Shown one piece after another: positions 1-64,000 of a stretch of DNA of 64,000 nucleotides. Location of the stretch: the NCBI RefSeq assembly GCF_030296835.1, contig NZ_AP027922.1, positions 3,224,001-3,288,000 on the forward strand, in the 5' to 3' direction. The notes below the pieces were generated by a model, which saw only the letters and a list, made by a program, of their open reading frames with translations, ran no database searches and was not told the DNA's origin. Made by a program: the position numbers and the translations under genes. Each line of letters begins with the position of its first letter. Within the stretch, counting starts at the first letter, position 1. Source of the DNA: Pseudoalteromonas sp. MM1 (GTDB lineage Bacteria > Pseudomonadota > Gammaproteobacteria > Enterobacterales > Alteromonadaceae).

Positions 1-405
1 GCTAAACGAGGCGACATACTCAAAGGCATACCTATTGTGGTACTTATTAATGAAAATTCAGCCTCTGCGGCTGAAATACTCGCAGCCGCTTTAAAAGACA
101 ATAAGCGCGCCACTGTGGTTGGTAACCAGTCTTATGGTAAAGGCTCGGTGCAATCTTTGATCCCACTTGGTGATGGTAATACAGCGCTAAAATTAACAAC
201 TGCTAAGTACTTTACACCAGCAGGCGTATCGATTGAAGGCGTAGGAGTTACCCCTGATGTAGCAATTGCACAAGCAACCCTTCCACAATCAAATAAAGCC
301 GTTATAATAAAAAATGAACAGAACAAAAATGCACCACAATTTGAACATGAAATACTAGGCGACTTGCAGTTAGTAAAAGCTAAGCAATTACTTAGCATGC
401 AATAG
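1..405 (+). CDS. C-terminal processing peptidase (S41 family), 3' part only
   Basis: This is the end of a gene that begins before the window; the reading frame is open from base 1. The product is the C-terminal part of the catalytic domain of an S41 (Tsp/CtpA) serine protease, a periplasmic enzyme that trims proteins from their C-terminus. The motif NENSASAAEI holds the likely nucleophilic serine (codon at 58-60), and SYGKGSVQ holds the likely catalytic lysine (codon at 139-141), matching the Ser-Lys dyad of the family. The PDZ domain and signal peptide would lie upstream. A YibQ-like gene follows after 39 bases on the same strand, so the two are probably cotranscribed. The family is certain; the exact name (ctpA or prc) cannot be settled from a fragment. 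Confidence 0.93.
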   Translation, partial: AKRGDILKGIPIVVLINENSASAAEILAAALKDNKRATVVGNQSYGKGSVQSLIPLGDGNTALKLTTAKYFTPAGVSIEGVGVTPDVAIAQATLPQSNKAVIIKNEQNKNAPQFEHEILGDLQLVKAKQLLSMQ

Positions 406-444
406 TAAATCTCAATAAATAAAAAGATAATAAAAACTATAAAC

Positions 445-1206
445 GTGAAAATAACAAAATGGCTGTTGTTGGTTATTTGCTTTGTATCTAGCACTGCTTG
501 GGCAAAGCAAATAGCCATCGTAATTGATGATATTGGCTATCATCAGCGAGATTTAGAATTTCTTACTTTACCAGGGCAATTGTCGTATTCAATTTTGCCC
601 CACACACCCTACTCTCAAATTTTTGCCACGCTTGCCAGCCAAGCAAATAAAGAGCTTTTATTGCATGTGCCAATGCAGGCCTTAAACGGCAAAGCACTCG
701 GGCCTGGTGGGCTTACTGTTGATATGGACAAAGAACAACTGCAAAAAACTTTAGGTACTGCACTGGCAAGTTTACCGCAAGTAAAAGGGGTTAATAACCA
801 CATGGGGTCGGCACTCACCCAGCAAAGCCAAGCTATGAAGTGGACTATGGAAGTACTGAAAAAACGTAACTTATTTTTTTTAGATAGCCGGACTACCGAC
901 TTAAGCCAAGCGCAAAATGCGGCAAATTTTATCGGGGTTGAAAATATTGGCCGCCATGTGTTTTTAGACAACATAACCACACATGAGCAGCTGCAGCAAA
1001 GGCTGGAGGAGCTAAAATATAAAGCGACTAAGCATCACTTTGCCATTGCGATTGCCCACCCCTACCCAGAAACCATCGACTTTTTACGCCAGGCACTGCC
1101 TAAGCTCACCGAGCAAGGTTTTGAATTAGTCCCGGTATCGCAATTAGTACATAAAAAGTATATACAATTAGCACAGGCGCAAGGAAAAGGGATCAACGCT
1201 AGGTAG
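445..1206 (+). CDS. Divergent polysaccharide deacetylase family protein (YibQ-like)
   Basis: A 253-residue exported protein starting at GTG. A signal peptide (about residues 1-20, ending SSTAWA before KQ) points to the periplasm. The mature part opens with IAIVIDDIGY, the aspartate-rich strand of the divergent polysaccharide deacetylase fold related to NodB. GVNNHMGSALT and the later IAHPYPETID are further family motifs. The group is usually found beside envC and ctpA, as here, which suggests a role in murein or envelope upkeep. Its substrate is not known, and enzymatic activity has not been shown for most members. A strong bidirectional terminator lies just downstream. Confidence 0.88.
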   Translation: MKITKWLLLVICFVSSTAWAKQIAIVIDDIGYHQRDLEFLTLPGQLSYSILPHTPYSQIFATLASQANKELLLHVPMQALNGKALGPGGLTVDMDKEQLQKTLGTALASLPQVKGVNNHMGSALTQQSQAMKWTMEVLKKRNLFFLDSRTTDLSQAQNAANFIGVENIGRHVFLDNITTHEQLQQRLEELKYKATKHHFAIAIAHPYPETIDFLRQALPKLTEQGFELVPVSQLVHKKYIQLAQAQGKGINAR

Positions 1207-1294
1207 CTACGGGTGGCCTTTTAAGCGCATTTAAGTCATACAAGTAAGCTCGCAAAAGAAAAAACGTCGATCAAAATACTTACAGCCACAAAGC

Positions 1295-1324
1295 AAAAGC
1301 CCCGCATATTTATGCAGGGCTTTT
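1295..1324. terminator. Bidirectional terminator between yibQ-like gene and rpoH
   Basis: AAAAGCCC and GGGCTTTT flank a second short stem GCAT/ATGC, giving a GC-rich hairpin with A and T tracts on either side. It lies between two convergent genes and can serve both strands. Confidence 0.85.
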
Positions 1325-1347
1325 AAAGTTTCAAATTTTTTGCGCTA

Positions 1348-2211
1348 TTAGCTCATAGCACTTTGCAGCTTTTTCATCGCTGTTTTTTCTAGCTGGCGAA
1401 CACGCTCAGCAGATACACTGTACTTTTCTGCAAGCTCTTGAAGTGTTGCTTTGTCATCAGACAACCAGCGCGCACTTACAATGTCTTGCGAGCGTTCATC
1501 TAGCGTTTTAAGTGCGCTAAATAAACGAGTATGTGACTGCTCTTGCCATTGTTGCTGCTCAATATCGTCAGCTAAATCGGCAGAGCCATCTGTTAAATAT
1601 TGTACTGGTGAATACGTACTTGTTGGCGCGTCGTCGTTATCGTCGCCCGTTAAGTCAAAGCCCATGTCTTGGCCGCTCATGCGCGATTCCATTTCACGAA
1701 CTTCTTTTTCACTCACACCTAGCTCATTCGCTACAGTGCTCACTTCTGCTTGGTTAAACCAACCTAAACGTTTTTTGTTTTTACGAAGATTAAAAAACAA
1801 TTTACGTTGCGCTTTAGTGGTCGCAACTTTTACGATGCGCCAGTTTTTAAGCACAAACTCATGAATTTCTGCTTTAATCCAATGAACAGCAAACGATACT
1901 AAGCGTACACCCACACTTGGGTCAAAGCGCTTAACGGCTTTCATCAGGCCTATATTGCCCTCTTGGATTAAATCGGCTTGTGGCAAACCATACCCCGAGT
2001 AGCTTTTAGCAATATGTGCTACAAAGCGTAAATGCGACATAATGAGTTGCTTTGCAGCACTAAGATCGCCTTCTTCTTGAAGTCGTGTTGCTAGCTCTTT
2101 CTCTTGTTCAGCTTTAAGCATAGGAATTGTGCTAACCGCTTGAAGGTAGCCGTCCATGCTTGCGCTTTGTTGCCCAACTGTAAGTGCCATTGCGTATAAA
2201 TCTTTACTCAT
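1348..2211 (-). CDS. rpoH: RNA polymerase heat-shock sigma factor (sigma-32)
   Basis: A 287-residue sigma-70 family factor, close to the usual 284 of sigma-32. It directs RNA polymerase to chaperone and protease promoters. Region 2 is visible as [14 protein letters not shown] (residues 80-93). The RpoH-specific box QRKLFFNLR (135-143) separates it from other sigma factors. Region 4 with the helix-turn-helix is at the C-terminus ([14 protein letters not shown]). The start is preceded by GAGGTG at a good distance. It lies downstream of ftsX on the same strand, the classical gene order, but with a 260-base gap that contains its own promoter and a perfect CIRCE operator. That implies repression by HrcA as well as any RNA-level control. 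Confidence 0.97.
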
Positions 2212-2244
2212 TTTTCACCTCGGTGATAAACATTTGAAACCATC

Positions 2245-2271
2245 TTAGCACTCTTTCTCTAAGAGTGCTAA
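2245..2271. promoter_or_regulatory. CIRCE operator (HrcA binding site) in front of rpoH
   Basis: The 27-bp sequence is TTAGCACTC, nine bases, GAGTGCTAA. This is an exact match to the CIRCE consensus bound by the heat-shock repressor HrcA. It sits 34-60 bases upstream of the rpoH start codon and overlaps the predicted transcription start, where CIRCE elements usually lie. HrcA itself is not encoded in this window. Confidence 0.92.
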
Positions 2272-2276
2272 CCCCA

Positions 2277-2305
2277 ATTTAAAACTTTTTTTAAGAGTAA
2301 ATCAA
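2277..2305 (-). promoter_or_regulatory. Candidate sigma-70 promoter of rpoH
   Basis: Read on the minus strand, TTGATT and TTAAAT are 17 bases apart, each 4 of 6 matches to consensus. The predicted start point falls in the first bases of the CIRCE operator, so bound HrcA would block it. Predicted by eye only. Confidence 0.45.
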
Positions 2306-2471
2306 GTGGTTTTTTAGCGTATGTTAAGTCTACTACATACGGCTGAATAAGTGATGAACTAAGGGATTGCTAGAGATTAGCGTAAGCGTAACAGTGCATT
2401 TACAACTAATCTCATTTGAGGATAATAATATACAAACATGACATTTTTGAGTCAGTCATTAGCAGGCATAT

Positions 2472-3458
2472 TTACACTTTGTCTGGCTCAATTTCTTTAA
2501 TATATCGGTTAACCGATAAGTAAGAACCAATAAAGCCTAAGCTAGTTGCAAGTAAAACTAATGCCCCAAACTCATTAAGCGTTAAACCAATTAACGAAAA
2601 GCTTGTTTGATACACGCCCGCAACGCTGCTTACTGCACTAGTTAACCACCACATCATTAAGGCAATACAAATAAATGCAAACAAGCCCCCTATAACGCCA
2701 TACCAAATGCCGGTCCACAAAAATGGAGCGTGTATAAACGTATTAGTAGCTCCCACTAGCTTCATTACTTGTATTTCTTCTTTTTTATCCATAATCGATA
2801 AACGAATTGTATTACCAATAATAAGTGTAACGGATGTAAGAAGTAATAAAGCAATTGTGATAACGCTTTCTTTTAATAAATCTAATAATGCATTTAGGCG
2901 CTCAAGCCAGGCAATATCAAGCTTACCAAAGTCTACTTCGCGCTCGCTTTCAAGTTTAGTAAGCAGTGCTTTAGCTGCATTGGGCTGGCGATGTCGTTTA
3001 GTAGGTGTCACTAATACAACATCGGGTAGCGGGTTGCTATCTAGGTATTCTAAAGCTTGTCCAAACCCCGACACATCTTTAAATTCAGTTAGTGCTTGCT
3101 GCTTAGAAATAAATTCAACACTGTCTACCTCGGCGTAAAGTGCTAAACGCTTTACTAAGGTTTGTGTTTCTTGCTCGCTCATACTTTCTTTTACAAAAAG
3201 CGATATTTCACTGGCTTCTTCAAACCCGCTACTAACTTGTTGTACATTTTTTACGACTAAATACAGCGTAGCAGGTAATGTTAAACTTAGGCCAAGTACA
3301 GCAATTGTCATTAATGAAGCAAGTGGCGTACGCCACATTTCACCTAAGCTGTGCACCCCTTGGCGAAAAATATTAATAATAAAAAAATAACCACCCGCTA
3401 TGGCTGATTTTTTTTGTTTATCGTTTGAGTTTTGGCGCCCTTTAAATAACAAACTCAC
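2472..3458 (-). CDS. ftsX: Cell division ABC transporter-like permease FtsX
   Basis: A 328-residue inner membrane protein with the FtsX layout: a cytoplasmic N-terminus, one membrane segment near residues 46-69, a periplasmic domain, then three more segments near 196-222, 246-275 and 292-315. With FtsE it forms the divisome complex that activates periplasmic murein hydrolases through EnvC. The gene overlaps ftsE by 4 bases, so the two are translationally coupled. It is followed by rpoH, as in enterobacteria. Confidence 0.96.
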   Translation of the reverse strand: MSLLFKGRQNSNDKQKKSAIAGGYFFIINIFRQGVHSLGEMWRTPLASLMTIAVLGLSLTLPATLYLVVKNVQQVSSGFEEASEISLFVKESMSEQETQTLVKRLALYAEVDSVEFISKQQALTEFKDVSGFGQALEYLDSNPLPDVVLVTPTKRHRQPNAAKALLTKLESEREVDFGKLDIAWLERLNALLDLLKESVITIALLLLTSVTLIIGNTIRLSIMDKKEEIQVMKLVGATNTFIHAPFLWTGIWYGVIGGLFAFICIALMMWWLTSAVSSVAGVYQTSFSLIGLTLNEFGALVLLATSLGFIGSYLSVNRYIKEIEPDKV

Positions 3459-4132
3459 AGTGTCCCCTCCGCAAGTGGGTCTTCAAGCATACGGCCATCT
3501 TTTAAAGTCAGGCTACGGTATTTTAAACGCGACACTAAACCAAGGTCGTGCGTTGCTATAAGTACTGTCGTACCGTGTTTATTAAAATCTTCAAATAGCC
3601 TTAATATTTCCATAGAGAGCTCAGGGTCAAGGTTACCCGTTGGTTCATCGGCCAATAAAATAGGCGGAGAATTTACAATTGCTCTGGCAATGCCTACGCG
3701 TTGCTGCTCACCACCAGAGAGTGTAGAAGGATGGCATTTAACTTTATCTAGCAACCCTACTTTATCTAGCGCACCATGAACTCGTTTAGCTATTTGCTTA
3801 TGATGGGTGCCTTCAATAATCAACGGCAGTGCCACGTTATCAAACACAGTGTAGCGCTCTAACAAACGATGATTTTGAAAAATAATACCAATATCGCGTC
3901 GCGCATAAGGAATTTGCCGAGAATTAACTTTATTTAAATCAACTCCATTAATTAACACGTTTCCTGCAGAGGGGCGCTCCATTAAGCTAATGAGCTTTAA
4001 TAAGGTACTTTTACCTGCACCACTGTGACCGGTTAAAAAAGCCAACTCGCCAGGCTTAATATGAAATGTAACTTTTTCGAGAGCGCGATGCCCACCCGGA
4101 TAGGTTTTACTTACTTGCTGAAAATTTATCAT
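3455..4132 (-). CDS. ftsE: Cell division ATP-binding protein FtsE
   Basis: A 225-residue ABC ATPase. Walker A is GHSGAGKS (residues 35-42), the signature is LSGGEQQR (138-145) and Walker B is PILLADEPTGNLD (157-169). All catalytic motifs are intact. It partners FtsX at the division septum, and its stop overlaps the ftsX start. A hairpin with the form of a terminator separates it from ftsY upstream, so ftsEX may have its own promoter in the 76-base gap. Confidence 0.97.
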   Translation of the reverse strand: MINFQQVSKTYPGGHRALEKVTFHIKPGELAFLTGHSGAGKSTLLKLISLMERPSAGNVLINGVDLNKVNSRQIPYARRDIGIIFQNHRLLERYTVFDNVALPLIIEGTHHKQIAKRVHGALDKVGLLDKVKCHPSTLSGGEQQRVGIARAIVNSPPILLADEPTGNLDPELSMEILRLFEDFNKHGTTVLIATHDLGLVSRLKYRSLTLKDGRMLEDPLAEGTL

Positions 4133-4181
4133 TATTTATTGTGCCAGCCCCAAAATAGTAAATTGGAATTCCTTGCAATTA

Positions 4182-4203
4182 AAAAGGGAGCAAGCTCCCT
4201 TTT
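4182..4203 (-). terminator. Terminator-like hairpin between ftsY and ftsE
   Basis: AAAAGGGAGC and GCTCCCTTTT form a perfect 10-bp stem with a 2-base loop, starting 6 bases after the ftsY stop codon. On the minus strand it ends in four Ts followed by TAATT. It would stop or attenuate transcription before ftsE. Confidence 0.75.
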
Positions 4204-4208
4204 ATAAA

Positions 4209-6014
4209 TTATACATCACCCTCGTCTTGGCTAAATAACGCATCAATAAAGTCGTCGCTCTTAAACGCACGCAAGTCATCAATACCTTCTCCTACACCAA
4301 TGTAACGAATAGGAATATTAAATTTATCTGCAACCGCAAATATAACCCCACCTTTAGCCGTACCATCAAGTTTTGAAAGAGTAATACCAGTTAAACCAAC
4401 ACACTGGTTAAATAAGTTTACTTGGCTAATTGCATTTTGACCTGTACCAGCATCAATGGTTAGCATAACTTCATGCGGTGCATCGGGGTCAATTTTCTTC
4501 ATTACACGCGCTATTTTTTCAAGCTCTTGCATTAAGTTGTCTTTATTTTGCAAGCGCCCTGCTGTATCGGCAATTAATACATCTACATTACGCGCTTTAG
4601 CGGCTTGAAACGCATCAAATACAACCGATGCGCTATCTGCACCTGTGTGCTGAGCAATAACCGGAATACTATTACGCTCACCCCAAACCTGAAGTTGCTC
4701 AACAGCAGCAGCACGGAATGTGTCACCTGCGGCTAACATAACCGACTTACCTTCATTCTGAAATTGTTTAGCAAGCTTACCTATGGTGGTTGTTTTACCA
4801 ACACCGTTTACGCCTACCATTAAAATAACAAATGGTTTTTTATCTGCGTTTATCTCTAGTGGTTGCTCTGCCGTTTTAAGCATAGCGGCCATTTCTTGTT
4901 TCATTAACTCATAAAGTGCATCACCATCTTTTAGCTGCTTACGATCAGCGGCATCAGTCAGGCTATCAATTAGCTTCATGGTGGTATCAACACCTAAATC
5001 GGCGGTGAGAAGCTGAGTTTCAAGATCTTCAAAAAGATCATCGTCTATTTTTTTACCGCTAAAAATAGAGGCAAAGCCCGAACCTATGTTTACGCGGGTT
5101 TTTAATAAGCCCTTTTTAAGACGGGAGAAAAAGCCTTCTTTTTTAGGCTTTTCGGTAAGTTTAGCTTCTTCTTTTGCCAGTTCGGCCGTTAGGCGCTCTT
5201 GCTCTAATCGCTCAGCCTCTGCTTGTTCTGCTGCAATGCGCTGCTGCTCTAAACGTTCAGCTTCTGCTTGCTCTGCTGCAATACGCTGTTGCTCTAAACG
5301 CTCAGCTTCTGCTTGTTCTGCTGCAATACGCTGTTGCTCTAAACGCTCAGCTTCTGCTTGCTCTGCTGCAATACGTTCTTGCTCTAAACGCTCAGCTTCT
5401 GCCTGTTCTGCTGCAATACGCTGTTGCTCTAAACGCTCAGCTTCTGCTTGCTCTGCTGCAATACTTTCTTGCTCTAGACGCTCAGCTTCAGCTTGTTCTG
5501 CTGCAATACGTTCTTGCTCTAAACGCATTTGCGCTTCTTGCTCTGCCAAACGAGCGGCTTGTGCTTGTTGTTGCGCCTGTGCTTCAGCTTGGTCTTTTGC
5601 AAGTAACTCAGCGTTGGCTTTTTCAATTGCTAATTTTTCATCTTGCTCAGCTTGCTCGCGCTCTGTGTCTAAACGTTGTTGCTCAGCTCGCTGTGCAGCC
5701 ATGCGCTCTTGCTCTAAACGCATTTGCGCTTCTTGCTCAGCTAAACGCGCAGCTTGTGCTTGTTGCTGCGCCTGTGCTTCGGCTTGCTCTTTTGCAAGCA
5801 ACTCTGCATTAGCCTTTTCAATTGCTAAACGCTCTTCTTGTGCTTTTTCAGCAGCAATACGTGCTTGTTCTTCACGCTCTGCTTCGGCCTTTTCTGCCGC
5901 TAAGCGCTCAGATTCTTGTTGCTGAGCTAATGCCTGTTGTTTATCAGCTTCTGCTTGTTTTTTATCTGACTTACCAAAACCGAGCCAAGACATGAATTTA
6001 CTTTTTTTTGCCAT
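4209..6014 (-). CDS. ftsY: Signal recognition particle receptor FtsY, with expanded repetitive N-terminus
   Basis: A 601-residue SRP receptor GTPase that docks ribosome-nascent chains at the membrane, about 100 residues longer than the E. coli protein. The C-terminal NG domain (about 300-601) is complete: G1 GVNGVGKT (401-408), DTAGR (483-487) and SKLD (547-550). The N-terminal A domain (1-290) is a very charged, probably helical region rich in Glu, Ala and Gln. It holds a 43-residue segment present twice (62-104 and 127-169) and then seven tandem 15-residue units (170-274) of the form IAAEQAEAERLEQQR. The extra length is due to these repeats. rsmD is divergent, the usual arrangement. Confidence 0.97.
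   Translation of the reverse strand: MAKKSKFMSWLGFGKSDKKQAEADKQQALAQQQESERLAAEKAEAEREEQARIAAEKAQEERLAIEKANAELLAKEQAEAQAQQQAQAARLAEQEAQMRLEQERMAAQRAEQQRLDTEREQAEQDEKLAIEKANAELLAKDQAEAQAQQQAQAARLAEQEAQMRLEQERIAAEQAEAERLEQESIAAEQAEAERLEQQRIAAEQAEAERLEQERIAAEQAEAERLEQQRIAAEQAEAERLEQQRIAAEQAEAERLEQQRIAAEQAEAERLEQERLTAELAKEEAKLTEKPKKEGFFSRLKKGLLKTRVNIGSGFASIFSGKKIDDDLFEDLETQLLTADLGVDTTMKLIDSLTDAADRKQLKDGDALYELMKQEMAAMLKTAEQPLEINADKKPFVILMVGVNGVGKTTTIGKLAKQFQNEGKSVMLAAGDTFRAAAVEQLQVWGERNSIPVIAQHTGADSASVVFDAFQAAKARNVDVLIADTAGRLQNKDNLMQELEKIARVMKKIDPDAPHEVMLTIDAGTGQNAISQVNLFNQCVGLTGITLSKLDGTAKGGVIFAVADKFNIPIRYIGVGEGIDDLRAFKSDDFIDALFSQDEGDV
5193..5507 (-). repeat. Seven tandem 45-bp repeats inside ftsY
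   Basis: Seven in-frame copies of a 45-bp unit encode IAAEQAEAERLEQ followed by QR, ER or ES. Copies differ at a few, mostly third-position, bases. The period is a multiple of three, so gain or loss of a unit would keep the frame and change the length of the acidic linker. Confidence 0.95.
5508..5831 (-). repeat. Duplicated 129-bp segment inside ftsY
   Basis: Residues 62-104 (bases 5703-5831) and 127-169 (bases 5508-5636) are nearly identical, starting R/K-LAIEKANAELLAK and ending EAQMRLEQER. The second copy runs directly into the tandem 15-residue units, so the A domain grew by both segmental and tandem duplication. Confidence 0.9.
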
Positions 6015-6221
6015 ACTTGCTAATAACCACTTATAAAAATCTGATAAACTAAAAATTGAAATAGCTTGGTGTGGCTCAGCAATGCGTGCTGGCCAAACAA
6101 CCGTTCAAAACGTAAGTGCTAAATAGTAACACTTTTAATGCGGTTGAAAAATGAAGCTAAACGTAAACTACGCACAATATTATCTGAGCTAGATCCCTTA
6201 TACCATTTTTTAGTGACCTAA

Positions 6222-6827
6222 ATGAGAAAAAAAACAACGAAAAATAAAGCAATTAGCAAACCTAAAGACGGCTTTATTAGAGTAATAAGTGGGCAATTTC
6301 GTGGCCGTAAACTGCCAGTAAAAAATGTAGCAGGGCTACGCCCAACAACAGACCGCATTAAAGAAACCGTGTTTAATTGGTTAATGCAAGACACGCGCGA
6401 TGCAACCGTACTAGATTGCTTTGCAGGCTCTGGCGGGCTTGGCTTTGAAGCGCTTTCTCGGTTTGCTAAAAGTACAACATTTATCGAGTTAGATTTATCA
6501 GCTGCGAAGCAAATCGAACAAAACATTAGCACTTTAAAGCTAGAAAATGCACAGGTTAAACACACAAACTCTTTAACTTTTTTAGAGCAAAAAAATGTAA
6601 ATGAACCTTTTGATTTAGTTTTTGTTGACCCCCCTTTTCGTAAAAATTTAGCGCAAAGTAGCTGTAATTTATTAGAAAATAACCAGTGGCTTAGCGAAGA
6701 TGCACTCATTTATGTTGAAGTTGAAACCGAGTTAACTGAGTTTTCACCACCAAGTAACTGGCTGTTAATTAAAGAAAAAAAGGCAGGCCAAGTGTTTTGT
6801 AGATTGTATCAACGCCAAGTAAATTAG
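6222..6827 (+). CDS. rsmD: 16S rRNA (guanine(966)-N(2))-methyltransferase RsmD
   Basis: A 201-residue class I methyltransferase that modifies G966 of 16S rRNA in the small subunit. The SAM-binding motif is VLDCFAGSGGLGFEALSR (from about residue 63) and the catalytic motif is DPPF (136-139). The N-terminus GQFRGRKL and TDRIKETVFNWL are typical of RsmD. It is divergent from ftsY, as in E. coli. No strong ribosome binding site is seen before the ATG. Confidence 0.96.
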   Translation: MRKKTTKNKAISKPKDGFIRVISGQFRGRKLPVKNVAGLRPTTDRIKETVFNWLMQDTRDATVLDCFAGSGGLGFEALSRFAKSTTFIELDLSAAKQIEQNISTLKLENAQVKHTNSLTFLEQKNVNEPFDLVFVDPPFRKNLAQSSCNLLENNQWLSEDALIYVEVETELTEFSPPSNWLLIKEKKAGQVFCRLYQRQVN

Positions 6828-6915
6828 CACTATTTTAGCTGCTGCATTTCTGTTAATATTATCCTTTACATGTGGTGTTGCTTCGGATTACAATACCGCA
6901 CCATTTTTGAACCAC

Positions 6916-6934
6916 TTGATCAATGTTTGATCAA
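6916..6934. promoter_or_regulatory. Two TTGATCAA palindromes one helical turn apart, upstream of rpsU
   Basis: The palindrome TTGATCAA occurs at 6916-6923 and again at 6927-6934, a period of 11 bases, 39 bases before the rpsU start. This looks like a two-site operator or a structured leader. The binding protein is unknown. Confidence 0.35.
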
Positions 6935-6972
6935 CTTGAGCAACGCTCATAATTTAGGTAGGTGAATTTTTA

Positions 6973-7188
6973 ATGCCAGTAATTAAAGTAAGAGAGAACG
7001 AACCGTTTGACGTAGCACTTCGTCGCTTCAAGCGTTCATGTGAAAAAGCAGGTATCCTTTCAGAAGTTCGTCGTCGCGAGCACTATGAAAAGCCAACAGC
7101 TGAGCGTAAGCGTAAAAAAGCTGCAGCGGTTAAGCGTCACATGAAGAAGCTTTCTCGCGATAACGCACGTCGCGTTAAATTATACTAA
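6973..7188 (+). CDS. rpsU: 30S ribosomal protein S21
   Basis: A 71-residue basic protein with the standard S21 sequence ([26 protein letters not shown]). It binds the 30S platform and helps initiation. It heads the macromolecular synthesis cluster, followed after 20 bases by yqeY and then by dnaG and rpoD. The upstream region holds the paired TTGATCAA palindromes. Confidence 0.98.
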
Positions 7189-7208
7189 TAGTATTAGGTC
7201 TTGTATAA

Positions 7209-7655
7209 ATGAGCCTTTTAATAACGCTAAAAGATGCGCAAAAAGATGCGATGAGAGCAAAAGACAAACAACGTCTTAACCCTATTCGCATGGTGCTTGC
7301 CGCAATTAAGCAACGTGAGATTGACGAGCAAATAACACTAGACGACGCAGGTATTACCTCCGTTATAGTAAAGCTTGTTAAACAACGTCGTGATTCTTAC
7401 ACTCAGTACAAAGATGCTGGGCGTGAAGATTTAGCCGAAATTGAAGCCAATGAGATCGCAGCACTAGAAACTTTTTTACCTCAACAATTGAGTGAAGAAG
7501 AAATAGTTGCCCTTATTGATGCGGCTATTGCTGATACTAATGCAGCAGGTATGCAAGACATGGGTAAAGTAATGGGCATAATCAAAAGCAAAGCCGAAGG
7601 ACGTGCCGATATGGGCAAGCTTTCTGGTTTAATTAAGCAACGATTAACAGCCTAA
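7209..7655 (+). CDS. yqeY: GatB/YqeY domain-containing protein
   Basis: A 148-residue protein made only of the YqeY domain, which is the tail domain of the tRNA-dependent amidotransferase subunit GatB. The conserved GKVMGIIKSKAEGRADMGKLSGLIKQRL is at its C-terminus. It probably binds tRNA, but its function is not established. Its place between rpsU and dnaG is common in gammaproteobacteria. A strong terminator follows. Confidence 0.93.
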   Translation: MSLLITLKDAQKDAMRAKDKQRLNPIRMVLAAIKQREIDEQITLDDAGITSVIVKLVKQRRDSYTQYKDAGREDLAEIEANEIAALETFLPQQLSEEEIVALIDAAIADTNAAGMQDMGKVMGIIKSKAEGRADMGKLSGLIKQRLTA

Positions 7656-7686
7656 TACTCCCACATACACAAAGTATGATTAAAGC

Positions 7687-7709
7687 AAACCGAGCCTAGT
7701 GCTCGGTTT
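7687..7709 (+). terminator. Terminator after rpsU-yqeY
   Basis: AAACCGAGC and GCTCGGTTT form a perfect 9-bp stem with loop CTAGT, followed by a T-rich stretch. E. coli also has a terminator between rpsU and dnaG that lowers primase expression relative to S21. Confidence 0.88.
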
Positions 7710-7867
7710 CTTCGTTTAAGTATACAAACAAAACGTTTTAAATAATGCTCATGCATGTAATAGCAATTCGCAATAATGTAGCTTTTTAGCTTACCGTTAC
7801 CCCTTTTATAAATGCGCGCATTGTGTTGAAATTACACCTCACCAATTGTTAGGACTACTTACAAAAC

Positions 7868-9619
7868 ATGGCTGGAAAGATCCCACGAAATTTTATTGAC
7901 GATTTACTCGCCAGAACAGATATTGTAGAGCTAATAGACTCTAAAGTTGGTCTTAAAAAAGCAGGCAAAGACTACCAAGCTTGCTGCCCTTTTCACAACG
8001 AAAAATCCCCCTCGTTTACTGTTTCTCAAGATAAACAGTTTTACCACTGCTTTGGCTGTGGTGCTAATGGCAATGCTATTTCGTTTGTTATGGAATACGA
8101 CAAGCTTGAATTTGTTGATGCCATAGAAGAGCTCGCAAGCCTTTTAAATTTAGACGTTCCTCGCGAGAAAGGCACTAGCTCAGCACCTGAACGAACGGCT
8201 GCACAAAAGCGCTCAGATTACGACTTAATGCTACACACAGCACGCTTTTACCAGCATCAATTAAAGCACCATAGTAACTCTGCTGCGGTAATTGATTATG
8301 TAAAAGGGCGTGGTTTAAGTGGTGAAACCGTTAAAAAATTTATGATAGGTTATGCACCTAGCGAATGGGAAGCGCTGTGCCAACAGCTTGGCCGAACAAA
8401 AGAGCAAAAAGAACAACTGGTAGAGCTCAAGCTTGCCTCGGAAAAAACACCAGGCAGACAGTTTGATTTTTTCCGCGATCGGTTAATGTTCCCTATTCGT
8501 GATAAACGTGGCCGTGTTATCGCCTTTGGTGGGCGTGTAATGCAAGCCGACCAAGGGCCAAAATACCTAAACTCACCAGAGACCCGTATTTTTCATAAAG
8601 GTTTTGAACTCTATGGCCTTTACGAAGCAAAACAAGCGCATAAAAAGCTCGAACATGTACTTATTGTAGAAGGTTACATGGACGTGGTTGCACTTGCAGA
8701 GCAAGGTATTGAATATGCCGTAGCCGCGCTTGGCACCGCTACAACAAGCGAGCATATGCATACGCTATTTAGAACCACCGACAAAGTTATTTGCTGTTAC
8801 GATGGCGACAGAGCTGGCCGCGACGCTGCATGGCGAGCACTAGAAAATGCCCTGCCCTACTTGAACGATGGCAAAGCATTACACTTTGTATTTTTACCTG
8901 ACGGCGAAGACCCTGATTCACTGGTTCAGCAAGAAGGTAAAACGCAATTTGAGCAGCGCTTAAACCAAGCTGATGATTTTACCAAAGTGTTATTTAATAA
9001 GCTTAGCCAAGAAGTAGACCTAACACTCGACTCAGGCAAAGCTAAGCTGTTAAGTGCCGCTTTGCCGTTAATTGAAAAAATTCCGAGTGAATTTTATCAA
9101 GAAAATATTTTAGAGCAGCTAGGGCGTTTGATTGGTCGAACTCGTGAGCAACTTAATAGTCGCTTAAAAACACCAAAGCAACAACACGCTGTTGAGCGAA
9201 AATTTAAAATTACCCCAATGCGCCAAGCCATTGGTATTTTAATTCAGCACCCGCAATTAGCTAAAAGCGTGCCCTATTTGCCAGAATTAGCGCAAATGAA
9301 CATCGCAGGTATTGGTTTACTACTGCGTTTACAAGAGCGTGCATTGCAAAAAGACAATGCTAACACCGCGGTTTTACTCGAATCATTTAGGGATTCAGAA
9401 GATTACGAACCGCTAGTAAAGCTTGCTACATGGCAGCACCAAATTAGTGATGAGCGTTTAGAGACTGTTTTTCAAAATACTTTTAAATTTATTGAAGATC
9501 AGTGTTTAAATTATCGACTAGAGACCCTATTAATAAAGGACAAGACACAGGGCTTATCAAGTGATGAAAAACTAGAATGTCATTTACTTATGACGGCGCT
9601 AAAAGCGAGTAACAGCTAG
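7868..9619 (+). CDS. dnaG: DNA primase
   Basis: A 583-residue primase that makes RNA primers at the replication fork. The N-terminal CHC2 zinc finger has C40, H43, C61 and C64. The TOPRIM catalytic core shows EGYMD (268-272) and DGDRAG (312-317), the acidic metal-binding residues. The C-terminal helicase-binding domain begins near residue 440. The length matches the family. It lies between the yqeY terminator and rpoD, with a candidate rpoD promoter overlapping its stop codon. Confidence 0.98.
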   Translation: MAGKIPRNFIDDLLARTDIVELIDSKVGLKKAGKDYQACCPFHNEKSPSFTVSQDKQFYHCFGCGANGNAISFVMEYDKLEFVDAIEELASLLNLDVPREKGTSSAPERTAAQKRSDYDLMLHTARFYQHQLKHHSNSAAVIDYVKGRGLSGETVKKFMIGYAPSEWEALCQQLGRTKEQKEQLVELKLASEKTPGRQFDFFRDRLMFPIRDKRGRVIAFGGRVMQADQGPKYLNSPETRIFHKGFELYGLYEAKQAHKKLEHVLIVEGYMDVVALAEQGIEYAVAALGTATTSEHMHTLFRTTDKVICCYDGDRAGRDAAWRALENALPYLNDGKALHFVFLPDGEDPDSLVQQEGKTQFEQRLNQADDFTKVLFNKLSQEVDLTLDSGKAKLLSAALPLIEKIPSEFYQENILEQLGRLIGRTREQLNSRLKTPKQQHAVERKFKITPMRQAIGILIQHPQLAKSVPYLPELAQMNIAGIGLLLRLQERALQKDNANTAVLLESFRDSEDYEPLVKLATWQHQISDERLETVFQNTFKFIEDQCLNYRLETLLIKDKTQGLSSDEKLECHLLMTALKASNS

Positions 9620-9645
9620 TCAGACTTGATTTAAACTGTTATACT
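9617..9645 (+). promoter_or_regulatory. Candidate promoter of rpoD
   Basis: TAGTCA and TATACT are 17 bases apart, with the -35 box on the dnaG stop codon. It would give rpoD a transcript of its own in addition to read-through from dnaG. A small hairpin (AGTTAG/CTAACT, 9673-9692) lies in the leader. Predicted by eye. Confidence 0.5.
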
Positions 9646-9743
9646 GTGCTATTCACTGCGTCACATTATTAAAGTTAGTTAAAAGGCTAACTCTATGATG
9701 ACGCCTGTTGTATCAACTTATCAGAGTGGAAGAAACAATCTCT

Positions 9744-11591
9744 ATGGATCCAACTCCTCAGTCACAATTAAAACTTCTGATTCAAAAAGGTAAAGAGCAA
9801 GGCTATTTAACTTTTGCTGAAGTAAATGATCACCTTCCACAAGACATCATCGACTCAGATCAAGTAGAAGATATCATTAGCATGATTAATGACATGGGTA
9901 TCAAGGTTAGCGAAAATGCGCCTGATGCTGATGAATTAATGATGCAAGAAACCACGACAGACGAAGACGCAGCAGAAGCTGCTGCTGCAGCCCTTGCAAC
10001 TGTAGAAAAAGAAATTGGCCGTACAACTGACCCTGTCCGCATGTACATGCGTGAGATGGGTACTGTTGAACTTCTTACACGTGAAGGCGAAATTGTAATC
10101 GCTAAGCGCATTGAAGAAGGTATCAACCAGGTACAAATTTCTGTTGCCGAATACCCTGAAGCGATTACTTACCTACTTGAACAGTGGGATAAGTTTGAAG
10201 CAGAAGAAATGCGCTTAAGCGACATTATTTCAGGCTTTTTCGATCCTAACGAAGACGAAGCGCAAATCTCAGCAACGCACATTGGCTCTGAATTAAGTGA
10301 AGAACAACTTGATGAAGACGATGATGACGATGACAAAGACAGCGATGACGATGAAGACGAAGAAGAAGTAGATACAGGCCCAGATCCTGAAGAAGCCCGT
10401 ATTCACTTTGAAAACTTGCGTGATTTATACATTAAAGCGCGCACTACCTTTGACGAAAAAGGGCGTTCGCATCCAGATTCTCAAGCCGCTATTTTTGAAA
10501 TCGGCGAGCTTTTTAGAACGTTTAAATTAGTACCAAAACAGTTTGATCGCATGGTTAACAACATGCGTGAAATGATGGACAGAGTTCGTGTGCAAGAACG
10601 TCTCATCATGAAGCAAGCGGTACAAATTGCTAAGCTACCTAAGAAAACGTTTATTAAGCATTTTGCTAATAACGAAACTGACACAGCGTGGCTAGACCTA
10701 GAAATTAATGCTAACGAAAAGCACTCAGCTAAACTTGAAGAAGTGAAGCCTGAAATTATTCGTTGCATCCAAAAGCTATGTGTAATTGAAGAAAGCACAG
10801 GCTTAAGCATTGAACGTATTAAAGACATTAACCGTCGTATGAGCATTGGTGAAGCAAAAGCGCGCCGTGCGAAAAAAGAAATGGTTGAAGCTAACTTACG
10901 TCTTGTAATCTCAATTGCTAAAAAATACACAAACCGTGGTTTACAGTTCTTAGATTTAATCCAAGAAGGTAACATTGGCTTGATGAAAGCGGTAGATAAG
11001 TTTGAATACCGCCGTGGTTATAAGTTTTCTACTTATGCTACGTGGTGGATTCGCCAAGCGATTACCCGCTCAATTGCTGACCAAGCAAGAACAATCCGTA
11101 TTCCGGTACATATGATAGAAACGATTAATAAACTTAACCGTATTTCTCGTCAAATGTTACAAGAAATGGGTCGTGAGCCAAATCCTGAAGAATTAGCTGA
11201 GCGCATGATGATGCCTGAGGATAAAATCCGTAAGGTACTTAAAATTGCCAAAGAGCCAATTTCGATGGAAACACCAATCGGTGATGATGAAGATTCGCAC
11301 TTAGGTGACTTTATCGAAGATACCACTATTGATTCGCCAATCGACTCGGCAACAATGGAATCGCTTCGTGGCGCAACAAACGATGTACTCGCAGGCCTTA
11401 CAGCCCGTGAAGCCAAAGTACTACGTATGCGTTTTGGTATTGATATGAATACCGACCACACCTTAGAAGAAGTTGGTAAACAGTTTGACGTAACACGTGA
11501 GCGTATTCGTCAAATAGAAGCGAAAGCACTGCGTAAATTACGCCACCCTTCTCGCTCTGACTTACTAAAAAGCTTTTTAGACGCTAAATAA
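9744..11591 (+). CDS. rpoD: RNA polymerase sigma factor RpoD (sigma-70)
   Basis: The primary sigma factor, 615 residues from the chosen ATG. An in-frame start 36 bases upstream exists, but the family begins with M-x(3)-PQSQLKLL, which fits the ATG at 9744 ([12 protein letters not shown]). Region 1.1 is at the N-terminus. A run of almost pure Asp/Glu at about residues 189-214 lies in the non-conserved insert after region 1.2. Regions 2 to 4 are intact, including the stretch around [21 protein letters not shown] and the C-terminal helix-turn-helix. It closes the macromolecular synthesis cluster and is followed by a strong terminator. Confidence 0.98.
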
Positions 11592-11611
11592 TTTAGCGCT
11601 TTATATAAACT

Positions 11612-11638
11612 AAAAAGGCCGCTGTAGCGGCCTTTTTT
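11612..11638 (+). terminator. Terminator after rpoD
   Basis: AAAAAGGCCGC and GCGGCC plus six Ts form a strong stem with loop TGTA 20 bases after the rpoD stop. Confidence 0.93.
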
Positions 11639-11657
11639 CTATTTAAAGGAAACAACC

Positions 11658-12539
11658 ATGGCTTGGATCCAAATCCGTATTAATGCTAATGCTGCTACCG
11701 CAGATGCAGTAAGTGACTTATTAATGGAAGCAGGCAGCGCCTCTGTTACTTTTATTGACGCAAAAGATACACCTATTTATGAGCCTAAAATTGGCACCGT
11801 TGAGTTTTGGGCCGATACCACCGTAATTGGTCTATTTGAAGCCAGTCACGATATGAATGCGGTCATTGCATTGCTTAAGCGCCATGATGAAATTAAAGAC
11901 TCATTAGTATATAAAATTGAGCAACTCGAAGATAAAGACTGGGAACGAGAGTGGATGGATAACTTTCACCCAATCCAGTTCGGCGAAAAACTGTGGATAT
12001 GCCCAAGCTGGCGTGACATTCCAGACCCTGATGCAGTTAATGTATTGCTCGACCCTGGCCTTGCATTTGGTACGGGGACCCATGCAACAACAGCACTGTG
12101 CCTTAAATGGCTAGAAAGCCAAGATTTACGGGGTAAAACCGTAGTGGATTTTGGTTGTGGATCGGGCATTTTAGGCATTGCAGCCATTAAACTGGGTGCA
12201 GAGCGCATGATTGGCATTGATATTGACCCGCAAGCGCTTGAAGCAAGCTTAGATAACGCACAGCGTAATGGCGTAGCCGATAAGCTTGAGGTATACCTAC
12301 CTGAAAACCAACCTGAGTTTAGTGCTGATATTGTAGTGGCGAATATTTTAGCGCAACCGCTACGTGAGCTTCACAATGTAATTTTGGGATTGCTTAAGCC
12401 TGGTGGCAAAATTGCTATGTCGGGCATATTAGAAGAGCAAGCCCAATCGGTTGCCGATATTTACGCACCGTTTATTGAACTTGACGATATTGCCCTAGAG
12501 GGTGATTGGACCCGTGTAAGCGGTACAAAAAATAGCTAG
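11658..12539 (+). CDS. prmA: Ribosomal protein L11 methyltransferase
   Basis: A 293-residue enzyme that trimethylates lysines and the N-terminus of ribosomal protein L11. The N-terminal recognition domain is followed by the SAM-binding motif [20 protein letters not shown] (from about residue 160) and the NILAQPL motif. The length equals that of E. coli PrmA. AAAGGAAAC precedes the ATG. It lies just upstream of dusB-fis, the usual neighbourhood. Confidence 0.97.
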
Positions 12540-12583
12540 CCACGTACATTTATAAATTTAGAGTTTTAACTCAAAACTTGCAT

Positions 12584-12610
12584 GTAAAGCCTGTATTTAA
12601 CAGGCTTTAC
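12584..12610 (+). terminator. Terminator after prmA
   Basis: GTAAAGCCTG and CAGGCTTTAC form a perfect 10-bp stem with a 7-base loop, followed by seven Ts at 12613-12619. Confidence 0.9.
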
Positions 12611-12760
12611 TATTTTTTTACAGTTAGAAGATTAGCACACATAATTTGACAAAAATATTTTTTGTTTAAATTTCAAACAAATCGACCCGCTTGTCATGCG
12701 GTTATCAAAAGTCAATACGAAAAGGGCAAAAAAAAGTCACTTTTGTTCAATTTATAGCCT

Positions 12761-12797
12761 TTGATTTTTCCTAAAAAAACCGTAAACTTAGCGCCCC
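12761..12797 (+). promoter_or_regulatory. Candidate dusB-fis promoter with GC-rich discriminator
   Basis: TTGATT and TAAACT are 16 bases apart and are followed by TAGCGCCCC. A GC-rich stretch between the -10 box and the start point is the mark of promoters inhibited by ppGpp and DksA. The E. coli fis promoter has the same property and starts with C. This start point lies only about 15-30 bases before the dusB start codon. Confidence 0.6.
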
Positions 12798-12821
12798 TTG
12801 AAAAGAGGCCTATTGAATACA

Positions 12822-13793
12822 GTGCGTATCGGTTCATACCAACTTGAGAATAATGTAATAGTCGCGCCAATGGCAGGTATTACAGACAGACCATTTAGAC
12901 AACTTTGCCGCCGCTTAGGCGCAGGCTTGGCTGTGTCTGAAATGTTATCGTCAAACCCGAAGGTTTGGAAAACTGAAAAATCGATGAACCGTATGGATCA
13001 CAGCGGTGAGTCGGGTATACGCGCGGTGCAAATTGCAGGAGCTGATCCTGAGCTTATGGCGCAGGCCGCACAATTCAATGTTGCAAATGGTGCACAGATC
13101 ATAGATATCAATATGGGGTGCCCAGCAAAAAAAGTGAACAAGAAACTCGCAGGCTCTGCATTATTACAGTTTCCTGAACTTGTGGAAGAGATAGTTGATG
13201 CAGTGGTTAACGCTGTTGATATCCCGGTCACACTTAAAATCCGTACAGGATGGGATCAGGATAACCGTAATGGTGTAGAGATTGCGAGAATAGCTGAGCG
13301 TTATGGCATTGCATCACTTGCCGTACATGGGCGTACACGCGCATGTATGTACAAGGGTGAAGCAGAATATGCCACGATTAGGGATATAAAACGCTCAGTG
13401 TCGATACCTGTGGTTGCTAATGGTGATATTACATCACCAGAAAAAGCAAAGCAGGTTTTGGACTATACGGGTGCAGATGCCATCATGATTGGCCGAGCCG
13501 CCCAAGGTCGCCCTTGGATATTTAGGGAGATAGACCACTATTTGCGAACTGGAGAACACTTACCACCACCTGCTATTTCAGAGGTGCGAAGTATTTTAAT
13601 GGAGCATTTAGATAACCTCCATGCGTTTTACGGTGAGCCAATGGGAGCGCGAATCGCTCGCAAACATGTATCTTGGTATTTGCAAACCCATGACAGTGAC
13701 GGTCAGTTTAGGCGAGTATTTAATGCGCTCGACAACCCACAAGCACAGGTTGACGCATTAACGCAATACTTTAAAACACTAGCAGCTAACTAA
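12822..13793 (+). CDS. dusB: tRNA-dihydrouridine synthase DusB
   Basis: A flavoenzyme that reduces uridine to dihydrouridine in tRNA D-loops. The GTG at 12822 gives a protein beginning VRIGSYQL, which lines up with the start of E. coli DusB (MRIGQYQL). In-frame TTG codons at 12813 and 12798 are alternatives. AGAGG at 12804-12808 is 4 bases before the first of these and 13 before the GTG, so the start is uncertain. APMAGITDRPFR is the FMN-binding N-terminus, and MGCPAKKVNKKLAGSAL carries the catalytic cysteine near residue 100. It is cotranscribed with fis, the conserved pair. Confidence 0.96.
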   Translation: MRIGSYQLENNVIVAPMAGITDRPFRQLCRRLGAGLAVSEMLSSNPKVWKTEKSMNRMDHSGESGIRAVQIAGADPELMAQAAQFNVANGAQIIDINMGCPAKKVNKKLAGSALLQFPELVEEIVDAVVNAVDIPVTLKIRTGWDQDNRNGVEIARIAERYGIASLAVHGRTRACMYKGEAEYATIRDIKRSVSIPVVANGDITSPEKAKQVLDYTGADAIMIGRAAQGRPWIFREIDHYLRTGEHLPPPAISEVRSILMEHLDNLHAFYGEPMGARIARKHVSWYLQTHDSDGQFRRVFNALDNPQAQVDALTQYFKTLAAN

Positions 13794-13812
13794 GAAAGAA
13801 AGAGATTAAATA

Positions 13813-14103
13813 ATGTTCGAACAAAACGTGACTTCTCCATTTATCACAAACCCTCATGTTCAGTCACACGAGAAACCGCAGCCATTGCGTGATGCAGTAA
13901 AAAAAGCTGTTCACCACTATTTAAAACAGCTTAACGGTCAAGATGTGCAAGACGTTTACGACCTTGTTCTTTCAGAGCTAGAAGCGCCATTACTTGAAGA
14001 AGTAATGACATACACACGTGGTAACCAAACTCGTGCGGCAATTTTACTAGGTATCAACCGTGGTACTTTACGTAAAAAGCTAAAAAAATACGGCATGAAC
14101 TAA
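13813..14103 (+). CDS. fis: DNA-binding protein Fis
   Basis: A 96-residue nucleoid-associated protein that bends DNA and activates rRNA promoters in fast growth. The C-terminal helix-turn-helix ([27 protein letters not shown]) is nearly the same as in E. coli Fis. It follows dusB by 19 bases and relies on the dusB promoter. Confidence 0.98.
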
Positions 14104-14264
14104 TACCAAATATATTGAAAGCGTGAGCATTCTAACGCGCTAAACAAGCCCATAACGGCGTTAAAAATTTCTTATGTAGAATAACTACACTGTAAAATTT
14201 TTGCCTTGTTATAGACTTGTTTTTCTATCGTTATAACTGCTTAGTAATCCAATACAATTGGTAT
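14103..14264. repeat. MITE-like ATACCAA element, copy 1 (162 bp)
   Basis: This element starts at the fis stop codon and fills half the fis-purH gap. Its ends are ATACCAAATATATTG and the inverse of ATACCAATTGTATTG (12 of 15 match). The core, GCGTTAAAAATTTCTTATG through AAATTTTTGCCTTGTTAT, recurs at about 29845-29905 and, inverted, at about 36995-37055. There is no coding capacity. Confidence 0.75.
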
Positions 14265-14269
14265 AATGC

Positions 14270-14297
14270 AAAAAAAGCACCTTAGGGTGCTTTTTTT
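14270..14297 (+). terminator. Terminator after fis
   Basis: AAAAAAAGCACC pairs with GGTGCTTTTTTT around a 4-base loop. It lies just past the repeat element. The remaining 130 bases before purH hold no other clear feature. Confidence 0.9.
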
Positions 14298-14428
14298 ATG
14301 CGCACAATTTAATAGAGATGTTGCAAAATGCTCACGCTTATTGGCGCTTTATAAGTCGTTTTTTGAGTAGTAATCAGTTAAAATGCCCGCTTCTAAGCTA
14401 GCTCATTAACTGAGGAAATCAAACTACA

Positions 14429-16015
14429 ATGGATACTCATCGTCCCATTCGTCGCGCACTTTTAAGTGTGTCTGATAAAACCGGTATTGTTGAATTTGCC
14501 CGCGCACTAGAAGCGCAAGGTGTAGATATTTTATCAACTGGCGGTACATGTAAACTCCTTGCTGATAACGGCATAAAAGTGACTGAAGTTTCAGATCACA
14601 CAGGTCATCCTGAAATAATGGATGGTCGCGTAAAAACCCTTCACCCTAAAATTCACGGCGGCATTTTAGCGCGTCGCGGACAAGATGAAGGCGTAATGGC
14701 AAATAACAACATTTCTGCTATCGACATAGTTGTAGTTAACTTATACCCCTTTGCGAATACTGTCGCTCAAGAAAACTGCAGCCTTGAAGATGCTATTGAA
14801 AATATTGATATTGGCGGCCCTACCATGGTTCGCGCAGCCGCTAAAAACCACAAAGATGTAACGATTGTGGTAAACGCAAGCGATTACGACCGCGTAATTA
14901 GCGAAATGCAAAACAACAATGGCTCAACAACGTACAAAACACGCTTTGATTTAGCTATTGCCGCGTATGAGCATACTGCTCAATACGATGGTATGATTGC
15001 TAACTACTTTGGTAAAATGGTACCTGACTACACTGAAGAAGCCGTTGAAGACACTAAATTCCCACGTACTATCAATATGCAGTTCACTAAAAAGCAAGAT
15101 ATGCGTTACGGTGAAAACTCACACCAAGATGCTGCTTTTTATGTTGAAAACAACGTAAGCGAAGCCTCTGTTGCAACAGCTACTCAGCTACAAGGTAAAG
15201 CTCTGTCGTTTAATAACATTGCAGATACAGATGCCGCACTTGAGTGTGTTAAAGAATTTGATGTACCTGCATGTGTTATTGTTAAACACGCTAATCCGTG
15301 TGGTGTGTCAATTGGCGAAGATATTCTTAGCGCTTACGACCGCGCCTTTAAAACAGATCCAACCTCAGCGTTTGGTGGCATTATTGCCTTTAACCGCGAG
15401 CTTGACGCTGCAACAGCACAAGCCATTGTTGAGCGCCAATTTGTTGAAGTGATCATTGCCCCTAGCGTTTCAAGTGAAGCGGCAAAAATTGTAGAAGCTA
15501 AAAAGAACGTACGTTTATTGGCATGCGGACAATGGAGCGGCAAAGCAACTGGCCACGATATTAAACGCGTAAACGGTGGTGTTTTAGTACAAGATCGTGA
15601 CCTAGGTATGGTTACCCAAGGCGACTTAAAAGTCGTATCTAAGCGCCAGCCTTCTGAGCAAGAACTTAAAGATTTACTATTTTGCTGGAAAGTCGCTAAG
15701 TTTGTTAAATCAAACGCAATTGTCTATGCCCGTGACGGTATGACTATTGGTGTAGGCGCAGGCCAAATGAGCCGTGTTTACTCAGCTAAAATAGCCGGTA
15801 TTAAAGCCGCTGATGAAAACCTAGAAGTACCTGGTTCTGTAATGGCATCGGATGCGTTTTTCCCATTCCGTGATGGTATTGATGCTGCCGCTGCCGCTGG
15901 TATTACCGCGGTTATTCAACCTGGTGGCTCAATGCGCGATGAAGAAGTTATCGCCGCCGCTGACGAAGCAGGCATGGCTATGGTGTTTACTGGCATGCGC
16001 CATTTCCGCCACTAA
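14429..16015 (+). CDS. purH: Bifunctional AICAR formyltransferase / IMP cyclohydrolase
   Basis: A 528-residue enzyme for the last two steps of IMP synthesis. The N-terminal cyclohydrolase (methylglyoxal synthase-like) domain covers about 1-150, with [14 protein letters not shown] and LSTGGT. The C-terminal transformylase shows [14 protein letters not shown] and [15 protein letters not shown] lies 13 bases before the ATG. purD follows, but a methyltransferase-like gene and a terminator stand between them, so the usual purHD operon is interrupted. Confidence 0.98.
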
Positions 16016-16021
16016 TCACAC

Positions 16022-16044
16022 AAAGGGTTAAACACAGCGTTTAG
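16022..16044 (+). terminator. Terminator after purH
   Basis: AAAGGGTTAAAC and GTTTAGCCCTTT form a 12-bp stem with one G-T pair and loop ACAGC, followed by TTGTTT. Confidence 0.82.
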
Positions 16045-16116
16045 CCCTTTTTGTTTGCAATCAATTCACGTATTCTGGTTAATCTAACACCTAATTTTTA
16101 TGTTAAGGAACAAACG

Positions 16117-16938
16117 ATGAAATTTGCACTAAAGTCACTACTTGTAGCCTCGCTTGCGCTTACATCAACTATGGCGCTTAGCCATAACCATGAGTCAAGC
16201 CTTAGCCATGCTATTCAATCAAGCGAGCGTAGCGCTAAAAATAGCGCCCGCGATGAGTATCGTCACCCTGAGCAAACACTGGCATTTTTTGGTTTTAAGC
16301 CAACAATGACTGTGGTTGAAATTGCCCCTGGTGGAGGTTGGTACAGCGAAATTTTAGCCCCAGCCCTTAAAGAGCAAGGCTTATATTACGCAGCGCATTT
16401 TCCGAGTGATTCATCGGTAGGTTACTACCAGCGCTCTTTAGCGGCCTTTAAACAAAAAGTGGCCGAAGATGAGCGTTTTAGCAAAGTAAAAATTTCTGAA
16501 TTTGCTCCCTTAACGCACACAGATATTGCCCCTGCCGGTACTGCCGACATGGTTTTAACCTTTCGTAATGTACATAACTGGTACATGGGTAAAGACACTG
16601 AAGGTGCATTGAGTGCATTTAAGTCTTTTTATAAAGCGTTAAAACCAGGTGGCGTATTAGGTGTAGTAGAACATCGCCTAGATGAAAGCCGTGCTGATGA
16701 GGATCAAAAATCAACAGGCTACATGAAGCAAAGCTACGTGGTCGATTTAGCTAAAAAAGCTGGATTTGAATTAGTTGCAACAAGTGAGATTAACGCCAAT
16801 CCAAAAGATACAGCCGATCACCCTAAAGGTGTATGGACGCTACCACCAAGCTTACGCCTTGGCGAACAAGACGCCGACAAATACAAAGCTATTGGTGAAA
16901 GCGACCGTATGACGCTGAAATTTAAAAAACCGCTTTAA
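16117..16938 (+). CDS. Secreted class I SAM-dependent methyltransferase-like protein
   Basis: A 273-residue protein with a signal peptide (MKFALKSLLVASLALTSTMALS). The ATG at 16117 is chosen over upstream in-frame starts because AAGGAAC precedes it and because the signal peptide begins there. The mature part has a Rossmann methyltransferase pattern: VVEIAPGGGWYSEIL as motif I, ADMVLTFRNVHNWY, and the post-motif ALKPGGVLGVVEHR. It resembles the family of predicted methyltransferases found in proteobacterial periplasms. SAM is not known to be plentiful outside the cytoplasm, so its true ligand is open. It ends 16 bases before purD and may be cotranscribed with it. Confidence 0.85.
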   Translation: MKFALKSLLVASLALTSTMALSHNHESSLSHAIQSSERSAKNSARDEYRHPEQTLAFFGFKPTMTVVEIAPGGGWYSEILAPALKEQGLYYAAHFPSDSSVGYYQRSLAAFKQKVAEDERFSKVKISEFAPLTHTDIAPAGTADMVLTFRNVHNWYMGKDTEGALSAFKSFYKALKPGGVLGVVEHRLDESRADEDQKSTGYMKQSYVVDLAKKAGFELVATSEINANPKDTADHPKGVWTLPPSLRLGEQDADKYKAIGESDRMTLKFKKPL

Positions 16939-16954
16939 ATAGGAATATTTCGCC

Positions 16955-18238
16955 ATGAATGTATTAGTCATTGGCAGCGGCGGCCGCGAACACGCACTTG
17001 CGTTTAAGGCCGCTCAAAACACGAAAGTAAACACTGTATTTGTAGCACCGGGTAATGCCGGTACTGCACTAGAGCCAAAACTAGAAAACGTTGCAATTAA
17101 CGTTGAAGACCTAGATGGCCTACTAAGCTTTGCACAACAAAACAATGTAGAACTTACTATTGTTGGCCCTGAAGTGCCGCTTGTATTAGGCGTAGTAGAT
17201 AAGTTCCGTGAACACGGTCTCGCTATTTTTGGCCCAACAGCCGGCGCAGCACAGCTAGAAGGCTCTAAGTCGTTTACTAAAGACTTTTTAGCTCGCCATG
17301 CAATCCCAACCGCTGATTACCAAACGTTTGAACAAATTGACCCTGCCCTTGCTTATTTAAAAGAAAAAGGCGCGCCAATTGTAATAAAAGCAGATGGCCT
17401 AGCGGCTGGTAAAGGCGTGATTGTAGCAATGAACGAGCGTGAAGCTGAAGACGCTATTCGCGATATGCTTGCCGGTAATGCTTTTGGTGACGCTGGCAGC
17501 CGTGTCGTGATCGAAGAGTTTTTAGAAGGTGAAGAAGCCTCTTTTATTGTTATGGTTGATGGTAAAAACATTTTGCCATTTGCAACAAGCCAAGATCATA
17601 AGCGTGCATACAATGGCGATGAAGGTCCAAATACTGGCGGCATGGGCGCGTATTCACCAGCACCTGTAGTAACTGACGAAATCCACCAGCGTATTATGGA
17701 CGAAGTAATCGTTCCTACCGTTGAAGGTATGGCAAGCGAAGGTCATCCTTACACAGGCTTTTTATACGCAGGTTTAATGATTGACGCTCAGGGCACACCT
17801 AAAGTGATTGAGTACAACTGTCGTTTTGGTGACCCTGAAACGCAACCTATGATGCTTCGTCTTAAATCAGACTTAGTTGAACTAGTTGAAGCGGCTAACC
17901 GCGAAGAACTTGATAAAACAACCATTGAGTTTGACCCGCGCGCAGCCGTAGGTGTTGTACTTGCCGCTAAAGGCTACCCAGGTGATTACCCTAAAGGTGA
18001 CGCAATATCAGGCCTTAAAGTTAGCTACCCTGCTGATGAAAAAGTATTTCATGCCGGTACTAAGCAAGATGGCGAAAACGTTGTCACCGCAGGTGGACGT
18101 GTATTGTGTGCCACTGCACTTGGTAATACCGTTACCGAGGCACAGCAACGTGCATACGAGCTGGTCAAACAAATTAGCTGGGAAGGTATGGAGTACCGCA
18201 CCGATATTGCTTACAGAGCGATTGCTCGCGAGCAGTAA
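16955..18238 (+). CDS. purD: Phosphoribosylamine-glycine ligase
   Basis: A 427-residue ATP-grasp enzyme for the second step of purine synthesis, which makes GAR. MNVLVIGSGGREHAL is the conserved N-terminus. KADGLAAGKGVIVA and DHKRAYNGDEGPNTGGMGAY are ATP- and substrate-binding stretches. The length matches the family. It follows the methyltransferase-like gene by 16 bases. Confidence 0.98.
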   Translation: MNVLVIGSGGREHALAFKAAQNTKVNTVFVAPGNAGTALEPKLENVAINVEDLDGLLSFAQQNNVELTIVGPEVPLVLGVVDKFREHGLAIFGPTAGAAQLEGSKSFTKDFLARHAIPTADYQTFEQIDPALAYLKEKGAPIVIKADGLAAGKGVIVAMNEREAEDAIRDMLAGNAFGDAGSRVVIEEFLEGEEASFIVMVDGKNILPFATSQDHKRAYNGDEGPNTGGMGAYSPAPVVTDEIHQRIMDEVIVPTVEGMASEGHPYTGFLYAGLMIDAQGTPKVIEYNCRFGDPETQPMMLRLKSDLVELVEAANREELDKTTIEFDPRAAVGVVLAAKGYPGDYPKGDAISGLKVSYPADEKVFHAGTKQDGENVVTAGGRVLCATALGNTVTEAQQRAYELVKQISWEGMEYRTDIAYRAIAREQ

Positions 18239-18293
18239 CCTGTAAACTAAATTATTGGTTTAACTTAGCTTCTAGGTTAAATTTACAGCTGTA

Positions 18294-18386
18294 TGTTTGG
18301 TATTTAGGCAAGGCAGCGCCTATGTAATATGGTTATTCCCCATAAATAGACGATAACGAGGAATAAATGCCAAACATGCGCTGCCC
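18294..18386. repeat. Nested palindromic intergenic element after purD
   Basis: This fills part of the 329-base purD-EAL gap. The outer arms TGTTTGGTATTT (18294-18305) and AAATGCCAAACA (18365-18376) are inverse with one mismatch. The inner arms TTATTCC (18333-18339) and GGAATAA (18360-18366) are inverse. A third offset pair, GGCAGCGC/GCGCTGCC, also exists. No reading frame is present. Probably a dispersed palindromic repeat, but no second copy is in this window. Confidence 0.55.
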
Positions 18387-18497
18387 AAAGGGTTTTGACT
18401 TAATCCACTAGGTTACAAACCTCACACCGCGATTGAATTATCTCTAGGATAAACAAATTTTAATCCTGAAAGGTCAGCAGACCCTAAAAATTTAACT

Positions 18498-18526
18498 AAA
18501 AAAGCGCAGTTTATATGCGCTTTTTT
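18498..18526 (+). terminator. Terminator before the EAL-domain gene
   Basis: AAAAAAGCGCA and TGCGCTTTTTT form a stem of about 11 bp, followed by AGTG. It probably ends the purD transcript. Confidence 0.85.
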
Positions 18527-18567
18527 AGTGCTACACTAATTAAAAGAGTTATTACAAGTATACAACG

Positions 18568-21108
18568 TTGGAAACGAAAACTTTACGTTATCATGCCGCG
18601 GCCGTAGCCATACTGATTTTCATATTTTATATTATTAGCACACTGGCTTCTAACCTAGTTGTGCCGACTCGTTATACCATCGACAAAACCACGCCTGTAT
18701 ATTTAGACTTTGCCTACTATATAGATGAAAGTAAATCTCGCACACTCAACGATATTATTTTAAACCCTGATTTACTCACCCACCAGCCGTTAAACAGTAT
18801 TCCGTGGAGCTTTAAGCAGCAAAACTACTGGCTATTTATAGACCTAGAAAATAAAAGTTTAGATGCTCAAGACATTGTTGCCCATTTTGATAACCCGATG
18901 GTTGATCGCCTAAGCGTATATCGCTTAAATAATAAAAATGAGCTCATAGAAAGTTATAAACTAGGCGATAAAGTAAAGTCTCTCACGCTTTTTCAATATA
19001 GCGTACCGCATATGCGTTTTGCACTTGAAAGCAAATCTACAGAGCGCTTAGCCATAAAAATAGATACGACGGGGATCAGCAAAACCCCTGTTAATTTGTA
19101 TCGCCATAAAGAATTTGTTGATTTAGTTCGTTCGCAAACCGGCATTTGGGGCATATTTGCCGGCGTGTTATTAATGGCTGCCCTGTATAATTTAGTGCTT
19201 TATTTTGGCATTAAAGACCGCGTTTATTTAGTTTATATAGGCTATATAGTTAGCGCGCTGTGTTTAATGGGCATAGTAATGGGCTTTGGCTTTTACTTAT
19301 GGCCCCTAGAGTGGCAATTGTATTTGCACGAAAAAGTGATTTTTTCAAACTACGCAATGGCTTTTTTTACGCTCGCCTTTTGCACCATGTTTTTGCGCTA
19401 CCATAAAGATAAGTGCTGGCGCTATAAGCTGAGTAAAGCGCTGCTTACTTTAATATTTTTATTATCAACCACCACTTTTTTCATACCTGAATACATCGCA
19501 GCGCCTATCTTTTTTTGTGTATTAAGCCTGTTGTACATTATGTGTGTTATTTTAATTTACAATAAACTGCGCACAGGGTTTAGATGGGCGAAGTTTTACG
19601 TTTTTTCGTGGGTTCCACTCATTGTTGGCGCAGCAATACAACCATTAGAATTAACTGGCTTTTTAGATTATAGCTTTGCGATTCGTCATGCGTTTTTAGT
19701 GGCTATTTTGTGTGAAGTTATTTTAATGGCTATGGCACTTGCCGATAGAGTGCGCTACCAGCGTGAGCGTGCGCTCTATCATGCGACGCACACTCAGCAA
19801 ACAAAGCTACTTAACAGTGCTAAATTAAAACAAGCGTTTATGAACTTACAAGCACAAGGAAGAAATACCACCTTGTGTTTGATTAAAATTCGCCATTTTA
19901 ACTCGCTCAATACCATTATTACCCCATCGCAGGGTTATACCTTAATAAAGCACGTAGCTAAGCAGGTGGAGCTTGAGCTAAGCCATGAGCGGGAATTTAC
20001 TAATCTCGATATAGATTTTAATAATAGCCCGCGCTTGGCCGATTTAGGCAGTGGAGTATTTGCTTGTATTTCTACTAGAAACCAAAATCAACACACCTTA
20101 GAAGATGCACTAGTTAAAGTTATTAATAGCCTACCAAAACAATATGAAATACAGGGCCTAAACCTACAACTTACTTATAATATTGGTATAAGTAGTGCGG
20201 GCCATCGCGACGATTTTGAATATTGGCTAAAACGCGGTTATTTAGCGCTTAAAAAAGCTAAAACGAATAATGACTTGGTGGTTAGTACAACCAACGGCAG
20301 TAATATTTTAATGGATGTAACGCTTGCTGCCAAATTACAAAACGCGATTAAAACAGATCAATTAGCATTATATTACCAACCGCAAATAGGATTGAACTTC
20401 AGCCAAGTTAATAGCGCTGAGGCACTCTTACGCTGGCCAGACCCAGCATTTAACGGCGTATCGATAGAAGAGCTGATAATACTTGCTGAGCACACAGGTA
20501 TTATTAACGAGCTTACCTTGTGGGTTATTGAGCAAGCCTGTAAAGATATCGTCAAACTAACCGAGCAAGGCTATAACGATCACCCTATTAGCGTTAATTT
20601 AAGTGCTAAAAACTTGTCGATTAAAAACCTCGCCGAAAAAGTCGAAAACATCCTTATAAAATACCAAATTCCGGCACAGCTTCTTAAGTTTGAATTAACT
20701 GAGTCAGCATTAGTTGAAAGCCACGAAGCGCTTATTTCATTGGTTAATGAGCTTTCTGATTTAGGGGTGCGAGTGGTGCTTGATGACTTTGGCACTGGCT
20801 ATTCATCGCTAAGTTATTTGGTTAATTACCGCTTTACTGAGCTTAAAGTAGATAAATCGTTTGTATTTGATTTAACCAATAACACCGCCAATAAAGTGAT
20901 TGTGCAAACCGCTATAGATATGGCACATAACCTAGGGTTATCTATAACCATAGAAGGCATAGAAACCCAAGATGTGCACCACTTATTAAAAGAAATGGGC
21001 GCCGACCGAGCACAGGGCTACTTATATGCAAAACCCCTCCCCTATGATGACTATTTACACTTCTTAAAAAGCCAATACAGTTTAAAGATGTTAAACTCCA
21101 CGTTTTAA
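18568..21108 (+). CDS. 7TM-DISM sensor with degenerate GGDEF and intact EAL domain (cyclic-di-GMP phosphodiesterase)
   Basis: An 846-residue membrane protein. The only usable start is a TTG; stop codons lie close upstream and no in-frame ATG precedes the first membrane segment. Order: membrane segment (about 10-30), periplasmic 7TMR-DISM extracellular domain (40-175), seven membrane segments (190-395), GGDEF-like domain (430-580) and EAL domain (595-840). The GGDEF site reads LGSGVF, so cyclase activity is unlikely. The EAL domain keeps AEALLRW, NLSAKN, FELTES, DDFGTGYSSL, KVDKSF and EGIE, all expected of an active phosphodiesterase. It probably couples an external signal to cyclic-di-GMP breakdown. 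The ligand is unknown. Confidence 0.9.
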   Translation: METKTLRYHAAAVAILIFIFYIISTLASNLVVPTRYTIDKTTPVYLDFAYYIDESKSRTLNDIILNPDLLTHQPLNSIPWSFKQQNYWLFIDLENKSLDAQDIVAHFDNPMVDRLSVYRLNNKNELIESYKLGDKVKSLTLFQYSVPHMRFALESKSTERLAIKIDTTGISKTPVNLYRHKEFVDLVRSQTGIWGIFAGVLLMAALYNLVLYFGIKDRVYLVYIGYIVSALCLMGIVMGFGFYLWPLEWQLYLHEKVIFSNYAMAFFTLAFCTMFLRYHKDKCWRYKLSKALLTLIFLLSTTTFFIPEYIAAPIFFCVLSLLYIMCVILIYNKLRTGFRWAKFYVFSWVPLIVGAAIQPLELTGFLDYSFAIRHAFLVAILCEVILMAMALADRVRYQRERALYHATHTQQTKLLNSAKLKQAFMNLQAQGRNTTLCLIKIRHFNSLNTIITPSQGYTLIKHVAKQVELELSHEREFTNLDIDFNNSPRLADLGSGVFACISTRNQNQHTLEDALVKVINSLPKQYEIQGLNLQLTYNIGISSAGHRDDFEYWLKRGYLALKKAKTNNDLVVSTTNGSNILMDVTLAAKLQNAIKTDQLALYYQPQIGLNFSQVNSAEALLRWPDPAFNGVSIEELIILAEHTGIINELTLWVIEQACKDIVKLTEQGYNDHPISVNLSAKNLSIKNLAEKVENILIKYQIPAQLLKFELTESALVESHEALISLVNELSDLGVRVVLDDFGTGYSSLSYLVNYRFTELKVDKSFVFDLTNNTANKVIVQTAIDMAHNLGLSITIEGIETQDVHHLLKEMGADRAQGYLYAKPLPYDDYLHFLKSQYSLKMLNSTF

Positions 21109-21136
21109 TATCAACATCTTTAGGGGCCAAGTAAAG

Positions 21137-21946
21137 ATGCAAGGCACTTTGCGTAAATTAAAATCGAGCTTAACAGAGCCCGTTCAATACCACCTACCTG
21201 TTGGCGATAATCTAGTAGATTTAAATGCCTATATAGGTAAAGAACTAACGCTTACTTTTAGCGGTACCATTTTATGCTCAAACTGTGGTAAAAAAACCAA
21301 AAAGAGTTACTCTCAAGGGCATTGTTTTGTATGTATGCGTAAGCTTGCTAGCTGCGATATGTGCATTATGAAACCAGAAACCTGCCATTACGATCAAGGT
21401 ACCTGTCGCGAGCCACAATGGGGCGAAGAAAACTGTATGATCCCGCATTATGTGTATTTAGCCAATACGTCTGGGCTTAAAGTAGGTATTACTCGCCATA
21501 CGCAAATACCAACACGTTGGGTTGACCAGGGCGCTACCCAAGCGCTGCCTATTTTTAAAGTACAAACACGTTTGCAATCAGGTTTAGTTGAGGTGGCATT
21601 GGCCGAGTTTATTGCCGATAAAACTAATTGGCGTAACATGCTTAAAGGCCAAAACGACGCAATAGACTTAAAAGCCGCCGCAGCAGAGCTCATCCCACAA
21701 ATTAGCGATAAACTAAACGAGCTAAGTGAGCTATTTGGTGCAACGGCCATAGAGCAGCTAGATGAAGATGTGGTTGATTTAAACTTTCCGGTAACAGAGT
21801 ACCCTACTAAAATTAGCTCGTTTAATTTTGATAAAAACCCAGTAGTAAGCGGCGTGCTACAAGGTATAAAAGGTCAGTACTTAATTTTTGATACCGGCGT
21901 AATTAATATACGTAAATTTACCTCTTACGAGGTGACAGTAGGGTAA
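21137..21946 (+). CDS. DUF2797 family protein (zinc-ribbon plus GIY-YIG-like region)
   Basis: A 269-residue cytoplasmic protein of unknown role. The first third is cysteine-rich, with CSNCGKK, CFVCMRK, CDMCIMK and CREPQW, suggesting one or two zinc sites. It is followed by HYVYLANTSGLKVGITR, which resembles the GIY-YIG nuclease core: two short strands with Y-V-Y and K-V-G-I-T-R. This layout fits the DUF2797 family. The next gene starts 2 bases after its stop, so the two are translationally linked. A role in nucleic acid handling is an inference from the fold only. Confidence 0.8.
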   Translation: MQGTLRKLKSSLTEPVQYHLPVGDNLVDLNAYIGKELTLTFSGTILCSNCGKKTKKSYSQGHCFVCMRKLASCDMCIMKPETCHYDQGTCREPQWGEENCMIPHYVYLANTSGLKVGITRHTQIPTRWVDQGATQALPIFKVQTRLQSGLVEVALAEFIADKTNWRNMLKGQNDAIDLKAAAAELIPQISDKLNELSELFGATAIEQLDEDVVDLNFPVTEYPTKISSFNFDKNPVVSGVLQGIKGQYLIFDTGVINIRKFTSYEVTVG

Positions 21947-21948
21947 TT

Positions 21949-22242
21949 ATGCTAAACAGCTTTCCACAGTTATTAATTGTTTATAATGAGCTTGAAATAG
22001 CGCACGATAAACAAGAACAACAAGCGTGTTTGCACAGCGTTGCGCAAAGTGAGCTTAGTAATGTGCGCGTGTTGAACAAACAAGGAGAGTACGTTGATCT
22101 ACACGGCGCTGTATACCCCCCTCTTTCACAGGAGCAGCTAGCGCAACTGGTAACCACTTATTTGTTGAATGAAGGGCAATGCTGTCTTGGCAAAATTAAA
22201 ACCCTTAATACCAAGCAGGCGTTTGATTTACTAGGTTTATAA
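21949..22242 (+). CDS. Small conserved hypothetical protein paired with the DUF2797 gene
   Basis: A 97-residue soluble protein without signal peptide or membrane segment. I do not recognise the family with confidence; it may belong to DUF4144. The sequence mixes charged helices with a middle GEYVDLHGAVYPPLSQEQL stretch. It starts 2 bases after the DUF2797 stop codon, so a shared function is likely. Transcription converges on a histone-deacetylase-like gene. Confidence 0.75.
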   Translation: MLNSFPQLLIVYNELEIAHDKQEQQACLHSVAQSELSNVRVLNKQGEYVDLHGAVYPPLSQEQLAQLVTTYLLNEGQCCLGKIKTLNTKQAFDLLGL

Positions 22243-22296
22243 CCCTCAGTCTTTGTTATACCAATTCGCTTAATTAATAATTATTGCAAATTGCTA

Positions 22297-23214
22297 TTAG
22301 TACTCACTAAGCACTTTTATATGCGCTACAGCACTTCTTCCTAATGCTGATAGCGCATAGCCCCCTTCAAGGTAAGATATAACACCTTTACAGCCACTCT
22401 CTTTTGCAACGTTGCATAACTGCTCTGTAAGCCAGCTGTAGTCATCTTCTACAAACTTTAAACTTGCCATGTCATCTTCTAGGTGGGCATCAAACCCTGC
22501 ACTTATAAATAGCAGCTCTGGCTTAAAGGCTGTTAATTTAGGTAACCACTGAGTATTAAACACTTCTTTTAAGTCGTCGCCATTACTGGCTATGGGCAAA
22601 GGCGAATTAACAATATGATTATTATTTTTTACGGCTGTGTTTGGGTAAAATGGGTATTGAAATAAGGAGCAAAGTAATACGTTTTCATCGTTTATAAATA
22701 TGTCTTGGGTGCCATTGCCATGGTGTACATCAAAATCAGCAATTGCTATACGTTTAACGCCTTTGCTTTGAGCATACTTAACAGCAATGGCTAAGTTATT
22801 AAATACACAAAATCCAGATGAAGCATGTGCATTGGCATGGTGCCCTGGCGGGCGTACAGCGCAAAAAGCAGCATCGAGTTTATCTGCGAGTATTTCATCT
22901 ACAGCCAACAGCCCTGCCCCTACGGCGCGCTCAATTGCTTTAAATGAATCAGGACAAAGCCAGGTGTCGCCATCAAGGTTATGTAGCCCTTGCTGAGGGA
23001 CTAAGCGCTCCACAAGGTTAACTAACGACTCATCGTGGGCTAATAAGTAATCCTCACGCTTTGCTTTAGGCGCTTGTAGATGCGTTAAGCCAATATCTAC
23101 CCCACTTGCCAAAAGTCTATCGGCAATGGCGTCAAGGCGCTCTGGGCACTCGGGATGATCGTCAATCATTTTATGTTTACGGCAATGAGGATGTGAAATA
23201 ACTGCAGTACGCAT
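22297..23214 (-). CDS. Histone deacetylase family protein (class II-like amidohydrolase)
   Basis: A 305-residue zinc-dependent deacetylase of the HDAC/acetoin-utilization/acetylpolyamine superfamily. RPPGHHANAHASSGFCVFNN holds the catalytic His pair (125-126). DFDVHHGNGTQDIF supplies the zinc ligands D162 and H164, and SAGFD supplies D242. All catalytic residues are kept. Bacterial members remove acetyl groups from small amines or lysines; the substrate cannot be read from the sequence. AAAGGAG precedes the ATG. A hairpin separates it from the upstream five-gene cluster. Confidence 0.92.
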   Translation of the reverse strand: MRTAVISHPHCRKHKMIDDHPECPERLDAIADRLLASGVDIGLTHLQAPKAKREDYLLAHDESLVNLVERLVPQQGLHNLDGDTWLCPDSFKAIERAVGAGLLAVDEILADKLDAAFCAVRPPGHHANAHASSGFCVFNNLAIAVKYAQSKGVKRIAIADFDVHHGNGTQDIFINDENVLLCSLFQYPFYPNTAVKNNNHIVNSPLPIASNGDDLKEVFNTQWLPKLTAFKPELLFISAGFDAHLEDDMASLKFVEDDYSWLTEQLCNVAKESGCKGVISYLEGGYALSALGRSAVAHIKVLSEY

Positions 23215-23246
23215 AAACGCTCCTTTAATATGAGTGCTTAATATAA

Positions 23247-23270
23247 CAAAGCCACCTTACGGTGGCTTTG
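23247..23270 (-). terminator. Terminator between the serine hydrolase and HDAC-like genes
   Basis: CAAAGCCACC and GGTGGCTTTG form a perfect 10-bp stem with loop TTAC, 21 bases after the hydrolase stop. Confidence 0.8.
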
Positions 23271-23291
23271 CGACTTTGGTGTATAGCATCA

Positions 23292-24833
23292 CTACTTAGC
23301 TTTTAAATTTAGGTTTCTAAAATCAAAACTAAAGTCGGTCACCGCTGTTGATACCGCGCGCATTTTGGCGCTATTTACACGATTACTTTCGCCCATATCA
23401 AAACGAATAAATGCATCGGCCTCAAGTAGTTTTTCATCCCATTTAACAATAAACGTATTACCCGTGTAATGCTCAAGCGTGCCTTTTAAGCGTTTGGTAT
23501 GGGTAAAATCAATACGTAGTTTGCCATCTAGCTGCTCAATAATTACATCCCCGTACCAATCATCATGTAACGTGCCGGTGTAATTAATATTAGGTAACTG
23601 TGGCTGATAATCTGCTGGAGTGTCGGGTTTTGCACTTGCGTAGGCTGTTTGTTTACCTGCAAAATGTTTTTTAGCTAACTCTTCAACCCAGTCTTTATCT
23701 TCAAGTTTTAAAGCATCTTCAAGTACTTCATGAGTAACCGCCGAAAGCGCACTAAATGCTTGCTGATTAGATAAAATAACAATGCCAAGCTTTTTCTCTG
23801 GCAGCAATGTAACTTGCGACACCATACCTAAAATGCCCCCACCGTGGCCTAGCTTTTTAAAGCCGTGATAATCTTCAATGCTCCAACCTAACCCATAGCC
23901 TCTAAATTGCTGATGATAGGCCTCATACGCACTTTTAGACGCCATAGAGGTAATATGCGGGTGCCACATTTGCGCTTGCTGTTTTTCACTAAATAGCTGC
24001 TCACCGCTTGGCATTTTTCCAGCAGCTAACTGCGTAAGTAACCATTGGCTCATATCACTTACGCTCGATGCAATAGCCCCTGCACCTCTAAAGTCTTCTA
24101 GGTAGTTAACAAAAAAAGGATTGAGCTTGCCATCCATTGGTATGTGGCCAATTGCCCAATTTTTATTGCTTTTTGGAATACGCGAAAAGCCCGCGCGCGA
24201 GTTATCCATGTGCAAAGGCTGTAATATATTTTTTTCGATATAATCGTTCCAGCTCATACCTGATACACGTGCCACCACTTCGCCTGCGGTCACAAACATT
24301 AAGTTGTTATAGGCATACTGGCTTCGAAAGCTGCTGGCTGGCTTTAAATATTGTAGGCCGGCTAAAATAGCCGCTATAGATTTATCAGTACTTGGCCAAA
24401 TCATTAAATCGCCTTGGCCAAGCCCTAAACCACTGCGGTGGCTTAATAAATCACGAATGCGCATTTCGCGAGTAACGTAGGAGTCGTACAACCTAAACTC
24501 AGGTAAGTGATCAATTACTCTGTCATCCCAACTTAACTTACCTTCATCAACCAACTTAGCCAGCGCTGCACTGGTAAACGCTTTTGTGTTTGAGGCAATA
24601 CCAAAAAGTGTGTCTTTGTTCACTTTTGCATTTGTATTGAGATTACTTATCCCAAACCCTTTAGCAAATACAACTTTATCGTCTTGCACAACTGCTACCG
24701 CCATACCCGGTACGTCAAAGCGTGCCATTGAGGTGTTAATCACCTCCTCTAAGTGCGTGGTATTAATTTGTGCCCAACTATTAAAAGTGGCACTGGCAAG
24801 CAAAGCTAAACTGGCTAATTTGGTAAGTTTCAT
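23292..24833 (-). CDS. Serine hydrolase, beta-lactamase/penicillin-binding protein family (S12) with C-terminal domain
   Basis: A 513-residue exported enzyme. The signal peptide MKLTKLASLALLASATFNSWA is clear. The catalytic domain (about 25-385) has the S-x-x-K motif SNTK (81-84), YNN (175-177) as the Y-x-N motif, and LGHGGG as the third motif, so it should be active. The C-terminal 110 residues form a beta-rich domain (NINYTGTLHDDWYGDVIIEQLDGKLRI) of the DUF3471 type. Relatives include class C beta-lactamases, D-aminopeptidases and esterases, and a resistance role cannot be assumed. It is the last gene of a tight cluster that includes a gamma-glutamylcyclotransferase-like gene, which hints at peptide turnover. 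Confidence 0.9.
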   Translation of the reverse strand: MKLTKLASLALLASATFNSWAQINTTHLEEVINTSMARFDVPGMAVAVVQDDKVVFAKGFGISNLNTNAKVNKDTLFGIASNTKAFTSAALAKLVDEGKLSWDDRVIDHLPEFRLYDSYVTREMRIRDLLSHRSGLGLGQGDLMIWPSTDKSIAAILAGLQYLKPASSFRSQYAYNNLMFVTAGEVVARVSGMSWNDYIEKNILQPLHMDNSRAGFSRIPKSNKNWAIGHIPMDGKLNPFFVNYLEDFRGAGAIASSVSDMSQWLLTQLAAGKMPSGEQLFSEKQQAQMWHPHITSMASKSAYEAYHQQFRGYGLGWSIEDYHGFKKLGHGGGILGMVSQVTLLPEKKLGIVILSNQQAFSALSAVTHEVLEDALKLEDKDWVEELAKKHFAGKQTAYASAKPDTPADYQPQLPNINYTGTLHDDWYGDVIIEQLDGKLRIDFTHTKRLKGTLEHYTGNTFIVKWDEKLLEADAFIRFDMGESNRVNSAKMRAVSTAVTDFSFDFRNLNLKAK

Positions 24834-24844
24834 GATTATCCTTA

Positions 24845-25339
24845 TTATTTTTGGTGCACTGCAAATTCAATATCAGCACGCGCTTTATTTGTATCGGGTT
24901 TATGCGGCCGATTAAGTATTGCATCACTGTATTCTTTTGGAACGCCCGCCTCAAGCGCGCCGCGATGAACGTGCTGAATATACCAGTCGTATGGCAGTAC
25001 ATCGTTATCGTGGGTGTTTGCAATATAGCAATGAGCCTCTATTTGCTCACCATCTAACAAAGTGGGCTTAATAGCCACGCAATCGTACCCAGGACCCTCT
25101 ATGGTGTCTAAAATTGCTTTTTCGGCTTCATCAAGTTCATACACCACGCCATATACCAAGGCGTTTTTATCATCACTCTTTTGAATACTGCACTTACCCG
25201 AGCCATCTTTAAATAGCATATTAAACGTAAGCTCGTAGCCTTTTAGTACAGCCGTGCCAACTCGCTTTGCTTTTGGTAAACGCGCAAGCAAGCGATTAGA
25301 GGACATATTCGATCCAAACGAAAAATTATAAATAGGCAT
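24845..25339 (-). CDS. Gamma-glutamylcyclotransferase family protein
   Basis: A 164-residue protein from the ATG preceded by GGGAGA; a GTG one codon earlier is an alternative. The N-terminal YNFSFGSNM is the loop that binds the gamma-glutamyl group, and the glutamate in DTIEGPGYD is the probable catalytic acid. The family cyclises gamma-glutamyl amines to 5-oxoproline. The substrate is unproven. It lies 11-12 bases from its neighbours in the cluster. Confidence 0.87.
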   Translation of the reverse strand: MPIYNFSFGSNMSSNRLLARLPKAKRVGTAVLKGYELTFNMLFKDGSGKCSIQKSDDKNALVYGVVYELDEAEKAILDTIEGPGYDCVAIKPTLLDGEQIEAHCYIANTHDNDVLPYDWYIQHVHRGALEAGVPKEYSDAILNRPHKPDTNKARADIEFAVHQK

Positions 25340-25354
25340 CACTTCTCCCTAGGG

Positions 25355-25981
25355 TTAAATTACAACACGAATGGCTAAAGCAATTAAAATAACACCTATA
25401 CCCCGGTCAAACCAATAGCCGCTTTTTTGAAAAAACGCCCGTACACTGGGTTTTGACAGCACCAAAGAAAGCATAGAAAACCACAGCCATGTTGCCAAAG
25501 CCATATAAACCCCATACACAATTTGCACGCTAGTTGGTGTAGTTACACTAATAACTAAAGTAAATAGCGACATAAAAAAGAGAGTTGCTTTAGGGTTAAG
25601 CGCGTTGGTTAAAAAGCCACGCCTAAATGCATGCCATGCGCTTTCTTGTGGGGTTGCTTTGTTTTCTATGTTGTCTGTTTTATTTACCGGTGGTTTGGCA
25701 GCCCTTAATGCTTGTACGCCTAAATAGGCTAAATAAGCGCCCGCAACATACTTTAGTGCCATAAATAAATTAGGCGATTGCGTTAAAATTAGCGCAACCC
25801 CTAATACGCAGTATCCTACGTGTAATAAAATAGCAGCGCCCACGCCAGCGCTTGTCCATAGGGCGTTACGCCTGCCCTGCTGTATACTTTGTTTGAGCAC
25901 CACGGCAAAATCGGGGCCTGGGCTGGCTACTGCAAAAAAGTGGGCGATGGCGATCAGTAAAAATTCGTCTAAATAGTTCAC
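25355..25981 (-). CDS. LysE/RhtB family amino-acid exporter
   Basis: A 208-residue inner membrane protein with about six hydrophobic segments, starting at GTG. SPGPDFAVVLKQSIQQGRRNAL is the LysE/RhtB signature, and GFLTNALNPKATLFF is the second conserved stretch. Such proteins export amino acids or their analogues. Its place beside a gamma-glutamylcyclotransferase-like gene suggests a product of peptide or amino-acid turnover as cargo, but the sequence does not show which. Confidence 0.9.
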   Translation of the reverse strand: MNYLDEFLLIAIAHFFAVASPGPDFAVVLKQSIQQGRRNALWTSAGVGAAILLHVGYCVLGVALILTQSPNLFMALKYVAGAYLAYLGVQALRAAKPPVNKTDNIENKATPQESAWHAFRRGFLTNALNPKATLFFMSLFTLVISVTTPTSVQIVYGVYMALATWLWFSMLSLVLSKPSVRAFFQKSGYWFDRGIGVILIALAIRVVI

Positions 25982-25992
25982 AAGTATCCACT

Positions 25993-26766
25993 TTAAGTTG
26001 GTGCATAGGCAAGCAATAGCGGATTAGCAGAGCTATCAACTAATGCTTTGATCTCTTTTTGGGCTTTTTTAAACTGGCTGCGCAAATGTGGCTTTAAATG
26101 CTTTTTAGAGACACTGTCGTTTTTAAAATAACTAATCAGCGCGTGCATGAATACGGTATGGGCTTCGCTTAACTTAGCTTCACGATTAGCATAAGGGTTA
26201 TAGCACGAGCCACACCCGCCTTTAAATTGATACACAGTGTTGCTCATCATTACCCCAAACCCTAAAAAACAGGCCAGCGCATCTGCCGCTTGTGGCAAGT
26301 AGTCTTTACCGCCTGGCGGTAACACCCCAACATGATGAATTAATACAGTAGCCAGCGTGCCGGCAAAGCTTGCTACTAAATCTTGCGGCTGATTAATTTG
26401 ATTAGGATTAAACGAGACATTAATCGCATGGCTTGGCGGTACTATAAGCTGGCTTTGCTCTCCACGTAAATATTCAGCAAATTCAAAATGCGGAAATACT
26501 TGCGGCTGTAACTGCTGTGGCGCAACTAATTGTATTGGCCATGCACTCATACCTGCATAATCGCGTACTCGTACAAATACCTTGGTGGCCATTTCCTCAA
26601 TACTCGATACCGAATCAGGAAAATGTGCCACCGTTGGCAATATTATTTGCGTGTGCTTGGTAAAAAATTCGGCATCAAAGTGCTCTACTGCCCAAATAAA
26701 GGTATCAATTAGCCACTGCTGTTCGGCTTGTTCTAGCAGCGGCTTTGATTTAAATAACGCTAACAT
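25993..26766 (-). CDS. Conserved hypothetical protein with GGCGSCYNP motif
   Basis: A 257-residue soluble protein without signal peptide. I do not recognise the family. The central region has a hydrophobic stretch (VASFAGTLATVLIHHVGVLPPGG) and then FKGGCGSCYNPYANREAKLSEAHTVFMHAL, where a C-x-x-C pair sits among glycines next to a His/Glu-bearing helix. This could bind a metal or act in redox. The gene is 9 bases from creA and 11 from the exporter gene, inside one operon. Confidence 0.75.
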   Translation of the reverse strand: MLALFKSKPLLEQAEQQWLIDTFIWAVEHFDAEFFTKHTQIILPTVAHFPDSVSSIEEMATKVFVRVRDYAGMSAWPIQLVAPQQLQPQVFPHFEFAEYLRGEQSQLIVPPSHAINVSFNPNQINQPQDLVASFAGTLATVLIHHVGVLPPGGKDYLPQAADALACFLGFGVMMSNTVYQFKGGCGSCYNPYANREAKLSEAHTVFMHALISYFKNDSVSKKHLKPHLRSQFKKAQKEIKALVDSSANPLLLAYAPT

Positions 26767-26775
26767 AATGTGCTC

Positions 26776-27258
26776 TTACTCTTGTTCAAGTGCCCAGTTC
26801 CAAGCTTGTGTATTATATAAAGGCACGGTTGAAAGTGCATGGTGGTGGCTGCCGCTCGACTCTTTAGTCGAGTACGATAAGTATAATAATGTGCGGTTTT
26901 GTGCATCGTAAATACGACGCACTTTTAGCGATTTAAATAAAATACTTTTTGATGACTTAAACACCACCTCGCCTGACTTACTACGGTCTATTGCTTGTAG
27001 CATATCGGCTGTAATTGGCCCAGTTTGACGGCACGCAATAGACATATCAGAGGGATCTGAAAAATCTAAGTCGGCCTCAATATGGCTAATATGACACGTA
27101 ACCCCTTTTACTAGCGGGTCTTGCTGCGAATTTACCACTACATCTTTAGTAGTAAATAGCCCTAAACTCACTGATGCAACATCATCTGAGCAAGCGCTTA
27201 ATGTAACCACTGCGCTTAATAGCACAGCTAAACGTTTAAAGCGGTGTGGTAATTTCAT
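26776..27258 (-). CDS. creA: CreA family lipoprotein-like protein
   Basis: A 160-residue exported protein. VTLSACSDD at the end of the signal sequence is a lipobox, so it is probably a lipoprotein. DPLVKGVTCHISHIEADLDFSDPSDMSIACRQTGPI is the CreA signature. The function of CreA is unknown. It is the first gene of the five-gene minus-strand cluster. The 168-base gap upstream carries its promoter region and faces the divergent isomerase gene. Confidence 0.88.
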   Translation of the reverse strand: MKLPHRFKRLAVLLSAVVTLSACSDDVASVSLGLFTTKDVVVNSQQDPLVKGVTCHISHIEADLDFSDPSDMSIACRQTGPITADMLQAIDRSKSGEVVFKSSKSILFKSLKVRRIYDAQNRTLLYLSYSTKESSGSHHHALSTVPLYNTQAWNWALEQE

Positions 27259-27426
27259 CTTAATCCTTAATTTGGCTTTATAAGCGAAGGTTCACGTGAT
27301 TGTTTTTATACTAACATCAAAAATTAATACAACTAAATTTAGACGATTCAGGGGTTAGCGCGCAGTTCAGGCTTTGGTACAATTATGCGTACGCCCACGT
27401 AGTAACTCATAATAGGAAACGCGCAA

Positions 27427-27756
27427 ATGCCGCACATTATTATTGAACACTCTGAAGATCTTCCTGTATTACCGCAAGTGCTTGTTGAAAAAGTCCATAA
27501 CGCGACTTTTCAAAGTGGTTTGTTTGACTTAGAAACCATTAAAACCCGTGCTATTGCTTATCAGCAATACCAGCTAGGTGAAGGAAAAGAAGGGTTTATT
27601 CACATTGCGGCGCATATTATGGCCGGGCGCTCTATTGAACAAAAACAAATGTTAAGCGAGAGCTTGCTTGAATGCTTAAAAACATATTGCCGAGATTCTG
27701 ACAGCTTAAGCGTTAATATTTACGATATTCAACACGAAATTTACCGTAAAAATTAA
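27427..27756 (+). CDS. 5-carboxymethyl-2-hydroxymuconate delta-isomerase family protein
   Basis: A 109-residue tautomerase. After removal of Met the N-terminus is PHIIIEHSEDLP, with the catalytic proline of the family. IHIAAHIMAGRSIEQKQ is the second conserved stretch. HpaF acts in homoprotocatechuate breakdown, but no other gene of that pathway is here, so the true substrate may differ. AGGAAA precedes the ATG. Confidence 0.88.
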   Translation: MPHIIIEHSEDLPVLPQVLVEKVHNATFQSGLFDLETIKTRAIAYQQYQLGEGKEGFIHIAAHIMAGRSIEQKQMLSESLLECLKTYCRDSDSLSVNIYDIQHEIYRKN

Positions 27757-27799
27757 ACGTCATAAATACGCGTTGATAAAACAATCAATATAGGGGGTG

Positions 27800-28753
27800 T
27801 TAGAATGTTTCAGGCCACTCTTGCTCGTTAATAATCTCTTGCTCAATAAGTTTTTTCCTTAATTGGTTAATAGTGAGCTTTAGCTCATCACGAATAAGCC
27901 TTATGGCAGGCGTTATAAGCTGGCGACTTGGTAATACTAACCACATTTCGGTCAGGGGGATTTTGTAATCGGGCATTAACCTTTTTAATCTACCCGCGAG
28001 TAAATCTTCAGCTACATCAATGGCCGACTTTTTGGCAACCCCGGTACCATCAATACACCAACGCCTGACTATATCACCATCGTTAACAGCTCGGTCGCTA
28101 TTCATTTTAACTTTGTATTTTTGGTTATCGTTATACAGCTCCCACCCATCATGCACTACCTCGTAAAGCTTATATAAAAGCGCATTATGATTAAGTAAGT
28201 CATCTGGTGTTAACGGCTCACCGTGCTTTTTAATGTACTCAGGCGAGGCGCATAGCACGTGTGCAATGTTGCAAATTTTAAAGCCGTATAAGTTTAGCTC
28301 CTGTGCGGCCTCTTTTGTTAAGGCGCGCAGCGCAACATCAATTCCATCACGGTAAAAATCAGCGCGACTGTCGCTTGCTTGTAAGCGCAGCGTCACTTCG
28401 CTGTGTTTATCCATAATATTATTCAGTAACACCCGCATAAGGTTGCGCCCCATTTCGGATGACACGGCTATTCGCACTTCACCACTAATAGATTGCTGCT
28501 CTTCATGAATAAGCACCTGCCCTTGTTGCAATAAATCGAGCGCCTGCTGACATAGGGGTAAATAGCGTTCTCCTTCGGGCGTGAGGCGTATTTGCCTTGT
28601 TGTGCGCACAAATATTTGTGCACCAAGCGCCTGCTCTATTCGCTTTAACGAGACACTAGCAGCCGATGAGCTCATATCTAATTGATTTGCAGCAGCAGTA
28701 ATTGATTGCAGCTCAGCCACTTTAAGCAATACTTGTAAATCAGCTATTTTCAT
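27800..28753 (-). CDS. LysR family transcriptional regulator
   Basis: A 317-residue regulator from the ATG preceded by GAGGG; a TTG one codon earlier is possible. The N-terminal helix-turn-helix (LQSITAAANQLDMSSSAASVSLKRIEQALGAQIFVRTTRQ, given here as residues of about 15-55) matches the family. The rest is the effector-binding domain. It belongs to the AaeR/YhaJ-like branch by general look only. The divergent DUF4437 gene 141 bases away is the natural candidate target. Confidence 0.9.
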   Translation of the reverse strand: MKIADLQVLLKVAELQSITAAANQLDMSSSAASVSLKRIEQALGAQIFVRTTRQIRLTPEGERYLPLCQQALDLLQQGQVLIHEEQQSISGEVRIAVSSEMGRNLMRVLLNNIMDKHSEVTLRLQASDSRADFYRDGIDVALRALTKEAAQELNLYGFKICNIAHVLCASPEYIKKHGEPLTPDDLLNHNALLYKLYEVVHDGWELYNDNQKYKVKMNSDRAVNDGDIVRRWCIDGTGVAKKSAIDVAEDLLAGRLKRLMPDYKIPLTEMWLVLPSRQLITPAIRLIRDELKLTINQLRKKLIEQEIINEQEWPETF

Positions 28754-28897
28754 CAAACCCTCTTATTGCATAAACCAGCATGCGTAACTATATCGTTATT
28801 ATCCACGTTTTTGCGAAAGTGTATTTAACTTATGCCCATTTATTGGCCGAATTTTAAGCCGTATTATAAGCGTTATACCAACTTAACGGAGCTTTAA

Positions 28898-29719
28898 ATG
28901 AAATTATTACTAAAGGCATCAACACTCGCACTGGTTGCCACACTCATATCAACGCCAGCCTCTGCAGAGCAAAGCGCATCAAAAGTTGTTGCTGCCAGCA
29001 ATATTGACTGGGGCTACTTAAACCCGCTACGTGGTGATAAAAGCCCTGGCGCTGCAGATTTGTGGGGAGATCGCACAACCGACACTGCAACAGGCATGCT
29101 CGTACGCTTTAAAAAAGGCTTTGAATCTCCGCCGCACATTCACAATATTACCTACCGCGGTATCGTTATTGAAGGCCAAATGCACAATGACGACCCAACA
29201 GCTGAAAAAATGTGGATGCCAGCGGGTTCGTTTTGGACACAACCTGCAGGTGAAAACCACACCACAGCAGCAAATGGTAAAACTAACTTAATTTATCTAG
29301 AAATCGACTCAGGACCATACTTAGTTAAACCGACTAATGCCCAGTTTGATAATGGCGAGCGCCCGCTAAACCTACATGCAGACAACATGGTATGGTTAAA
29401 CAGCAGCGATTTAAACGACATAAACGCCAAAGGCGTGCAAACAACCTACCTTTGGGGAAGCACAGCCGATATGAACGGCTCAATGATTAAACTTCCTGCC
29501 GGCTTTAAAGGTGAAATAAAAACAAAAGCAAGCGAATTTCGTGCTGTTGTTATAGCCGGCGCAGTTGAGTACAACTCAAGCGAGCAAGATAAAACGCAAA
29601 ACCTAAGCGCAGGCAGCTATGTAGAATCAAGCGGTAACTTTACCCACACGATTGAGAACACAAGCGACAAAGCAACCACTATTTACATTCGTACTAATAG
29701 TAAGTACCAAGTAAACTAG
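28898..29719 (+). CDS. Exported DUF4437 (double cupin) protein
   Basis: A 273-residue protein with signal peptide [23 protein letters not shown]. It has two cupin-like halves. The first contains [22 protein letters not shown] and [10 protein letters not shown], which provide His residues for a metal site. The second half lacks the matching His cluster and is probably structural. The family is DUF4437, of unknown function. The LysR gene is divergent, suggesting inducible expression. Confidence 0.85.
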
Positions 29720-29727
29720 GTAGTTAA

Positions 29728-29755
29728 AGCCCCTAGCAAGCCATTGCTGGGGGCT
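29728..29755 (+). terminator. Terminator-like hairpin after the DUF4437 gene
   Basis: AGCCCCTAGCAA and TTGCTGGGGGCT form a 12-bp stem with one G-T pair and a 4-base loop. The T tract after it is poor (AAATTTAAAA), so efficiency is uncertain. Confidence 0.6.
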
Positions 29756-29790
29756 AAATTTAAAAGCTAGCCACATTTTATTCCGCGTAA

Positions 29791-30163
29791 ATACCAAACG
29801 ACTAAAATATTCAATCACTCTATCGTGCTAAATAAAGCGCTAACAGCGTTACAAGTTTCTTATGTAAAACAATAACATGCTGGCATGAACACCTTGTTAT
29901 CCCGCTATTTATCTGTCGCTATAAATGCCAAATACCAATCCGCTTAGTTAAGTAAATCTATTTTGAGGATAGATAAGCGTGTTGATAGCTAGGCAACAAA
30001 TTCGTTATTTAGTTGCTCTCGGCAATTGCTCCTGCATTGCTCTACCCTCTGCATCCATGCAGTCGTAAATGAGCATTTTTTAATGCAGATAGCGACACGT
30101 TTAGCCCCTAAAAATGATTAAGTATTATTGCAGGTTGGTATAACAACTTAACACGATTGGTAT
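29791..30163. repeat. MITE-like ATACCAA element, copy 2, interrupted by a second element
   Basis: The outer element runs from ATACCAAACG (29791) to GATTGGTAT (ending 30163). Its core GCGTTACAAGTTTCTTATGT and CACCTTGTTAT matches copy 1 at 14103-14264. Without bases 29933-30143 its length is 162, the same as copy 1. With that insert it fills most of the 570-base gap before the tRNA gene. Confidence 0.65.
29933..30143. repeat. ATACCAATCCG element (211 bp) nested in the preceding repeat
   Basis: The ends ATACCAATCCGC and GCAGGTTGGTAT are imperfect inverse repeats. The body matches the element at 36946-37112 (TATTTTGAGGATxGxTAAxCGTGTTGATA; GATAGCGACACxTTTAGCCCC; AATGATTAAGTATTATT), with about 45 extra bases carrying CTGCATCCATGCAG. 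Confidence 0.7.
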
Positions 30164-30289
30164 AGTAAGCTCAGTACATCATTATTCTACGCAGACTTAT
30201 TACGCTAAAAATTCGCACGAATAAAAGAATTTAATTAACTTAAGTATAAAAAATAAAAACTTTTGAACTTGAAGAAGATAGTGTAAAAG

Positions 30290-30366
30290 TGGTGGCCCCT
30301 CCCAGACTCGAACTGGGGACCTAACGATTATGAGTCGTGTGCTCTAACCAACTGAGCTAAGGGGCC
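30290..30366 (-). tRNA. tRNA with CAU anticodon, probably tRNA-Ile2 (lysidine-modified)
   Basis: A 77-nt cloverleaf with encoded CCA. The acceptor stem is GGCCCCT/AGGGGCC, the D arm AGCTCAGTTGGTTAGAGC, the anticodon loop CTCATAA (CAU), and the T arm CCCAG-TTCGAGT-CTGGG. Annotation programs often call CAU tRNAs Met. The acceptor stem equals that of E. coli tRNA-Ile2 (ileX), with the C4-G69 and C5-G68 pairs read by TilS, and differs from elongator tRNA-Met. The likely function is reading AUA codons after lysidine formation. Position 27-43 is a C-U mismatch. Confidence 0.9.
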
Positions 30367-30434
30367 AACTTTGTATAACTACGAAGTAGTTAATTTTTGA
30401 AGCGTTTAGCCACTGAGCGACTAAAGCGGGTTGC

Positions 30435-30463
30435 AGTATAAAAAGTTTTTTAAGGCTTGTCAC
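30435..30463 (-). promoter_or_regulatory. Candidate promoter of the CAU tRNA gene
   Basis: On the minus strand GTGACA and TATACT are exactly 17 bases apart and are followed by GCAACCCGC. A GC-rich discriminator is typical of stable RNA promoters. The start would lie about 60 bases before the tRNA. Confidence 0.65.
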
Positions 30464-30633
30464 TAGCAAAAACCTTTATTTTAACAATCAGTAAGCTGAC
30501 TGCTTAAATAGTAATCTTTTTGCATGCAAATAGGCAGGAAATAGCGGGAAAATAAACGCAGAAGTATGCAAGCCGCTTTTTTAAATTTAATAATTACAAA
30601 AAAGTGGCCGGCTCAAATTAGCCACGCCAAACA

Positions 30634-30792
30634 TTATTTTTTAGCAATAATGTAAATAGCATGAATTAAACCGGGGAAGTAACCCAGTAAAGTTAGTAAA
30701 ATATTTAGCCAAAAGTGCATACCTAAACCAACTTGCAAAAACACGCCTAGTGGTGGCAGTAAAATCGACAATATAATACGAATAATATCCAT
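30634..30792 (-). CDS. YqaE/Pmp3 family small membrane protein
   Basis: A 52-residue protein with two membrane segments: MDIIRIILSILLPPLGVFLQ, then HFWLNILLTLLGYFPGLIHAIYIIAKK. This is the Pmp3/UPF0057 pattern, including PPLGV and GYFPGLIHA. Members respond to salt, cold and membrane stress. AAAGGAG precedes the ATG. It lies downstream of a BON-domain gene, with a terminator between them. Confidence 0.92.
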   Translation of the reverse strand: MDIIRIILSILLPPLGVFLQVGLGMHFWLNILLTLLGYFPGLIHAIYIIAKK

Positions 30793-30818
30793 GATGTAAC
30801 TCCTTTAAAATAACAAGC

Positions 30819-30845
30819 AAAAAGCCCAGCTAGGCTGGGCTTTTT
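30819..30845 (-). terminator. Terminator after the BON-domain gene
   Basis: AAAAAGCCCAGC and GCTGGGCTTTTT form a perfect 12-bp stem with a 3-base loop, 12 bases beyond the stop codon. Some read-through into the Pmp3 gene is possible. Confidence 0.9.
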
Positions 30846-30856
30846 AGTATAGTGTA

Positions 30857-31423
30857 TTATTCGGCAACGATAGTTAGTTCATCTACCACGTCACGAACAT
30901 CTTCAGCATTTTTAGCAATTTTTACTGCTAACTGCTTTTCGGCTTCTGTTTCAACAGAACCTTTAAGTTTTACTATACCGTTGTCGGTATCAACGTCGAT
31001 ATCTGTACCGTCAACTTCTGAGTCAAATAAGAAACGTGTTGTAATTACCGTGGTGATTTTAGCGTCAGTTAAGTCGTTATCGTCATCACCCATAGTGTCA
31101 CGATCTTTGTCGTCCATATCCATGTTTTTCACAACCGTTAGGTTGTTTTCTACATCAGATACGCCATCTAGACTAATTACAAGTTCTTCAGCTAGCTCTT
31201 TATCAAGGTCGCTGTTTACTTTACCTGTAAGTACTACCTTGCCATTTTTTACATCAGTGTTAATGTCAAAGTTGTTTAGATTAGTGTTCATAAGAAGCAC
31301 TGTTTCTGCCTTACCATCAATCCAAGCATCTTTACTTTCATTTTCCCACGTGCCCGCTTGAGCACCCATAGCTGTAGTACCTAGAACTAAAGCCGCAATC
31401 ATAGATTTGTTGAATGTTTTCAT
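30857..31423 (-). CDS. Exported BON domain protein (OsmY-like)
   Basis: A 188-residue periplasmic protein. The ATG at 31423 is chosen because AAAGGAG precedes it and because the signal peptide MKTFNKSMIAALVLGTTAMGAQA starts there; an in-frame codon 27 bases upstream is not used. Two BON domains follow (about 35-100 and 115-188), each with the G-x-V-x-L-x-G pattern (NGKVVLTGKVNSD, NGIVKLKGSVETE), joined by a linker rich in Asp. OsmY-type proteins bind phospholipid surfaces and rise under osmotic stress. Confidence 0.9.
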   Translation of the reverse strand: MKTFNKSMIAALVLGTTAMGAQAGTWENESKDAWIDGKAETVLLMNTNLNNFDINTDVKNGKVVLTGKVNSDLDKELAEELVISLDGVSDVENNLTVVKNMDMDDKDRDTMGDDDNDLTDAKITTVITTRFLFDSEVDGTDIDVDTDNGIVKLKGSVETEAEKQLAVKIAKNAEDVRDVVDELTIVAE

Positions 31424-31477
31424 AATCTTTCTCCTTTTGATTAAAGACATTTTTATATATGCGAGCTTCAGGCCAAC

Positions 31478-31568
31478 TTTATTTACACTTTAAATTCATG
31501 AAGTTAGCTATTTTGTTAGGTGTAAATAAAAATACCTTCGAGTAAACATTTACCGGCTATTAGGTAAA
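31478..31568. promoter_or_regulatory. Inverted repeats between BON and DUF1707 genes
   Basis: In the 317-base divergent gap, TTTATTTACAC (31478-31488) and GTGTAAATAAA (31520-31530) are exact inverses 31 bases apart. TTTACC/GGTAAA (31549-31554, 31563-31568) is a second pair. They could be operators for the two envelope-stress genes; the regulator is unknown. The rest of the gap is AT-rich without other features. Confidence 0.35.
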
Positions 31569-31740
31569 ACTTTCTTAAGTGGTGAAAATAACGATTATAT
31601 TGCTGTTTTGGTTAATCTATCGTTAATATAATAAACTAAACATTATCATGAAAATAATAAGCCATTGATATATAAGATTTTAATTTTTGGTACACCGCTT
31701 GCTTTACACAGCAGTAACTCATATTAAAAGGATTATTCCC

Positions 31741-32397
31741 ATGCCTGTAAAAATTGAAGACCGCCCAATAGAGCAAGTTCGCGAGCAAGTGATAGATCAA
31801 CTTATTTATAACTACAGCCATGGCGTTATCTCAGCCGAGGCCTTTGAAAGGCGCTTAGACAGTGCCATGGAAGCAACCGATAACACCGCGTTACTTAATT
31901 TAATAGAGGATTTAACCCTTACTACTGATACCCAGTACACTGCCCAAAAGCAAACTCAGTTTGCCCCAAATTACAGTGCCCAACAAGCGGATGAAGAAAG
32001 CTTAACACTACGAAGTATTTTAGGCTCGAGCGAGCGTAGCGGCCAATGGGTGGTCCCTAAAGATATTTACATTCAAAACTATATGGGATCAATTGTGCTT
32101 GATTTTACCGATGCTATATTTACCCATCAACATGTCACTATTCACGTTAGCTGTTATTTAGGTAGCGAAGAAATTTATGTACCAGAACACGTTAATGTAG
32201 TGTCTAAAATGTTTTGCATAATGGGCAGCTTTGAAAATAAAACAGTGTCGCTCAATAAGCGCCAAGGCCCTACAATCAGCCTTGAGGGTAAAACTGTTTT
32301 AGGTTCGGTGGAAGTAAAAGTTAAACGTACCATTAAAGAAAAATTTGTCAGTTTTGCTAATGATTTAAAGGCCCAGTTTGGGGTAAATAATAAGTAA
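31741..32397 (+). CDS. DUF1707 / LiaF-like protein
   Basis: A 218-residue protein from the ATG preceded by AAAGGA; upstream in-frame codons are not supported by a binding site. The N-terminal 60 residues (REQVIDQLIYNYSHGVISAEAFERRLDSAMEA) are a DUF1707-type helical domain. The C-terminal half (GSSERSGQWVVPKDIYIQNYMGSIVLDFTDA and the G-S-x-E-I-Y-V-P repeat pattern) is the beta-helical LiaF/DUF2154 domain. Such proteins sense cell-wall stress or anchor stress responses. No membrane segment is clear, so it may sit at the inner face of the membrane. Confidence 0.82.
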   Translation: MPVKIEDRPIEQVREQVIDQLIYNYSHGVISAEAFERRLDSAMEATDNTALLNLIEDLTLTTDTQYTAQKQTQFAPNYSAQQADEESLTLRSILGSSERSGQWVVPKDIYIQNYMGSIVLDFTDAIFTHQHVTIHVSCYLGSEEIYVPEHVNVVSKMFCIMGSFENKTVSLNKRQGPTISLEGKTVLGSVEVKVKRTIKEKFVSFANDLKAQFGVNNK

Positions 32398-32412
32398 TAT
32401 GCGTAAAACATA

Positions 32413-32450
32413 ATGTGTAGAAAAACTATATTGTTTGCTTTTCTACACAT
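32413..32450. terminator. Hairpin between the DUF1707 and VOC genes
   Basis: ATGTGTAGAAAA and TTTTCTACACAT form a perfect 12-bp stem with a 14-base loop, between two convergent genes. It is AT-rich, so termination is probable rather than sure. Confidence 0.55.
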
Positions 32451-32466
32451 ATGTTTAACGGCTACT

Positions 32467-32883
32467 TTATAAATCGTTATTACGCTCGCTAGGAATGTCA
32501 CTCATATACTGCACAAACTCAACTTCGAACCCTGCTGGGTCTAAGTAATATACATTTTTTCTAAACGGGTTTTCTGCGCCCTCTTTATCAACGTTAAACC
32601 CTGCGTGCTTTAAGCGCTTTACAACCGCATCTAGGTTATTTGTTACGTAAGCAAAATGCGCAAGCCCTACTTGGTGCCCTGTCAAATCTCTGTTTTTATG
32701 CTCACCATTATCACTTATTGCAATATAGTGGTTATCGTCGCCAAAATGTACCCAGCGCTTAGGTTTGCCATACCAAGTATTGTTTCCTTGACTTCTAATT
32801 GACCAGTAAGGGAAGGCAGCTTGATAAAATGTAAGCATGGTATCTATGTCGTTTACTACCAAATGTACGTGTTCTAATTTCAT
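32467..32883 (-). CDS. VOC (glyoxalase/bleomycin-resistance fold) family protein
   Basis: A 138-residue protein of one VOC domain. It begins MKLEHVHLVVNDIDTMLTFYQ and ends with a metal-ligand region YYLDPAGFEVEFVQYMS; the H in EHVHLVV and the E in FEVEF fit the metal-binding pattern. The family includes glyoxalases, dioxygenases and binding proteins. Substrate unknown. Confidence 0.88.
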   Translation of the reverse strand: MKLEHVHLVVNDIDTMLTFYQAAFPYWSIRSQGNNTWYGKPKRWVHFGDDNHYIAISDNGEHKNRDLTGHQVGLAHFAYVTNNLDAVVKRLKHAGFNVDKEGAENPFRKNVYYLDPAGFEVEFVQYMSDIPSERNNDL

Positions 32884-32959
32884 TATTAATTACCTTAGTT
32901 GATTGCTTAAAAACAAGATAAAACCTCAAGCTAACTTTAGGTAAAGGATTTTTTTTATT

Positions 32960-33111
32960 TAACCTGAACTCTGGTTAAGAGACTTACTAACATAATGAAT
33001 TATTGTGATATTTAAATTTACTTTCTCTAGCCAGAAATTTTCAATGAAAACAAGGCGAATTTAAATGCCAATAACTGCGAGAGATAGGTTTATTATCCAG
33101 ATTTCAGGTTA
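32960..33111. repeat. MITE-like element with 19-bp terminal inverted repeats (152 bp)
   Basis: The ends TAACCTGAACTCTGGTTAA (32960-32978) and TTATCCAGATTTCAGGTTA (33093-33111) are inverse at 17 of 19 positions. ATTT directly abuts both sides of AACCTG...CAGGTT, a possible 4-bp target duplication. No coding capacity. It occupies 40 percent of the 385-base gap upstream of suhB. The remaining part is AT-rich and must hold the suhB promoter. Confidence 0.72.
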
Positions 33112-33268
33112 TTTATAAGTTATCAAAGAAACAAATATATAAGCGTTTCAATGCAGTACAAAAAACACACAAAAGTATTTGGGGTTTATTGTTTACTTTA
33201 TGGCAAAAGTCGCTAAAATACGCCGGCTTAAATATATAAACGTTCTTTTACAACCCAAAGGTAATACC

Positions 33269-34072
33269 ATGCATCCAATGTTAAACATTGCGGTTCGCGC
33301 TGCGCGCAACGCAGGCAAAATTTTACTTCGCGCAAGTGAAGATTTATCAAAAGTTGAAATTCAACAAAAAGGCACTAACGACTTAGTGACCAACATTGAT
33401 AAAGAAGCCGAAGCCGTAATTCGTGATACAATTTTAAAATCTTACCCTGATCACTGCATTGTTGGTGAAGAACTAGGTGAGCACAAAGGCAAAGATGCAG
33501 ATTACCAATGGATTGTTGACCCGCTTGATGGCACAACTAACTTCATCAAGGGTATCCCTCATTTCGCGGTTTCTATCGCACTTAAAGTAAAAGGTCGTTT
33601 AGACCAAGCTGTCATTTACGATCCAATTCGTGGCGAGCTTTTCACTGCTTCTCGCGGTCAAGGCGCACAACTAAACAGCAAGCGTTTACGTGTAACTAAA
33701 ACGGTTGAGCTTGCAGGTTCAATTTTAGCTACTGGCTTCCCTTTTAAACAAAAGCACCACTTAGACGCATACTCAGACGCGTTTAAAGCCTTATTTGTAC
33801 AAACTGCTGATATTCGTCGTGCAGGTTCTGCAGCGCTAGATATGGCGTATGTAGCTGCGGGCCGTGTTGATGGCTTTTTTGAAATTGGCTTAAAGCCGTG
33901 GGACACAGCAGCAGGCGAGTTACTTGTAAAAGAAGCTGGCGGCATGGTCGTTGATTTTGCAGGTGGCGTTAATTACAACAATAGCGGTAACATTATTTGT
34001 GGCGCGCCTAAGCTTACTCAAGCAATTATTCGTGAAATTCGCCCAGTATTACCTGAAGCGTTACTTCGCTAA
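33269..34072 (+). CDS. suhB: Inositol-1-monophosphatase SuhB
   Basis: A 267-residue protein, the same length as E. coli SuhB. The ATG at 33269 gives MHPMLNIAVRAARNAGKIL, matching the E. coli start; a longer frame upstream is rejected. The magnesium-dependent phosphatase motifs are WIVDPLDGTTNFIKG and KPWDTAAGELLVKEAGG. SuhB also binds RNA polymerase in rRNA antitermination complexes. A strong bidirectional terminator follows. Confidence 0.97.
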   Translation: MHPMLNIAVRAARNAGKILLRASEDLSKVEIQQKGTNDLVTNIDKEAEAVIRDTILKSYPDHCIVGEELGEHKGKDADYQWIVDPLDGTTNFIKGIPHFAVSIALKVKGRLDQAVIYDPIRGELFTASRGQGAQLNSKRLRVTKTVELAGSILATGFPFKQKHHLDAYSDAFKALFVQTADIRRAGSAALDMAYVAAGRVDGFFEIGLKPWDTAAGELLVKEAGGMVVDFAGGVNYNNSGNIICGAPKLTQAIIREIRPVLPEALLR

Positions 34073-34095
34073 TAAAGTGCATGTAACCCTATTAT

Positions 34096-34122
34096 AAAAA
34101 AGGAGCCTATGGCTCCTTTTTT
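34096..34122. terminator. Bidirectional terminator after suhB
   Basis: AAAAAGGAGCC and GGCTCCTTTTTT form a strong stem with a 3-base loop, between suhB and the convergent binding-protein gene. Confidence 0.92.
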
Positions 34123-34126
34123 GTTT

Positions 34127-34936
34127 TTAAAAGTAAGGGTTATCGAGCTTTAGCTCTGTAGTGTGCCCCTTGGTAAAAGGAAGTGAATTTATGTCTTTTG
34201 CAAAATACTCATCAAATAACGTGTCAAACTCTCCGCTGTTTTGCATTTTTTTTAGCCCCAGCTCTATGGCCTGTGCTAGAGCTGGCTTACTACTCACAAC
34301 AAAGTAATAAATACCGGTGGGATAACTAATAAATAAATTAGGCACAATAACTAAGTTACTCTGCGCATTGGCAACAAGCTCAGAATTAACTTCGATAAAT
34401 GAACGTGGAAAGTAATCGATTCTGCCCCGGCTAGTAAGTGTAAACATAGCTTGATAGTTACTCAGTGGCCTTACATGTAAGCCGTTATAGGCCATTATTT
34501 TTGTATCTGGCCAATCATGCCCTTGTACCGCCGAAAGCTCACTTAATTGCGCTAAAGTGGTAATGCCTTCAAATTTTCCGACATTTTTTTTACTGGTTAG
34601 TAAAACACGCTTGCCTATAAAGCCTTTAAAAAGAGGTACTTTAACCGCTATTGCCCGTGTTTCTCGTTCTGGGCTGCTCATGCTCCAATAAATGTCCAGC
34701 TCTGTTTTATCTAACTCAATAAGATCACGTTGTTGTTGTAAACTCACTGACTGCATTTTTATAACTACAGGGTAATTAGCCCGCTCTAGGGCTCGTGTTA
34801 ATAGTTCACTTAGGTATTCTTCGCGGGCATTTTGCACACTTTGCTTTTGAGCAACATTAACAATTTCGGCCCCTTGCACAAAAAAACTAATTGCAAGTAA
34901 AGCAAACCCAGCTACAACTTTTTTTAATGGCAACAT
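34127..34936 (-). CDS. Periplasmic solute-binding protein (family 3-like)
   Basis: A 269-residue exported protein with signal peptide ending near SFFVQGAE. The body has the two-lobe pattern of family 3 binding proteins, but no transporter genes are nearby. It begins 15 bases after an EAL-CBS-GGDEF gene, on the same strand, so it may be a sensory partner rather than an uptake protein. The ligand is unknown; family 3 proteins usually bind amino acids. Confidence 0.82.
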   Translation of the reverse strand: MLPLKKVVAGFALLAISFFVQGAEIVNVAQKQSVQNAREEYLSELLTRALERANYPVVIKMQSVSLQQQRDLIELDKTELDIYWSMSSPERETRAIAVKVPLFKGFIGKRVLLTSKKNVGKFEGITTLAQLSELSAVQGHDWPDTKIMAYNGLHVRPLSNYQAMFTLTSRGRIDYFPRSFIEVNSELVANAQSNLVIVPNLFISYPTGIYYFVVSSKPALAQAIELGLKKMQNSGEFDTLFDEYFAKDINSLPFTKGHTTELKLDNPYF

Positions 34937-34951
34937 AATAATTACCTATTT

Positions 34952-36742
34952 TTATACCACGTGTTTGTTATCTGTCGCCAAGTGCACTACGGCAGGCGCT
35001 GGCTTTCTGCGCTTACAAATAAACAAATAACTATGGCGATACCGCTTAGCCTCTTTTTTAGCATCTGTTGCCAGTGCTGCAACTTGATGGCTGTTTTTAC
35101 ATTCTTGTAAATCGGGAGTCACAAGGCCAATTGATAACGTAAGTAAAGGTACAAATTGCTTTTCTCCCTCACGATTTGTAGCCCAATAACCTTTGCTCTT
35201 AATGTGCTCAGGCGTAAAAAAGATGCGTGATTGCAGTTCAAACTGCTCAATTATGGTATTACAAATATGCACAGCATTTGATTGGTCAAACACAACCATA
35301 AAGTCATCGCCACCTATATGTCCTACAAAGTTAGCACTGTTTTCGCACGCTTGCACGGTTACATTGGCCAACAATTTAATCACACTATCACCACTGGCAT
35401 AACCGTATAAATCATTGAACTGCTTAAAGTGATTAAGATCTATATAAGCAAGCGAAAACATACTTTTTGAGCGTAGCCTTTGCTCTATTGCCTCATTAAT
35501 CGCTACATTACCAGGAAGCATAGTGAGTGGGTTAGCATGCTTGGCGTGACGTATTTTTTCTTCTGTTATATGTTTTAAAATATCACGTAAAGGGGCAAGC
35601 CCTAAGTAACGACCATGACGCGTGATCACAATATGACGGCGAATATCAAAGTCTTGCTCTGTAATTTGCTGACTCACAGTATCAAGAAGCTGGTTTTCAT
35701 CCACCACTAAAGGTTGTTTATCCATAAAATCGGTTACGGGGCACTTGTCGTAAAGAGCATGGCCATAAGGCGCTGCAAACACTTCTGTGAGCTGATCTTT
35801 ATGCAGTAGCCCAACCGGCTGACCTGCTTTATTTAAAACCGCAAGGCTTATAACGGCCTTGTCTTTTTCAAATAGTTTGTGGGCATCTTTACTGCGAGTT
35901 TCGCTGTCTATTGCCTCTTGTGTTACAGCAAGCCAGCCAATGGCCATAGATTGATCAAACGTGTTGTTTGGCTGTTTAAAACTCAATCCTTGTAATTGTT
36001 CTGAGCTGTAATCAAGACTTGGATTTGAGTTCGGTTTTTCCAATAAAAAACCTTGTACGTTTGCTATTCCTAAGCTTTCAACATAAGCGAGCTCTTGTGC
36101 TCTTTCTATACCCTCGGCTATTACTGCGGTGTTTGTTGCTTTTGCTAATACCGTAATCGATTTTAAAAACTCTTTTTTAACTTCGCTTTCATCGCAATGA
36201 TCAATAAAATAGCGATCTATTTTTACAAAGTCAGGGCATAGTTCAGACCACTGCTTTAACCCCGAGTAACCAGCACCAAAATCGTCAATGGCAATAATAA
36301 AACCCAATTCGCGATAATGCGCAATTGTTTTTAATAACAAAAAGCCATCATCGACCTTTTCTTGTTCTGTTACTTCAATCACCACGCGGTTTGCCACTAA
36401 GCCAAACTGCTCTATTAAGTGCAGGGTTTCACCTTTTGGGTGGCAAGGGTCAAGCAAAGTTTTGGGGCTTACATTTAAAAACAATTTACCGTTTAGGTTC
36501 AGCTTTACAAAGTTTTCAATTGCTTTTGAGCGGCATAATAGCTCAAGTTCTGAAATTAAGGCGTGCTCACTTGCCGCTTCAAACAATCGGGTTGGCATTT
36601 CTAGAGGGCTGTTTTTGGGCCCTCGACTTAGCGCTTCGTAACCTATAATTGTTTGATTAGCTATATCAAAAATAGGTTGAAATAACGTGGTTATTTCACC
36701 GTTACTTAAAATATAGTCTAGTAACTTGCGCTGCATCGTCAC
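34952..36742 (-). CDS. EAL-CBS-GGDEF cyclic-di-GMP protein
   Basis: A 596-residue cytoplasmic protein. The chosen GTG is preceded by AGG at about 8 bases; an ATG two codons on is an alternative. The EAL domain comes first (about 1-245): EAL at 36-38 in GYEALSRG, FLNVSP, EVTEQ, DDFGAGYSG, VKIDRYF and AEGIE, so phosphodiesterase activity is likely. A CBS pair covers about 255-395. The GGDEF domain (about 405-575) has GGDDF instead of GGDEF, so cyclase activity is doubtful. CBS domains commonly bind adenine nucleotides and may regulate it. It is cotranscribed with the binding-protein gene. Confidence 0.9.
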   Translation of the reverse strand: MTMQRKLLDYILSNGEITTLFQPIFDIANQTIIGYEALSRGPKNSPLEMPTRLFEAASEHALISELELLCRSKAIENFVKLNLNGKLFLNVSPKTLLDPCHPKGETLHLIEQFGLVANRVVIEVTEQEKVDDGFLLLKTIAHYRELGFIIAIDDFGAGYSGLKQWSELCPDFVKIDRYFIDHCDESEVKKEFLKSITVLAKATNTAVIAEGIERAQELAYVESLGIANVQGFLLEKPNSNPSLDYSSEQLQGLSFKQPNNTFDQSMAIGWLAVTQEAIDSETRSKDAHKLFEKDKAVISLAVLNKAGQPVGLLHKDQLTEVFAAPYGHALYDKCPVTDFMDKQPLVVDENQLLDTVSQQITEQDFDIRRHIVITRHGRYLGLAPLRDILKHITEEKIRHAKHANPLTMLPGNVAINEAIEQRLRSKSMFSLAYIDLNHFKQFNDLYGYASGDSVIKLLANVTVQACENSANFVGHIGGDDFMVVFDQSNAVHICNTIIEQFELQSRIFFTPEHIKSKGYWATNREGEKQFVPLLTLSIGLVTPDLQECKNSHQVAALATDAKKEAKRYRHSYLFICKRRKPAPAVVHLATDNKHVV

Positions 36743-36945
36743 TGCAAAACCTGATTGTAGTTTAATAGGGGCATTAAAGTAGCAAGCCTGTATGACAATT
36801 TTATGGCATTAGATGCTATTAACCATTCAGGATTAAATTTGCTCTATTTAGAGCAATACCATCTCAGCCCTCAGTTTATACCTACTACACTGCTAACTAT
36901 TCAGACGTTATTGTAATGGCTTAATTATATAATCGGCTCAAGGCT

Positions 36946-37112
36946 TTATACCAATCCGCATAATTAAGTGACCTATTTTGAGGATGGGTAAACGTGTTGA
37001 TAACAAGGCAAAAAAATTCGCTATTTAGTTGTTCTAAATGAGAATTTTTTAACGCAGATAGCGACACATTTAGCCCCTGAAAATGATTAAGTATTATTTC
37101 GGATTGGTATAA
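36946..37112. repeat. MITE-like ATACCAATCCG element (167 bp)
   Basis: TTATACCAATCCG at 36946 and CGGATTGGTATAA ending at 37112 are perfect 13-bp terminal inverted repeats. The body matches the 29933-30143 element for most of its length. It lies in the 479-base gap between the EAL-CBS-GGDEF gene and secF. The left 200 bases of that gap hold the EAL gene promoter region and a small palindrome, TTGCTC/GAGCAA (36839-36856). Confidence 0.78.
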
Positions 37113-37181
37113 GTTCAGCCTAAAGAGCGTGTACGTTTACCCTTAAAGGCAACCCGGCTCTATAAAACAGCGCGCAATAAA

Positions 37182-37205
37182 AAACCGCTCAATTGAGCGG
37201 TTTTA
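37182..37205 (-). terminator. Terminator after secF
   Basis: AAAACCGCTC and GAGCGGTTTT form a perfect 10-bp stem with loop AATT, 17 bases after the secF stop. Confidence 0.9.
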
Positions 37206-37221
37206 TTTAGCGTTAACTCTA

Positions 37222-38169
37222 TTACGGCAATGCGTCTAGGTCTGCGCCTTCTTTTTCGATGACTTCTGGTATTAAATCTTCTTTACTTACGCCCATGCTA
37301 ATAGCTACCGAGCTTGCAACGTAAACTGAAGAATAAGTACCAATGAACACACCAAATAACAGGGCAGTAGCAAAGCCGTGAATGGTTTGTCCGCCCCACA
37401 CAAATAGCGCAATCAATACCAAAATAGTGGTGATTGACGTTACAAGTGTACGGTTGAGTGTTTGCGTTAACGACATGTCGATAATTTCAATCGTGTCGTC
37501 GATGCGTACTTTTCGGAAGTTTTCACGAATACGGTCAGATACAACAATAGTATCGTTAAGTGAGTAACCTATTACCGCCAATATGGCCGCTAGAATAGTT
37601 AAGTCAAACTCTAATCCTAATACAGAAAACAAGCCAACTGTAATAATTACATCGTGTAGTAGTGCACCTACCGCGCCCACAGCAAAACGCCACTCAAAGC
37701 GAAATGCCACGTAAATCAAAATACAAATAAGCGCAGTTAACATGGCTAAGCCACCCTGCTCTTTTAAGTCTTCCCCTACGCTTGGACCTACAAACTCAAT
37801 GCGGCGCATTACTACGCTCTCATCAGCTTGCTTTAAGGCAGTAATCACTTGGTTACCAATCACCTCGGCTTTTACTTCACTGCCGCGCGGCGCTAAGCGA
37901 ACCAAAATATCTTGGCTAGAACCAAACAGCTGCACTGAGGCATCAGCAAAACCGTTTTCAGCTAATACTGAGCGTACTTTTTTTAAATCAGCAGGTTGCG
38001 AAAAACCAACTTCTACCGCGGTACCGCCAGTAAAATCTAAACCAAAGTTTAAACCTTTGATAAAAATTGAGGCAAACGACGCTAAAATTAATAGCGTAGA
38101 AAAACCCATTGCCACTTTACGAAGTGACATGAAACGTAGGGTTTTACCACCCAAACTTAAAATTTGCAT
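37222..38169 (-). CDS. secF: Protein translocase subunit SecF
   Basis: A 315-residue inner membrane protein with six predicted segments. It starts MQILSLGGKTLRFMSLRK and shows FGLDFTGGTAVEV, the SecD/SecF D-x-T/S-G-G motif. With SecD it uses the proton gradient to pull exported proteins through SecYEG. It follows secD by 9 bases in the tgt-yajC-secD-secF operon and is followed by a terminator. Confidence 0.97.
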   Translation of the reverse strand: MQILSLGGKTLRFMSLRKVAMGFSTLLILASFASIFIKGLNFGLDFTGGTAVEVGFSQPADLKKVRSVLAENGFADASVQLFGSSQDILVRLAPRGSEVKAEVIGNQVITALKQADESVVMRRIEFVGPSVGEDLKEQGGLAMLTALICILIYVAFRFEWRFAVGAVGALLHDVIITVGLFSVLGLEFDLTILAAILAVIGYSLNDTIVVSDRIRENFRKVRIDDTIEIIDMSLTQTLNRTLVTSITTILVLIALFVWGGQTIHGFATALLFGVFIGTYSSVYVASSVAISMGVSKEDLIPEVIEKEGADLDALP

Positions 38170-38178
38170 GTCCGCTCC

Positions 38179-40044
38179 TTAAATTGAAAGTTTATCAATG
38201 CGCTTACCACCAATAAATAAGTTAATTACCGCACGGGTACCAACTATGGCTGTAAACATTGAAGTTAAAATACCAATTGCCAGCGTTACGGCAAAACCTG
38301 CAATAGGGCCGGTGCCCACTGCAAATAAAATAACCGCAGCAATTAAAGTGGTAATATTGGCATCAAAAATAGTACTAAATGCGCTATCGTAACCAAAATG
38401 AACGGCTTGTTGAGGGCTGCGGCCATCGGCCAGTTCTTCACGAATACGCTCAAAAATAAGAACGTTAGCATCAACCGCCATACCTACTGTTAATACAATA
38501 CCGGCAATACCTGGCAGCGTTAAAGTTGCCCCTGGTATTAACGACATTACACCTACAATAAGCACTAAGTTAGCAGCTAGTGCAACGTTGGCAACTAAAC
38601 CAAACCCTTTGTAGTAAATAAGCATAAAGGCAAGTACAAACGCAAAGCCTAGGGCTACAGCGGTCATACCGGCTTCAATGTTTTCTTGACCTAGGCTTGG
38701 GCCTACTGTGCGCTCTTCAACAATTTGAATTGGCGCAACTAATGCACCGGCGCGTAATAGCAAGCTTAAGTTATGGGCTTCGGCTGGGTTATCAATACCT
38801 GTAATACGGAATGAGCGATCAAGACGAGCTTGAATAGTCGCAACGTTAATGACCTCTTCTACCTTAATAGGTGGAAGTGCTTTACCGTCTGCATCTTTTT
38901 TACCCGATGGCTTATATTCAATAAATACCGTTGCCATACGCTTACCAATAGCGCGTTTGGTAAAGGCATTCATTTTTGCCCCACCTTTGCTATCTAAAGT
39001 AATGCTTACCTGAGGGCGCTGGTATTCATCGTTTCCTGATTGCGCTCCAGTGATATGGCTACCTTCAAGAATGACACGTTTTTTTAGTACCACAGGGTAG
39101 CCATCGCGGCTCATGATCATTTCTGTGCCTGCAGGAATGCGCCCTTGAGCAGCCGCACTTGGATCTGCATTTTCGTCTACTTCACGAAATTCTAGCGTGG
39201 CCGTTGCACCTAAAATTTCTTTGGCGCGTGCTGTATCTTGTACACCAGGTAGTTGCACAATAATGCGCTCAGCACCTTGGCGCTGTACGTTAGGCTCTGC
39301 AACACCAATTTGGTTAATACGGTTACGAATAATGGTTTCGTTTTGCTTTATAGCGTAGTCACGTATTTCTTTAAGCTTTTGCTCACTCATAGTGGCAAAA
39401 AATGCGCGGTCGTTGCTGCTATCATCTATGTATACGTTTAGTGGGTAGCGCGATGCTAAAAAACGCTCAGCGGCGTCTTTGTCTTCTTCGGTACGCATTT
39501 CGACACGCATACGCTCAGAGCCCGCTACACGGCGAACACTACGGTAACGAAGTTTTTCTTCGCGTAAATCGCTTCTAAAGTCTTGCTCCATTTGCTCTAG
39601 CTGATTATCTACCGCGGTTGCCATGTCGATTTCCATGGTGAAGTGAACACCACCACTTAAATCAAGACCTAGCTTCATCGGGTTACCACCCAATGATTTT
39701 AACCATGCAGGTTGCGCGGGTGCCATATTAATAGCAGAGATATAATCGTCGCTAAGAGAGTTACGCAGTAAGTCTTGCGCTTTTAGCTGTTCTTCAACAT
39801 TTTTAAAACGTACTAATACTTGGCCGCCTTCAAGCACGGTAGACTTAGCTGTTACATTATGTTGTTTGAGGGTTGCGTTTACTTTGTCTACTACACTGAG
39901 ATCGACATCTGCGCCTTTAGCCCCCGAAACCTGAATGGCCGGATCGCGGCCATACAAGTTTGGAGAAGCATATAAAAGGCCAATGGCTACCACAGCTAAA
40001 ACAAGTAAATACTTCCAAATTGGAAACTTGTTTAACACAGGCAT
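38179..40044 (-). CDS. secD: Protein translocase subunit SecD
   Basis: A 621-residue inner membrane protein of usual length. One N-terminal membrane segment is followed by a large periplasmic P1 domain ([44 protein letters not shown]) and then five membrane segments in the C-terminal third ([29 protein letters not shown]). Partner of SecF and YajC. Confidence 0.97.
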
Positions 40045-40057
40045 GTCCTTTTTATTT

Positions 40058-40393
40058 TTATAGTGACTTCATTGTGCCTTTAGGCAATACAGCAGATACT
40101 GCCGATTTTTGTACTGTTACTTCAGCTTGCTCATTTAAAGAAATCACGATGAAATCTTTATCTTCAGTAATTTTAACAATTTTACCTACTAAGCCACCTT
40201 GAGTAAGTACTTCATCACCTTTAGCCATCGCACTCATTAAGCTTTTGTGCTCTTTAACGCGCTTAGCTTGCGGGCGGTAAATTAAAAAGTAAAAAACTAA
40301 ACCGAAAATAGCTAACATAATTAGCATTTCCCAACCACCACCTGCAGCAGGTTGACCAGCAGCGGCGTGTGCGTTTGAAATAAATAAACTCAT
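40058..40393 (-). CDS. yajC: Preprotein translocase subunit YajC
   Basis: A 111-residue protein with one membrane segment ([27 protein letters not shown]) and a cytoplasmic tail. The motif [13 protein letters not shown] is the YajC signature. It associates with SecDF. It lies 13 bases upstream of secD and 25 bases downstream of tgt. Confidence 0.97.
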
Positions 40394-40418
40394 AATACTT
40401 CCTCTATATTTTTAAATT

Positions 40419-41615
<1,197 letters not shown>

Positions 41616-41663
41616 CTATTACTATTAGCTGCGGTAAATTCAGTTATGCCAATTGCCACAAAC

Positions 41664-41693
41664 AAAAACCCCAGCAACTAAGCTGGGGTTTTT
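41664..41693 (-). terminator. Terminator between queA and tgt
   Basis: AAAAACCCCAGC and GCTGGGGTTTTT form a perfect 12-bp stem with a 6-base loop, 34 bases after the queA stop. It implies a separate promoter for tgt in 41544-41660. Confidence 0.9.
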
Positions 41694-41726
41694 GATAGAT
41701 TCGACTGACTATTAAACAATAACTTG

Positions 41727-42758
41727 TTACTTGCGTGTTAAAAACATCGCATCACCGTAGCTAAAAAAGCGGTACTTTTGTTCTATAGCCGTGTTGTACG
41801 CGCCCATAATGTTATCTTGCCCGCTAAAGGCACTGACTAGCATTATGAGGGTTGATTCTGGCAAGTGAAAATTCGTCACCATGGCATCAACTACATTAAA
41901 CTGATAACCCGGAAAAATAAAAATATCGGTATCGCCAAAATAGCTCTCTAATTTACCGCCGTGTACTTTTGCTGCCGACTCAAGTGAACGCACAGAAGTA
42001 GTACCTACCGCAATAATGCGCCCGCCACTGGCTTTAGTTTGTGCAACAGCTTGTACCACGTCGTCAGGCACTTCAATGTACTCAGAGTGCATTACATGCT
42101 CATCTACGCTTTCTACACGCACCGGCTGAAACGTACCTGCGCCAACATGTAGCGTAACAAAGGCCATGTTTACGCCTTTTTGTTTTAATGCCGCCATTAG
42201 CTTATCGTCAAAATGCAGCCCTGCTGTAGGCGCTGCTACTGCGCCCGGCTTTTCGCCATATACTGTTTGATAACGCTCGCGGTCAGCTTCGGTGTCTGGG
42301 CGGTCAATGTAAGGAGGTAAAGGCATGTGGCCAATATCGTTTAGAATATCGAGTACATTTTGGCTGCGATCAAATTCAAGCTCAAATAATGTATCGTGTC
42401 GCGCAATCATTGTCGCTTTTGCTTTGCCTTCTAAAATAACTTCGTTACCAGGCTTTAACGACTTACTTGCTCTTACATGGGCAAGTACTCGGTGCTCATC
42501 AACTACACGCTCTACAAGCACTTCTACTTTACCGCCTGATGCTTTTTGGCCAAACATACGTGCAGGAATAACGCGGGTGTTATTAAATACCAATAAGTCA
42601 CCTTCGTTAACTAAATCAAGTAAGTCACTAAACACTTTGTGTTCAACGTTGCCAGTTGGGCCATCCAAGGTTAGTAAACGGCTGCTGGTTCTGTCTTGTT
42701 TAGGAAAACGAGCAATTAATTCATCAGGTAAGTCAAAGCTAAAGTCAGCCACGCGCAT
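41727..42758 (-). CDS. queA: S-adenosylmethionine:tRNA ribosyltransferase-isomerase
   Basis: A 343-residue enzyme that makes epoxyqueuosine from preQ1-tRNA using SAM as ribosyl donor. [19 protein letters not shown] is the conserved N-terminus. [22 protein letters not shown] and FIFPGYQF are family motifs. It works just after Tgt in queuosine formation and lies next to it. A terminator stands between them. Confidence 0.97.
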
Positions 42759-42958
42759 AGTCGGTATTCCACATCATTAAAATCGCGCCAAGTGTATATC
42801 TATCCTCGGCTAAGCTCAAGATATCTACCACAGTTGAGAGGATTCACCCTATTTTAGATACATTTGAGTAACTACTTTAAATAATCTTGTTCTTATTGGT
42901 AAATATCATTATTCTTACTGCCTTTGATATTGATGGCTTTGTTTTGGGGTTATAAAAA

Positions 42959-45490
42959 GTGGCAGATAAGCTGAAATTGCTCATTCTAAACGCAAGTAGC
43001 GAAGAACGCCGCACTATACGCGCCACGTTAGAGTACTTAAACGTATTTGAATTTATTGAAGCCGCAGATAGCCTAGATGCACTTACCCTTTTGAAAAAGC
43101 AGCCAGTAAACATGATTATTACAGGCCTAAGCGTGGGGAAAATAGATGGCTGGCGTTTTTCTCGGATGATCCGCTCAGGTTTACTTAACACCCCAAAAAA
43201 CACCCCTATTTTACTTATTCCGCCTATTTATTGTGAGCGTATAGCAGAAACCACCGCTCGCAGTTATGGCATAGATGCTGTATTGCCCTTTGAGCACCAA
43301 GACATGTTGCCGCAGGTGCTGGCCAATGTTCTGTCTACGCATTTAGAAAAAAGTAGTCGCCTTAATTTACTCTTGCTTGAGCCTATTGCGCAAAAAGCCG
43401 ATGAAATAACAGAGCAACTAAAGCTCAACTTTGCTATTACCCATGTCACCACAAAGCAAAATGCCCTCAGCGCCTATAACCAACAAAAGTTTGCTATTGT
43501 GCTGCTTGATGCAACCGCGTCGCACGCTGAAACTTCCAGCGTTTTAGTCGAAGAAATACTGCAACATAACCCTAAACAAGCCATCGTAACTATTATTGAT
43601 AATAACGATGCAGACTATGCAGAGCAGCTGCTACTCTCCGGTGTTACCGATTTTATAAGAGCACCGTACGACCCATCGTTTTTAAATAAAGTATGTGACC
43701 ATGCAGCGCGACGTGAAGACTTTATGGTGAGCTATGCAGAGTTTGCTCAAAAGGTTGAGCAGCTAAGTCTTAGCGAAGTACGCTATAAAGAGCTATTTTC
43801 GGCGCACCAGCGTATTTTGCTGCATTTAAATACGGTGGTTTTAGAGCTCGACCAACAAGGCAAAATTCGCTTTATCAATCCTGCTTGGGAAACACTCAGT
43901 GGCTTTGGGGTTAAATCGTCTTTGCAAAAATCATTGACCGATTATTGCTCTGATGAATGCCAAATAAAACTAAATACGACCATTAACGATATTCTTAATG
44001 GCGGCACACACCAGCAGCAAGTTGAGATTCAACTTAATCATAAAAATGGCAATCAAATTTGGGTTGAATGCCGATTACAGCTGATAAAAAACAGCCGTAA
44101 TAATGCCACCATTACTGCCACAATCGACAACATACACGAGCGTAAGCAGGCTGAGTTAAAGCTACGCCACTTAGCCCTACACGATACGCTAACAGGCTTA
44201 CATAATCGTTATTACTTTGATCAACAACTCAACAAAATATGCCAAAACAATCACACCTATGGTGATGTAGAGCACGCGCTTATTTATATCGATTTAGATC
44301 ATTTTAAAATAATTAACGACAGCAAAGGCCACCAACAAGGCGACATTGTACTAAAAGATGTAGCCCAATTATTTGAAGCAAACATTAGCGCAAAACATTT
44401 AGTATGCAGAATAGGCGGTGACGAATTTGCTGTTATTTTAAAAAACACGCAACTGCTTGACGCTCACCTAATTGCAGAGAGTATTTGTAGTGCGATTGAA
44501 CAGCACGAGTTTAAATCTGAAGACCAAGTGTATTCTATTAGCTGCTCTATTGGTTTAACCCAAATAACGGCTAAAAATTGCGATCCGAGTGAGTGCCTCA
44601 AGCAAGCCGATATCGCCTTATATATTGCTAAAAGTTTAGGGCGTAACCTAGTGCACTGCTACTCAAAAGAAGATGCGCAAAATAACACTTTGCAAACCGG
44701 ACTTGAGTGGGGGCATGAGATTCGACAAGCACTTCAGCAAGATAACGTAGAGCTGCATTACCAGCCAATATGGGACTTTAAAGCCAATAAAGTGGCTTAT
44801 TTTGAAGCCTTGTTACGTTTAAAAATAGACAATAAACTTATTTTTCCTAACCAGTTTATTCCCTCTTTGGAGTTGCTAAACGATACCTTTTTGATGGACC
44901 AATGCGTTATTCGCAATGCTATTGCCAGCGTGGCTGAGCACCCAGATTTGAATCAAGTGGCGATCAACCTTTCTGCCCAATCGTTTTTAGATGAGCGTTT
45001 ACTGCCACATATAGAGTCGAGCCTTGAAAAATACCACGTGCCGCCTTCGCGTATTATTTTTGAGATTACCGAATCGGCCTCTGTTAACAATTTAAAAGCC
45101 ACTCGCAAAATGATAGAAAAGCTAAACAGCTTAGGTTGTCACTTTTCTATTGATGACTTTGGCACAGGCTTTAGCACATTTAACTATTTAAAACAGTTGC
45201 CTGCACAACATGTAAAAATAGATGGCTCATTTGTACGCGACATGATTAACGATCCTATTGACCTAGCACTGGTCAAAGCCATAAACGATATAAGCCGCTC
45301 CCTTGATAAGCGCTCTGTGGCAGAATACGTAGAAAGCGAAGAGATATTTTTTGCACTTAAAGAGATTGGTGTTGACTACGGACAAGGCTACTTTATTGCT
45401 CGCCCAGTGCCTGTAGAAAAAGTGCAATCGACACTTAAAATTATTTACCAGAAGAAACCTTTTATCCAACAACCGCCTAGCGCTAGCTAA
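42959..45490 (+). CDS. REC-REC-PAS-GGDEF-EAL cyclic-di-GMP signalling protein
   Basis: An 843-residue cytoplasmic protein starting at GTG. Order: response-regulator-like domain (about 5-125), a second, degenerate receiver-like domain (130-255), PAS domain with trailing PAC (275-395), GGDEF (400-565) and EAL (590-835). The GGDEF site is intact (GGDEF near residue 485), and so is the EAL site (EALLRL near 614, FEITES, DDFGTGFSTF, KIDGSF), apart from AEYVES replacing AEGVE. The first receiver has no clear phospho-acceptor pattern; TGLSVGKIDGW occupies the spot, so phosphorylation is uncertain. The protein could make or break cyclic-di-GMP. It stands alone between queA and a small membrane-protein gene. 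Confidence 0.9.
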   Translation: MADKLKLLILNASSEERRTIRATLEYLNVFEFIEAADSLDALTLLKKQPVNMIITGLSVGKIDGWRFSRMIRSGLLNTPKNTPILLIPPIYCERIAETTARSYGIDAVLPFEHQDMLPQVLANVLSTHLEKSSRLNLLLLEPIAQKADEITEQLKLNFAITHVTTKQNALSAYNQQKFAIVLLDATASHAETSSVLVEEILQHNPKQAIVTIIDNNDADYAEQLLLSGVTDFIRAPYDPSFLNKVCDHAARREDFMVSYAEFAQKVEQLSLSEVRYKELFSAHQRILLHLNTVVLELDQQGKIRFINPAWETLSGFGVKSSLQKSLTDYCSDECQIKLNTTINDILNGGTHQQQVEIQLNHKNGNQIWVECRLQLIKNSRNNATITATIDNIHERKQAELKLRHLALHDTLTGLHNRYYFDQQLNKICQNNHTYGDVEHALIYIDLDHFKIINDSKGHQQGDIVLKDVAQLFEANISAKHLVCRIGGDEFAVILKNTQLLDAHLIAESICSAIEQHEFKSEDQVYSISCSIGLTQITAKNCDPSECLKQADIALYIAKSLGRNLVHCYSKEDAQNNTLQTGLEWGHEIRQALQQDNVELHYQPIWDFKANKVAYFEALLRLKIDNKLIFPNQFIPSLELLNDTFLMDQCVIRNAIASVAEHPDLNQVAINLSAQSFLDERLLPHIESSLEKYHVPPSRIIFEITESASVNNLKATRKMIEKLNSLGCHFSIDDFGTGFSTFNYLKQLPAQHVKIDGSFVRDMINDPIDLALVKAINDISRSLDKRSVAEYVESEEIFFALKEIGVDYGQGYFIARPVPVEKVQSTLKIIYQKKPFIQQPPSAS

Positions 45491-45677
45491 ACATTTTTAA
45501 ACAGTTTTAAGCATTTTATTACTATCATTATTGCACTTATTGCCTATACTTTACGTACCACTTAGTAAATGTCTTGTTATTTTGATGATTTAACAATAAA
45601 AACATGACATTACCTATAAACATACATGGCTAGCAATTAAATAGAGGTTTAAGCTTGTCAGGTTTAAGGAGAAAGGT

Positions 45678-45890
45678 ATGGCGCAGTTGATAATTTTACT
45701 TCTCGTAATACATTGTGTAATTGCGTATCAGTGCTACCGGTACGCGCAGCTAAAGGGTTACCCTGTAGGCGTATTTGCTACTTTAGGCCTGCTCCCATAT
45801 TTTAATGTAGTCGTATGGATTTACCTGCTTTTTCTACCCGAACTAGAACCCTTTGAAAGCCAAACACATAGCAAACAGCAGCCCTTGTAG
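45678..45890 (+). CDS. Small two-segment membrane protein, hypothetical
   Basis: A 70-residue protein with two hydrophobic segments (LIILLLVIHCVIAYQCY and YFNVVVWIYLLFLPEL). The binding site AAGGAG is excellent and the spacing is ideal, which supports a real gene. The tail is short and polar. I do not recognise a family. Its stop codon lies inside the terminator hairpin that follows. Confidence 0.78.
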   Translation: MAQLIILLLVIHCVIAYQCYRYAQLKGYPVGVFATLGLLPYFNVVVWIYLLFLPELEPFESQTHSKQQPL

Positions 45891-45900
45891 GCTGCTGTTT
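45873..45900 (+). terminator. Terminator overlapping the end of the small membrane-protein gene
   Basis: AAACAGCAGCC and GGCTGCTGTTT form a perfect 11-bp stem with a 6-base loop, followed by TGTTT. The stop codon lies at the base of the right arm. Confidence 0.85.
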
Positions 45901-46008
45901 TGTTTATGCTACGCTAGTGCTTAATAGTGGCCAATAACCACACTGCACAAACCCTGTTTACCTAAAACAACATATTACTGCTGCACTTTAACCTTAAGGT
46001 AAATAGGC

Positions 46009-46929
46009 TTAATTCTCAAAGTCTAAGCTACATTGGTGAGCCAAAAACACTTCCAACTGTTGACTGAATAACTTAAAGTCGCGAATTCTTCCTGTGGTTT
46101 TACGCCACAGTATGCCTATATCTCTGTAGGCATCCCCTTGCGATGGAGTTGCTATCATATTTTTATCTTTAAGAATGCCCGCATTAATTGCCATTTGCGG
46201 TAAAAATGTAACCCCTAATTGATGCTCTACCATGCTTAATAAAGTGTGTAAGCTTGCAGCTTCAAACGGATTAATACAGCTTGAGCGGTTTAAGTGACAC
46301 GCACTCAATGCATGCCCCGTCATACAATGCTCTCGCTCTAATAAAAATACACTCGCATCGGGTAGCAAATTAAAGTCTTCGACCCCTTTAGCAGGGCTGT
46401 AATCTTTATGGTGCACTAAACTAAAGTGATCTTTAGCCAATACTTGAGTATGAAACTTCTCCGTTTGGTACGGTAAAGCTAATAAGGCTAAATCAATATG
46501 GCCATGTTCAAGCTTATCTAATAACTTGTCGCTAGTATCTTCAACGAGTACCAACTCTAGATCACAAAAGGTTTGCTTACAAAAGTGATACAAAGGCGCT
46601 GCTATGAAGCTGGCGATAGTGGGTATAACGCCTACCACTAACTTACCACTGAGTGGTGTTAAAAAGCTTTTGGTTAGCTCTTTTAAACTAATTGTATCGT
46701 TAATAATTTTACGAGAGCGTTCAACAACCTCTTCACCAATACTGGTAAACATAAGGCTACGATTTTCTCGCTCAATTAGTTGACAACCGAGTGTTTCCTC
46801 AAGGTTTTGAATTGCACTGCTTAAAGTAGATTGTCCTATAAAGCAGGCACTTGCTGCACGGCCAAAATGCTGGTGTTGATGCACAGCTAATAAATATTGC
46901 AGCTGCTTAATACTTGGAAGATTGGTCAT
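46009..46929 (-). CDS. oxyR: Hydrogen peroxide-inducible genes activator OxyR
   Basis: A 306-residue LysR-type regulator. The ATG at 46929 gives MTNLPSIKQLQYLLAVHQHQHFGRAA, the OxyR N-terminus; an upstream in-frame start is rejected. The helix-turn-helix is at about 20-45. The redox cysteines are C202 and C211 in HCMTGHALSAC, with the same nine-residue spacing as C199-C208 of E. coli OxyR. Peroxide would form a disulfide there and turn on antioxidant genes. It lies downstream of pitA, separated by a terminator. Confidence 0.93.
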   Translation of the reverse strand: MTNLPSIKQLQYLLAVHQHQHFGRAASACFIGQSTLSSAIQNLEETLGCQLIERENRSLMFTSIGEEVVERSRKIINDTISLKELTKSFLTPLSGKLVVGVIPTIASFIAAPLYHFCKQTFCDLELVLVEDTSDKLLDKLEHGHIDLALLALPYQTEKFHTQVLAKDHFSLVHHKDYSPAKGVEDFNLLPDASVFLLEREHCMTGHALSACHLNRSSCINPFEAASLHTLLSMVEHQLGVTFLPQMAINAGILKDKNMIATPSQGDAYRDIGILWRKTTGRIRDFKLFSQQLEVFLAHQCSLDFEN

Positions 46930-46947
46930 TTTTTCTTTCCACAAATA

Positions 46948-46982
46948 AAAAGACCCCAACACCTAGGGCGTTGAGATCTTTT
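46948..46982 (-). terminator. Terminator after pitA
   Basis: Read on the minus strand, AAAAGATCTCAAC and GTTGGGGTCTTTT pair with two G-U wobbles. These wobbles form only in the minus-strand RNA, so the hairpin ends the pitA transcript rather than a plus-strand one. It lies between pitA and oxyR. Confidence 0.82.
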
Positions 46983-47011
46983 CAAGCTAAAAGTCTTTGA
47001 GTACTTTTTTG

Positions 47012-48280
47012 TTAAACCCCAAACGCGGTTCTTAGTACGTAGAAAATAACAATAGCAAGGGCAGCGCCAACTGGCAATGTAATTACCCAAGAAACTACAA
47101 TGTTTCTGATAACGCCCATGTTAAGTGCAGCAATACCTCGTGCCATACCTACACCTAATACCGCACCAACTAAGGTTTGTGTAGTAGAAATTGGCATGCC
47201 TGTACCTGATGCAATAACAACGGTAGACGCAGCCGCTAGTTCAGCAGCAAAACCACGGCTAGGTGTTAAGTGAGTAATGCCTTCACCTATGGTTTTAATT
47301 ACCTTTTTACCTAAAATAGCAAGACCGGCAACAATACCAAAGCCACCTAGTGGTAAAATCCACCATGCAATAGCTGCTTTTTTAGCGATTTCACCATTGC
47401 TTTCAACAATGTTCACAACCGCAGCAAGCGGACCAATTGCATTCGCTACATCGTTAGAGCCATGCGCAAACGCCATACAACACGCTGTTAATACCATTAA
47501 TACCGCAAATACTTTTTCTACGTTATTAAATTGCATTTGTTTATCGGCCTTAGGGTCGATATTTAAACGTGAAATCGCAATTTTACCAATAATCGCTACA
47601 ATCACTGCGATCGCAATAGCAATTAAATAGCCTTCTGTAGCGCCTAGGTTAATACCTATATGCTTTAAGCCTTTTTTAATTGTTACTAGTGCCATAATAA
47701 AGCCCGCTAAACCCATGTACAGAGGTACAAAGCGTTTTGCGTTTTTAAGAGGTGCATCAGTATCAAAAATCAGCTTTTGCGCACTCATAAAGATTAAGTA
47801 AGCAATGAAGCCAGATATAGCAGGCGTAATAATCCAGCTACCGACAATACCACCTACTTTATTCCATTGAATAGCCTCTGTACCCACTGCAACTAATGCA
47901 AAACCAATAATTGCACCAATAATTGAGTGAGTGGTTGAAACAGGCCAGCCTAAAAATGAAGCAATTAATAGCCAAGTACCCGCTGCAAAAAGCGCAGAGA
48001 TCATACCTAAAACCATTAAATCAGGGAGCGCAGCAAAAGGCGCTGCATCAATAATCCCTTTGCGAATTGTTGATGTAACCTCACCACCTGCTAAATAAGC
48101 ACCAGCAAATTCAAAAATCATAGCAATAATAATTGCTTGTTTTATTGTTAACGCTTTTGAACCTACCGAAGTACCCATCGCATTAGCAACGTCGTTCGCG
48201 CCAATACCATAAGCCATAAAAAAGCCGACTGCTGCGGCAATTAAAACTAATACCGTGCCGTAAGATGCAATGATATCCAT
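47012..48280 (-). CDS. pitA: Low-affinity inorganic phosphate transporter (Pit family)
   Basis: A 422-residue inner membrane protein with about ten segments. The two PiT signature repeats are GIGANDVANAMGTSVGSKAL near the N-terminus and AHGSNDVANAIGPLAAVV in the middle. It imports metal-phosphate driven by protons. It is cotranscribed with the DUF47 gene 39 bases upstream, a common Pit partner, and stands next to the pst-phoU genes. Confidence 0.95.
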   Translation of the reverse strand: MDIIASYGTVLVLIAAAVGFFMAYGIGANDVANAMGTSVGSKALTIKQAIIIAMIFEFAGAYLAGGEVTSTIRKGIIDAAPFAALPDLMVLGMISALFAAGTWLLIASFLGWPVSTTHSIIGAIIGFALVAVGTEAIQWNKVGGIVGSWIITPAISGFIAYLIFMSAQKLIFDTDAPLKNAKRFVPLYMGLAGFIMALVTIKKGLKHIGINLGATEGYLIAIAIAVIVAIIGKIAISRLNIDPKADKQMQFNNVEKVFAVLMVLTACCMAFAHGSNDVANAIGPLAAVVNIVESNGEIAKKAAIAWWILPLGGFGIVAGLAILGKKVIKTIGEGITHLTPSRGFAAELAAASTVVIASGTGMPISTTQTLVGAVLGVGMARGIAALNMGVIRNIVVSWVITLPVGAALAIVIFYVLRTAFGV

Positions 48281-48319
48281 TGTGTAACCTTAATCTTTCG
48301 TTTTTGAACTGATTTTAAA

Positions 48320-48997
48320 TTAACGAGCTAGCATCAGCTCAAGACGTGATCCTACGCGCTCTGCAATATCTGCAAGCTCGCCAACCCATTCAATGATTTT
48401 GTATAAAAACATAACATCAATAGGGTTTAGCTCGCTTTCTACATCGCGTAGTTGGCGGCGTACTTTAATTTGCATATCATCCGTGTCTTGTTCTATGGCA
48501 TCCAATTCTACGAGCATTTTTTCTACTAAGGTAACCTCGCGACCTTTAAAACCTGTTTCTAATAACTCTTCTAACTCATTAATTGCTTTTGATGCTTGTT
48601 TAGTCGCATCAACACAACGAGTTAAATAAGCTAAAAAGTCTGCTTGCATAGCACTAGGAATTGTCATTTCACGGCCAATTACGCGCCCTGCAATGTCTTT
48701 AGCCTTATTTGCTATTTTATCTTGTTGAGTTACGAGTTCGAGCAGATCAGTACGCTCTACCGGCATAAATAAACCGCGCGGTAATTGTAAGCGTATATCT
48801 CTTTTCATATCATCAGCTTCACGCTCTAAATTACGAATAGTTAAACGAAGCTCTTCTGCTTGCTCCCACTCTTCTTTAAATACGTGATTAAAAAAAGGTA
48901 TCAAGGCTTTACTTGCTTGATGAACCTTCTTGATGTGTTCTTCCATTGGTTTGATAGGAGATTTTGCAAATACTCCTAAAAACGCGTTTGTAGGCAT
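48320..48997 (-). CDS. DUF47 (TIGR00153) family protein, Pit accessory
   Basis: A 225-residue PhoU-like all-helical protein. The ATG at 48997 is preceded by AAAGGGT; an earlier in-frame start is not supported. MPTNAFLGVFAKSPIKPMEEHI and LRNLEREADDMKRDIR-like stretches are typical of the family. DUF47 proteins are linked genetically to Pit transporters and are thought to regulate them. It leads directly into pitA. Confidence 0.9.
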   Translation of the reverse strand: MPTNAFLGVFAKSPIKPMEEHIKKVHQASKALIPFFNHVFKEEWEQAEELRLTIRNLEREADDMKRDIRLQLPRGLFMPVERTDLLELVTQQDKIANKAKDIAGRVIGREMTIPSAMQADFLAYLTRCVDATKQASKAINELEELLETGFKGREVTLVEKMLVELDAIEQDTDDMQIKVRRQLRDVESELNPIDVMFLYKIIEWVGELADIAERVGSRLELMLAR

Positions 48998-49099
48998 AAC
49001 TGACCCTTTAATCAAATTGATATGCTTTGCAGCATGAATTTTACAGTATTAGCGGCGATTGTGAACGCTTTTTATTATTTCATCACTGCTAATAATGCA

Positions 49100-49122
49100 T
49101 AAAGCGGCACTAAGCCGCTTTA
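49100..49122 (-). terminator. Terminator-like hairpin after phoU
   Basis: TAAAGCGGC and GCCGCTTTA form a perfect 9-bp stem with a 5-base loop, 25 bases beyond the phoU stop. The T tract is weak. It suggests that DUF47-pitA is a separate transcript. Confidence 0.65.
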
Positions 49123-49147
49123 ATAAAAAAGAATGATAGATAAAAAC

Positions 49148-49849
49148 CTATAACGATTTTTCTATATCTTCTTGAGATGTATGACGAATATCTTTGCCGT
49201 TAACAAAATAAATAATGTATTCTGCAATATTTTGGCAACGGTCGCCAATACGCTCTAATGAACGTACAGACCATACTAAATCCATAATCTTAGGAATTGA
49301 ACGTGGATCTTCCATCATGTAAGTCATAATTTGACGCGTGATTGCTTCATATTCGCGGTCAACTTTTGAATCTTCTTTATGTACTTCAAAGGCGCGTTGT
49401 ACATCCATACGTGCAAATGCATCAAGCACATCGTGTAGCATTTTTAAAACTTGGCGACCCATGTTTTCGATATTCACTAATAAATCTTGCTGATCTTTAG
49501 TAAATGAATCCAAGGCAACTTTAGCAATGCGCTCTGCTTCATCGCCAATGCGTTCTAAATCGGCAATCGTTTTTGCAATGGCTATTACTAAGCGTAAATC
49601 GCTCGCTGCAGGCTGGCGACGCGCAATGATGCGTGTACACTCATCATCAATACTCACTTCCATCGCATTTACTTTGTAATCGTTCTGGCGTACTTTTTGT
49701 GCCAGTTCAGCATCATTACGGCTTACTGCATCTAATGCACTGCTTAGCTGCTGCTCAACTAGTCCACCCATGTTAAGTACATGGTTACGAACATTTTCTA
49801 GCTCTTGGTTAAAGCGCCCAGAAATATGCTTATTTATATTATGTTCCAT
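49148..49849 (-). CDS. phoU: Phosphate signalling protein PhoU
   Basis: A 233-residue two-repeat helical protein. The metal-cluster motifs of PhoU are visible in each half: E-x-x-x-D patterns in DDECTRIIARRQPAASDLRLV and RSLERIGDRCQNIAEYIIYFV. It links Pst transporter state to PhoR-PhoB and damps the Pho response. It is 45 bases after pstB, the usual last gene of the operon. Confidence 0.96.
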   Translation of the reverse strand: MEHNINKHISGRFNQELENVRNHVLNMGGLVEQQLSSALDAVSRNDAELAQKVRQNDYKVNAMEVSIDDECTRIIARRQPAASDLRLVIAIAKTIADLERIGDEAERIAKVALDSFTKDQQDLLVNIENMGRQVLKMLHDVLDAFARMDVQRAFEVHKEDSKVDREYEAITRQIMTYMMEDPRSIPKIMDLVWSVRSLERIGDRCQNIAEYIIYFVNGKDIRHTSQEDIEKSL

Positions 49850-49894
49850 AATTACCTTCTCTTAAATTCGTTTACAACACTAAAACGTATACAA

Positions 49895-50722
49895 CTAGCC
49901 GTAACGGCCTGTAATGTAATCTTCCGTTTTCTTTTTGCTTGGCGTTGTAAATAAGGTATTTGTGTCTGAGTATTCAATCAACTCACCCATGTACATAAAG
50001 GCAGTTTGATCAGATACACGCGCTGCTTGTTGCATGTTATGTGTCACAATAACAACGGTAAATTTATTCTTTAACTCGTTAATTAGCTCTTCAATAACCA
50101 AAGTAGAAATTGGGTCAAGTGCCGATGTTGGTTCATCAAGTAATAGCACTTCAGGTTCAATTGCAATTGAACGGGCAATAACTAAACGTTGTTGCTGACC
50201 ACCCGATAGACCAAATGCACTATCGTGTAATCTATCTTTTACTTCATCCCATAAAGCCGCGCCGCGAAGTGACTGCTCTACCACTTCATCTAGCTTACGC
50301 TTTTCTTTAATACCTTGTAAGCGTAGGCCATAAACCACATTTTCATAAATTGATTTAGGAAATGGGTTAGGACGCTGAAACACCATACCCACGTTACGAC
50401 GAAGCGCCGCTACATCTACATTTTTATCGTAAATGTTTTGGCCGTGAAGCAATATTTCACCTTCAATGCGACACACATCAACTAAATCGTTCATGCGGTT
50501 AATACAACGTAATAGCGTTGATTTACCACAACCCGAAGGGCCGATAAACGCCGTTACTTGGCCCTTTGGAATATTCATATTTACTTTGCTAAGCGCTTGC
50601 TTTTCACCATAGTAAAGATCAAGGTTCTTAATCTCTAACGCTTTTTGGTCATCAGTTAAGTTTTCTAAGTCTAACTTCAAGCTTTTATTAGCTTGGTTTA
50701 CTTGTGGAGCGACTGTAATCAT
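49895..50722 (-). CDS. pstB: Phosphate ABC transporter ATP-binding protein PstB
   Basis: A 275-residue ATPase. Walker A is GPSGCGKST, the signature is [13 protein letters not shown] and Walker B is [12 protein letters not shown]. The N-terminal 28 residues before YYGEKQAL are longer than in E. coli. It powers PstA/PstC. It is 26 bases downstream of pstA in the operon pstC-pstA-pstB-phoU. Confidence 0.97.
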
Positions 50723-50748
50723 GTTTGTTACCTATAATTCTTTACTAA

Positions 50749-52398
50749 TTAGTGTTCAAGCGATCTGAATTTTTCACGTAAATGGTTACGTATGCCTATC
50801 GCTGTTATGTTGAGGGTAATAATCACCGACACTAATAAGAAGGCCGTTGCGTATACCAGCGGGCGCGCCGCTTCAACATTAGGGCTTTGAAAACCCACAT
50901 CATAAATATGAAAGCCTAAGTGCATGAACTTTCTATCTAAGTGAAAATAAGGGAAGTTGCCATCAAGTGGTAACGTAGGGGCCATTTTTACCACACCTAC
51001 CAACATTAACGGCGCAACCTCACCGGCCGCTCGAGCAACAGCAAGTATCAAACCTGTCATAATTGCTGGGCTTGCCATAGGAATAATAATACGCCATAAG
51101 GTTTCAACCTTGGTTGCACCAAGCGCTAATGAACCATCACGCACTGTACTAGGAATACGCGATAAACCTTCCTCGGTTGACACAATTACAACCGGTAGTG
51201 TAAGAATCGCTAATGTAAGCGCAGACCACATAACACCTGGCGTACCAAATACTGGCGTTGGCGCGGCTTCTGGGTAAAATAGTTGGTCAAGGCTACCACC
51301 TAACATGTATACAAAAAAGCCTAAACCAAATACACCATAAACAATAGACGGTACACCCGCAAGGTTAATTACCGCAATACGAATCATCTTAGTTACTGCA
51401 TTTTTAGCTGCGTATTCGTGTAAGTAAATTGCAGCAACAACACCAAATGGGGTCACAATAACAGCCATCAGCATAACCATAAATACGGTACCAAATATAG
51501 CAGGGAATACGCCGCCTTCGGTGTTTGCCTCACGTGGGTCGTCTGATACAAATTTACCCAGTTGTACAAAGTAATGGCCTAATTTTGAGAAAAAGCCCAT
51601 GTCGTTCGGCAACCAAACATCAAGTACTTGATACAGTGGAATAGTAACTACTTCACCGCGCATATCCTTAACTAATACTTGGTCACGCTTAGCTTTTTTA
51701 CGCAGTGCAAATAACTCTTTTTCAAGTACGGCGTATTCGTTACGTAACTCAGCACGTGCCTTGGCAAGCTCAGCAACACGCTCATCGGTTAGTTCATCAT
51801 CAAGCAAGTATGCTTTTTCTTGCAAGCGAAGACGTTCTAATTCGTAGTTGATATGACCGATGTCGCCATTTTGTAAATCAAGTGCTTCGTCGTTTAAATC
51901 AACTGCACGCTCGACTAACTCATGTAAGACTTCGATTTTATCGCCAGAAACTGGCTCTCCATCTTTAATTACACCTTCTATGTAGCCATAAAAGTTACCG
52001 TTTTTACTGCGTTCAAATACAGCAAGCGTAGCCGGTGTACTTTGCTCAGTAATGTCAGTTTCTAATATCCAACGAAAGTCTAAGTCTACATATTCGCGGT
52101 TACCTGTTTTTATCAGTAAACGCTCAACTTCGTCTTTATTAAAATCTGAAACATCAATACCTGTTGCAGCTAAACGCGCTGTAGGTACTAGCTCCCGGTC
52201 GTAAACTTCACCAATTATGGTTTGTTTTGAAATAGACCCTTCTAGCTCAAATTGAACTACTTCTGATGGCCAGAAAAAACTTAATCCCTTCCAAGCTATC
52301 ATTGCTAATAAACCGAGAACTGAAATTAAGCTGATGCTTACTGCACCACCTGTCATCCAAATCCAAGGAGAACCAGACTTAAACCACTGCTTTACCAT
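50749..52398 (-). CDS. pstA: Phosphate ABC transporter permease PstA, enlarged
   Basis: A 549-residue permease, almost twice the usual 300. The ATG at 52398 is chosen because GGAGAG lies 7 bases before it; a GTG 15 bases upstream would place that site inside the gene. The N-terminal membrane segment (about 12-38) is followed by some 240 hydrophilic residues, partly coiled-coil-like (RLRLQEKAYLLDDELTDERV). The permease domain (about 285-540) then includes the ABC loop GSLALGATKVETLWRIIIP. The insert is predicted to lie in the periplasm and is of unknown role. Confidence 0.94.
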   Translation of the reverse strand: MVKQWFKSGSPWIWMTGGAVSISLISVLGLLAMIAWKGLSFFWPSEVVQFELEGSISKQTIIGEVYDRELVPTARLAATGIDVSDFNKDEVERLLIKTGNREYVDLDFRWILETDITEQSTPATLAVFERSKNGNFYGYIEGVIKDGEPVSGDKIEVLHELVERAVDLNDEALDLQNGDIGHINYELERLRLQEKAYLLDDELTDERVAELAKARAELRNEYAVLEKELFALRKKAKRDQVLVKDMRGEVVTIPLYQVLDVWLPNDMGFFSKLGHYFVQLGKFVSDDPREANTEGGVFPAIFGTVFMVMLMAVIVTPFGVVAAIYLHEYAAKNAVTKMIRIAVINLAGVPSIVYGVFGLGFFVYMLGGSLDQLFYPEAAPTPVFGTPGVMWSALTLAILTLPVVIVSTEEGLSRIPSTVRDGSLALGATKVETLWRIIIPMASPAIMTGLILAVARAAGEVAPLMLVGVVKMAPTLPLDGNFPYFHLDRKFMHLGFHIYDVGFQSPNVEAARPLVYATAFLLVSVIITLNITAIGIRNHLREKFRSLEH

Positions 52399-52413
52399 GT
52401 CGTGTCTCTCCAC

Positions 52414-54648
52414 TTACATTGAGCTGTATTTTTCACGCAGTTGCTGACGAACAAACTCAGCCACTGTGTTGAAAACAAACGTGAATATGAATAGTACAAA
52501 TGCTGCCAAGAACAAGATTCTATAGTGCGAGCTGCCTACTTCTGATTCAGGCATTTCTACCGCAATATTTGCAGCCAAAGTACGCATACCTTGGAAAATA
52601 CTCCAATCCATAATTGGCGTATTACCTGTAGCCATTAATACAATCATGGTTTCGCCCACTGCACGGCCAAGCCCCATCATTACGGCAGAGAAAATACCTG
52701 GGCTTGCTGTTAGTAGCACCACACGAACTAGTGTTTGCCACTGCGTAGCACCAAGTGCAAGTGAGCCATTTGATAAGTGTTTAGGCACACTAAATACAGC
52801 ATCTTCGGCAATCGAAAATATAGTAGGAATAACCGCAAAGCCCATCGCAATACCCACAACTAATGAGTTACGTTGGTCAAACGTCATACCAAGCTCGTTT
52901 GTTAGGTACTGACGCACATTACCGTCAAACATCCAAAGCTCTACTGTTTCGCTCATTGCAAACGATAGCCAGCCAATAAATAATACAACCGGTATAAGTA
53001 AAATAGAGTGTGACCCTTCAGGGATTTTATGGCGAATACTCGCTGGTAACTTAGTCCAACCAAGTGCTGTAGCTAATACCCCTAAAGGTAATAAAATCAG
53101 TAAGCCAACAATAGCAGGTAGGTGCTCTTCTATAAGTGGCGCTAACCACAGGCCTGCTAAAAAGCCTAATATTACTGTTGGCAGAGCTTCCATAATTTCT
53201 ACGGTTGGCTTTACCACTCTACGTAATTCACTCGACATAAAGTAAGCGGTGTAAATAGCGGCTGAAAGCGCAATAGGTACTGCAAATAGCATGGCGTAAA
53301 GCGCTGCTTTTAAGGTACCAAACGAAATAGGAACCAAAGAAAATTTAGACTCAAAGTCATCACTTGCTGATGTAGATTGCCAAATGTAAGCAGGCTCTGG
53401 GTAACCTTCGTACCATACTTCCTGCCAAAGGGCAGACCATGTAACCTCTGGGTGTTCATTATGAACGTCTAATACAGTTAGTTGGTTATCGGCTAAAATA
53501 AGGGCTGCATTTGAGCGCGGAGCTATAGCAAAGTTTTTAATCTCACCCTCGCTGACTTTACCTTGCCAAAGTTTTGCCTCACTTGTGGTGTAATACACAC
53601 CTAACTCACCGTTACTGCTTGTTGTGAAAAAAGTACGACGATAAAACTCAGTAAAAATATTCAGCTTGCTTTGTTTCGTTGTTTCAAACGAGCGAATTTT
53701 TTGATACTCGCGGCCGCTGTCTGTATTTACTTCAAACCACTGTGATACTTCGCCGTTATCGTTTGCCAGCATTAGTGAGTTAGCGCCAGCAAGTAGCTGC
53801 GCAGACACTAAGTTAGCACTTTCTTCGTTAGCCGAAAGCAGCTGAATTTGCTCTACTTCGCTTGGGTAGCGTGTATCGTAAACATAAATTTGATTGGCAG
53901 AGCGCACAAACGTACGCGTGGTGTCTGGCGAGATTAACAACTCATCAACACGGCCTTCAATATTAAGCTCAGTGCGCTCAACAACCCACTCCACTTCACC
54001 GGTAAACATGTTTTCTTCAGCAACAAAACTGCTGAATAAAACGCGCTTATCTTCAGTTAATGCAACAACGGCTGTTTTATCTTCATAGTGGCTAAACGCA
54101 AAACGCTTAATAGCGGCACCTTGTTCATCAACTTCAAGAGCCATTTCGCCAAGGGGGTAATCTAACCGTGGTGTTAACTTTCTTTGATTATTAGGAAAAG
54201 TAACTAAAAACTTAGGTGCAACAACAACCACTGAGCCATTTTCTAAACCAAACGCATAGTGCCCCTGAAACGGCGCACTGTTTGCAAAGCTTGATGCATC
54301 GCTAGGTAGATTAGCGCTTAATGTCTCGAGCTTTTTACCAAAGCTGCCATCTTGCACACTATAAAAGTCTACCTCGCCTTGCTGAGAGAGTAAAAATGCA
54401 ACCTCAGTTTGCTCCTCAACACCTAAGCCCACAATTTGTTCAGCATTAGCAACGTTAAAACTGTTACGTTTCTCTACTTTTGCAGATTCAAAAATTGGTT
54501 GTACTACATAAAGAAGGTAAAAGAATATTAATAACAATGCTATTAATACCATTACTCCGCCTGCGGAAATACCCCACTTTGCAAACCGGTCTTTAAATAG
54601 ACGGCTTCGATCCGTATTTAAAGTCGGCTTATTCGGATTGGAAGTCAT
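52414..54648 (-). CDS. pstC: Phosphate ABC transporter permease PstC, enlarged with periplasmic domain
   Basis: A 744-residue permease, over twice the usual 320. The ATG at 54648 is taken; a TTG just before it is an alternative. A membrane segment (about 28-50) is followed by nearly 390 residues with the repeated short beta-strand pattern of a propeller-like domain (residues 55-435). The permease domain (about 440-735) ends with GSLALGATQWQTLVRVVLL, the loop that contacts PstB. It is the first gene of the operon and has a canonical PhoB promoter. No pstS lies beside it. Confidence 0.94.
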   Translation of the reverse strand: MTSNPNKPTLNTDRSRLFKDRFAKWGISAGGVMVLIALLLIFFYLLYVVQPIFESAKVEKRNSFNVANAEQIVGLGVEEQTEVAFLLSQQGEVDFYSVQDGSFGKKLETLSANLPSDASSFANSAPFQGHYAFGLENGSVVVVAPKFLVTFPNNQRKLTPRLDYPLGEMALEVDEQGAAIKRFAFSHYEDKTAVVALTEDKRVLFSSFVAEENMFTGEVEWVVERTELNIEGRVDELLISPDTTRTFVRSANQIYVYDTRYPSEVEQIQLLSANEESANLVSAQLLAGANSLMLANDNGEVSQWFEVNTDSGREYQKIRSFETTKQSKLNIFTEFYRRTFFTTSSNGELGVYYTTSEAKLWQGKVSEGEIKNFAIAPRSNAALILADNQLTVLDVHNEHPEVTWSALWQEVWYEGYPEPAYIWQSTSASDDFESKFSLVPISFGTLKAALYAMLFAVPIALSAAIYTAYFMSSELRRVVKPTVEIMEALPTVILGFLAGLWLAPLIEEHLPAIVGLLILLPLGVLATALGWTKLPASIRHKIPEGSHSILLIPVVLFIGWLSFAMSETVELWMFDGNVRQYLTNELGMTFDQRNSLVVGIAMGFAVIPTIFSIAEDAVFSVPKHLSNGSLALGATQWQTLVRVVLLTASPGIFSAVMMGLGRAVGETMIVLMATGNTPIMDWSIFQGMRTLAANIAVEMPESEVGSSHYRILFLAAFVLFIFTFVFNTVAEFVRQQLREKYSSM

Positions 54649-54679
54649 CAAAACACCCTTTAATTCTGTCGTTGCATAA

Positions 54680-54713
54680 ATTATATTTCATCAAGATGAC
54701 AGTAATGTTACAG
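54680..54713 (-). promoter_or_regulatory. PhoB-dependent promoter (Pho box plus -10) of pstC-pstA-pstB-phoU
   Basis: On the minus strand CTGTAAC, four bases ATTA, CTGTCAT form the two 7-bp direct repeats of a Pho box (54696-54713). Ten bases later stands TATAAT (54680-54685), the spacing at PhoB-activated promoters, where the box replaces the -35 element. It lies about 48 bases upstream of the pstC start. Confidence 0.88.
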
Positions 54714-54968
54714 ATGTAATAAATACCCGCCTAAATACTTTAAAATCAGTCCTTTTTTCTAATGATATCCCTTGTGTAATTGTTACTCACTGATATGCCA
54801 CAATATAAGTTGATATAAAAAATAAAGGGCTTTAGGGCTAACTTTTAAGAAAAGTACCTATTTAAGTTTTTCAAACTCCTTTTCTCGGCGTCGGAGTTGA
54901 CTAAGTTCACACATTTATAAAGCACTCCCTGCTAGCACTTTAATGGTTAAGTACAGTCGACAACGCCC

Positions 54969-55017
54969 AAAGCACAAAGCACAAAGCACAAAGCACAAAG
55001 CACAAAGCACAAAGCAC
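54969..55017. repeat. Seven perfect copies of the heptamer AAAGCAC
   Basis: A 49-bp tandem array of a 7-bp unit, without errors, in the 684-base gap between pstC and the gcvR-like gene. Slippage could change its length. The rest of the gap holds the Pho promoter, a TCAAACTCC/GGAGTTGA inverted repeat (54871-54900) and a small AAGTGC/GCACTT hairpin (55045-55065), but no gene that I can support. Confidence 0.95.
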
Positions 55018-55332
55018 AAAAACACTAAATATTATTGATCAAAAAGTGCAATACAATCGCACTTACCACCTAGAGTGCTATAAAATTGTTAATAAATTCA
55101 GTAAGCACAAATGGTTTTAAGGGAACTAATTTGTGCTTTTATTGGACAAACAATTTAACGCAGACAATACTAAATCTATGAGTAACGAACTAAGACTAAA
55201 ACAATAAAGAGTCAAACAAGTAACAATAAAACAACTAGTTTTTATGGGTTTATATTACCCAGCACAATGATAAAACGTTATAAACACATAATGCCTATGC
55301 ATTTACATTTTCAGGCTTAGAGAGAACTATTT

Positions 55333-55839
55333 ATGAAGCAGTTGGTGATTACCATTTTAGGGCAAGACCGGCCCGGATTAGTAGAAAGCATTTCATCGGT
55401 TATCTTGCAAAATAAGGGTAACTGGCTGAGCAGTAATTTAAGCCATTTGCTTGGTCACTTTGCCGGTATTATTCAAGTTGAAGTGGGACATGAGCACTTT
55501 GAAGCATTACAAAACGCATTAAATGCCTTGCCTAAACTCGACGTGCGTATTGAAACTGGCAACACAGAAGTAGAGCCAAGCAACAAAGAACAAATAAACT
55601 TTGTCATTACTGGTAATGACCGCCCTGGTATTGTTCAAGAGCTGGCAAGTGTAATACGTCACAAAGGTGCTAGCATTACTCACTTAAACTCAAGGCAACA
55701 AAGCGCACCAAATTGGGGAGTGCCTATTTTTAGTGCCGTAGCTACTGTTACATTACCCAGTGGTATGAATAAAGAAGAAGTTATTGATGCGCTTGAATCA
55801 ATTACCAGTGATTTAATTGTAGATATTGAAGAGGCATAA
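55333..55839 (+). CDS. gcvR: Glycine cleavage system transcriptional repressor-like protein (two ACT domains)
   Basis: A 168-residue protein of two ACT domains. Each begins with the same pattern: LVITILGQDRPGLVESISSVI and NFVITGNDRPGIVQELASVI. ACT pairs of this kind form GcvR, which binds glycine and controls GcvA. Assignment to GcvR itself rests on layout and length. No gcv gene is nearby. Confidence 0.82.
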   Translation: MKQLVITILGQDRPGLVESISSVILQNKGNWLSSNLSHLLGHFAGIIQVEVGHEHFEALQNALNALPKLDVRIETGNTEVEPSNKEQINFVITGNDRPGIVQELASVIRHKGASITHLNSRQQSAPNWGVPIFSAVATVTLPSGMNKEEVIDALESITSDLIVDIEEA

Positions 55840-55851
55840 CCCAAACGCCGT

Positions 55852-55887
55852 TGACATAAAAATGACATGGTAGTCATTTTTATGTCA
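55852..55887. terminator. Perfect 15-bp inverted repeat after the gcvR-like gene
   Basis: TGACATAAAAATGAC and GTCATTTTTATGTCA form a perfect stem around a 6-base loop, 12 bases past the stop codon. It is AT-rich and lacks a following T tract, so it may be a terminator or an operator for the ppk gene 128 bases away. Confidence 0.5.
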
Positions 55888-56014
55888 TCTAACTGGCGTA
55901 TGTTTAACTAAAAAGGGCTGATTATTACTTTTATCGCTTTTTACATTGTAAACCTCATAAGCGCACGCATAGCCCCACATTAAATTTAAAGCATATCCTA
56001 ATAACGGAATAGAT

Positions 56015-58102
56015 ATGAATGCACATATAAACCCTCCAAAAACGACTGAATATTTTGCTAAAGAATTAAGTTGGCTGTCATTCAACGAGCGTGTACTGCA
56101 AGAGGCAAAAGATAAAAATAACCCAATTATTGAGCGCATGCGGTTTTTAGGTATTTTCTCTAACAATTTAGACGAATTTTTTAGAGTGCGTGTTGCTGAT
56201 GTGAAGCGCCGAATTTTATTAAATAAACTCCCCGATGCTAACTTTGAAGAAGATGAGATACTGCTTAGCGAAATACAAAAAAAAGTACTGCAGTTAGGAA
56301 AAAAATTTAACCACATACATCAGCAGGTACTTACCGACCTAAATCATCATAATATTCATGTTAGCCGCCCTGATGAGTTAAGTGAATTTCATTTAGACTG
56401 GTTAAAAAACTACTTTAATGAGCACGTTCTGCAACATACCTCTCCTATTTTACTAAACGAGAACAAAGACTACTCTGACTATATAAACGATACTATGACC
56501 TACTTATTCGTAGAAATGAGTGATGAAAAGAGTTATTACGCCATGCTGGAGGTTCCAACCGACAGGGTTGATCGCTTTATAAACCTCCCCCCAGAAAAAA
56601 CCCGCCGCCATAAAACTATTGTGATGCTCGATGATGTGATCACTTACTTTTTAAACGATGTATTTAGCAGCTTTTTTTCCTATAACAGCATTGCAGGTTA
56701 TGCAATAAAGCTAACCCGTGATGCTGAGTACAATTTAGATGATGAACTAGAAGCCGGTTTGCTTGATAAAATGTCTAAAGGGTTAAAACAACGTGTTTAT
56801 GCTGAGCCAGTAAGGTTGGTTTACGATAATGCCATGCCTGAAAACATGCTAAAAGTGATGAAAAAGCGCCTTGGGGTCACACATCATGATGCGTTAATCC
56901 CTGGGGGGCGTTATCGTAACTTTAGAGACTTTATAGCGTTTCCTAATGTAGGACGGCAATATTTAGAAAACAAACCCCTCCCAGCATTGCAAAGTAGTGC
57001 ATTTAGAAAACATGCCAGTGTATTTGACGCCATTAGCGAGCAAGATATTTTACTTTACTACCCTTATCATACTTTTAATCATGTACTTGAGTATGTGCGC
57101 CAAGCGGCCTTCGACCCTAAGGTTACGCAAATAAAGGTTAATATTTACCGTGTAGCAAGTAAATCTAGGCTGATTTCATCGTTAATTAATGCTGCTAAAA
57201 ACGGTAAATTAGTAACCGTTATGGTTGAGTTAAAAGCGCGTTTTGACGAGCAAAATAATATTGAATGGGCAAAAGTGCTAAGCAGTGCAGGCATTAAAGT
57301 AATTTTTGGTATTCCAGCACTAAAAGTGCACAGTAAATTATGTGTGGTGCATCGTAAAGAAAAAGGTCAAATAGTAAAGTACGCTCATATTGGCACAGGT
57401 AATTTCCATGAAAAAACAGCCAAAATTTACACAGACTTTAGCCTATTTACTCGCCACACTGGTATTTGTGAAGAAAGCGACAGCGTATTCAGATTTATAG
57501 AAAGCAGTTATAAACCGTTCAAATTTGACTACTTAATGCTTTCGCCAATTAACGCCCGAGAAACGCTGCTTAATTTAATAGATAGTGAAATTGAGCATGT
57601 TAAAAATAATAAGCTAGGCAAAATTACTGTAAAAATAAATAACCTCGTTGATAAAGAGCTGGTAGACCGGCTTTATCTAGCTGGTCAAATGGGCGTTAAA
57701 ATTAGAATTATTGTACGTGGCATGTGCTCGCTCATCCCTAGCGTGCCCAAACTTAGCGATAATATTAAGGTAATTAGTATTGTTGATCGCTTTTTAGAGC
57801 ACCCTCGTGTCATGGTATTTAGTAACAATGGCGATGAAAAAATATTTATCTCCTCTGCTGATTGGATGACACGCAACCTAGATCATCGTGTTGAAGTAGG
57901 CGTTCCTATTTTGGATGTTAAGTTAAAACGCCTTATAGTTGATATTTTAGAGCTGCAATTTAAAGACCGTACTAAAGCACGCATTATAGATAGCGAACAA
58001 AAAAACGCATATGTAAGACGGGGTAACCGTAAAAAAATACGCTCTCAGATAGCAATTTACGACTACCTAAAAAAATGGGAACACACATATTATAATGAAT
58101 GA
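56015..58102 (+). CDS. ppk1: Polyphosphate kinase 1
   Basis: A 695-residue enzyme that makes polyphosphate from ATP. The phosphohistidine is in KVHSKLCVV (His near residue 439), and the second catalytic His is in FLEHPRVMVF (near 596). FSNNLDEFFRVRVADVK and AHIGTGNFHEKTAKIYTDFSLFT are family motifs. It overlaps ppx by 8 bases, the conserved ppk-ppx operon. It lies close to the pst genes on the opposite strand. Confidence 0.97.
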   Translation: MNAHINPPKTTEYFAKELSWLSFNERVLQEAKDKNNPIIERMRFLGIFSNNLDEFFRVRVADVKRRILLNKLPDANFEEDEILLSEIQKKVLQLGKKFNHIHQQVLTDLNHHNIHVSRPDELSEFHLDWLKNYFNEHVLQHTSPILLNENKDYSDYINDTMTYLFVEMSDEKSYYAMLEVPTDRVDRFINLPPEKTRRHKTIVMLDDVITYFLNDVFSSFFSYNSIAGYAIKLTRDAEYNLDDELEAGLLDKMSKGLKQRVYAEPVRLVYDNAMPENMLKVMKKRLGVTHHDALIPGGRYRNFRDFIAFPNVGRQYLENKPLPALQSSAFRKHASVFDAISEQDILLYYPYHTFNHVLEYVRQAAFDPKVTQIKVNIYRVASKSRLISSLINAAKNGKLVTVMVELKARFDEQNNIEWAKVLSSAGIKVIFGIPALKVHSKLCVVHRKEKGQIVKYAHIGTGNFHEKTAKIYTDFSLFTRHTGICEESDSVFRFIESSYKPFKFDYLMLSPINARETLLNLIDSEIEHVKNNKLGKITVKINNLVDKELVDRLYLAGQMGVKIRIIVRGMCSLIPSVPKLSDNIKVISIVDRFLEHPRVMVFSNNGDEKIFISSADWMTRNLDHRVEVGVPILDVKLKRLIVDILELQFKDRTKARIIDSEQKNAYVRRGNRKKIRSQIAIYDYLKKWEHTYYNE

Positions 58103-59582
58103 TCACCCTTCAATAGCCGCAGTTGATTTAGGCTCCAACAGCTTTCATTTAGTGGTTGCCCGAGAAGTAAACGGCACTTTGCAAATTTTGCATAAAGAAA
58201 AGCAACGCGTTTATTTAGCCGATGGCTTAGATGATAAATTTCGCCTAAGCCAAGCAGCAATAGACCGTGCTCTTGTTGTATTAAAGCAATTTGCTAAAAC
58301 CTTACATGATTTCCCCGCAAGTAATGTAAAGGTAGCTGCCACATACACTTTTAGGCGCGCTAAAAATATTAACGCTTTTTTAGCCCAAGCTAGCGCTGTG
58401 TTTCCTTTTCATATTGATGTAATTGCAGGCCAAGAAGAAGCACGCTTAATTTATCAGGGCGTTGCACATTATGTTCATAATGAAGAAAACCGCTTAGTGA
58501 TAGATATTGGCGGTGGCAGTACCGAGCTTATAATAGGTAAACATTTTAAGCATAAGCTTTTATCTAGTCGTAATATGGGCTGCGTTAGCTTTACAAAGCA
58601 GTTTTTTAGCGATGGAAAAATAACGGCCAAACGCTTTAACAAAGCGCAAATAAGAGCCGAGCAAGAACTTGAAGCGATTTTTTCTAACTATGTAAGCGAA
58701 AATTGGCAAACGGTTATTGGCACTTCAGGCACGATAAAGTCAATTTTAGCGATGATAAGCGCTGCAAATCCGCAACAGCCAAATATTACTTACGATGATT
58801 TGCTCACGTTAAAGCAGCAATTTATTAGCGCTAAACATATTGATAACTTAGTTATTGCAGGGCTTACACCTGAGCGCCAACAAAGTATATGTGGCGGTTT
58901 GGCTATTTTAATTGCGATATTCACTGAGTTTGCCATTAAAGAGCTTACCTACAGCGATTTTTCATTACGTGAAGGGTTGCTGCATGAAATGCAGCAAAAG
59001 CTGGCTGATAAAGACATTCGTTCAAACACAATAAATAATTTAAGTGAACGTTATACCGCCGATAAAGCACATGCAGTACGCGTTGCTGATACGGCTATTT
59101 GGTTGTATAAACAGTTAAAAAATGTATGGCATTTAGACAATAACGACGATATTGCTTTACTAACGTGGGCTGCAAAATTACACGAAATTGGTTTATCAAT
59201 AAACTCATCAGGAATTAATAAACATAGCGCTTATATAGTTGCAAATAGTCAATTACCCGGTTTTACTCAGCAAGAGCAACTTATACTAAGCTCACTTATA
59301 CGCTTTTACCGTAAAAAGATTAAACTTGCAGAGCTGCCAGAGTTTTTAACTATTTCGCAAAAGCATGTACTCAAACTGATTGTTATTTTGCGCTTAGCCA
59401 TTTTATTTAATCAAAAGCGCCAAGTGAGCTTAAAGCCAGATATGGAAATAAGCGCCAGCAACTTAGGATTATTTATTAAGTTTGCTAATAGCTATTTGCA
59501 AGAACATACATTATTACAAGCAGATTTGGAGCAAGAACAGCTCTACCTAAAAAAAGCAGGTATTGAGTTTGAATGCGTTTAG
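58095..59582 (+). CDS. ppx: Exopolyphosphatase / pppGpp phosphohydrolase (Ppx/GppA family)
   Basis: A 495-residue member of the ASKHA fold. AAVDLGSNSFHLVVARE is the phosphate 1 motif and VIDIGGGSTELIIG is phosphate 2. The C-terminal HD-like region (HAVRVADTAIWLYKQL, LHEIGLSIN) is present, as in long Ppx proteins. It breaks polyphosphate down to phosphate. It overlaps ppk1, so synthesis and breakdown are coupled in expression. Confidence 0.94.
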   Translation: MNDHPSIAAVDLGSNSFHLVVAREVNGTLQILHKEKQRVYLADGLDDKFRLSQAAIDRALVVLKQFAKTLHDFPASNVKVAATYTFRRAKNINAFLAQASAVFPFHIDVIAGQEEARLIYQGVAHYVHNEENRLVIDIGGGSTELIIGKHFKHKLLSSRNMGCVSFTKQFFSDGKITAKRFNKAQIRAEQELEAIFSNYVSENWQTVIGTSGTIKSILAMISAANPQQPNITYDDLLTLKQQFISAKHIDNLVIAGLTPERQQSICGGLAILIAIFTEFAIKELTYSDFSLREGLLHEMQQKLADKDIRSNTINNLSERYTADKAHAVRVADTAIWLYKQLKNVWHLDNNDDIALLTWAAKLHEIGLSINSSGINKHSAYIVANSQLPGFTQQEQLILSSLIRFYRKKIKLAELPEFLTISQKHVLKLIVILRLAILFNQKRQVSLKPDMEISASNLGLFIKFANSYLQEHTLLQADLEQEQLYLKKAGIEFECV

Positions 59583-59587
59583 CAGCA

Positions 59588-59612
59588 AAAAGCTCGCATA
59601 AAGCGAGCTTTT
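59588..59612. terminator. Terminator after ppk1-ppx
   Basis: AAAAGCTCGC and GCGAGCTTTT form a perfect 10-bp stem with a 5-base loop. It lies between convergent genes and can serve both. Confidence 0.9.
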
Positions 59613-59623
59613 ATTTGTTAGGC

Positions 59624-60079
59624 TTACATATCCATATGGCGGTTTGAGCTTTGCATCATTTGCTTAATACCCTGATTTTCAAGTTCTAAAATTTGCTCAA
59701 GCTTTTCTTTTCCATTTTCTGTCTCAGCGCGCTCTAATAAGTACTCGTAAAGTTCGATTACTTTTTTGTGCTGCTCAGAGAGGTAGTTTTGAATTACCTT
59801 TTCATCGAATTCTTGGTCTTTGCTAATATCATTAAATGTAATTAACTCGGGGTTGTCTGCAAAGTATTCGTAGCTGTATGTATCTAAGGTGTTGATTTCT
59901 GTGATTGCTTTAAAGCCAACTAAGTCTTCAGCTAACTTTTTTTCATAATTTAAATAATAGTCCACTAGCATCGCGTTACGTTCATCAAGTAACTCCTTAA
60001 CGCTGTAAAAATTTGCCGCCATTTGTGTGTGAAATAAAACGGTCCAATCGTACACTTCTTTAATTGTTTTAACTTGCAT
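59624..60079 (-). CDS. Conserved hypothetical helical protein
   Basis: A 151-residue soluble protein, predicted almost all helical, acidic, without signal peptide. The ATG at 60079 is chosen because AAGGA lies about 7 bases before it; one 6 bases upstream would abut that site. The helix pattern (MAANFYSVKELLDERNAMLVDYYLNYEKKLAEDL ... HKKVIELYEYLLERA, given as two parts) would suit a four-helix bundle such as a ferritin-like or PhoU-like fold, but no metal motif is clear. I do not recognise the family. Confidence 0.75.
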   Translation of the reverse strand: MQVKTIKEVYDWTVLFHTQMAANFYSVKELLDERNAMLVDYYLNYEKKLAEDLVGFKAITEINTLDTYSYEYFADNPELITFNDISKDQEFDEKVIQNYLSEQHKKVIELYEYLLERAETENGKEKLEQILELENQGIKQMMQSSNRHMDM

Positions 60080-60228
60080 GTGCATTCCTTACTAAGTTGA
60101 CTGTATAAAGCATGGGTTGCGTAAACCGTGCCAATATAAACTCAATTAAAAACAATGCATTAAAAATAATAAAATAGGAGCTAGGCGGGTTATTTGGTAC
60201 AAGTTACAAAATACGGGTAATTTTTATA

Positions 60229-60252
60229 GGGCAATACAAACTTGTATTGCCC
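60229..60252 (-). terminator. Hairpin after cusA
   Basis: GGGCAATACAA and TTGTATTGCCC form a perfect 11-bp stem with a 2-base loop, 7 bases after the cusA stop. The T tract is lacking, so termination is likely but not sure. Confidence 0.55.
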
Positions 60253-60258
60253 CTAGCC

Positions 60259-63200
60259 CTATTGTGCAATATGCTGCTTTTTCCACAGTAAATACACCGC
60301 AGGTATAACCAACAACGTGAGTATAACTGCGCTTAGCATCCCGCCTACCATTGGCGCTGCTATTCTGCTCATCACTTCGCTACCGGTGCCGGTGCCGTAT
60401 AAAACCGGTAATAAGCCAGCAATAATGGTGGCTACCGTCATCATCACAGGGCGTACTCTTAGCCCTGCACCTTGCATAATCGCGTGTTGTAGCGCTTGTA
60501 AGTTAAAAGCAGCCCCCGTTTGCTCGCACTGTTGGCGTTGCTCTGTATAAGCTTGGTTTAAATATACAAGCATTATGACACCTATTTCTACGGCAACACC
60601 GGCCAATGCAATAAACCCTACACCCACTGCCACCGAAAAGTTAAACGCTTCAAAGTACATTAGCCAAATGCCGCCAACCATAGCCAGAGGCAAGGTAGCA
60701 ATAATAATAAGTACTTCACTTAGGCATTTAAAGTTAAGATATAACAGTATTACAATAATCGCGAGCGTAAGCGGGATCACATAAGTAAGCTTTGCTTTTG
60801 CGCGTTGCATGTATTCGTATTGCCCCGCCCAAGTAATTGAATATCCAGTAGGTAATTTTAGGTTATCGCCAAGCACTTGCTGAGCTTGTGCTACATAACT
60901 GCCAATATCAGTGTCTTTAATATCAATTAAGCTCCACCCATTTAAGCGCGCGTTTTCACTTTTAATACCGGTAGGGCCATCTTCAATAAATACTTTAGCA
61001 ACATCACCAAGTGCAATATGCTGCCCTAGTGGCGTAATAATGGGTAATAATTTTAAATCTTCAGGCGAAGCACGAAAACTCTGCGGGTAGCGTAAATTTA
61101 CCGGGTAGCGCTGTTGCCCTTCGATTGTTTCAGTCACGTTTGATCCACCAATTGCAGTGGCTACAACCTGTTGTATGTCGGCTATATTTAAATTGTACCG
61201 TGCTGCTTTTTCGCGGTTTATGTCCACCTTAATATAACGCCCTGTGGCTACACGCTCTGAATACACTGATGCTGTACCAGGCACATCCTTTAACAATTGC
61301 TCTATTTGCTGCCCGATGTTTTGAATTTCTAACAAGCTTGGGCCCCCAATTTTAATACCCACAGGCGTTTTAATGCCGGTGGCTAGCATGTCGATACGTG
61401 TTTTTATTGGCATAACCCACGCATTTGTAAGGCCCGGTAAGGCAACTAAGCTTTCTAATTCTGCTTTTATCTTCTGCTTAGTCATACCCTCTCGCCACTG
61501 AGATTTGGGTTTAAACTGAATAAAAGTTTCAATCATTGTCAGTGGTGCGGGGTCGGTAGCGGTATCAGCTCGCCCGATTTTACCAAATACAGTTTTTACT
61601 TCTGGCACTGAGGCTATGAGCTTGTCTGTTTGTTGCAAAATTTTTCGTGCTTCACCAATAGAAAGCCCTGGGTAAGTTGTTGGCATATACATTAAGTCGC
61701 CTTCATCCAATAAAGGAATAAACTCACTACCTATTTTGTTTACCGGATAAAAGCCAATAACCGTTACTATTAATGCAACGAACAACGTACTTTTTGGAAA
61801 TTTAAGCACCGTGGCTAACAGCGGTTTATACCCTGCAACCAAAGCCCTATTTACAGGGTTTTTATGCTCAGAAATGACCTTCCCCCGAATAAAGTAACCC
61901 ATTAACACGGGTACTAAGGTTATCGCTAAGCCGGCAGAGGCTGCCATTGCATACGTTTTTGTATAAGCAAGCGGGGAAAACATGCGCCCTTCTTGCGCCT
62001 CTAAAATAAATACAGGCATAAAACTTACGGTAATAATGAGTAAACTAAAAAATAACGCAGGGCCGACCTCCGTGGCCGATTTAGTCACTATTTGCCAACG
62101 GTTTTGCTTGGTTAGTGGCGTTTTTTCCATATGTTTATGCATGTTTTCTATCATTACGATAGCACCATCTGTCATTGCGCCAATGGCAATAGCAATCCCG
62201 CCTAACGACATAATATTCGCGTTTACACCTTGCCAATACATCACAATAAAAGCCATTAATATACCCATAGGCAAGGTTATAATAGCCACCAGCGATGAGC
62301 GCACATGAAATAAAAATACCACACACACTAAGGCAACAATAACGAGCTCTTCAATCAACTTTTTGCTCAGGTTATCAACCGCGCTTTTTATTAACGTGGA
62401 ACGATCATAAACAGGAATTATCTCAACCCCTTCAGGTAGCCCTTGTTTTAATGACTCAAGCTTTGCTTTTACCCGAGAAATCGTTTCTTGGGCGTTTTCG
62501 CCATAACGCATAACCACAATGCCACCCGCAACCTCGCCTTCGCCATTTAGCTCTGCAATGCCGCGTCGCATTTGTGGGCCTAAACGTACATCCGCTACAT
62601 CTCGTAATTGTAATGCACTTCCTTGGGCGTTAATTCCCAATGGAATGGCCTCTAAATCGGCGACACTTTTAATATAACCTGTGCTGGTTACCATGTATTC
62701 GGCTTCTGCCATTTCGATTACTGAAGCACCTGTTTCTTGATTACCTTGGCTAATTGCAGCTTGTATCAAACTAAGAGGAAGGCCATAAGCGCGTAACTTA
62801 ATGGGGTCTACAACTACTTGGTACTGCTTTATCATGCCACCTACAGCGGCCACCTCAGATACACCTTCAACGCTTTGTAGTTCAAATTTTAAAAACCAAT
62901 CTTGCAAGCTACGAAGCTGGCTTATATTGAGCTGGTTTGTTTTATCGACTAACGCATATAAATAAACCCAGCCCACCCCTGTAGCATCGGGCCCAAGTTG
63001 TGCCTTTGCACTTGCCGGCAAGCTGCTTTCAACCTGACTTAAATACTCTTGTACACGGCTTCGGGCCCAGTAAATATCGGTATTTTCATCAAAAATAATA
63101 TACACATACGAGTCGCCAAAAAACGAAAAACCACGCACAGTTTTAGCGCCAGGCACAGACAGCATGGCCGTAGTAAGCGGGAAAGTAACTTGGTCTTGTA

Positions 63201-63381
63201 CCACTTGGGGCGCTTGGCCTGGGTAGCTGGTTTTAACAATGACCTGTACATCTGATAAATCAGGAAGCGCATCAACGGGAGTCTGCTTAACACTGAAAAT
63301 ACCTGCGCCAAATACAATAATACTCAGCAACAATACAAGAAAGCGATTAACGACCGACCATCGAATAATAGCAGCTATCAT
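60259..63381 (-). CDS. cusA: Copper/silver efflux RND permease CusA-like
   Basis: A 1040-residue heavy-metal RND pump with twelve membrane segments. The three methionines that bind Cu(I)/Ag(I) in E. coli CusA (M573, M623, M672) are present as M566 (LMYMPTTYPG), M616 (APLTMIET) and M665 (RIDMLATGIK), so copper or silver is the expected cargo. The proton-relay aspartate is in GAMTDGAIVMIEN and a glutamate in AVEIGVIML. The E. coli lysine K984 is replaced by valine (RVRPVMMTV, V979). It overlaps cusB by 4 bases. Confidence 0.94.
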   Translation of the reverse strand: MIAAIIRWSVVNRFLVLLLSIIVFGAGIFSVKQTPVDALPDLSDVQVIVKTSYPGQAPQVVQDQVTFPLTTAMLSVPGAKTVRGFSFFGDSYVYIIFDENTDIYWARSRVQEYLSQVESSLPASAKAQLGPDATGVGWVYLYALVDKTNQLNISQLRSLQDWFLKFELQSVEGVSEVAAVGGMIKQYQVVVDPIKLRAYGLPLSLIQAAISQGNQETGASVIEMAEAEYMVTSTGYIKSVADLEAIPLGINAQGSALQLRDVADVRLGPQMRRGIAELNGEGEVAGGIVVMRYGENAQETISRVKAKLESLKQGLPEGVEIIPVYDRSTLIKSAVDNLSKKLIEELVIVALVCVVFLFHVRSSLVAIITLPMGILMAFIVMYWQGVNANIMSLGGIAIAIGAMTDGAIVMIENMHKHMEKTPLTKQNRWQIVTKSATEVGPALFFSLLIITVSFMPVFILEAQEGRMFSPLAYTKTYAMAASAGLAITLVPVLMGYFIRGKVISEHKNPVNRALVAGYKPLLATVLKFPKSTLFVALIVTVIGFYPVNKIGSEFIPLLDEGDLMYMPTTYPGLSIGEARKILQQTDKLIASVPEVKTVFGKIGRADTATDPAPLTMIETFIQFKPKSQWREGMTKQKIKAELESLVALPGLTNAWVMPIKTRIDMLATGIKTPVGIKIGGPSLLEIQNIGQQIEQLLKDVPGTASVYSERVATGRYIKVDINREKAARYNLNIADIQQVVATAIGGSNVTETIEGQQRYPVNLRYPQSFRASPEDLKLLPIITPLGQHIALGDVAKVFIEDGPTGIKSENARLNGWSLIDIKDTDIGSYVAQAQQVLGDNLKLPTGYSITWAGQYEYMQRAKAKLTYVIPLTLAIIVILLYLNFKCLSEVLIIIATLPLAMVGGIWLMYFEAFNFSVAVGVGFIALAGVAVEIGVIMLVYLNQAYTEQRQQCEQTGAAFNLQALQHAIMQGAGLRVRPVMMTVATIIAGLLPVLYGTGTGSEVMSRIAAPMVGGMLSAVILTLLVIPAVYLLWKKQHIAQ

Positions 63382-64000
63382 AATGACTCCCCATGCATTG
63401 AATGATGAGGTGCGTCTTTATCAGTAAGGTGCTCAGCAATTTTGTTTATTACAAATTCACCGTCAAGAATGCTAAACGTAAAATGAACCTGCTGATGGGG
63501 GGAAAGCGCACTAATATCAAGCTCTTTAGCAAGTATAAAGTCCATAGTAGCAGGGCCTCTGTTCCATTTAGCAATAGCCTCTCTGCTAATATTAATAACT
63601 CGCTGCGCTGCGTTTATGTTATTTATGGTTCCCATTACTGTAGCTGTTTGAACCGCTTCAGCCTTGTCCATTTCCATGTCAGGCATGTCGCTCATGGCGT
63701 GAGTGCTTGGTGCGCTCATACGCTTAAAGTCTGAGTCTTTACTCGACTCAGAGTCTATTAAAAACTGCGCAGCGGTCACAACACGGTCTTCTTTGGTAAT
63801 GCCCGATAGAATAGCCACCTCATGTTGGCTAATTTGCCCTACTTTTACCGCCACCGATTTAAAACGGCCATTGCCTAAGGCTAGTACTACTCGGTTTTGT
63901 GCGCCTGTACGAATGAGTGCTTGCTTAGGTATTACTAGTTGCGGTGAATCACTGTGTGTGTGAATACTTACCTGGGCAAACATATTAGGTTTAAGTAACT
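63378..64000 (-). CDS. cusB: RND efflux adaptor CusB-like with C-terminal CusF-like domain, N-terminal part missing
   Basis: The 3' end of a periplasmic membrane-fusion gene that runs out of the window; the frame stays open to base 64000 (LLKPNMFAQV and onward). The beta-barrel part ends with DRVVTAAQFLIDSES. A linker rich in Met, His and Asp (STHAMSDMPDMEMDKAEA) leads to a domain of about 75 residues that lines up with CusF without gaps. A His-containing tail, DAPHHSMHGESL, ends the protein. Of the CusF ligands only the last methionine is kept. It is translationally coupled to cusA. Confidence 0.9.
   Translation of the reverse strand, partial: LLKPNMFAQVSIHTHSDSPQLVIPKQALIRTGAQNRVVLALGNGRFKSVAVKVGQISQHEVAILSGITKEDRVVTAAQFLIDSESSKDSDFKRMSAPSTHAMSDMPDMEMDKAEAVQTATVMGTINNINAAQRVINISREAIAKWNRGPATMDFILAKELDISALSPHQQVHFTFSILDGEFVINKIAEHLTDKDAPHHSMHGESL

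Follow-up and report, generated by a model that had tools for sequence, protein, structure and literature searches.

A perfect CIRCE operator before rpoH very probably places sigma-32 under the HrcA repressor in Pseudoalteromonas

Results and Discussion

The rpoH locus of Pseudoalteromonas sp. MM1

The window, that is the whole stretch of 64,000 nucleotides that was analysed, carries the rpoH gene on its minus strand, preceded by an inverted repeat and by promoter-like hexamers. The following features were recorded:

1348..2211, minus strand, rpoH, encoding sigma-32 (287 aa)
2211-2209, minus strand, rpoH start codon ATG
2215..2221, minus strand, rpoH Shine-Dalgarno sequence GAGGTGA
2245..2271, no strand assigned, CIRCE operator and predicted HrcA binding site, TTAGCACTC-N9-GAGTGCTAA (9-9-9, 0 mismatches)
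2277..2282, minus strand, predicted -10 hexamer of rpoH, TTAAAT
2300..2305, minus strand, predicted -35 hexamer of rpoH, TTGATT
2472-3458, minus strand, presumably ftsX (from its translation)
3455-4132, minus strand, presumably ftsE (from its translation)
4209-6014, minus strand, presumably ftsY (from its translation)

The preliminary description of this DNA had proposed that an exact CIRCE consensus overlaps the start of rpoH transcription, and both the gene and the operator were borne out. The gene product scores 417.6 bits against TIGR02392 (cut-off 323.1) and 441.5 bits against PRK06596, and no other gene of the genome exceeds the TIGR02392 cut-off. The operator lies in the intergenic region between ftsX and rpoH (minus-strand order ftsY, ftsE, ftsX, rpoH) and is the only exact CIRCE match in the 4,489,222 bases of the genome; it also stands alone genome-wide when two mismatches are allowed. 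In the FtsY-like protein encoded nearby, the N-terminal part consists of many near-identical repeats in succession, for example AEQAEAERLEQQRIA.

Read towards rpoH, the -35 hexamer is followed by 17 nt, the -10 hexamer, 5 nt, CIRCE, 23 nt, the Shine-Dalgarno sequence, 3 nt and the ATG, which leaves 33 nt between CIRCE and the start codon. Since the TTGATT-N17-TTAAAT pair stops 5 nt upstream of CIRCE, the operator covers the predicted rpoH transcription start, as had been suggested; the outer edge of the -35 hexamer, at 2305, is also where the region first singled out had ended. This -35/-10 pair was not among the predictions of a generic promoter scan, and the promoter call therefore rests on position and conservation. 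This conservation was assessed in an alignment of eight Pseudoalteromonas sequences (five survey genomes and three named Pseudoalteromonas), the window's rpoH region being 89% identical to that of Pseudoalteromonas sp. FUC4 and 86% identical to that of P. prydzensis. Both CIRCE arms are identical in all eight sequences, though the loop varies and so does much of the flanking DNA. The Shine-Dalgarno letters are likewise the same in 8/8, CTTG at the -35 hexamer (including the TTG of the hexamer itself) is invariant, and the -10 hexamer keeps a similar place with variable letters.

Relaxing the genome search to three mismatches yielded nine sites, namely the rpoH operator and eight near-identical copies of a 3-mismatch inverted repeat (G000:C1:34715 and seven more, loci L004-L011). 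The two copies that were scanned (L004 and L010) lie about 170 nt upstream of a 16S rRNA gene. These repeats probably lie in rRNA operon leaders and were set aside as further HrcA targets on the basis of these two of the eight.

The HrcA protein of Pseudoalteromonas

The preliminary description had named the lack of an hrcA gene as grounds for rejecting HrcA control of rpoH. The proposal withstood this check, one HrcA match being present in the genome, directly before grpE:

G000:C1:2237678-2238643, minus strand, hrcA, 321-aa frame, upstream of and adjoining grpE, divergent from a gene that we take to be nadK from its translation

The protein passes the Pfam HrcA model (36.6 bits, cut-off 22.2) and falls short of the NCBI equivalog model TIGR00331 (119.5 bits, cut-off 197.2), so that automatic annotation may overlook hrcA here. 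All five Pseudoalteromonas HrcA proteins examined score below the TIGR00331 cut-off, against none of the 20 from other HrcA-bearing genomes of the family. A profile built from 35 HrcA sequences, that of the window genome first, nevertheless aligned with positions 1-328 of the 336 of Thermotoga HrcA (1stz).

The divergence is unevenly spread along the protein. The helix-turn-helix motifs ATVRN and SPHTSAGR are intact in the HrcA of the window genome, and PHTSAGR is present in 5/5 genus proteins and 47/50 others. Compared with the 20 other family members, the five genus proteins share a mean of 42% identity in the helix-turn-helix part and 14.8% in the remainder, versus 62.6% and 40.1% among those 20 themselves. 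The FIGxExG motif, found in 37 of 50 other HrcA proteins, and the IGPxRMxY motif, found in 32 of 50, are both missing from all five genus proteins. These identities and motif counts indicate that the DNA-binding end has been kept while the C-terminal end is greatly changed. Given the absence of the two motifs, the sensing step of Pseudoalteromonas HrcA may differ from that of its relatives. The other four genus proteins are 68-89% identical to that of the window genome, and their frames are open.

The first ATG of the hrcA frame falls less than 10 nt past a sigma-32-like -10 element (L003:8621-8644, minus strand). The internal Met8, where two genus relatives begin, is the likelier start codon judging from this comparison.

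CIRCE at rpoH follows hrcA across the family

Comparison of rpoH upstream regions had been proposed as a check on the HrcA-rpoH link, and we examined 147 genomes of the host family. HrcA was present in 25 of them, and 32 contained at least one CIRCE with two or fewer mismatches. At this threshold CIRCE precedes rpoH in 25/25 HrcA-bearing genomes, and a scan of the same 25 found no site away from rpoH. Loci were examined for 30 of the 32 CIRCE-bearing genomes, and rpoH directly adjoins CIRCE in 25 of the 30; G049, which falls outside these 30, has a pair of CIRCE sites upstream of rpoH, as G113 and G035 also do (in tandem). The resulting 26 genomes comprise the 25 that have HrcA and G110. Other genera share this position of the site ahead of rpoH, and in all 25 HrcA-bearing genomes grpE comes directly after hrcA and nadK is transcribed divergently.

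The 450 nt upstream of rpoH were also scanned in 44 HrcA-less representatives (one each from 43 family genera and one sister-family genome). None had a CIRCE, the best matches showing 5-9 mismatches, within the range of 4-9 seen in shuffled DNA. With CIRCE at rpoH in 25/25 HrcA-bearing genomes and 0/44 HrcA-less ones, the proposed cascade from HrcA to sigma-32 is well supported by comparison. G110 (95% complete) has CIRCE at rpoH and no detected hrcA.

Six further HrcA-less family genomes had CIRCE matches, and in the four inspected (G002, G142, G122 and G123; the other two are G044 and G021) none lay at rpoH. The matches of G002, G142 and G122 fall in the last codons of a gene, presumably that for L-serine dehydratase; that of G123 lies 10 nt past a stop codon, has a near-palindromic loop and resembles a terminator. 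All four were rejected as HrcA targets.

A quick RpoH tree of 69 rows, in which G110 was labelled with the CIRCE bearers, required five hrcA/CIRCE changes, of which well-supported branches force only one. G003, whose extracted stretch was offset by one base, was left out of the tree, although its rpoH upstream region was scanned. The tree is too weak to establish many independent losses, and the counts thus overstate how independent the co-distribution is. In G033, G034, G038, G041, G046 and G049, rpoH is accompanied by another RpoH-like protein, which scores 305-341 bits against TIGR02392.

CIRCE at rpoH in the Gammaproteobacteria

HrcA was present in 270 of the 369 genomes of the class. We sampled 68 HrcA-bearing genomes, one per other family, together with G049; rpoH was found in all 69. 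CIRCE with two or fewer mismatches lies before rpoH in 57 of the 68 genomes of other families. Over the 69, the best site before rpoH had no mismatch in 30 genomes, one in 22, two in 6, three in 3 and at least five (that is, no site) in 8, so that 11/69 lack an rpoH CIRCE at two or fewer mismatches; among the 8 is G178, where one of the two rpoH copies was examined. In comparison, none of 800 shuffles of 40 rpoH upstream regions fell below four mismatches. Among HrcA-less genomes of the class, CIRCE at two or fewer mismatches occurred in 4/18, three of the four being 62-86% complete, and in 1/15 of those at least 90% complete.

A scan of named genomes yielded at least 120 stretches in which an exact CIRCE lies 432-460 nt before an RpoH-box motif; among the 80 matches listed are Pseudoalteromonas (3), Rheinheimera, Alishewanella, Dyella, Nitrosomonas, Variovorax, Limnohabitans, Thioalkalivibrio and Methylomonas. 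CIRCE at rpoH looks common in the class, with E. coli as the apparent exception. The HrcA-rpoH arrangement described beforehand is no local curiosity, being class-wide.

The size of the HrcA regulon was explored in 40 of these genomes by a genome-wide CIRCE search at no more than one mismatch, joined to the positions of rpoH and GroEL (and of hrcA for 19/40). Among the 34 genomes listed with sites, rpoH had one in 31, groESL in 32 and both in 29, while at least 8 had a site at hrcA. Four genomes had one CIRCE site each of unplaced location, and G158 had none at this threshold. In the class, as far as this subset indicates, HrcA usually has groESL and rpoH as its regulon.

An apparent one-gene regulon in the host family

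The host family departs from this pattern. Of its 25 HrcA-bearing genomes, 22 were inspected upstream of groESL and none of these 22 had a CIRCE, the best matches there showing 6-8 mismatches, and hrcA of the window genome has none at three or fewer. The family appears to have kept the CIRCE of rpoH and lost that of groESL, and HrcA seems to control rpoH alone here rather than rpoH plus groESL.

The groESL and hrcA promoters may be read by sigma-32, although the promoters scored here are consensus matches only. The window genome has a sigma-32-like promoter before groESL with one mismatch of 13 positions, equalled by 1/200 shuffles; in the other 19 genomes examined the best match had 1-3 mismatches, three being common by chance. 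Before hrcA, the window genome has a match with two mismatches of 13, and matches at least as good were found in 13/25 family genomes versus 9/500 shuffles, the remaining 12 having nothing better than three mismatches.

Comparison with known systems

Accounts of heat shock in proteobacteria mostly follow E. coli, where translation and the stability of the protein are the main determinants of the sigma-32 level; rpoH is controlled there by an RNA thermosensor, several promoters, and DnaK and FtsH acting on the protein. E. coli shares the rpoH gene itself, also next to genes that we take to be ftsX, ftsE and ftsY. However, it returned no HrcA match alongside its rpoH match when run as one of 14 control genomes, as had been said of it, whereas the window genome has HrcA. 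An Rfam scan of the window's rpoH leader gave no family at a convincing score, and the search for an RNA thermosensor in that leader did not establish one.

RpoH and HrcA also share a genome in Agrobacterium tumefaciens, where work by Nakahigashi et al. 1999 reportedly assigns them, by its title, "differential and independent roles". The two seem to be wired in series here, as opposed to in parallel in that organism.

The HrcA/CIRCE system of Bacillus subtilis and others, which acts at groESL and hrcA-grpE-dnaKJ, has the same operator consensus and the same repressor family. The likeness extends to an operator over the predicted transcription start and to hrcA beside grpE, but rpoH is the sole target found here and groESL is without CIRCE.

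The one report of CIRCE before an rpoH gene that our literature search returned concerns Geobacter sulfurreducens, for which Rodionov et al. 2004 (PMC545781) predicted the same architecture: rpoH is preceded by a perfect CIRCE, placed at -51 relative to the translation start. In that text the site accompanies others at groESL and hrcA-grpE-dnaK-dnaJ and one species is named (PMC545781), whereas no second site accompanies it here, and its place is occupied in many gammaproteobacterial families.

Our literature search, in which subscription papers were thinly covered, returned no account of CIRCE at rpoH in gammaproteobacteria. A survey by Permina and Gelfand 2003 is said, by its title, to treat the sigma-32 and HrcA regulons of beta-, gamma- and epsilonproteobacteria and may well list such sites. 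For both reasons the novelty is limited to scope and the one-gene regulon: the class-wide extent of the arrangement and a single-target regulon with a divergent HrcA are modestly new.

A model for the control of rpoH and its alternatives

We consider it highly likely that the CIRCE described above is a working HrcA operator on a sigma-70-type rpoH promoter, relieved by heat and part of a negative feedback loop; judging from these genome comparisons, the HrcA heat-shock system very probably switches the sigma-32 system. HrcA binding, repression, the heat response and the signal that inactivates HrcA are steps that we infer as follows. The hrcA-grpE unit would supply the HrcA that, at growth temperature, would occupy CIRCE over the transcription start and, as is typical of its family, would block transcription, holding rpoH mRNA low. 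Upon heat shock, HrcA would lose its hold on DNA through lost GroE support, its own heat lability or both, and rpoH mRNA would rise. Both signals have a counterpart in Campylobacter jejuni, where HrcA loses binding on heating and is stimulated by GroE (PMC8533110). Sigma-32 would then transcribe groESL and hrcA-grpE, and the new HrcA and GroE would in consequence shut rpoH down again, closing a negative feedback loop at the level of rpoH transcription. The earlier suggestion that chaperone supply sets the amount of sigma-32 mRNA may hold by analogy with the HrcA of other species; the C-terminal part of the protein is so changed, however, that this should not be taken for granted.

One could argue that CIRCE acts mainly as a hairpin in the 5' leader of rpoH mRNA, where it would set how stable the message is or how well it is translated, and that HrcA binds it only secondarily or not at all. 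The leader RNA does fold, by computation, into an 11-bp CIRCE hairpin, and the sites deviate from consensus in a way that is asymmetric with respect to transcription. We counted such changes in loci L096-L164 and L196-L225, at the CIRCE sites upstream of rpoH and groESL. The upstream-arm change A3>G, with which the RNA can still form a G-U pair, was seen 18 times and the mirror change T25>C once at 61 rpoH sites (two-sided sign test, 7.6e-5); at 26 groESL sites the counts were 7 and 1. Such asymmetry is unexpected from a symmetric protein site and might come from the leader-RNA G-U pair or from an initiating purine. However, RNA pairing is lost in 14 of the 39 pairs that are changed at rpoH sites, the leader as a whole folds no better than shuffled sequences (minimum free energy, z -1.19), and an element acting as RNA only would have no need to track hrcA as CIRCE does. 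We regard this explanation as unlikely.

Still less probable is that the operator is a decaying relic through which the divergent Pseudoalteromonas HrcA no longer represses. The strong divergence of the protein, with its common C-terminal motifs gone, and the lack of any second CIRCE at two or fewer mismatches in the genome would fit such decay, but the arms are letter-perfect in 8/8 genus sequences though loop and flanks differ, and the genus hrcA frames are open (68-89% identity) with DNA-binding motifs kept in 5/5. The probability of a chance match without function is negligible: nothing was found in its favour, shuffled windows yield a mean of 0.05 matches at three or fewer mismatches against the one seen in this window, which has none, and other genera carry CIRCE in the matching position ahead of rpoH.

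Returning to the operator reading, a further step can be proposed, although we would sooner doubt than assert the whole of it. Pseudoalteromonas HrcA might be a dedicated repressor of rpoH, with a one-gene regulon and a rebuilt C-terminal sensor that does not read GroE in the usual way; sigma-32 would then have a transcriptional thermostat of its own, with the two systems in series. The link from HrcA to rpoH might be ancestral in the class, in which case loss of the repressor would have left behind the scheme now seen in E. coli. If most HrcA-bearing gammaproteobacteria are wired in this manner, sigma-32 would be subordinate, in much of the class, to a repressor that senses GroE or heat, and the state of E. 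coli would be a reduced one. The host family isolates the HrcA-rpoH link: no other CIRCE was found in the window genome, so that loss of hrcA should leave groESL without a direct effect.

Minor features of the rpoH upstream region

The Shine-Dalgarno sequence of rpoH is spanned by a mini-hairpin, UCAC-YGAG-GUGA (window positions 2215-2226, minus strand), which is invariant except for Y in 8/8 genus sequences. Its stem of 4 bp is too short for a convincing thermosensor. Upstream of CIRCE, Rheinheimera, Alishewanella and several other family genera carry AGATCT followed by A-rich DNA. This stretch begins about 26 nt before the rpoH CIRCE (L277, L323, L016, L017 and others) and occupies the place of the spacer between the Pseudoalteromonas -35 and -10 hexamers.
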